This document shows, one piece after another, positions 1 to 32,499 of a DNA stretch of 32,499 bases. Source of the DNA: Candidatus Altimarinota bacterium (GTDB taxonomy: Bacteria > Patescibacteriota > Gracilibacteria > BD1-5 > UBA6164); contig JAHDCR010000009.1 of NCBI GenBank assembly GCA_020629795.1, positions 1 through 32,499 on the forward strand. Reading direction: 5' to 3'. Made by a program: the position numbers and the translations under genes. Positions within the stretch are counted from its first letter, which is position 1. Each line of letters begins with the position of its first letter. The notes below the pieces were generated by a model that saw only the letters and a program-made list of their open reading frames with translations, was not told the origin of the DNA and did not search any database.

Positions 1-1
1 T

Positions 2-103
2 ATCTATCCAGACATCGCGAGCAAGATGATATTACTTGCCTCACCGTTTCAATGGCTGCTAGATAGAGTTATGTATAAAACGTATAAAAAAGAGATTTGT
101 TAA
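2..103 (+). CDS. C-terminal end of an unrecognised protein (partial)
   Basis: An open frame enters from the left edge and ends at TAA (101-103), giving 33 residues with a basic, aromatic end (…DRVMYKTYKKEIC). The segment ASPFQWLLDRVMY resembles the amphipathic tail of many membrane-associated enzymes, for example some short-chain dehydrogenases, but this is too short to assign. There are no TGA codons in the visible part. The next gene begins 21 bases downstream on the same strand, so the two may share a transcript. Confidence 0.55.
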   Translation: MYPDIASKMILLASPFQWLLDRVMYKTYKKEIC

Positions 104-124
104 TTAATATATAATATTTTTAAT

Positions 125-979
125 ATGAGTATATCTTCTAGTATTATTCTCAAATGACTCCTTGATTGACCTAAGGTTTCAATTTTTTGATGAGTTCATT
201 GAGATGAGCCATCTTGAACTCTTGCAATTAAAAAATTTCTAAAAGATGTTAAACAATGAAAAATTAGTATTTTAAAGGGAGAGATTACTTGTGTATCAGA
301 AGCAAATGAAGAAGCGCTTAAGGTTTCAAAGAGAGAAATTAAAGTAAATCTTAACAGAGTAATATTAGACGAAAATATTTCAGAAGATTGTTACGAAAAT
401 AAAAGAGCTCAGGAACTTAAAAATATTTTAAGAGATTCAGATTTTTTACTAGATTTACATTCTACATCTGGACCATCTATTCCTTTTATGTTTTCGGAAA
501 AACAAAATTTTGATTTAGCATCTAAAATGTGAATTTCTCATATAATAATGGGCTGGTCAGAGCTAGGAGAAGATTTAATATCAGGTGATACAGAAAGTTA
601 TATTAATATGCATTGATGAAAATGATATACTTTTGAAGCTTGAAACCACAATAACCCTCAGTGAAAAGAAGTTGCATACCAAATGTTGCTTAATTTTCTC
701 AGCACAATTTGATGTATTGACGCTTCTTATTTTTCCAAAATTTGAGAAGAAAAACTGTATGTGAATATTAAAGAAGTTTATATTGCTCAAAGTAATGATT
801 TTACATATTGTTTTGATACATATAACTTTCAGAAAATCATGAAAGGAACATGCATTGCAATAGATAATGGTGAGAAAATAGAAGCTTCTTATGATATGAT
901 TTTGATTATGCCTAAGAATCAAGATATAGTTGAAAAGTGAAACGAAGTTTTTTTTATTTGAGAACAAATAATAAAGTAA
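125..979 (+). CDS. Aspartoacylase / succinylglutamate desuccinylase-like zinc hydrolase
   Basis: 284 aa when TGA is read as glycine; 17 TGA codons lie in frame. The N-terminus reads VSIFGGVHGDEPSG: His25 and Glu28 are the first zinc ligands of the AstE/AspA carboxypeptidase-like family. LNR (Asn77-Arg78) matches the substrate-binding Asn-Arg pair, DLHST gives the third zinc ligand His112, and FEAG (Glu171) fits the catalytic glutamate. Five of the six residues around the zinc site that must be glycine for the family are TGA. Family members remove acyl or carboxylate groups from amino acids or small amides; the substrate here is not predictable. The length (about 280-330 aa in the family) is normal. 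The start is the first ATG after the upstream stop, in an AT-rich context with no Shine-Dalgarno sequence. A standalone enzyme of this type in a reduced genome suggests scavenging of acylated amino acids, which is inference. Confidence 0.88.
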
Positions 980-1007
980 TCTATTTTATTAAGATTTTAT
1001 AGTTTTT

Positions 1008-1856
1008 TTATCTTATCTCTTTTCTAATCATCTTCGAATAATTTTCTCAGGCTTGATGCTGCTCAGATAGCTCATTTATAGTGTAATATTCTCTTGCCTC
1101 TGAAAGAGTTAAATCTGTATTTATGAGTCATAAATCATAAGCTATTTCATCACTATGTGAGGGGAGAAAAACTTTTTTCCCCCATTCAATTGGAGTAGCT
1201 TGGTATTCAGCCCTGAGTGAGTTTACGTGAGATAAAATACTAGTAGTACACGTCTTTGTGAGTGTGTTGTAAAACTCTGGAGTCTGTGAGAGGCTCTGCG
1301 CACGCTGCATAACTGAAAGAAATAGCTTTTCAATGTCTTTTTTATCAGCTTTTATAGGATAGAGTATTACTTGGTCCTTTCTATAGTTTGCTCTGAGCTT
1401 AATGAGGTCTTCTTCGTCTCAAACAATATAAACTATCTCGTATTTATTTAAAAGTCATAAAACAGGATGGAAAGATTCTCAGACCTCCTTACGTATTTCA
1501 GCAGAAACTGAAATATATTTTCCGTCATCAAATCAAAAAGAGAGCATAGTATGAGCAAAACCATCGATATCACCAAATGGCTCAATAATATAGTCTACAG
1601 ATGTTACCTGCGCTACATCATATTTTGAGTCATAATATCATTTTTCAAAAGAATCAGTACTTTTGTAACGAAAATTGCGAATATCTTTCATCGTGATAGT
1701 TGTACCTGAAAATGAAATATTAGTAAGTACTTTTTGGTCTTCTTCCCAATTTTTTGTAAGAGAAGGAGTCATGCTTGAGAGGTATATATATAATCCTCAA
1801 CTTATAAAGAGCAAAAAGCTTATAATATATATTAGTGTTTTCATAGAATGTGACAT
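1008..1856 (-). CDS. DUF4105 / Lnb N-terminal periplasmic domain protein
   Basis: 282 aa with TGA as glycine. The N-terminus (MKTLIYIISFLLF followed by GGLYIYL) is one membrane anchor or uncleaved signal. The following domain has the signatures of the DUF4105 family (Lnb N-terminal periplasmic domain): an acidic EPFGDIDGFAHTMLSFG segment with a conserved His, YEIVYIVGDEEDLIKLR, PEFYNTLTKTCTTSIL with the conserved Cys, and DEIAYDLGLI near the end. The Cys and His are the expected catalytic pair of this cysteine-protease-like fold. Three glycines in conserved positions are TGA. The start at 1856 lies 7 bases after the stop of the small membrane protein gene, so the two are probably one operon; an in-frame ATG at 1844 is an equally good start. 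The family is periplasmic or extracytoplasmic; in Lnb it belongs to lipoprotein acyl transfer, but a lone N-terminal domain may act on something else. Confidence 0.8.
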
Positions 1857-1863
1857 GAGGTAT

Positions 1864-2154
1864 TTATTTTTTAAATTTCTTATGAAATATAAGATAATTT
1901 ATTAGAAATCAGAGTAAGACACCTGTGAAAAGACTTATTATAAACGTTGCTCCTATATATCATGCTACATATCAGTAGTTATATAAAAAGTCTTTTTTCT
2001 TTAAAATAAATCAAATGATAACACCTAATATATTTACCTTCGCACATAGTAGGATGCATTTTTTAAATATATTACTTTTAATTGCTCATATTTCTGATTT
2101 TTTGAATACAATACTACATAGAAAAATATCTACAATGAGTAATATAATAGGCAT
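1864..2154 (-). CDS. Small membrane protein, unknown function
   Basis: 96 aa with TGA as glycine (six TGA codons). Three hydrophobic segments are visible: MPIILLIVDIFLCSIVF, a central VNILGVIIGFIL, and a C-terminal pair around YVAGYIGATFIISLFTGVLLGF, ending in basic HKKFKK. No family is recognised. The frame stays open upstream of the ATG as far as the terminator, with plausible hydrophobic residues but no ATG, GTG or TTG, so the true start could be a rarer codon. It sits 7 bases ahead of the DUF4105 gene and is probably translated with it. Confidence 0.6.
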
Positions 2155-2217
2155 GAAATTTTCAAAAGAAATAGTTATATTGAGTATATAAATAAATGGT
2201 AAATATTCAATTAAACT

Positions 2218-2247
2218 AAATAAAGCCCTAGAAATAGGACTTTATTT
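2218..2247 (-). terminator. Terminator downstream of tRNA-Glu
   Basis: On the minus strand AAATAAAGTCCTA and TAGGGCTTTATTT form a 13-bp stem with one G-U pair around a TTTC loop, followed by a U-rich tail. It ends the tRNA transcript and separates it from the small membrane protein gene. The stem is symmetric enough to act in both directions. Confidence 0.75.
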
Positions 2248-2260
2248 TTGAGGTATGTTT

Positions 2261-2335
2261 TGGTATTCCCACGGAGAATCGAACTCCGATCTCAGCCTTG
2301 AGAAGGCCGCATCCTAACCGTTAGACGATGGGAAC
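2261..2335 (-). tRNA. tRNA-Glu (anticodon CUC)
   Basis: The cloverleaf is complete on the minus strand. The acceptor stem GTTCCCA pairs with TGGGAAT (first pair G-U), the D arm contains CTAACGGTTAG, the anticodon loop TTCTCAA carries CTC, and the T arm is CGGAG/TTCGATT/CTCCG. The 3' CCA is encoded (2261-2263). The gene starts only 2 bases after the hairpin that follows rplK and has no obvious promoter of its own, so it may come from an rplK transcript by read-through and processing. It is not the UGA-decoding tRNA-Gly. Confidence 0.95.
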
Positions 2336-2337
2336 AG

Positions 2338-2367
2338 AAAAGAAGAGCTGTGAAACTCTTCTTTTTC
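2338..2367 (-). terminator. Hairpin between rplK and tRNA-Glu
   Basis: AAAAGAAGAG and CTCTTCTTTT form a 10-bp stem with an 8-base loop on the minus strand, 10 bases after the rplK stop. The U tract is short because the tRNA begins almost at once. It may be a leaky terminator or a processing site. Confidence 0.6.
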
Positions 2368-2376
2368 GTGTAGCTA

Positions 2377-2844
2377 TTACGCTGCGAGTTTCGCTCTTAG
2401 TTCAGCAAGAGTCATATCATCGATGTCAGTAGTAACACCTGTTGCTCTCGCAGTACCCATGATAGTTTTCATAGCACCTGCCATGTCATATGCATTTAGA
2501 TCTGGCATTTTTTCCTCAGCAAGTTCTTTTAATTGATCCATATTTAGGTGACCAACTTTATCTTTTTGAGGTACAGCAGAACCTGATTTTAGGTTTAGTT
2601 TACTTTTTACCAGTGTAGATGCAGGTGGTTGTTTTACAACGAATTCAAAAGTTCTATCTTCGTAAACAGTAATTACAACAGGAAGTTTTACTCCCATTTT
2701 ATCTTTTGTTCTTTCGTTGAATTGTGAAGTAAATTCTTGAATAGGTACTCCGTATTGACCGAGAGCAGGACCTACTGGAGGAGCTGGATTAGCTTGCCCA
2801 CCATTAATCTGTAACTTGATATATCCTTTTACGTCTTTTGCCAT
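2377..2844 (-). CDS. rplK: 50S ribosomal protein L11
   Basis: 155 aa. The N-terminal domain begins MAKDVKGYIKLQINGGQANP and contains PPVGPALGQYGVPIQEF, the proline-rich segment that contacts thiostrepton and release factors. The C-terminal rRNA-binding domain contains KQPPAST and GTARATGV. L11 binds the GTPase-associated centre of 23S rRNA. It is slightly longer than the usual 140-145 aa because of an alanine/leucine-rich C-terminal extension. All glycines are GGN; no TGA is used, unlike most neighbours. The usual partners nusG and rplA are not adjacent: the gene sits between a TspO-like gene and tRNA-Glu. There is no Shine-Dalgarno sequence before ATG 2844. Confidence 0.98.
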   Translation of the reverse strand: MAKDVKGYIKLQINGGQANPAPPVGPALGQYGVPIQEFTSQFNERTKDKMGVKLPVVITVYEDRTFEFVVKQPPASTLVKSKLNLKSGSAVPQKDKVGHLNMDQLKELAEEKMPDLNAYDMAGAMKTIMGTARATGVTTDIDDMTLAELRAKLAA

Positions 2845-2889
2845 AATGGTTATAATTATTTAATTAAAAACTCTATTTCTCCACTTTGA

Positions 2890-2973
2890 CTAAAGAGGAG
2901 ATGCCTGAAAGGCAGAGGGGATTTTGATTGAAAAATATAGATATTTTTTAATAGTGACGGAATACTGGGTCAT
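2890..2973 (-). other. Possible 27-codon leader ORF ahead of rplK
   Basis: The minus strand has ATG (2973), 27 codons (MTQYSVTIKKYLYF…) and TAG, ending 45 bases before the rplK start. The ATG is preceded by GGGGGAG, the only Shine-Dalgarno-like string before any start candidate in the window. A short hairpin (TGCCT/AGGCA around TTC) lies near its end. The peptide matches nothing I know, and the codons are not convincing. It may be a chance ORF in the rplK leader. The rest of 2845-3072 shows only AT-rich spacer. Confidence 0.2.
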
Positions 2974-3072
2974 CGTATCTCCCCCAAATATATATATTTT
3001 TGCCTGCGTCCCTGATGAAACGAGGACTTTAGAAGCGCGAGGATTTTACAGAAAACACCTATAATTGCAAAT

Positions 3073-3768
3073 TTATTTTCTGATTCCAAAATAGCTATAG
3101 GCAAGAGCCACAACAGATCAAAGTATTCAAAATCAAGCAGCAGTTTGTATAATAATATTTTCTTGTCATAGAATGATTCATACAAGTGCCCAGACTAGTA
3201 CGAGTGCTGGTAAATAACTCTTGAATTTAAATATAAAATAAAAATTAAGGAGCGTCCCCAGTAAAATAGAGAGGAGTGTAAGCTCTATAGGGTAAAAATA
3301 GATATCATAAGATACCAAAACAAGATGTAGATTAGCAAGAGATGCTATCACTATCCATCATAGAAATAAATCTGCTACAATTTTAAAGAGAGGAGATTCT
3401 TTCCTGCTTTCATAAAATAATATCATGAGTAAGTAGAGAACTCAAACTATTACTATTAGACTTGTTCCCGTGAGTAAAAACTGCGATGGTATAAGCCAGA
3501 GAGAAGAGAGGATTTGAGCAGCTCAAAGTATAATCGAGTTTCGACGACTAATTTTTATATTTCACAGAGCCTGCAATACTCACAGTCCAATCCAAGAAAG
3601 GTAAATAACACTCCAAATACTAAATGTGTAGGTAGCAGGAACTATGAGTGTAGGGTAGAGAGCTGAAACCTCTCATTGATTCAAAAAGCCTATGGGAATG
3701 ACTGAGGCAAGTCCTGAAAATATAACAGAAACTATTGCTGAAACTAGTAAAATATAGGATGTTTGCAT
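3073..3768 (-). CDS. TspO/MBR-like (tryptophan-rich sensory protein family) membrane protein
   Basis: 231 aa with TGA as glycine (about ten TGA codons). It is almost entirely hydrophobic, with seven or eight membrane segments and a basic FGIRK end. The segment VPATYTFSIWSVIYLSW matches the signature around the first loop and second helix of the long, about 230-270 aa TspO-related proteins, as does the preceding IPIGFLNQGEVSALYP. TspO proteins bind porphyrins and other hydrophobic ligands; the role of the long variant is unknown. It begins 67 bases after the virB4-like stop on the same strand, so read-through from that gene is possible. The assignment rests on one signature region; treat the function as open. 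Confidence 0.62.
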
Positions 3769-3834
3769 AGATGGTAATTATAAAATAACAGATAGCTATA
3801 TCTTAGCAAAAAATCGTATAAAAAATGTAAGAAT

Positions 3835-5709
3835 CTATCTATTTGGATCACTGCTTACAATTTGCTCTTCGTAGAATGAAGCCACCACTTGTATACCAAC
3901 ATGTTCAGCCCCAGCAAAAAATAAACCTTGACCTACAGCAGAATTTAAAAGAATATATTTTTCTTGTTCTGTGAGTTTAAATATATGCTGTAGTGCATCT
4001 ATAGAAGCAGAAGATTGTTTTAACAATACTTGAATTGAAGAGTTGGTTATGATAGGTTTTCCATATGCGCTTCCGGCAAAATCCTCAACATCTTGCGTTA
4101 TAGTAGTGATACCAAGATTATATTTACGAGCACGTTTTACGAGTCCAAAAAGAAACTTTGCCGAGTCATCATGTTGCATGATATTCCAGGCTTCATCAAC
4201 AACAAGAATACGTTTTTTATTAGAGCTTCGAACCATGTTCCAAATATAATTCAGTATTACATACATAGTTGTAGGACGGAGTACATCATCGAGGTCACGT
4301 ACTGAAAATACTTGAAGTCATTCTTTGAGATCTATATTTGTACGTTTTGAGAAAATTCACGCAAAAATCCCAGAAGTATATTTTTCCATACGAATTACAA
4401 GAGACTTAGCTCCGTCCATAGTATCTAAAACATCTTGCAGGTCTTGCATGATAGGTATTTCTTTCCCGATAATACTATCATCCTCTATTGTTATTCCTTT
4501 GAGTGAATACGCTGTTATAATTGCTTTTTCCATGATTGATTCTTCCTCTGGAGTGAGTTTTCCAAGTAGGAGATTCATAAGTCCGAGCAGGTTGATAACA
4601 GCTGATCTGAGGAGATCACCAGGTTTTTCATCATGGTCTTTCATTCCCATTGGGAGATCAAATGGATTAATTCGCTCGTTTGAGTTGAGTGATACGTCGA
4701 GATAGCTTCCTCCTACAGTATCTACGAGAGGTCTATACTCATTTTCAGGATCAATTACGATCACATCTATCCCCATCATAAGCATCCTAAGTACTTCGAG
4801 TTTTACAGCAAATGACTTACCAGAACCAGATTTGGCAAATACTACCATATTTGCGTTTTCACTTTTAAATCTATCATAGAGTATGAGAGAGTTATTGTGC
4901 GTATTTACTCAGTAGAGTATACCATCATCATGTGATAGAGTGCTTGATGAAAATGGAAAAGTTGTTGAAAGTCCTCCAGTTGATATATTTCTATAAACTC
5001 CAAGCTCGTCTTTTGCAAAAGGGCCTGTAGCTATAAATCATTGCTCTGCCCTGAGGAATGATTGTTTTTGTAATACATTTCTACCAGCCAAGATAGTTTC
5101 GATATCTTTTCAGATTCGAGTGAGTTTTTCTTCGCTATCAGCATATACAGTGATGTAGAGTCCCATATGGAAATATTTTTCCATACCTCTAGTAAGTTTT
5201 GCTCGTAGTTCTTCTACATCTTGAATTTGAGCCTCAAGTCCTGGGTCATTAATGAGTCATTTTTCTGCATTGATACTACGCTCTGAGTGGAGCTGCGTCA
5301 ATCTCTTGCGTAAGTATTTTTGTACAAAGGCAGATTCAATAGGGTAGACGTACAAACTCATATCAAACTTAACATCCCAATTAATTACTGGAGAGAGCCA
5401 GTTTCACTCTAAGAAATTTGGATATGAGTATACAAAAAATGTTTTTGCGTAGGTATTATTGATACGAATTTTATCATTATGTACCTTCATAAATGCAGGA
5501 GCAATAGCATCTTTGATATATGCAAGAGCCTCTTTATAATCTTTTTCTGCTGAAAGGATTCATTTTTTTTCAGCATTCTTAGCAGCCTCTTCTGACTTAC
5601 TAGATTTTTTACTTTTGCTTTTAGACGTTTCTGGTGTAGGTAAAAATCAGCTTACATCTCATGTATATCTATGTTTTACAAGCTCGATAAGCTTTTCTTG
5701 ATTGGCCAA
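3835..5709 (-). CDS. virB4: VirB4/TraC-type conjugation (type IV secretion) ATPase
   Basis: 624 aa with TGA as glycine. Walker A is AKSGSGKS (about residues 292-299), followed by VIVIDPENEY, the typical VirB4 element, and RILVVDEAWNIM (Walker B, Asp505-Glu506) and TTITQDVEDF, the 'TQD' motif. The N-terminal half contains a Lys/Ser/Glu-rich linker near residues 25-50 and the VirB4 N-terminal domain. The frame has an in-frame TAA just upstream and no ATG until well inside the domain, so translation must begin at TTG 5709 or another non-ATG codon. VirB4 energises assembly of type IV secretion machines. No other VirB gene is in the window; orphan VirB4-like ATPases are common in CPR genomes. It ends in TAG and the TspO-like gene follows. 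Confidence 0.9.
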
Positions 5710-5797
5710 ATTATTTTAGTATAAAAAAACTAATATTTGGCTTTATACTACTGCGGGCTGCATTATTGTAAAGAGACTTAGCGAGAGTCTGCTTTAC
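5706..5797 (-). promoter_or_regulatory. Structured leader of the virB4-like gene
   Basis: Two inverted repeats lie between the PP2C terminator and the TTG start. The proximal one (5706-5740) pairs CCAAATATTAGT with ACTAAAATAATTTGG imperfectly and includes the TTG start codon in its base. The distal one (5768-5797) pairs GTAAAG-AGACT with AGTCT-CTTTAC with a one-base bulge. A translational or transcriptional control role is inference. Confidence 0.35.
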
Positions 5798-5802
5798 AAG
5801 AC

Positions 5803-5831
5803 AAAAAAAAGAGGATTTATAATATTCCTCT
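5803..5831 (-). terminator. Terminator after the membrane PP2C gene
   Basis: On the minus strand AGAGGA pairs with TCCTCT across a 10-base loop and is followed by a run of eight T, 15 bases after the TAA of the phosphatase gene. It is a standard intrinsic terminator with a short stem. Confidence 0.75.
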
Positions 5832-5845
5832 AATTTTTTACTCAT

Positions 5846-7051
5846 TTATTTCGTCCATTTCCATTCTGTGATAAAGTCTTCTGTCATTTCTTCACTGCAG
5901 TCATCAGATTCAATATATTGAGCTGATTCATATTGAATAGTAGCAAGTGTGATATCGTCTAATTGAAGATGTTTGTATCACATAAATTGAGAGAGTGTGA
6001 TTGAGATATTTTTAAAAATACTTCGTGCAGTCTTGATCCTATGGGGTCAGATTTCTGGTGATGATTCAATTGTTCTTACAAGTAAGTCTTCTCAGAACAT
6101 ATTCTCATTTCCATCTCTTTTACTTTGATTGATTGCTTCAGTGATACCATCAGAGTAGAGAACTATAACATCATTTGGTTCAAATGCTATTTCTCGCTCT
6201 TTTAGGAGTTTATGAATATTTTTTGTCATTCATAAAGCAACTCATCCAGATTTTATCTTATGACACTTTTGCTCTTTGTGTTTATAAATCATCAGATATT
6301 CATGACCGGCTCAGGTCATATACATTTTTTGAGTCTTGTCGTTCCACCTGATCATTAGCATACTCATGAGGAGATTAGCCTTAACGCGAGGTTTAATAAT
6401 ATCATTTGTAAGGGCTAATATATGATTTCATTTATCAGTTACTTTAGCGTATCAACTTACAAGAGCATTCACCATCATCATTATAAAACCAGCTCATACT
6501 CAGTGTCCCGTTGCATCTCATACATATATATAATGATTATCTCACTGCGTAATAACATCATAACTATCTCATCCAATCTCTCAAGCGGGGATAGACTTTG
6601 CAACAATTTGCAAGTGAGGAACTTTATGTAGCTTCTTGTCTAAAAGTTTTCATTGTATTTCACCAGCAAGATTTACCTCTGATTTTATTTCTTTTCCATG
6701 CAAAAATTCAGACTTGATATGTTTGAGTGTTCCAAGTGTTTTTGTAAAAAATAATAGTATGTAGTTGAGGTGTGGATTAGTGGTTTTGTAGGACAGAATA
6801 TCATTATCTTTTAATGAACCAACGAGAAATCTCTTTATTGTATATTCCAGCTTATTTATTGGTGTATCGTAGAAATAGAAAACAATTCATTTTACGACAA
6901 TAAACGAAATAATACTAAAAATAGATCAAACAAAAAACCAGAACAATAAGCTTGACTCTGGGAGTAATGAATGCAAATATGACATCCCAAAAATACTCAA
7001 AAATATTGAAATAAATATGAGTAAACTACTTATGTATTTTGCGTATTTCAT
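5846..7051 (-). CDS. Membrane-anchored SpoIIE/RsbU-type PP2C serine phosphatase
   Basis: 401 aa with TGA as glycine. Two N-terminal membrane segments (about residues 7-24 and 34-55) are followed by a linker helix region. The catalytic domain starts with SIPAGEIGGDSYD (155-165; the metal-binding Asp is in GGDSYD). It continues with YVGDATGHGVGAGF (176-189), MTGAGHEYLMIY, DVIVLYSDGITEA (294-306) and QLDDITLA, whose Asp pair (365-366) completes the Mn/Mg site. Most of these motif glycines are TGA. Such phosphatases dephosphorylate serine/threonine on anti-anti-sigma-like or other regulatory proteins. No STAS, anti-sigma or kinase gene is nearby, so its partner is unknown. It faces ftsA head to head across a 240-base spacer. 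The start is ATG 7051, without a Shine-Dalgarno sequence. Confidence 0.92.
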
Positions 7052-7131
7052 AATATTTAAAATAACTACTTCCTAAATTTTATCATTCTTTTTTTATTAT
7101 TGCAACAAAAGGGGGTATATTTTTTGTTTTT

Positions 7132-7154
7132 AACAGGACTTGAGTAAGTCTGTT
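7132..7154. other. Hairpin between PP2C and ftsA starts
   Basis: AACA-G-GACTT pairs with AAGTC-TGTT around GAGT, a 9-bp stem with one bulged G. No U tract follows on either strand, so it is not a terminator. It overlaps the left edge of the proposed ftsA promoter and could be an operator, which is a guess. Confidence 0.3.
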
Positions 7155-7181
7155 TGATTCCCATTTTAATGAGCTTATAAT
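7154..7181 (+). promoter_or_regulatory. Candidate promoter for ftsA-ftsZ
   Basis: TTGATT (7154-7159) and TATAAT (7176-7181) are separated by 16 bases, close to the sigma-70 consensus. Transcription would begin near 7188 and give a leader of about 100 bases before the ftsA ATG. Confidence 0.5.
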
Positions 7182-7208
7182 TTAATCACGTTCTAGAAAT
7201 GAAAAAAA

Positions 7209-7242
7209 TACTATCTCTAGCTTTTAAGCCAATTAGATAGTA
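7209..7242 (+). promoter_or_regulatory. Hairpin in the ftsA leader
   Basis: TACTATCT and AGATAGTA form an 8-bp perfect stem, with a small inner GCTT/AAGC hairpin in the loop. On the plus strand an A run follows; on the minus strand a run of seven T follows, so it could stop antisense transcription toward the PP2C gene. Its role is uncertain. Confidence 0.35.
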
Positions 7243-7291
7243 CAAAAAAACTGAACACTGATGTATTAATTTTTTATCCAACTACCAAATA

Positions 7292-8524
7292 ATGGCCTGA
7301 GAAAATATCATTACTTCCATAGATATAGGAACCTCTAAAATCCGAACTCTCATTGGAAGTTTTGCAGAGGAAAAAACAAGAGATTTTCATGTCTTGGGTG
7401 TATGAGCAGCAAACTCGTATGCAATTAGAAAATGAAATATACTTGATATGGAAGAGTTTAAATCTAATTTAGATTCTTCGCTTGAAGAAGCAGAAAAAAT
7501 GTCAGGAGAGCAAGTCACTGGTGTAAATCTTTCTTTCAATTCATCATCATTTGATGTAGTAACAAGTAAATGAATCATTGCTGTTTCTGGTGATGAAATA
7601 TCATGAGAAGATATTGATAGGGTTTTAGATATGGCTCGAAATGGAGTCGATCTTCCTAATAGAGAAATCCTAAAAGTTGTTCCTGAATACTTTATTGTTG
7701 ATCTAGAAGAAGGAGTGAAAAATCCTATCGGAATGTCAGCTCGTAAGTTAGAAGTCGTAGCAAATATATTCTCAATGAATAAAAACATTCTTGGGAATAT
7801 GAAAAAAGCTGTAGCGGATGTTGGGATAGAAATATACGACATTTTCCCAAATCTTCTCACAAGTGCAGAATGAGTTCTCACAAAGAGACAAAAAGAACTA
7901 TGAGTTGTATGTATAGATGTTGGAGCTTCTACAACGTGAGTTACAGTGTACGAGGAATGAGTTTTAAAGTTTTCTACTGTTATACCTATTGGGTGAGACA
8001 GTGTAACAAATGATATTGCTCTATGAGCGAGGACTTCGATAGATATTGCAGAGTCAATGAAACTATCACATGCAGTAGTATGACTGAGCGAAGAAACAGA
8101 CAAAGAGCATGAAATTCAACTTAGTGAGATTTCTAGTAGTGAAGAAGGTACTATATCAAATATATATCTTTCTCAAATTGTTACAGCAAGATATGAAGAA
8201 ATATTTTGATTTGTCACTTCTGAGCTAAAAAAGATTTGAAGAGATGGAATGCTTCCAGAAGGAGCTATTTTAGTATGAGGTGCTGTGAAGCAGCGATGAT
8301 TAATAGATACAGCAAAAAGAGTTCTTAGACTTCCAGTATTTATAGGACTCCCAGTAGAAAAAGAATCACTGACTGAAACCTCTATTTCAGATCCAGTATA
8401 TGCATGAGTTGTCTGAAATCTTATTTTATGAAATAGGTATGGAAGAAGAGGGAATGCATTAAGTATAAATTTAGGATGAATATTTTCTTCGATTGCAAAA
8501 GCATTTAAGAAAATACTTCCATAA
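7292..8524 (+). CDS. ftsA: Cell division protein FtsA (actin-like)
   Basis: 410 aa with TGA as glycine. The actin-type ATPase motifs are in order: SIDIGTSK (phosphate 1, residues 9-16), IDVGASTTGVTVYEEG (phosphate 2, from about 208), VIPIGGDSVTND, and VGGAVKQRG (adenosine motif, about 328-336). The C-terminus IFSSIAKAFKKILP is the amphipathic helix that binds the membrane. TGA encodes glycines inside the phosphate-2 and GGDS motifs and in the adenosine motif. FtsA tethers FtsZ filaments to the membrane at the septum. ftsZ follows after 41 bases, the usual order. ATG 7292 is followed by GCC-TGA; no Shine-Dalgarno sequence is present. Confidence 0.96.
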
Positions 8525-8565
8525 ACCAGAAAAAATTTTAACAATTACATTTTATTATAAAACAT

Positions 8566-9777
8566 ATGAACATGAGAGACGATAAACTAAAAAGCCTCCT
8601 TTCAAGCAAAGGACCAAAATCAACATCTAGAGGACCAGAAGAAGTAAAACTTTCAGGGTCAATATCACCAGTTGCAAATATAAAAGTTGTAGGGGTAGGA
8701 TGAGGATGACAAAATGCAGTAAATAGAATGATTGAAGCATGACTTGAATGAGTTGACTTTATAGTGATGAACACTGATGTTCAAGCTCTTTATGGTTCAC
8801 TTGCAGAAAATAAAATCAATCTTGGTAAAATGATTACTGGAGGTCTATGAGCTTGATCAAGTCCAGAAGTGGGAAAAAAAGCTGCAGAAGAATCAAGAGA
8901 AGAAATTAAAGGATTCCTTGAAGGAGCTGATATGGTATTTATTACTTGTGGTCTAGGTGGAGGTACTGGTACTGGTGCTGCTCCTGTGGTTGCAGAAGTT
9001 GCAAAAGAAATAGGTGCTCTCACAGTATGAGTTGTAACACGACCATTTAGTTTTGAAGGTCAAAATAGAACTTCAAAAGCTATGGACGGTTTTGATGAAC
9101 TCAAAGAAAAAGTAGATACACTCATCACGATTCCTAATGATAGAATTTTATCTATAATTGATAAAAAAACTCCTCTGCTCGACGCGTTTGGTATTGTAGA
9201 TGAAGTCCTCAATCAAGGGGTACAAGGTATTTCAGATCTTATTACTCAACCAGGTCTTATCAACGTGGATTTCGCGGATGTACGATCAGTTATGAACTCA
9301 GCAGGTAGTGCGCTTATGGGTATTGGGTATGGTTCAGGTGAAAACAGAGCTATTGAAGCTGCTAGATCAGCTATTGATTCTCCACTCCTAGATTTATCAA
9401 TTGCAGGAGCAAAAGGACTCCTCTTTAATATTACAGGTGGAACTGATCTCTCTATGTTTGAAGTAGATGAAGCTGCAAAAGTTATTACTGACTCAGTAGA
9501 TGGAGATGCAAATATTATATTTGGTGCTACTATCAGAGAGGATTACGAAGGTGAAATAAAAATTACAGTAGTTGCAACTGGTTTTGATGAGAATACAAAC
9601 AAAAGATTTGAAGAAAAAAAATCTCAAGGTCAATCTTCTAATGGAGCATCAATTTTTGGAAAAAGATCAGTTTCTGACTCTAGAGTTATGCCAGCTGCAC
9701 AACCACAACAAGAGCAAGGAAATATGCACAATGGTGAAGACTTAGACATTCCAACATTTCTTAGAAAGAAAAAATAA
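8566..9777 (+). CDS. ftsZ: Cell division GTPase FtsZ
   Basis: 403 aa with TGA as glycine. After about 40 variable residues the GTPase core begins with IKVVGVGGGGQNAVNRM; the tubulin signature GGGTGTG is at residues 131-137, and [10 protein letters not shown] and the T7-loop region follow. The C-terminus [13 protein letters not shown] is the conserved tail that binds FtsA. Seven TGA codons all lie in the first 155 codons, including two in the G-rich loop; the remaining 248 codons use only GGN for glycine. FtsZ polymerises into the division ring. A second in-frame ATG at 8572 is possible. A long terminator follows after 43 bases. Confidence 0.97.
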
Positions 9778-9820
9778 AATTCGTCTATAAAAAATAGTGA
9801 GTCCGTTAGCTAAAAGAATA

Positions 9821-9863
9821 AAAATACTTAAGATATATACGGTATATATCTTAAGTATTTTTT
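9821..9863 (+). terminator. Terminator after ftsZ, abutting the next ATG
   Basis: A 19-bp AT-rich perfect stem (AATACTTAAGATATA and its complement) closes on a 3-base loop and ends in TTTTTT. The T run runs straight into the ATG of the following prepilin gene, so the hairpin can also form the 5' end of that message. It is symmetric and may work in both directions. Confidence 0.85.
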
Positions 9864-11855
9864 ATGCGATCCAATAAGAGCCTCGGTTTTACTTTAGTTG
9901 AACTAATAGTGGTTATTACAATACTGGCTATTTTAGGTACGATATGATTTATATCACTTCAGTGATACGCTACTTCTGCTCGAGATTCAGCAAGAATTAG
10001 TGACTTATGAATCATAGCAAAATGATTAGATTTATTTAAGATCCAGGAGTGATATTTTCCAGCCCCTACAGACTCATATAATGTAACGTTTTCATGAACA
10101 TTAGCGTGGAAGCAATGAGTTTTTTGAGATGCTACGAGACAATTGACTCAGAGGATTTCCAGTACTCCAGTAGATCCCCTCACGTGAAGTCGTTATGCCT
10201 ACTCGGTAACGAATACAGGCCAAGAATATGAGTTATGAGCTATTACAGAAGGACTTATATCATGAAATACTGGTATAAAAAATTGATTAGTTCCTACGAA
10301 TACTGCCAATGCAGATAATTCATTTTTTACCTATATAAGGTGAAACTATAATAAACAAATAGTTACAGTTAAAGAACCGACTAAATTGTATGTACTGTGA
10401 GTTCCAACGATAATTACTACAGAAATAGAAAGCGTAGATGTGAGAGATATATTCACTCGTCAGAGTTTTGCAATTTCATGAAGTAAGAATTTACCATGAA
10501 GTTATGCAAATAATCTTCCAGAGTGACAAACAAGTACGGGGAGTGTGAGCTTTACAGCTTGAACGGTAGCAACTGCTCCAGTGTTGTTTGAAGGAACAAC
10601 ACAAGAGCTTTCATGATCAAACAGCAAGCAGATACTTGGAGAAAACCTTGTGTCGTACTATGCGAATTCTAATCTTTCAACAAAGAGCTCATACTCTAAT
10701 CTGTGATCCATAGGTACGTGACAAGAATATGAGTATATTAATACACTCATCAAAGCTGATACATCATGACTTTGAAGTAGTAATGTTGTAGTGAGTACAC
10801 AAGTTCCGACTAATGTAGGTTCTACCTTAGGTGGTGAATGAGAATGAGGAGAATGAGGGGATTCGTACCCGGGTTCATGTTTAGCTATGACTCCAACAAA
10901 TTTATCTAATCTCAATAACTGGATGGAAGTTGAAGTTGAAACTGATAGGGCAGGAAATGTGATTGCAACATGAAACCCAAATGGTAACGCAGATCCTTGA
11001 GTTTCATCTTTAACTATTAGTGAATGGTGTAGCATAAATTGATTTTACTACTTAGGGTCAGATGCAGGTGGTGATATAACATATATCCCAGAAGAATTTT
11101 GATTTTTAGGCGAGTTAACAGAGTTTGATTTTCCTTTCCAGAGTATTAATCAAATACCGGAATCATTTACTTTATTAGAAAATATCACAAGTTTTAATCT
11201 AAGTGGTAATACAGCTCTATGAGATCTAAATGGACCTTCTTTTTCAGTATTACCAAATTCATGAGATATAAATTGTGAACTATGAATTTCAGATACTTGA
11301 AGAGGTATTTGTGTTGAACTTCAGCCTGATCAAGGATCATGAGAAAAGATTGCATTTTATGTGAGTGATACAGATGTAACATCAATATGATCTAGTCTTT
11401 CATCTTGTAGCGAAAATATTTCTTCAACTCAACTAGGAAACCTTAATTCGTGGGGCGATACGTTTTTGGCAGTAGAGCCAGAAGATGTAACTGCTTATAT
11501 TAGTGCTTTCCCACCAAGCACAACTTATACTACAGATCAGTGGTGCAGTGTAACAGTTATTGATTCTTTTTGAGTGGATGGTAGCTGAATAGGTATAATC
11601 GATGAAATATCACTTCTCTTAAATTTAAACTGGTTGAGTATACAAGATAGTGACCTTACTGTTATTCCTCAAAGTTTTGCTGAAATAACTACACTTAAAA
11701 ATATAAATTTTTCTTGAAACCCATCTTTATGAAGTCTTAACAATCTATTTGACGTTAATTCTCCAAACACGTGCGCATCTGTAGGTGAAAGTTGAGGTGT
11801 AATCTGTGTTGAATGAAATGGTACAACTATAGATATTACTTTTTCTGTAAGTTAG
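9864..11855 (+). CDS. Prepilin-like protein with C-terminal leucine-rich repeats
   Basis: 663 aa with TGA as glycine; about 42 TGA codons, so the gene is invisible under the standard code. The N-terminus MRSNKSLGFTLVELIVV is a class III (type IV pilin) signal: cleavage after Gly8, Phe +1, Glu +5, then one hydrophobic helix (VVITILAILGTIGFI). A pilin-like region follows. Near residues 310-330 is a Gly/Glu-rich linker (GEGEGEGGD). The last third carries repeats such as ITSFNLSGNTALGDL and LKNINFSGNPSLGSLNNLF, in the form of leucine-rich repeats, with Cys-containing segments (EWCSING, DQWCSV). It is far longer than a normal pilin (about 150 aa), so it looks like a tip or adhesin-type minor pilin that displays a binding domain. 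It ends in TAG. Confidence 0.82.
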
Positions 11856-11865
11856 AAACTTTAAA

Positions 11866-11898
11866 AAAACTCTCAGAATCATATCTGAGAGTTTTTTG
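11866..11898 (+). terminator. Terminator after the LRR prepilin gene
   Basis: ACTCTCAGA and TCTGAGAGT form a perfect 9-bp stem around ATCATA, followed by six T, 13 bases after the TAG stop. Confidence 0.9.
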
Positions 11899-11923
11899 AT
11901 GTTTTGTATTTTTTTTATATACT
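11896..11923 (+). promoter_or_regulatory. Candidate promoter for pnp
   Basis: TTGATG (11896-11901) and TATACT (11918-11923) are 16 bases apart. Transcription from about 11930 would give a leader of roughly 105 bases. Confidence 0.45.
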
Positions 11924-11964
11924 CATTTACAGCTTGATTATGTGTAAAAGGCTTATTTGAATTT

Positions 11965-11980
11965 CTTAGATTAATCTAAG
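11965..11980 (+). promoter_or_regulatory. 16-base palindrome in the pnp leader
   Basis: CTTAGATTAATCTAAG is a perfect palindrome about 55 bases before the pnp ATG. It could be an operator for a dimeric regulator or a small RNA stem; PNPase genes elsewhere are autoregulated through leader stems. Confidence 0.35.
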
Positions 11981-12036
11981 AGTTTTGTATAAGTTTTATG
12001 ACATATTTCAGCTAGATTACTTTTTAAATATTTTAC

Positions 12037-14193
12037 ATGCAAGGACTATCAGATAGCAATGTAGTGGATTTACTACCACTTAAAAAGACATATGAAATTT
12101 CAGGAAAAAAACTCAGTTTTGAAACAGGAAAAATAGGGCTTTTTGCAAATGGAGCTGTGACTATGAGTGATGAACTTGGAAACGTTTTATTTACTACAGT
12201 TGGAATCAAAGAAACTGGACTCAACGAGCAAGCGAGTTTTTTCCCACTTGTTGTAGATTATGTAGAAAAATACTACGCAACAGGGAAAATAGGGGGAAAT
12301 AGATTTATGAAGCGAGAAGCCCGTCCAAGCGACGCTGCAACACTTACCTCACGTATGATAGATAGGCCAATCAGACCAATGTTTCCTAAAGGAATAGTGA
12401 ATGATACTCAAATTATATGTAGCGTGTTTTCTAATGACAATAATTCTGAGCAGGGATCTTGGGGGATAACATCAGCATCTCTCGGTTTACTCATGGCTGG
12501 AGCTCCGTTTGAGGGGCCAGTAGCTGGAGTGAAAATAGTTTTAAATGAGGATGATTCTTATACGTTTGATCCAAGTTTTGAGCAGGAAGTTAATGCTAAA
12601 CTTCATCTTGTAGTAGCTGGGACACTTGATGCAATTACTATGGTAGAGGCTGGAGCAAATGAAGTAACCAATAAAGAAATGCTTGCAGCACTTTCTCATG
12701 CTCACTCACTTATACAGGACTTATGTAACGCGCAGCTTGATTTTATTGCTGCTTATGAATCACAATTTGGTAAAATCAAAAAAATAGAACCAACTCTCAA
12801 TAATCCTGATGTAAGTTTGTATGAAAAAGTGCAGGAATTTTTGACTGAGAAAAAGCTTGAAGTGCTTTATAATAAAGGAAAAAAAGACTTTCAAAAAGAG
12901 CTGGACGCTTTAGATGAAGAGACAAAAAACTATTTATTAGAAACTGGTGATTACACGCAGGATGATGATACATCAGGTGTTGGTGCTATGGTGTATAAGA
13001 GAGTGAAGGAAATTATGAGAAAAAATATTCTTGAAAATGAGAGAAGACTTGATGGTCGAGCTCCAAATGCAGTAAGAACTATTGTAGGAGAGGTAGGATT
13101 ACTTCCAAGAACTCACGGATCAGCTCTGTTCCAAAGAGGTATGACGCAAGTACTCAATGTTTGTACTCTTGGATGACCAGAGGATAACATGCTCGTTGAC
13201 GGAATGTATAATGAAACAACAAAAAGATATATTCACCACTATAACTTTCCACCATATTCAGTTGGTGAAGTACGTATGATGCGAGGAGTAGGTCGAAGAG
13301 AGGTTGGTCATGGTCGTCTAGCAGAGAGAGCTTTAGAGCCAGTAATGCCGAGTGAAGCTGAGTTTCCATATATGATACGTACTGTGAGTGAAGTAACAAC
13401 TTGTAATGGGTCAAGCTCTATGGCATCTGTATGTGGTTCTACTATGAGTCTGATGAATGCTGGTGTTCCAATAAAAAGACCAGTTTCTGCAGTTGCAATG
13501 GGGATGATATACGACGAAGATTCTGGGAATTATACTATTTTGTCAGATATACAGGCTCAAGAGGATTTCCTCTGAGACATGGATTTCAAGGTCGCGAGAA
13601 CAGCAAAAGGAATTACTGCTATGCAAATGGATGTGAAAATCAAAGGACTGAAAATGGAAGTGTTTGAAAAGGCTTTTACTCAAGGTGAGCAGGCAAGTAT
13701 GCATATACTCTGAGAAATGCTCAAAGTACAGGCAGAGGTAGCTCCAGAGCTCTCTCCATATGCTCCACTTATCATGAGTATGCAAGTTGCTGAAGACCAA
13801 ATTAGAACGGTAATTGGAAAAGGAGGGGAAACAATTCAAAAAATACAAGCTGACCACGATGTAGTTATCTCTATTGCGGAGGATGGACTTACTACCATAA
13901 CTGCTAAAACGCAAGAATCAGGAAAAGCCGCAATTGCTATTATTAACGAGCTCCTTTGGGTTCCAGAGGTATGATTTACAGGTTCTGGAAAAGTAGTAAA
14001 GATTATTGAATGAGTCGGTGCTATAGTTGAGTTTAGAGGAAAACAATCAGGAATGATTCATATTTCTAAACTCTCAAAAGAGCGAGTAACAAATGTTGAA
14101 GACATCGTAAAAGCTGATGATATGGTTGATTTCGAAATTATACAAGTTGATTTAGCAAAAGGAAGAATTGGACTAAAAAGAATTGAAAAATAG
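12037..14193 (+). CDS. pnp: Polyribonucleotide nucleotidyltransferase (PNPase)
   Basis: 718 aa, the usual PNPase length. Order: first RNase PH domain ([14 protein letters not shown]…, then [19 protein letters not shown]), an alpha-helical linker, second RNase PH domain ([56 protein letters not shown]), KH domain with [12 protein letters not shown], and S1 domain starting [11 protein letters not shown] and ending MIHISKL. It degrades RNA 3' to 5' by phosphorolysis. Five TGA-glycines occur, all after residue 379 (first at 13174); one is in the S1 start and one in the segment LGGPEDNML of the second catalytic domain. It ends in TAG with a terminator after 25 bases. The start at 12037 is the first ATG after the leader. 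Confidence 0.97.
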
Positions 14194-14218
14194 TCTACAT
14201 AACATATTTGCATATAGT

Positions 14219-14247
14219 AAAAACTCTCGAATAGAGAGTTTTTATTT
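14219..14247 (+). terminator. Terminator after pnp
   Basis: AAAAACTCTC and GAGAGTTTTT pair around GAATA and are followed by ATTTTG. Confidence 0.85.
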
Positions 14248-14300
14248 TGTTTTGGAACTTTGGTGAGTATATTGTAATTTAAATATACATAACTTTCTTT

Positions 14301-15455
14301 ATGCCACTATCTGATAATAAAAATTCAAATTTTTCTAATGCGCTTTGATTTTTAGAAGAAGATGTTTTAATAAAAGACTTACTTAAATGATGAGCAAGAA
14401 AAATATTCTCATGATTAACTCTTGGTATTTTAGAAAATAGCGAGCAGAAAATAAGGAGATCAGAAAAGATAAATCAAATATCACAATCATTTTCTTCGGA
14501 TATAGAGGATAAGAATTGAGAACCACTTATAGCAACACAAGTTGGAACTTATATTGAATGAATTGTACAAAATATTCAATGAATTTTGAATAAAAACAAT
14601 GATTTGAGTGAATGATGAGTTGCAAAAATTTCAGATGTAATACGACTTAAGGCATTTATATTTTGGGTATTAAAATTATTAGAATTTTCATGATATAAAA
14701 TAGCTTCTAAAGAAAATAAACTAGAAGATGTTCCATCTGAGTATTCCAGAGTCTTTTATGATGTTTTAAAAGATAAAGCACTTGCTACTTTACTAGTAGT
14801 ACTGCAAAGTTATAAACTAGCTGAAGAAAGTGAAAATCCTATTAATGGTCATGAAATTGAAGAAGAAGTGAAAGTACTGAACATTAATAAAGAAAAAGTA
14901 ATAGAGAAGTTAGAGTGAATGTGAGCAAAGAAAGTATTTGAATGAAAAATTCATGATATATATTATGATTATCCAGAACCACACGAAACATTGGAGCAAA
15001 AATGAGGAATAAAAAGTACATTTCGGATTCGTAAAAAAACTGACATTGATGGTAATGTTAAATATTTCTATACTATTAAAAGGAAGTTAACACAAGAGGA
15101 AGAAAAAGCTTATATACAAAGATGAATACTTGAAGAGCAAACTTGAACAAAGACAAAAAGAGCTTTTGAAAAGGAATTTGAAATTAAAGATATTGATTTA
15201 TTTAGAAAAGTAATAGCTTCGTATTGATTAGTGAAATCTAGAGAAAAGAAGAAAGATAGAGTATCATACTCACTTGAAAATGGAAATGTTAAATTTGATT
15301 TTGATGATTATAAATGAAAGCAATCTATGATGGAAATTGAAGCATCTAAATATAAATATGTAGATGAATATATATCAAAATTATGATTGGAACATCATGA
15401 AACAAGTACGAGTTGAAGTCAGAAATTTTTAAATAGTGAAGTAACTGATAAATAA
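14301..15455 (+). CDS. CYTH-domain protein with an unknown N-terminal domain
   Basis: 384 aa with TGA as glycine. Residues 1-180 are helical and match nothing I recognise (IRLKAFIFWVLKLLEFSG may associate with the membrane). Residues 186-384 are a CYTH domain: EEEVKVL carries the ExExK signature (187-191), FRIRKK (241-246) and YTIKRK (258-263) supply basic substrate-binding residues, and EKEFEI, KKKDRVSYSL and FDFDDYKG match later strands. CYTH enzymes bind triphosphates with two metals (thiamine triphosphatase, CyaB adenylate cyclase, inorganic triphosphatase). The next gene is a CYTH-only paralogue with the same HD(I/V)YYD(Y/F)P segment. The stop codon overlaps the terminator. Confidence 0.82.
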
Positions 15456-15481
15456 AAACCCTGGTTAGGGTTTTTATTTTT
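15454..15481 (+). terminator. Terminator after the first CYTH gene
   Basis: AAAAACCCT and AGGGTTTTT pair around GGTT, followed by ATTTTT. The left arm begins inside the TAA stop codon. Confidence 0.9.
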
Positions 15482-15530
15482 ATTAAAATTATGATACAAT
15501 TGATAAATATACATCTAAATATTTATACAA

Positions 15531-16082
15531 ATGCTAGAAAAAGAAATAAAAATACTTGAAATAAATAAACAGGAAATTGTAGAAAAGCTCCTAGAAATGT
15601 GAGCTGAAAAAACATTTGAAGGATTCATTCATGATGTGTATTATGATTTTCCAGATGATGCCCCTAAAAATAAAATGGATGCAAATGGGAGAATGTTCAG
15701 GCTAAGAAAGAAAGGAGAAGAACATATCTACACAATCAAAAATAAACGAAAAGAAGTAAAAAAAGCAGAATGAGTAGTGGCTAAAGACGAACATGAAACA
15801 CCTATTTCAAATATAGAAAGCTTTGCGAAAGTACTAGAAAAATATGGTATGGAAAAAATAAGAGAAAAGAAAAAGCATAGAGTATCATACAAACTAGATG
15901 GACTAGAATTTGATTTTGATCTCTATGATTGAATTCCTGAACTTCTAGAAATAGAGTGACCAGATGGAGATACTATTCAATCTTGGGTGAAAAAATTAGG
16001 ACTTGAAAAGTATGAACAAATGCTTGGAGGTTCTCGAAAAATATTTAAACACTATTGAGTAGATTATTTGAATTTTGATTAG
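15531..16082 (+). CDS. CYTH-domain triphosphate-binding enzyme (CyaB/ThTPase-like)
   Basis: 183 aa, a complete single-domain CYTH protein. LEKEIKIL has ExExK at residues 3-7; FRLRKKG (56-62), YTIKNKRK (67-74), KKKHRVSYKL (113-122) and FDFDLYDGIPELLEIEGP (127-144) supply the acidic metal ligands and basic substrate ligands. The ELLEIEG strand is typical of class IV adenylate cyclase/thiamine triphosphatase-like members. Five TGA-glycines are used. It lies 75 bases after its larger paralogue and probably arose by duplication; a terminator between them suggests separate transcripts. Cyclase or triphosphatase activity cannot be distinguished by eye. It ends in TAG. Confidence 0.87.
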
Positions 16083-16123
16083 TGTTTAAACTATCTACTA
16101 GTCAATATATAATTTGTTGCTAG

Positions 16124-16173
16124 TATAATAAAAAGCCTTATAACTAAAGTATGTATTTATAAGACTTTTTTTT
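16124..16173 (+). terminator. -10 box and hairpin between CYTH2 and prepilin ATG
   Basis: TATAAT (16124-16129) precedes a stem of AAAAGCCTTATAA with TTATAAGACTTTT (one mismatch, 13-base loop; 16131-16169) and a run of eight T that touches the next ATG (16174). It can serve as the CYTH2 terminator and also as the 5' leader of the prepilin message, since a transcript from that -10 box would start within the stem. Confidence 0.7.
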
Positions 16174-17118
16174 ATGAAAAAATTAAATAACTTATTAGGT
16201 TTTACTCTCGTAGAACTTATAGTAGTAATTACTATAGTATGAATACTCTCAACAGTTGGTTTTGTGAGTTATTCAGGGTATCTTACGTGAGCAAGAGATT
16301 CCAATAGAATATCGCAGCTTACGAAGTTATCTGATTCTCTTCAGGTGTATGCTGCAAATAAAACTCTTCCATTACCAGATAATTATGTAGAGATTACAGA
16401 ATCTTGATCAATATTAGCCTATCAGTGAGAAGTGTGAGTAGACGTATTAGAAACTATAGACTATACAAATTGAGGTAAAGATCCAAGAGATGATAGTTAT
16501 TATACGTACTATCTTACAAAGGATAGAAATAATCTTCAACTTATGGCTTTTATGGAAGAACAGCAAAGTGTTTTATCATTTATATGAAATCAAGCTTTAG
16601 CTATTGATTACACTGATAGTTTTCCAAGAACTTATGGAAAAGATTTGTGAATTTTAATAGAGCCAATTACGAATACACCTATACAAGATTCTTCCTCTGT
16701 AGTTAATGCTTTAGATATAAAAAATACTTTTGAAGAATATGTAATGCATGTAAATAGTAGCTCATATACATGAACAGGATCAAGACTCATTAACTTACAT
16801 TATTATTATAATTTAGATAGAAATGATTTTATCGCTGAGGATGAAGTCCCTGGTTGGTTTGTATGAGGTGTCACATGAATAGAATTTTTAATTGCAGCTT
16901 GTAACGATAATAGATGAAAATATATTGTAGTTGATGCAAAAGATGTTATAGAAAATTCAGGTAGCAATTTATATTTTCAAGAATCCTGACTTCCACTTAC
17001 TACAATGTTGTATAACTGAGAGTATTCATGAAGATTAGTTTTAAACTGCAATTGAACTACAAGCTTCGGATTAGTCTTAGAGGATTGAGAGGAACCCCAG
17101 GTATCCGGGGCGAGCTAG
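16174..17118 (+). CDS. Prepilin-like minor pilin / pseudopilin
   Basis: 314 aa with TGA as glycine (about 20 TGA codons). The N-terminus MKKLNNLLGFTLVELIVV is a type IV prepilin leader: cleavage after Gly9, Phe +1 and Glu +5, then the hydrophobic helix VVITIVGILSTVGFVSY. The remaining 270 residues are a soluble domain with acidic/aromatic composition and three Cys near the end, without recognised repeats. It resembles the LRR prepilin in its first 60 residues (…GYLTGARDSNRISQL versus …GYATSARDSARISDL), so the two share an ancestor. It would be processed by a PilD peptidase, not found in the window. It ends in TAG. Confidence 0.82.
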
Positions 17119-17137
17119 TATAAGTATATTATTTCTC

Positions 17138-17164
17138 TTGCAATAAAATAAATAACATTATAAT
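17138..17164 (+). promoter_or_regulatory. Candidate promoter for nusA
   Basis: TTGCAA (17138-17143) and TATAAT (17159-17164) are 15 bases apart. A transcript from about 17171 would carry the strong hairpin at 17189-17216 in an 80-base leader. Confidence 0.45.
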
Positions 17165-17188
17165 TAGTCTGTAAATAAGGGGTAACGG

Positions 17189-17220
17189 AACGGAGATTTG
17201 GTAACAAGTCTTCGTTTTCT
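17189..17220 (+). terminator. Terminator-like hairpin in the nusA leader
   Basis: AACGGAGATTTG and CAAGTCTTCGTT form a 12-bp stem (two G-U pairs) closed by the GNRA-type loop GTAA and followed by TTCTTTT. It is 70 bases after the prepilin stop and 32 bases before the nusA ATG. It may end the prepilin transcript, or act as an attenuator of nusA. Confidence 0.65.
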
Positions 17221-17251
17221 TTTAAAAATATTAAATATTAATTTAAAAAAT

Positions 17252-18364
17252 ATGCTAGACGTACAAAAAATACAAGCAGCCATCAATATGATTGCAGCTG
17301 AAAAGAAACTTCCAAAAGAGAAGTTAGTTGAGATTATTGAAGCAGCACTCAAAACTGCGTATAAAAAAGACTTTGGAAACAAAGATGAAAATGTAAACGT
17401 TCATTTTGATTTAGAATCTGGTGAACTCGAAATTTCAGTAGAAAAAACTATTGTTGAAACAGTTGAGGATGAAAATCTTGAAATTAGTATAGCAGAAATT
17501 GATGATGAAGATTTTAGTGTTGGAGATGTTATTGAAATCGATGTTACTGATGAAGTTTTACAGCAAGATGGTGATGTCTTTGGTCGTATTGCTTCACAGG
17601 CTGCAAGACAAGTTATTATTCAAAAAGTAGCAGATAGTGAAAAAGAAAAAATCTATGACCTCTTTTCAGATAAAGAAGGTGAAGTAGTAAATATGAGAGT
17701 TGATCTTGTGGAGGGAGGAAAAGTAGTTTTTGATTATAACGGAAACTCTGTAACACTTCCAAGAGGAGAACAGGTTTCACGAGATAACTATGTAGCTGAT
17801 AACAGAATGTATCTCTATGTTGCTGAAGTATCAAAAGAAGAAAATATGCTTCCTAAAGTTGTTCTTTCTCGAAAGAGAGCAGAGTTGGTACCAGCTATTT
17901 TTGCTGAGTATGTTCCAGAAATAGCAGAAGAAATAGTGAGTATCGATGGAGTAGTGAGACACCCAGGGGTGAAGACTAAAATTTTAGTAAGCTCAACATA
18001 CGACGAAGTTGATCCAGCAGGAACGCTTATCGGTCAAAAAGGTATGAGAGTAAAAGCAGTTATGGAAGAACTTGGTGGTGAAAAAATAGATATTATTCCT
18101 AATAGTGGAGATATTAGAGATGTTATCGCGAGAAGTCTCACTCCAGCTGACGTTGTAAAAGTTGAACAAGGAGAAGACGAAGATTCGTATATTGCTTATA
18201 TCCCTTATGGAGAAAGAGCTAAAGCAGTTGGTAGAGGAGGGATAAACGTACATCTAGCCTCAGAGCTCACTGGAGTAAGAATTTCACTAGAAGAATTAGA
18301 ACAAACTGAAGATCAAAAAAGAGAAGAAGCTGAAGCAGCACTTGATAACGAACAACAATCATAA
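17252..18364 (+). CDS. nusA: Transcription termination/antitermination factor NusA
   Basis: 370 aa. The N-terminal RNA-polymerase-binding domain (LDVQKIQAAINMIAAEKKLP… to about residue 125, including AALKTAYKKDFG) is followed by the S1 domain (KEGEVVNMRVDLVEGG…), KH1 (RKRAELVPAIFAEYVPEI, VDPAGTLIGQKGMRVKAV) and KH2 (IPYGERAKAVGRGGINVHLA). It ends soon after KH2 with an acidic tail, so it lacks the C-terminal AR repeats of Escherichia coli NusA, as in many bacteria. No TGA-glycine is used. I chose ATG 17252 rather than an upstream GTG because the family N-terminus fits LDVQKI and the upstream part is leader hairpin. Confidence 0.96.
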   Translation: MLDVQKIQAAINMIAAEKKLPKEKLVEIIEAALKTAYKKDFGNKDENVNVHFDLESGELEISVEKTIVETVEDENLEISIAEIDDEDFSVGDVIEIDVTDEVLQQDGDVFGRIASQAARQVIIQKVADSEKEKIYDLFSDKEGEVVNMRVDLVEGGKVVFDYNGNSVTLPRGEQVSRDNYVADNRMYLYVAEVSKEENMLPKVVLSRKRAELVPAIFAEYVPEIAEEIVSIDGVVRHPGVKTKILVSSTYDEVDPAGTLIGQKGMRVKAVMEELGGEKIDIIPNSGDIRDVIARSLTPADVVKVEQGEDEDSYIAYIPYGERAKAVGRGGINVHLASELTGVRISLEELEQTEDQKREEAEAALDNEQQS

Positions 18365-18387
18365 TTTCTACTCTCTAACTTATACAT

Positions 18388-18843
18388 ATGAAAGTAATTT
18401 TTTTAGAGCACGTACTACATGTTTGAAAGCAATGAGAAATTAAAGAGGTTTCATCATGATATGCGAGTAATTTTCTTTTTCCTAAAAAGTTAGCAAAACC
18501 GTATACAAAACAAGTAGAAGCTACTATTCAAAAATCAGAGCAAAAGAAAGAATCAGAAAGAAGAATACTTTTATGAAATAAGCAAGAATTAGTAGATATC
18601 TTAGTATGAGAAGTGTTTCCTTTTACACTAAAATGATCATGAAATAAAGTATACGGGAGTATATTACCAAAAGATATTGCAGAGTATATCTCAAAAAAAT
18701 ACCGAATCCCTGTGACAAAAAAACATATAGATTTATGATGAGTTCATTCAGCTTTAAAGACTCTATGAAAACATGATATATATGTTAATTTTGGTGAAAA
18801 CTACGCTGCTAAGGCTGTAGTTGAAATAACTCTAGAATCATAA
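18388..18843 (+). CDS. rplI: 50S ribosomal protein L9
   Basis: 151 aa with TGA as glycine. MKVIFLEHVLHVGKQGEI and EVSSGYASNFLFPKKLA are the L9 N-terminal signature; a Lys/Glu-rich connecting helix follows (QVEATIQKSEQKKESE); the C-terminal domain has KGSGNKVYGSILPKDIAEYI. L9 binds 23S rRNA near L1. Five conserved glycines in the N-terminal part and linker are TGA, so recoding does reach a ribosomal protein. ruvX starts on the last base of the stop codon, so the two are coupled. nusA is 23 bases upstream and all three probably share a transcript. Confidence 0.95.
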
Positions 18844-19214
18844 TGACTTTTATAGCAATAGATTTATGAGATAAGAGATGTGGTATTGCAACGAGCAAAG
18901 AGTGAATTGCATTTCCAAAAGATACTGTAAAGAGAACAGATCTTATTTCATGGCTCAAGAAGTATTTTCTCAGTCATGAAAATGTTTCTCATATAGTAGT
19001 CGGACTCCCATATGATTTGTATTGAGTTGATACTCGACAATTAGATAAAACTCAGAAGTTTATAGTAAAATTATCAGAAATTTTTCCTGATAAAATTGTA
19101 GTATGACACGACGAAAGGTTTTCTAGCTATCAAGCCCAAGAGTGATTTGATGATCATCGTGATGATGTTGCAGCTCAGTGTATCCTACAGTCATATTTAG
19201 ATAGTATTTCTTAA
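18843..19214 (+). CDS. ruvX: Putative pre-16S rRNA nuclease / Holliday junction resolvase-like YqgF
   Basis: 123 aa with TGA as glycine. FIAIDLGDKRCGIATS is the RNase H-fold first strand with catalytic Asp7; IVVGLPYDLYG is the second motif (Glu is often Asn or Asp here); GHDERFSSYQAQ carries the conserved Asp-Glu-Arg-S; DDHRDDVAAQCIL holds the final catalytic Asp pair. The family trims 16S rRNA 5' ends. Its ATG overlaps the rplI TAA (TAATG), showing translational coupling. It is slightly shorter than the usual 135-150 aa. Confidence 0.93.
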
Positions 19215-19223
19215 TTATTTTAT

Positions 19224-20219
19224 ATGTGATTTCTTCCAGAATTTCTTTTTAGTAATTATATATACCTTATATTTGGCCTCATAATTTTGATTAAATGAGC
19301 TGATATAATGGTGAGTTGAGCAAGTAGTCTTGCGACAAAATTTGGTATTTCTCCACTCGTGGTAGGACTCACAATTGTAGCCTTTTGAACATCTGCACCT
19401 GAATTATTTGTAAATATGTTTTCAGCTCTAAAGTGAGAAACAGATTTGGCACTCTGAAATGTAGTTTGATCAAATATAGCAAATACTTGGCTAGTTTTAT
19501 GAGCTGCTGCACTTGTTTATCCCTTACAGGCTAAAAGCTCTACCATCTATAAAGAGGTCCCATTTTCACTTATAGCATCACTTGCATTATTCTTTCTTGC
19601 GTTTGATACTTTTTTCTCATGAGCAAATGAAAATATTATCTATAGAGGGGAAAGTTTAGTGTTTCTTTTATTCTTTATATTGTTTTTTACTTACACTTTT
19701 TGACTCGCAAAGTCGTGAAAGATCGAAATAGAAGAGATAGACGTAGAAAAAGCACAAAGTACACTGAAGTCATTAGCTTTCATACTACTCTGACTAATTG
19801 GACTGTGAATTTGAGCTGATTTATTGGTGAACTCTGCTGTAAGTATTGCAGCATCATTTGGTGTCCCTGAATCTATAATCTGACTTACTATTGTAGCCTT
19901 TGGTACATCTGCTCCAGAGCTAGTCACATCAATTATCGCATCACTCAAAAAGCAATCAGATATAGCAATATGAAACATAGTATGAAGTAACATTTTTAAT
20001 ATACTTCTCGTTTTATGATTGACTGGTTCTATCGCAAATCTTCCAGTAACTGATACACTCATTATTGATATATGTGTGGAACTCTTTGCTATTATGCTAC
20101 TGATTATATTCTTATTTTTTATAGGAAAAAAATGACTGATTACACGATCTGAGTGAGCAGTATTTCTGTCACTTTACTTTATTTATATGTGATATCTTAT
20201 CTATACTCAAATATTATAA
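19224..20219 (+). CDS. Calcium/sodium antiporter (CaCA family, YrbG-like)
   Basis: 331 aa with TGA as glycine (about 23 TGA). It has ten hydrophobic segments in two inverted halves. The alpha-repeats are both perfect: GLTIVAFGTSAPELFVN (49-64) with LGNVVGSNIANTWLVLG, and GLTIVAFGTSAPELVTS (220-236) with IGNIVGSNIFNILLVLG. The Glu and Ser/Thr of these repeats bind Ca2+/Na+. A charged cytosolic loop (KIEIEEIDVEKAQ, about 167-179) joins the halves. The gene starts 9 bases after ruvX, so it is likely in the nusA operon; a strong terminator follows. Confidence 0.95.
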
Positions 20220-20236
20220 GCAAAAAATGACTCTAA

Positions 20237-20274
20237 AATAAAGCTCTTAATTTCCCATAATTAAGAGCTTTATT
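20237..20274 (+). terminator. Terminator after the exchanger gene
   Basis: AATAAAGCTCTTAATT and AATTAAGAGCTTTATT are perfect 16-bp arms around a 6-base loop. The U tail is short, but the stem is strong and symmetric. Confidence 0.8.
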
Positions 20275-20381
20275 AGTTATTGACTATTTTACATAATAAA
20301 TATTTAGTATATTTTTTGACATAATTTTAAAATAATGATTTAATATATATGTATTCTTAATTACACATTAATAATCTTATT

Positions 20382-21353
20382 ATGAAATATTTGAAAAATA
20401 TTATAGCTGTACTTGTACTTATTGGTATATTCAATATGTCTTATTCAGCTGAACTTAGTGTTGATGAAATAACAGTAATCGATGCAAATACACTGAGTAT
20501 TATGCTGAGTGAAAACCCAAATTTAGAGATAGGGGAAATAGAATGAGAAATTAGAGTACTCAACGATGTGAAACTGCGTGGTGCTTTTGCAAGTGAGTCA
20601 GATACAAATGAAGTTGAACTCATTCTTGAAGATTCTTTAAAAGCAGATACAACTTATAGTCTTTTGACAGTTCTGGGTGCAGATGGGAGTATAGATTTTA
20701 CTACTCCATGAAATGTAGAAGGATTTACAGCCTCAAACGTATCAAGCGTTGAAGTACAAGATATTGATTCTATTGAAATTATAGATGATAGAACAATAAT
20801 TATAACTTATAGAGATGCGATTACTTCTTCGTCTCTAGAATATAAATTACTTGCTGAAAGTGAAGTAACAAAAATTGAAAAACCTGATTTTTACTCTCCT
20901 GAGATTGTTATTTCAATAGAGCCTCCATTTAATTCAGAAAAAGACTATATACTTATGTTTATCGAAATGCAGGATGCGTCAGGTGAATTTCTAGAGTTTG
21001 ATACAGGTATATATGACTTTAAAAGTCCTGTTATTGATGAAACACTCATGGTTGAAACTCCTATGTCAGAAGATACAACAGATGAGGAAAATGAGCAAGC
21101 ATTGGAAGTAGTAGAAGTTGAAACTCCAATTACGGATGAAGAAAATATGAATGAAATTCCTGATTTAGAAGCAGCAGCAGAAGAAGTAGGACTTGTGAAA
21201 GACGAAGAAATGTTAGAAACAGAGCAAGCAGCTACAATGGTAACTCAGACTCCAGATACTGGTGCACAGACATGGGTACTACTTCTTGCAACATTATTTA
21301 TAAATAGTTTTTACTATTTATCGAGAAGAAAAAAAGCAACAATTACAGCATAA
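20382..21353 (+). CDS. Exported surface protein with LPXTG-like C-terminal sorting signal
   Basis: 323 aa; few TGA codons. The N-terminus MKYLKNIIAVLVLIGIF…SYSA is a signal peptide, with likely cleavage after Ala at residue 23. Two Ig-like beta-rich segments follow with similar openings (ITVIDANTLSIML and IEIIDDRTIIITY). Then comes a long Glu/Thr/Val-rich acidic stalk (about 215-285). The C-terminus has TPDTGAQTW, a hydrophobic stretch (VLLLATLFINSFYYL) and SRRKK: the three-part layout of a cell-wall sorting signal, with PDTG in place of LPXTG. No sortase gene is in the window. pilT starts 64 bases downstream beyond a terminator. The function is unknown; a surface adhesin or S-layer-linked protein is a guess. 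Confidence 0.75.
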
Positions 21354-21366
21354 GTTGAGTTATATT

Positions 21367-21405
21367 TAAAAAAGTGTTCTAATACTATAGAACACTTTTT
21401 ATTTT
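21367..21405 (+). terminator. Terminator after the PDTG surface protein gene
   Basis: AAAAAGTGTTCTA and TAGAACACTTTTT pair perfectly around ATACTA, followed by ATTTT. The pilT ATG is 13 bases beyond it. Confidence 0.9.
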
Positions 21406-21417
21406 CAAAAAATATAT

Positions 21418-22497
21418 ATGGATAAGGTTATTAAGTCGGATCATACAATGAGAGATCAATTATTACAGGTAATGATTGATAATAAATGAAGTGATATGTA
21501 TATCACAGTTGGTACGCACCCAGCAATAAAAATATCTGGTGAAATTGCGAGTATAGATGATGGTATAGACGAGTTTACATGGAAAGATACCTTTGAATTT
21601 GCTCAATCTATTATAGACGAAAAACAGCATGAGAGACTCGTGAAAGACAAAAATTTAGACTTTTCTTTTTCGTATGCGGGAGCAAGATTTCGTTGAAATG
21701 TATCTTTTCAAATGGGGAATTATATGGTGGTTGTCAGACTACTCAATGCTGAAATTCCAGACATAGATACACTCTGACTGACTGATATTTACAAAGATGT
21801 AACAAAGCTAGGACAGTGACTAATACTTATTACTGGACCAACATGATCTTGAAAGACTACAACTCTTGCAGCGATGATTAATTTTATAAATGAAAATTAT
21901 AAAAAGCATATTATTACAATAGAAGATCCGATTGAATACATACATAAACACAAAAAATCTATCATAGAACAAAAAGAAGTATGAAGAGATGTACCTGACT
22001 ATGAAACTGCGCTTATATGAGCTATGAGACAAGCTCCTCAGGTAATATTATTTTGAGAAATGAGAAATAGAAGAGAGGTAGAAATGGCACTCACATTAGC
22101 AGAAACGGGACATTTAGTATTTTCAACGCTCCACACTCGTAGTGCGAGTCAAACAATATCAAGAATTATAGATATATTTTCAGAAGGAGAAAAGGAACAA
22201 GTGAGAATGCAATTATCTGATGCTCTTGTAGCTGTATTCTCACAAAGACTCCTTAAAAAAGTTGATGGAACGTGAGTCCACATGGTAAAAGAAATACTCA
22301 GAAACAATAGTGCGGTAGCAAATCTCATCAGAGAAAACGATACTCATCAGATTCCGACAACAATACAAATGTGAAAACGTGAATGAATGCAACTACTGGA
22401 AGATGATATCATCAGCCTGATTCAAATGTGAGAAATTACAGTTGAAGAAGGAATGAAATATGCAAATAATCCGAGACTTATCAAAGAATCAGCTTAA
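21418..22497 (+). CDS. pilT: Type IV pilus retraction ATPase PilT
   Basis: 359 aa with TGA as glycine (13 TGA). The N-terminal PAS-like domain has [19 protein letters not shown]. The P-loop is ITGPTGSGKTTT (138-149), in which two of the glycines are [13 protein letters not shown] is the Asp box, ILFGEMRNR (210-218) the Walker B, and [10 protein letters not shown] (231-240) the His box. These are the PilT/GspE-family elements, and the '[15 protein letters not shown]' form with a length near 350 aa favours PilT over PilB. PilT retracts pili. It is transcribed toward the pilin/pilC/pilB cluster but separately from it, with a shared terminator between. Confidence 0.95.
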
Positions 22498-22508
22498 AAC
22501 ACAGAAAC

Positions 22509-22541
22509 AAAAAAAACTCAGATTATTCTGAGTTTTTTTTG
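22509..22541 (+). terminator. Bidirectional terminator between pilT and the major pilin
   Basis: ACTCAGA and TCTGAGT pair around TTAT. Eight T follow on the plus strand and seven on the minus strand, so it can end both pilT and the convergent pilin gene. Confidence 0.9.
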
Positions 22542-22558
22542 TTTAGTTTACTATAAAA

Positions 22559-23179
22559 CTAGAAAGTAAGACCACCAGCAATAGCTTGGTTGTTAGTCAT
22601 ACCTGTACCTGCATTAGGTGCAGCTATTAGACCACCAATAGCAGAACCTTCTGCTTGATAGAAGTTACCAGTTACAGCAGCGTTGTAGTTAGTACCATCA
22701 GCTTGAGGGATTTGCCCAGCAATTTGATATACAGCATAACTATCTTTAGATGATGTATCATCGTCTGAATCGTTTTCAATTAAAACAGAAACTACGTAAT
22801 CCTGAGTTGTTTGACCAACTTGGTATTTGAAGTTATCACCGTTTTGTTTTAGACCAGCAAAGTTGATATCACCAACATCGTAAGTATCAGCATCAGCCAA
22901 AGTTTTTTGTACAGTCGAACCGCTGTAGAATACATTAGTATCAGCTACCTTATTAGTTGTACCTGAGTTAGTTACAAGTGAACCTAGAGAGATAGACCCA
23001 TCACTAATACCAGTTTCAACTGCTGTTGCTAAAGTTCTAAGGTCAGAAGTAACCTTTGAGTTTTTAGCGTCTTGTGAATATCCTTGTAGAGATATAAACG
23101 CGATTGTACCAAGTATAGCAAGAATCGTAATAACTACGATGAGCTCTACTAGAGTAAACCCTTTTTGTACTTTTTTCAT
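22559..23179 (-). CDS. Probable major type IV pilin
   Basis: 206 aa. The leader MKKVQKGFTLVELIVVITI is a canonical short prepilin signal: cleavage after Gly7, N-methylated Phe +1 and Glu +5. The helix VVITILAILGTIAFISLQGY continues to a conserved Tyr. The globular part is rich in Gly, Thr, Asn and Asp and has no Cys. More than twenty glycines are all GGN, with none TGA, unlike the three larger prepilin genes; that codon purity, the small size and its place next to pilC suggest the abundant structural subunit. It has its own upstream region of 170 bases and a terminator after the TAG. Confidence 0.88.
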   Translation of the reverse strand: MKKVQKGFTLVELIVVITILAILGTIAFISLQGYSQDAKNSKVTSDLRTLATAVETGISDGSISLGSLVTNSGTTNKVADTNVFYSGSTVQKTLADADTYDVGDINFAGLKQNGDNFKYQVGQTTQDYVVSVLIENDSDDDTSSKDSYAVYQIAGQIPQADGTNYNAAVTGNFYQAEGSAIGGLIAAPNAGTGMTNNQAIAGGLTF

Positions 23180-23350
23180 AATATGAAATTAGTTACACAA
23201 ATAAAATAAAATTAAGTTTCAGAACTTAAGCCCAATATTTAATAAATATTTAAGCTAAGGGGATAGTACTAATAAACTTGACCTAATGCAATTATTAAGC
23301 AAGCTTTCCTCTTGCTTTTCATAGATAATAAATTCTAAAATATTGTTTAA
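23180..23350 (-). promoter_or_regulatory. Upstream region of the major pilin gene
   Basis: No gene is visible. Two inverted repeats stand out: AATATTTAATAAATATT (23234-23250, near-perfect palindrome) and AAGCAAG/CTTGCTT around a 7-base loop (23297-23317). The pilin promoter must lie here on the minus strand, but no single -35/-10 pair is convincing. Confidence 0.4.
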
Positions 23351-23388
23351 ATAATAAAAAAATATACAAGAGTATATTTTTTTATTAT
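23351..23388 (-). terminator. Terminator after pilC
   Basis: Arms of 17 bases (ATAATAAAAAAATATAC and its complement) pair perfectly around a 4-base loop, 21 bases after the pilC stop. The stem separates the pilB-pilC operon from the pilin gene. Confidence 0.85.
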
Positions 23389-23409
23389 GTCTTGATTGTA
23401 CAAATATAT

Positions 23410-24630
23410 TTATAAGTTTTTTGCAACTTCACCCATACCAAAAAACGGCATCATGATACCAATAATAATTGTACCTACGAGAGCACCGACTATAACGATT
23501 ACAATAGGTTCCATCATAGATGACATATTTCAGATATACCTTTTAAGCTCTCAGTTATAGTTGTTTCAAATCTTCTTTAGAGAGTCTGATAGAGTCCCTG
23601 TTTCTTCACCTGTACTCACAACATAGGCAAATTCTTCTGAAAAGAGTTTATTGAGATATACATTGGTATCATAATCGAGATTGAGCCCCAGAGATTTTGA
23701 TATAGTAAGTCATACTTCAACTTCATTTTTAATTCTGATAATTTCTTTTTTATATAATAGGTTTGGAACTACCTTACTAGATGTTTGTATTGCCTCGAGT
23801 AAGAGTACCCCAGCATCAAGGAGTATCGTAAATGATTTAATAAAATATATAATATTGGATTGCCTTACTACCAGTCAGAATACAGGAGCATGAAAGGCTA
23901 ATTTTGCAAAAAATATCTTCCCAGTATATGTTTTTTTGAATAATTTTATAAATACTATAAATATAACAAATCATATGATGATATCCAGCCAACTATAAAT
24001 AAAGAAATCTGATACGTTTACAATAAATTGCGTAAGTCATGGAAGATTTGCACCAGCTTTATCAAAGGCTTCTGTAATTCTAGGTACAATAAATACCATC
24101 ATAAATACTACCATACAAAGAGTAAGAACCATCAGTACAGCTGGATATACCATTGCTCATTTTACCTTTCATTTTAATTCTATATTTTCAAGGAGATTTC
24201 TATCTAGTTCTTGAAGAATTTTTCCGAGTTGACCAGTTTTTTCACCTACTTCAATCAGTGCTGTTGTCAGTGAATCAAACACTTTTGGATACTGAAGCAT
24301 AGTTTCATGAATTGATACCCCATGGTCAATATTTCGACGCATTTCTATAACGATTTTTTTAATTAGAGGATTTTTACTTTGTTTGATAAGGATTCAGAGT
24401 GCTCATTTAATATCAATCCCAGAATTAACGAAGATTGAGAATTTATTAATAAATTGCCAAACATCCTTTTGTCACGCTTTAGCAAACAGTATAATTTCTT
24501 TTGCTCATCATGTCTTTTTTCAGAATTCTGATTTTAGTTGAGCTTTTTGTGCCTGCTTTAAAAGAGAGATAACTTTTGCATTATCAAAATTTCAACTTGA
24601 GTCGTAAAATTTCTTTTTTAGTAGGGACAT
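23410..24630 (-). CDS. pilC: Type IV pilus inner-membrane platform protein PilC (GspF family)
   Basis: 406 aa with TGA as glycine. It has two GspF domains: the first from WQFINKFSIFVNSGIDIKGA to GEKTGQLGKIL; the second from IKSFTILLDAGVLLLEAI to STGEETGTLSDSL. Membrane segments are AMVYPAVLMVLTLCMVVFMM, the paired helix before KLFKKTYTG, and the C-terminal VIVGALVGTIIIGIMMPFF. The N-terminal 50 residues differ from the common PilC start. PilC organises pilin insertion with PilB. The ATG (24630) is 9 bases after the stop of the PP2C gene, so pilB, PP2C and pilC are one operon. Confidence 0.94.
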
Positions 24631-24639
24631 TTTATTGGT

Positions 24640-26541
24640 TTAAATATTTCCATCTTTTGCAATTATTTCATTGCACTCTTGTATTACTGTATTGTAATCT
24701 TTCTTTTTCATCAACTCTATGAGAACATTATATTTATTCTCCATTTTTGTATTTTTTTGAGAGATTCTATATTTTTCTTCATTCTCGATAGCCTTTTTCA
24801 TATAAAAGTTAATATCTTTGTGTATGAATCCTTCTTTAATATATCTTGTAGCTTCTTCTTTGAGTTTCAAGAACTCTCAGGTCATATAGAGTCCCTTTAG
24901 AAGCATAATAATATTTTGAGTTTGTCTCTCCTTTTTTATTTCTTCAAGCTCTCATTTTATTTCTCATTTGGTCTTTCATGCGAGTCTTCGTACGTCTTTT
25001 TTAGAGAGTCATTGTTCCGCTTTAATCTTTGCAATCTCATCAGATTCAGTATTAACCATATCTTTCATAGAGTTTCTTCGAAACATCATTATTGTAGTGT
25101 CATCACTGAAACTTGTTCCTCATCTATAGAGCTTGAGATCCTCGATGATGTCTTGGTATATATCTTTGATATCGGTATTTGCTTTTGCAGAATCTCAAAA
25201 TATTTGCTGGAGTCTTTGGAGTCAATATATTTGCCCTCCTGTTTCTCATTTTGCTTCGAGTACTCAATCACTATAGGTCATAACGATATCACCATCGTGA
25301 AATTCTAGCGTTTTAGGTTTAATGTCTTCAGCTTTTTTGATGAGTCTGATTCATCCAGCTAAACCACCGGCTATAACTCTTTCTACTGTTTTATCTTTGG
25401 CTCTATATATAAGTAGTGGTTCATGTCACATTCATGAAACATTAAAGGCATTTTTATAGTTCTTATCAACTTCAAAGAACATACCAGTTACAAAGTTTTT
25501 ACTTTGTAAGTTCTCTTTAAGGGTATTGTTTACTGTGAGAGTTAGGTTAATAATATCATCTTTTGATGCTTCTTCCTGGAATGTTTTTGATAGAATCGAT
25601 ACTATGAGACCTGCACGAACTCAGTGACCTGTTGCATCTCAAATATACATATGATATTTATCTTTAGTTTCTTCTATACCGAAACTATCTCCAGAAATTT
25701 TATCAGATCCAAGGATTTTCCCATAAATATCAAAACCTACCATATTTTTCTTCTCGAGTTCTTTTACGAGTCATTTATGAATGTTTTCTAATTTTTTTGT
25801 TGCAATTTCTTGTTTAGCTTTTGATTCTTCTTCTATCAGAATTTTAACTTCATCCAGTAGTTTTTTCTTTTCATATTTTTCTTTCATCTTTTTATGAAAG
25901 CTAATTTTATTTATTAACTTATAAATAAACTGGTTTTGTTTTTTCTCTTCATTTTCTAAGGCTTTTTGATCTTTTGCTTCAGATTTACTTTTTAGCGTAA
26001 GACCTGCGAGTTTAATAGCTTCTAATTCAGCATTATCTTGTATTTTTTTCTTATCTCTTTTTTGAGATTTTTTAATATTTTTCAGAATATTTTTCTTTTC
26101 TTTTGCGTAGTAGGTAACTACTTCTGGCTGCTGAGTGTTTTCTTCTAAGAAATGCGTGAGGAGATTGAGAGCTTCATTGTTTTTTCAGTTCCCACCTAAT
26201 TTTTTTATCTCTTTTTTGATACTGTCAAAACGAACTTTAAATCTTTGAGCTTCTATTTTTCTATCGTACTTGATTTTCTTTATTTCATACTCTTTTTCTA
26301 CTTTTGAAATGAGAGTTTTATTTTTTTCATATATTTTTCTTTGTTTTTGAAGCTCTTTATAGTCATCTTTTATTTTATATTCGAGCTCTTTAAACGCATT
26401 TTCTTCTTTTTCTTTGATATCCTCAATTGCTGATTGAGCACTTTCCCACTCTAATAAATATATATACGTTCTAATAGCCTTAAGCGCGTCACTTAAGGTG
26501 TGTATGTTTTCTATATTTATTTGTTTCTTTTTTCCGAACAT
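24640..26541 (-). CDS. Cytosolic coiled-coil PP2C (SpoIIE-type) phosphatase in the pilus operon
   Basis: 633 aa with TGA as glycine; no signal peptide or membrane segment. Residues 1-265 are mostly charged coiled coil. The SpoIIE-type catalytic domain is at about 270-490: GSDKISGDSFG (278-288), YIGDATGHGVRAGL (299-311), GMGHEPLLIYR (370-380), DIVMTYSDGVLEA (418-430) and SFSDDTTIMMF (477-487), whose acidic residues bind two metals. Residues 490-633 form a helical tail, ending in a Lys/Glu-rich TPR-like pair of helices. It starts 5 bases after pilB and stops 9 bases before pilC, so all three are co-translated. PP2C enzymes remove phosphate from Ser/Thr; a role in switching pilus activity is suggested by position only. 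No sensor domain is recognised. Confidence 0.9.
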
Positions 26542-26546
26542 GATAT

Positions 26547-27779
26547 TTATATCAATTTAAATGCTTCTTCTAGTGTTGTGTCTCAAAGGGCAGCTTTGAG
26601 TATACCATCTTGTACTATGGTAATCATTCCATGTTTTATAGCTTCTTTTGCCATGTTATTTGCTGAGTCTTCTGCAAGTATCATAGGCTCTAAAAAATCT
26701 TCTACTATAAGAACTTCATGTATACCAAGTCTTCATTTATATCCAGTCCCATGACATCTATCACAACCTGTACCATGATAGAATACGATTTTATCAATCT
26801 CATCTTTATCCATAATATTTTCCAGATATTTTACTACTTTGGCTTTTTTTAAATCTGACATATTTTCTGGTTGTTTACACTCGTGGCAAAGACGTTTTCA
26901 AAGACGCTGAGATATAACCATCTTCATAGCTGATGCTAACAGAAATGGCTCAACCCCCATGTTTATCATACGTTGAATAGTACCGGTTGCTGAGTTCGTA
27001 TGTATCGTAGACAACACCAAGTGACCTGTAAGTGCGGCTTCTACTGCAAGAGTTGCGGTCTCCTTATCACGTATTTCCCCGACCATTATGATATCAGGAT
27101 CCTGACGCACAAGACTACGTAGACCAGATGCAAATGTATATCAGATTCCAGGGTGAACTTGAGATTGATTTACGTATTCAATATCATACTCTATCGGATC
27201 TTCCAGAGTAGAAATATTGTATTCAAGAGGATTAAAGTTTTTTAGTATCCCAAATAGGGTAGTAGATTTACCAGAACCGGTAGGACCAGCAACCAGCATA
27301 ATACCATACTTACTTGTGAGAGCCTCTCGAACCTTTTCTAAATTTATATCAATGAGTCAGAGCGCTTCAATATTTGTTAGATTATCGTCCTGTTTCAGGA
27401 TACGCATAACAACTTTTTCTCAGTAATTTGTTGGCAGTGTCGAGAGACGAATATCAATATTTTTATCAGTGATATCATCATGAAATACTACCTTACCATC
27501 TTGAGGTTTTTTATTTTCATCGATTTTTATTTTTGAAAGTACTTTGAGTCTTGTTACTATTGCTGAAATATTTTCTCTTCAGATTTTATCTATCAGATGA
27601 AAATCACCATCCTGTCTAAAACGTATGAGTAGGAAATGTTCCATTGGCTCAATATGTATATCCGAAGCATCAAATTCAATTGCTTGCTTAAAAATATTAC
27701 TTACATATGAAACAACGTCCCCTACATTTTTCTTTAGGGGCATGTCATGTATTGCATCTCTTTTATCTATATCTGGCAT
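26547..27779 (-). CDS. pilB: Type IV pilus assembly/extension ATPase PilB (GspE family)
   Basis: 410 aa with TGA as glycine. [20 protein letters not shown] starts the N2 domain; Walker A is [13 protein letters not shown]; the Asp box is TLEDPIEYD; Walker B is [13 protein letters not shown] (about 230-242); the His box is [12 protein letters not shown] tetracysteine zinc motif, CHEC…CDRCHGTG (about 298-340), marks the PilB/GspE group and is absent in PilT. The usual N-terminal MshEN domain (about 150 residues) is missing: the protein starts with [20 protein letters not shown]. PilB drives pilus extension together with PilC. It heads a three-gene operon and uses mostly GGN in its motifs. Confidence 0.94.
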
Positions 27780-27810
27780 TTTTTCTAAACTAATATTACG
27801 TATATAGTGA

Positions 27811-27840
27811 ATAATAGCATAAAAAACTATAAACTCACAA
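27811..27840 (-). promoter_or_regulatory. Candidate promoter for pilB-PP2C-pilC
   Basis: On the minus strand TTGTGA (27840-27835) and TATTAT (27816-27811) are 18 bases apart; transcription would start about 27803, giving a short leader of about 25 bases before ATG 27779. Confidence 0.4.
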
Positions 27841-27875
27841 ATATTGTAGCTTGCATATATAGAAAAATAATGTAA

Positions 27876-27905
27876 AAAATATACTTCATTTCTGAAGTAT
27901 ATTTT
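27876..27905 (-). terminator. Terminator after the single-span membrane protein
   Basis: AAAATATACTTC and GAAGTATATTTT pair perfectly around 6 bases, 5 bases after the TAA at 27910, and are followed by TTTAC on the minus strand. It separates this gene from the pilB operon. Confidence 0.85.
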
Positions 27906-27909
27906 GGTA

Positions 27910-29169
27910 TTATTTATATTTGTTTAACAAATGCTGTCTGAGCTTTTCTTTTGATTCTTCTTGACTGCTTAATCCAGAATCTTCAGGTGTGTTTTCAAGC
28001 GGATCTTCTATTATAGGATCTTCAATAGTTGGAGTCTCTATTTCTGGTGGAAGCACTTCTGTTATAGGTGGATTAGTAACTGGATTTATTACTCATTGAT
28101 TAGACGAGTTTCATGTCAATTCTAGTATACTAGCTTTGTAAACTTGAAATGAATGCTTTTCAGGAAAGAACACCATCAAAGTTGTAATAATCATTACTGT
28201 TAGACCAATAAGTCATAGTATCATTCCAACTCTTGTGTTTGGTGCATATTTAAAGTTTTGGAATCTTTTCAAAAAGTTTGTAGATTCTTTTTTAAAATGA
28301 GATTCATAGTTTGAAAAGTGGATTTTTTCAACAACTTTTGGAGCTGATTCTTCATTAGACTGCGTAGGTGTTATTTCTTTTGTACTTTGTAGAGCTTGTG
28401 ACTCATGAGTGAGTGCACTCTCTGAAGTCAGTTCATTTTTTTCTTTTTTATTTCTTTTGAATTTAGAAAAAAATCATTTCTTTTTTTCTGACTTTTTTTC
28501 TTCTTTGTCTCTGAGGATAGCTTTTGTCTTTTCTGCATTTTCTATAGCTATTTTATCTTTCTGTGAATTTTCATCTTCTTCTTTTTTCTCCTCTTGTTTG
28601 AAATTTTCAGTGACTGACTCATGAGTTTTTTCCTCTTGCTTAGTAATATTTTCTTGAGGGGAATTTTCGTCTTTATCCTCAGAAATTAACTCAACATTGT
28701 CGGTGTTTTTTTGAAGAATATTATTTTCAGATGTATAACTATTTTCAGTGTCAGATATAGTCGTGTCCTGATTTGCAATAGACTGACTTTCTAATATTTC
28801 ACTTTCATCAACTTTTGATGTTTCTATTGGCTTAATTTCTGATATTGAATCCTCATTAGCTGTAGAGATTTTAGGACTACTTTTTTTATCAATTTGTTTT
28901 TTTAGATCAGCAAAAGAAATGTTATGACTTTTCTTTTGTGGATTTTTAATTTCTGCCTCATTTGAATCAGCTTGAGTAGCAACAAGTGTGTCTTCTGATA
29001 TTTCACTTTCAGTTGTTGCTTGTGGTTCATGTTGCATTTTAATATTAGCAATAGTATCTGAATTTTTAGGCTCAGTTTCAGTATTTACTGTAGAAGAGCT
29101 ATCAGATTCCTGATTTTTTTGTTCTGCTAAAGCCTTAAGATTTAACTTAAATTTTGGTTCAACTCACAT
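27910..29169 (-). CDS. Low-complexity single-span membrane protein, unknown function
   Basis: 419 aa. The N-terminal 300 residues are highly charged, Glu/Ser/Lys/Asn-rich low complexity (repeated EEKxxE, SxSE patterns). A Lys-rich stretch (KFKRNKKEKNE) and a segment FLKRFQNFKYAPNTR lead into one membrane helix (GMILGLIGLTVMIITTLMVFF, about 310-332). A Pro/Glu/Thr-rich tail of about 85 residues follows. TGA is the second codon (Met-Gly) and occurs five times in all, mainly near the membrane. It precedes pilB but has its own terminator. The long cytosolic disordered part with one span resembles anchoring or anti-sigma-type proteins only loosely; no family is recognised. Confidence 0.75.
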
Positions 29170-29262
29170 TATTTACAAATTTATTAAATATGTTGTAAAT
29201 AAATAATAGAATACTTTTAAATATATGTCAATAATTATATATTAAAAAAGTCAATAAATATA

Positions 29263-29288
29263 AATATCCTCTGTTTTTAGAGGATATT
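29263..29288 (-). terminator. Weak terminator after the 29321-30097 prepilin gene
   Basis: AATATCCTCT and AGAGGATATT form a perfect 10-bp stem around six bases. On the minus strand the following tail is TTATATTT, so termination is plausible but weaker than elsewhere. Confidence 0.55.
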
Positions 29289-29320
29289 AATGCTTATAAA
29301 ATTTAATTTTAAGTTAAAAA

Positions 29321-30097
29321 CTATAAAATTCAGTCACAAATCGTATCTTGTAAAACTCAGTTAGAGTCAAGAGTTTGATATTCATCAGTACTTCAAGTTG
29401 CGCTTATATTTTTTCAAGCAAGGTTAATTTCACTACAAGATCTCAGATCAGTGTTTTGCCAATAGTCATCTCACGCAGCACTTAACATTTGGTCGAGACT
29501 ACTTCCATCACTATAAGGAGTACCTGTATTAAAATCATAGGGAAGAGTGTTAAATCCTTTATCAAATAAAAATAAAGATTTACTGCTGGGTAAAGATATA
29601 TCAGTATCACTGATTGTGTCTAGAGCTAAAGCAATGTTTGGAAGTACGTTTTTAGAGACGCTTCTATAATCTCATTGTAGTATTGTGTATGGACTATCAC
29701 TATTCTCAGCACTTGCAGCAATTTGGTATTCTTGACGATTTCTAGTTGTGGAATAAATATAGGGAATTTTAAGTTCAGGATCCAATGGAAGGTTTGTTGA
29801 CGAGGTAGTAAGTGATACTTTTGTGTTCATTTTTCATTGGTATCCAATAATTACACTTCAATTTACAAGATTGAATCTATCTCATGGAAATGGATAAGCT
29901 CATCTCTCTCTTTTATAAAGACTTAGTTGAGATCAAAGAGCAGATACATCCGTGATTCGTGCTGTGTCTCTCGCGTCAGAGATACTTTTTGTGTAGCTGT
30001 AAAATCAAATGGAAGTTAGAATTACGAGGATAGTTGCTGTAACTACGATTTCTACAAGAGTAAAAGCTGAACTTATAGATTTAGTACTTATTTTCAT
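29321..30097 (-). CDS. Prepilin-like minor pilin with Ala at the cleavage site
   Basis: 258 aa with TGA as glycine (about 14 TGA). The leader MKISTKSISSAFTLVEIVV has the pilin pattern (Phe-Thr-Leu-Val-Glu, then a hydrophobic helix VVTATILVILTSIGFYSY), but the residue before Phe +1 is Ala rather than Gly; PilD accepts Ala at low rate, so processing may be slow or the protein is a GspH-type minor pilin. The SISDARDTARITDVSALGSQL section matches the other prepilins of the window (helical linker). The C-terminal domain has two Cys 30 residues apart and no known fold. It is divergent from the 30225 exported protein gene, with 127 bases between them. It ends in TAG. Confidence 0.8.
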
Positions 30098-30224
30098 GAA
30101 ACTATATTAAGAAATATTTAATTTATTATTCAAGCTGTATTCTTTGAAAAATTTGGTGTAAATATCAAGAATAGATAACTTATTAATAGAAAATTAAGTA
30201 TTAGTATAGCAAAAAATATAATAG

Positions 30225-30965
30225 ATGAAACAAATAGCAATAAAACGTCTTGCGCTTTTGGGAATATTGTTATCTACAATATTTTTTAGATATGTGTATG
30301 CTGCTGATACAACTTCAGATACATTTATATCTCAATCATCTACAGGTCTTTGATCAAATAATTCTGTAATTTCTACAGAATTTTATGCCAGACCATCTTG
30401 ATCTGGTGCGTATTATATAAACAGATGAAATAATTCTTCGGTAATATGAAATTATTTTGAAGGATTTTATTATGATTCAATTTTATGATATTTTGAACTA
30501 GATTGGTCAAATAATCAAAATGAAAATGTTAGAATCATTGGGTCAACCTCTTTATGTCCAAACTCTTATTGATATAAATTATGAGGATATTCATATTCTC
30601 CCCATTTTTGATATATGGATTTTGACTTTAATCAGAATACTTTTGTGTACTACTGTGAAGAAGATTCCTCTCTAAGATGATATGCTTATAACAGTTTTAA
30701 TTGATTTCAAAACTTTGCTTGAATTGAGTTTGATATCTGAGCTGAGTCTGATGTAGAAGTAACTCCTCCAGCACCTGAAGAAACATTTGTTAATTCAGGA
30801 ACAGAAGTTGACGATGAGTCAGTTTCTTGAGATACAGAAGCAATTGATGCTGTTGATCCTAGAGAATCTAAAGATACAAATTCAAACTTTACAAAAAATA
30901 CAATTCAGAATGATAGATTCGAGTTTGATGTAAGGATAGAATCATCTTTCTTTATTATAAAATAA
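30225..30965 (+). CDS. Exported protein rich in Gly/Tyr/Asn, unknown function
   Basis: 246 aa with TGA as glycine (about 17 TGA). The N-terminus MKQIAIKRLALLGILLSTIF…VYA is a signal peptide with likely cleavage after VYA. The mature part is rich in Gly, Tyr, Phe, Asn and Ser and holds two Cys (SLCPNS and VYYCEED) that could form a disulfide. An acidic Glu/Asp/Pro/Thr linker (about 170-215) follows, then a beta-rich end (RFEFDVRIESSFFIIK). No family is recognised. It opens a run of four exported or membrane genes on the plus strand. Confidence 0.7.
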
Positions 30966-31073
30966 TCACTACACAATATTTTTAAAAATTAGCAGTAAGA
31001 AATTGTATTATTGGCTTTGAAAATAATATGGAGATGCTATACTGATTCTTAATTATTTATAACATATTTGTTT

Positions 31074-31829
31074 ATGAAAAAAATATTATGTTTGTTTTCG
31101 ATACTATTATTGGTGTCTTGTGCTAATGAAAGTGTCGAAAACGCAAGTACTGAAACTGTAGGGACAGAGGTAGCTGAGAGTAATTTGAGTACAGATTCTC
31201 AAGATATAAGTTCAGGACAGGAAAAAATCGGAGATATTCCGTCTATGCTTCAAAAGCTTCCAGATGTATACATGCAAGATGAAAACTTTAAATTTTGCGT
31301 TGCTCAAAATGTCGATGCCTGTATAAGTGATTTTATTTATCAGAATCCAGATATATCATCTTGTGATGATTTCATAACAGAAAGTGGAAGAGAAATGTGT
31401 AATGCTACTCAGGTGACTTCACAAGCGAGACAAGAAGAATCTTTAGTATTATGTGAAAGTTTACCAATCGATTCAGCTAATTCATGTAAAAATGAAGTTG
31501 CTATTGCAATATGACTCAAAACTTGAGAGGTAAAAACGTGCGATTCTCTAGCTGATTGATATATAGTTGAGTGTAAAAATCAGATAATTACTTCAAATGC
31601 TATTAGTTCTAGAGATGTATCTCTTTGTGATGATATTATAACTTCAGATGAATCATTTAATTATGAAAAAGACTTTTGTATTCAAGAAATAGCAATGCAG
31701 ATTGAAAATGATGAATTTGAAAAACAACAGCTAGAAGAACAAGAAAGAATCATGAAAGAGCAGGAAGCTGAAATGCTAGAAATGGAGAGACAAATGGCAG
31801 AGGAACAGGAATTATTAGAGAGTCAATAA
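31074..31829 (+). CDS. Lipoprotein with five paired-cysteine repeats and a coiled-coil tail
   Basis: 251 aa with TGA as glycine (three TGA). MKKILCLFSILLLVSC ends in a lipobox (LVSC), so Cys16 is lipidated. After an acidic Ser/Thr stretch there are five cysteine pairs of similar form, spaced about 25-30 residues: FCVAQNVDAC, SCDDFITESGREMC, LCESLPIDSANSC, TCDSLADGYIVEC and LCDDIITSDESFNYEKDFC, each followed by hydrophobic residues. The last 45 residues are a Glu/Gln/Lys-rich helix (QLEEQERIMKEQEAEMLEME). This suggests a disulfide-braced solenoid on a lipid anchor. I know no named family that fits exactly. I use ATG 31074; a TTG six bases earlier is in frame but less likely. Confidence 0.8.
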
Positions 31830-31906
31830 AACGAATAATATATTTCAAATTATGACCCTATATGTCATTAAACTGTAGTATGAATATTATTATTAAACTT
31901 ATAAGT

Positions 31907-32227
31907 ATGTCACCACTTACAAAAACAAAACCGGTAGAAACTAATAAGAGTTATACACAATATATATTGCCAGCTTATGTTATAATATCTGCAATTTTCA
32001 TCTTATTAGTAGCTTATTCATATTTTCAATGAGTTGTTTATAATTCTTGAACACTTAGATGACAACAACAATGATATGAAGCAGCATATACTGAAGTTGT
32101 TAATGCTGTATCGCAGAAATGTGAAGCTGTTTCATTAAATGTATGAGAAACTTCTGTTAGTGTTGTTAATGTAGCGTGTCTACAACAAGCTCCAGAAAAT
32201 AATACAGTCCCAGAAGTAGCTGAATAA
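31907..32227 (+). CDS. Small single-span membrane protein, unknown function
   Basis: 106 aa with TGA as glycine (five TGA). A short cytosolic part (MSPLTKTKPVETNKSYTQY) is followed by one helix (ILPAYVIISAIFILLVAYSYF) and about 65 external residues with two Cys (QKCEAV, NVACLQQ). The arrangement NSGTLRGQQQGYEAAYTEVV loosely recalls LemA-type proteins but is too short to assign. An in-frame ATG at 31880 would add nine residues. It follows the Cys-repeat lipoprotein gene by 77 bases; a terminator lies downstream. Confidence 0.65.
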
Positions 32228-32243
32228 TTTTTGAATTATTAAT

Positions 32244-32276
32244 AAAAAAAACTCATAATTACGAGTTTTTTATTTT
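32244..32276 (+). terminator. Terminator after the small membrane protein gene
   Basis: AAAAACTC and GAGTTTTT pair around ATAATTAC, then TATTTTTG. It lies 17 bases after the TAA. Confidence 0.8.
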
Positions 32277-32374
32277 TGTCATAATTTCATTAATTATCAA
32301 GTTAATTTAGGATTAACTATCGCTATTTTTCAAGCATTAAGTAGTATATATATGTTTATATGTAATTCATTTTT

Positions 32375-32499
32375 ATGCATAAAATTATTAAGAGAGGTGT
32401 TTCATTGTTTTTCATAAGTGCATTATTATTTCAATCAATTTTATGAGCCTACGCAGATGAACAATCATATGATGAGGCTAAGCCAAAGATAGATTCAGT
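32375..32499 (+). CDS. Exported protein, N-terminal part only
   Basis: The gene runs off the right edge after 41 codons. MHKIIKRGVSLFFISALLF leads to ILGAYA, a signal peptide with likely cleavage after AYA; the mature start is acidic (DEQSYDEAKPKIDS). One TGA (Gly in LGAYA) is in frame. Nothing more can be said about function; it continues the block of exported proteins. Confidence 0.6.

Follow-up and report, generated by a model that had tools for sequence, protein, structure and literature searches.

In this study we have identified a modular type IV pilin in a tiny, host-dependent Gracilibacterium that uses genetic code 25 (gene at 9864..11855, forward strand, 663 aa, stop TAG, in a window that is the whole analysed stretch of 32,499 nucleotides). 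According to its sequence, the protein is built of a prepilin leader, a helix, a pilin chassis and a hinge, followed by two cysteine-capped leucine-rich repeat (LRR) modules. By analogy, it is fairly probable that it is inserted into retractable pili and that it would display a swappable recognition module there. The original prediction that a type IV pilin carries an LRR domain was corroborated, as the leader, the LRR matrix, phmmer, Foldseek and the module alignment agree.

Reading frame and genetic code

Read in code 25, the frame 9864-11855 starts with the ATG at 9864, extends over 663 codons and is closed by the terminal TAG ending at 11855; it contains 42 TGA codons, translated as Gly, no TAA and no internal TAG. 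The remaining two forward frames of the same interval carry 48 and 35 TAA and TAG codons, therefore a chance open frame could be ruled out. The coordinates proposed earlier for a 663-aa protein with about 42 TGA codons proved to be exact, and 42 were counted. The claim that the gene is hidden from standard annotation holds under table 11, but table 25 reveals the pilin gene immediately, and the protein can be called giant only in a relative sense (112 of 186 pilin frames reach at least 400 aa, in a sample biased to long frames). It was also observed that 24 of the 25 window genes checked have no Shine-Dalgarno-like sequence within 20 bases 5' of their start codon; the sequence suggests mostly SD-independent initiation in the genes of the window.

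Neighbouring genes and pilus machinery

The gene order in this part of the window is ftsZ, LRR pilin, pnp. The upstream neighbour ftsZ (8566..9777, +; an ORF whose family was assigned by sequence recognition) was found in seven of the eight genomes of the genus, and the downstream pnp, encoding polynucleotide phosphorylase (12037..14193, +; sequence recognition), served as the locus marker. A terminator-like hairpin with a T run lies 3' of the pilin gene (11866..11897, +).

The machinery of pilus assembly and retraction is encoded in the same window, 10-18 kb from the LRR-pilin gene: the retraction ATPase gene pilT (21418..22497, +) scored above the cut-off (TIGR01420, 404 bits, cut-off 319), and homologues of PilC/GspF, the inner-membrane platform (23410..24630, -), and of PilB/GspE, the extension ATPase (26547..27779, -), were recognized by profile search. 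Additional pilin genes are a probable major pilin of 206 aa (22559..23179, -; PF07963 36.3 bits, TIGR02532 above cut-off), another prepilin of 314 aa without any extra Pfam domain (16174..17118, +; ORF and profile search) and a prepilin-like protein of 258 aa (29321..30097, -), which matches TIGR01710 with E 4e-7 and stays below the cut-off of PF07963 (16.4 bits).

Prepilin leader and pilin chassis

The N-terminus of the LRR pilin reads MRSNKSLG^FTLVELIVVITILAILG. The leader MRSNKSLG (9864..9887, +) is cleaved, by prediction, before F9 (MRSNKSLG^FTLVE), and has the features of a class III leader: it is short and basic, with Gly at position -1, Glu at position 5 of the mature protein and a hydrophobic stretch. 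The leader noticed originally was confirmed by PF07963 (27.1 bits against a cut-off of 21.2), and TIGR02532 also scored above its cut-off.

The leader is followed by the pilin chassis (residues 9-304; 9888..10775, +), which comprises the helix (residues 11-62), the head and a second conserved domain, and in which cysteine is absent. In the full-length AlphaFold2 model, calculated without LRR rows in the alignment, residues 11-300 mostly have pLDDT values of 70-95; the 52-residue N-terminal helix (11-62) and the strands between residues 69 and 128 are mostly at 73-95, hence the predicted model has the long N-terminal alpha helix and the beta head of a type IV pilin. The top four Foldseek matches of the pilin part are type IV pilins, with probabilities from 0.99 to 0.25 and E values of at least 0.07. 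From residue 305 the modelled chain is disordered, and a flexible linker (residues 305-337; 10776..10874, +; pLDDT about 30-50) includes the predicted Gly/Glu hinge, which was indeed found as GGEGEGGEGGD at residues 323-333 (10830..10862, +).

Two LRR modules in the C-terminal half

The rest of the protein is occupied by two tandem modules of about 150 residues each, which are homologous (28% identity, E 8e-9) and contain all eight cysteines of the LRR pilin, four per module. Module A (residues 338-497; 10875..11354, +) has cysteines 339/389/471/483 and, by sequence, an LRR block at residues 403-455 (11070..11228, +); module B (residues 513-663; 11400..11852, +) has cysteines 515/561/637/648, an LRR block at residues 577-625 (11592..11738, +) and the closing motif CVEGNGTTIDITF. 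Between its caps each module contains one or two degenerate LRRs. The LRR-like repeats of the original prediction are present, but instead of extending across the last third of the protein they form the two short blocks, and the modules in which these sit take up the last half.

Pfam LRR_8 reached only 15 bits (E 0.021, cut-off 27), so an LRR assignment from Pfam alone was dropped. A 21-position LRR matrix was trained on LRR units of other genomes, with the LRR pilin and its orthologue left out; its score amounted to 21.4 bits for residue 585, with a further 7.7 bits for residue 415. None of 2000 shuffles of the LRR pilin came up to this, and residues 1-313 gave nothing above zero. By the matrix and the shuffles, repeats of 20-30 residues of the LxxLxLxxN type occur in this protein beyond chance. 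The best phmmer match among PDB sequences was the Leptospira LRR protein LIC11098 (E 7e-10). From the Cys/WC cap via the LRR block to the closing G-x-G-T-x-I-x-I-like motif, the module could be aligned over its full length with textbook LRR pilins, and the pilins aligned to it through caps and tail score far above the Pfam LRR cut-offs. A match to LRR_5 (PF13306/IPR026906, BspA-type) was not listed for the LRR pilin at E<=1, and was weak in some of the pilins of relatives. Since just one or two repeats in each module score as LRR, fewer than in relatives, the LRR binding face may be small or partly decayed.

Structures were predicted from two separate alignments, one for the full length without LRR rows and one for residues 335-663 with LRR rows; a mixed alignment was not used, because it misplaced LRR fragments onto the pilin part. 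In the 335-663 model short strands stand exactly 23 residues apart (86/109, 256/279), with short helices between them, and the LRR strands of module B have pLDDT values of 71-94, confidence being limited to the last ~80 residues. Of the top 50 Foldseek matches of this model, almost all were LRR proteins (best E 0.02), and VIA-align gave a best Z of 15.5 (rmsd 2.8 over 120 residues). It should be emphasized that the LRR answer was favoured here because LRR rows were part of the alignment, and in the full-length model without such rows the modules were not folded and there was no confident C-terminus. The proposed structure prediction of the C-terminal part thus did not contradict an LRR solenoid, with good confidence in the module B strands and a mean pLDDT of only 48.6.

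Recurrence of pilin-LRR fusions

The pilin part was matched in all 48 genomes of the family, at about 20 loci in the own genome, and the named matches belong mostly to 'Candidatus Gracilibacteria'; the LRR part alone was matched in 14 of the 48. When the frames were read, the pilin-LRR fusions numbered at least 16, from 10 of the 48 genomes and 6 of 20 genera. Complete fusions range from 544 to 1317 aa and frequently contain textbook LPxxIGNLTNL repeats, of which up to 17 stand in relatives' pilins between caps like those of the LRR pilin; relatives P0003-P0005 and P0007-P0012 pass the curated Pfam LRR cut-off. LRR matches outside long code-25 frames (G023:C20, G035:C1) were not counted as fusions, nor was a long LRR protein lacking a prepilin leader (G030:C90).

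Some of the fusions also bear a PPC or a Fib_succ_major-type domain. In the pilins at L082 4451-7207, L089 2871-6824 and L084 5370-7706 (778-1317 aa) LRR modules are combined with a C-terminal Fib_succ_major-like domain, which from its sequence appearance we take to be C-type-lectin-like, and one of them has a PPC domain in addition.

When 380 genomes of the phylum were searched with an LRR pilin as query, no single match covered both parts, the matches being LRR-only or pilin-only; one long frame among the LRR matches (G352) was a different protein which starts like a subtilase. A true fusion of pilin, LRR and ConA-like lectin was found elsewhere in the phylum, in G416 (914 aa, L254 136-2880), in the standard code; consequently the pilin-LRR fusion also exists outside code-25 lineages. 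The search for such fusions in other Patescibacteria, which the original prediction had suggested, was therefore successful in nine family genomes besides the own one and in one genome elsewhere in the phylum, and since at least 16 fusions in 10 family genomes and a further one outside the family are at hand, the pilin-LRR fusion is real and recurrent.

Probable module exchange at the pnp locus

The gene directly upstream of pnp differs among the species of the genus. In G013 it is a pilin with one LRR module, its 5' end cut by the contig; in G012 and G016 it is a pilin with DUF285 repeats; in G018 it is a plain pilin, and before it stands a DUF285 frame truncated by the contig end; and in G015 no pilin occupies this slot. 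In the G015 slot (L228 1-708) a frame resembling a phage-tail-like surface protein was observed. Two species thus have the LRR module at this locus, and another two have unrelated DUF285 repeats. The chassis of the window protein is 57% identical to that of G012 over 306 residues, 47% to that of G016 and 57% to that of G013 over the 134 residues available. The LRR module had no detectable match in the pnp-locus proteins of G012, G016 and G018.

Module B is 48% identical to the single module of G013, and the cysteines, caps and closing motif are kept among module A, module B and the G013 module. The window protein probably carries a module duplication, because the G013 linker is followed directly by the counterpart of module B. 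For FtsZ and PNPase the identity between the window and G013 is 91%, so compared with the values for the chassis (57%) and the module (48%) the pilin diverges much more rapidly than the genes beside it. On the ftsZ side, G012 and G018 have a fibrinogen-like-tailed pilin directly downstream of ftsZ (L232 717-2108, L233 944-2026), which makes this side a modular-pilin site as well.

Judged from these sequences, the pilin module at the pnp locus would be exchangeable while the chassis is kept, in keeping with selection for a fit to partners or hosts that change. As a tentative extension, the pilin gene upstream of pnp might be considered a docking slot where the chassis is kept and the C-terminal module is swapped wholesale from species to species (LRR, DUF285 repeats or none), forming together with the ten fibrinogen-like-tailed pilins of the genome an exchangeable receptor set that chooses which cells are gripped; this could be likened to the exchange of the receptor-binding tip of a phage tail.

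Pilin repertoire and dyads before pilin genes

Besides the LRR pilin, the own genome encodes ten pilins whose tail is fibrinogen-like; nine of these match PF00147, and one was recognized by motif only. Six of these tailed pilins stand in tandem (YCDM..GGGW; C13:62049-69782, L101 3050-10783), and two more long ones, of 513 and 921 aa, lie near this array (C13:33828-38139, L100). A second copy of the LRR module was not found in this genome. The pilins of relatives carry other modules, such as DUF285 repeats, ConA-like lectin, Fib_succ_major and Listeria-Bacteroides repeats among others, and the LRR pilin is probably one among a number of interchangeable "hands" with which the bacterium grips other cells.

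A 20-bp AT-rich inverted repeat (9820..9862, +; z -3.84) ends one base before the ATG of the LRR pilin and may function as an ftsZ terminator and/or a regulatory dyad. It differs from another palindrome, CTTATAAATA-N-TTTATAAG, which occurs at exactly three sites of the own genome (C9:24869-24894, C10:30299-30325, C10:49071-49097; reversed control 0), each just 5' of a pilin gene, and which in a genus relative precedes pilin ATGs by 4 bases, with compensatory changes (L132, L139). This second palindrome is possibly the operator of a pilin regulon. Hairpins before pilin genes were in general only modestly enriched (31 of 150 against 15 of 144 shuffled), and this was not taken as evidence.

Possible function of the LRR pilin

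In the proposed mechanism the prepilin peptidase would cut and methylate the leader, and the helix would insert the LRR pilin into pili made by the PilB/PilC/PilT machinery. The module part makes up about half of the 663 residues and exceeds the pilin head, so the protein might be placed at or near the pilus tip or decorate its side as a rare subunit; its size likewise suggests the role of a minor pilin. The LRR faces would attach to a protein or a glycan of another cell, and PilT retraction would then draw the bound cell in. Tip display and host-cell binding are suggested by analogy with S. sanguinis PilB, TM7x PilX2 and shufflon PilV. Type IV pili are expressed in groundwater Gracilibacteria, according to metaproteomics (PMC11452946).

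The leader might instead provide a membrane anchor or belong to a part of a T2SS-like pseudopilus, with modules that act near the cell surface and never on a long pilus, e.g. in holding neighbour cells or a secretion substrate. The best NCBIfam match of the LRR pilin is TIGR01710, the GspG major pseudopilin (E 2e-7, 31 bits), and the machinery of the genome is equally GspE/GspF-like; nevertheless the match is far under the cut-off of 88.85, and the same window encodes a PilT retraction ATPase above cut-off, which makes this explanation unlikely. It is even less probable that the modules are the decaying, non-binding remnant of a longer LRR pilin. Such a decay could account for the one or two scoring repeats per module, against up to 17 in relatives, and for the Pfam scores below cut-off, but the frame is fully open across 663 codons, the cysteines, caps and closing motif are conserved in modules A, B and that of G013, and the module has probably been duplicated and not eroded.

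A pilus-borne module could also serve a purpose other than host attachment, such as kin recognition, cell-cell aggregation, uptake of DNA or peptides, or surface sensing via pilus retraction. LRR domains have ligands of many kinds, and the diverse pilin modules of these genomes fit more than one task; such a role has to be taken seriously, although it is not the one we would expect: the host dependence of Gracilibacteria and the involvement of pili in the host contact of other Patescibacteria favour attachment (PMC11452946, PMC12206443).

Partner recognition by host-dependent Patescibacteria is largely an open question, and few pilin adhesins have been tested so far. A kept pilin body with swapped modules at one locus yields a defined list of candidate host-recognition domains which can be produced individually, and the module swap predicts that the type of the module tracks the partner organism.

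Comparison with known modular pilins

Modular pilins have been catalogued in 264 architectures (Raynaud et al. 2021, PMC8179133); as its text describes, the combination of a pilin with IPR026906, the BspA-type LRR (PMC7140858), is among the 15 commonest, and one of 15 representative modular pilins is from Gracilibacteria. The LRR pilin adds one member to this known class: as in the modular pilins presented in that text, an N-terminal pilin is fused to a C-terminal domain that is not specific to pili. Its LRRs resemble the LPxxIGNLxNL type of LRR_8/LRR_14 more than the BspA type described there, and they are arranged in two capped tandem modules, a comparison made with the article text. Modular pilins, LRR ones included, are thus already known from that text, and the module swap is the fresher part; a locus-level exchange of modules on one chassis was not found described in the open-access literature, including the text of PMC8179133.

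The nearest solved LRR sequences and folds are those of Leptospira LIC11098, LIC12759 and LIC12234 (PDB 4u08, 4u09, 4tzh), free LRR proteins without a pilin fusion. Adhesion has been demonstrated for S. sanguinis PilB, where a vWA module binds host proteins (PMC8179133). The LRR pilin resembles PilB and PilC in the bulky module added to a pilin, ligand binding being a feature of PilB/PilC; in these a vWA or ConA-like module is attached to a small pilin module, whereas here LRR modules are attached to a chassis of ~300 residues.

The only functional precedent within the phylum that our literature search found is TM7x PilX2 of Saccharibacteria, a minor pilin with a C-terminal beta-propeller which is required for full host binding, and whose loss reduced the bound hosts from 10.6% to 4.6% (PMC12206443). 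Both PilX2 and the LRR pilin are patescibacterial pilins with a large C-terminal domain, a beta-propeller in the former and LRR in the latter. In the shufflon PilV of IncI plasmids (e.g. TP114), C-terminal variants alter recipient specificity (PMC9045228). In both PilV and the LRR pilin the pilin part stays constant and the C-terminal part can be exchanged; the switch in PilV is made by DNA inversion inside one genome, while at the LRR-pilin locus the exchange is seen between species.
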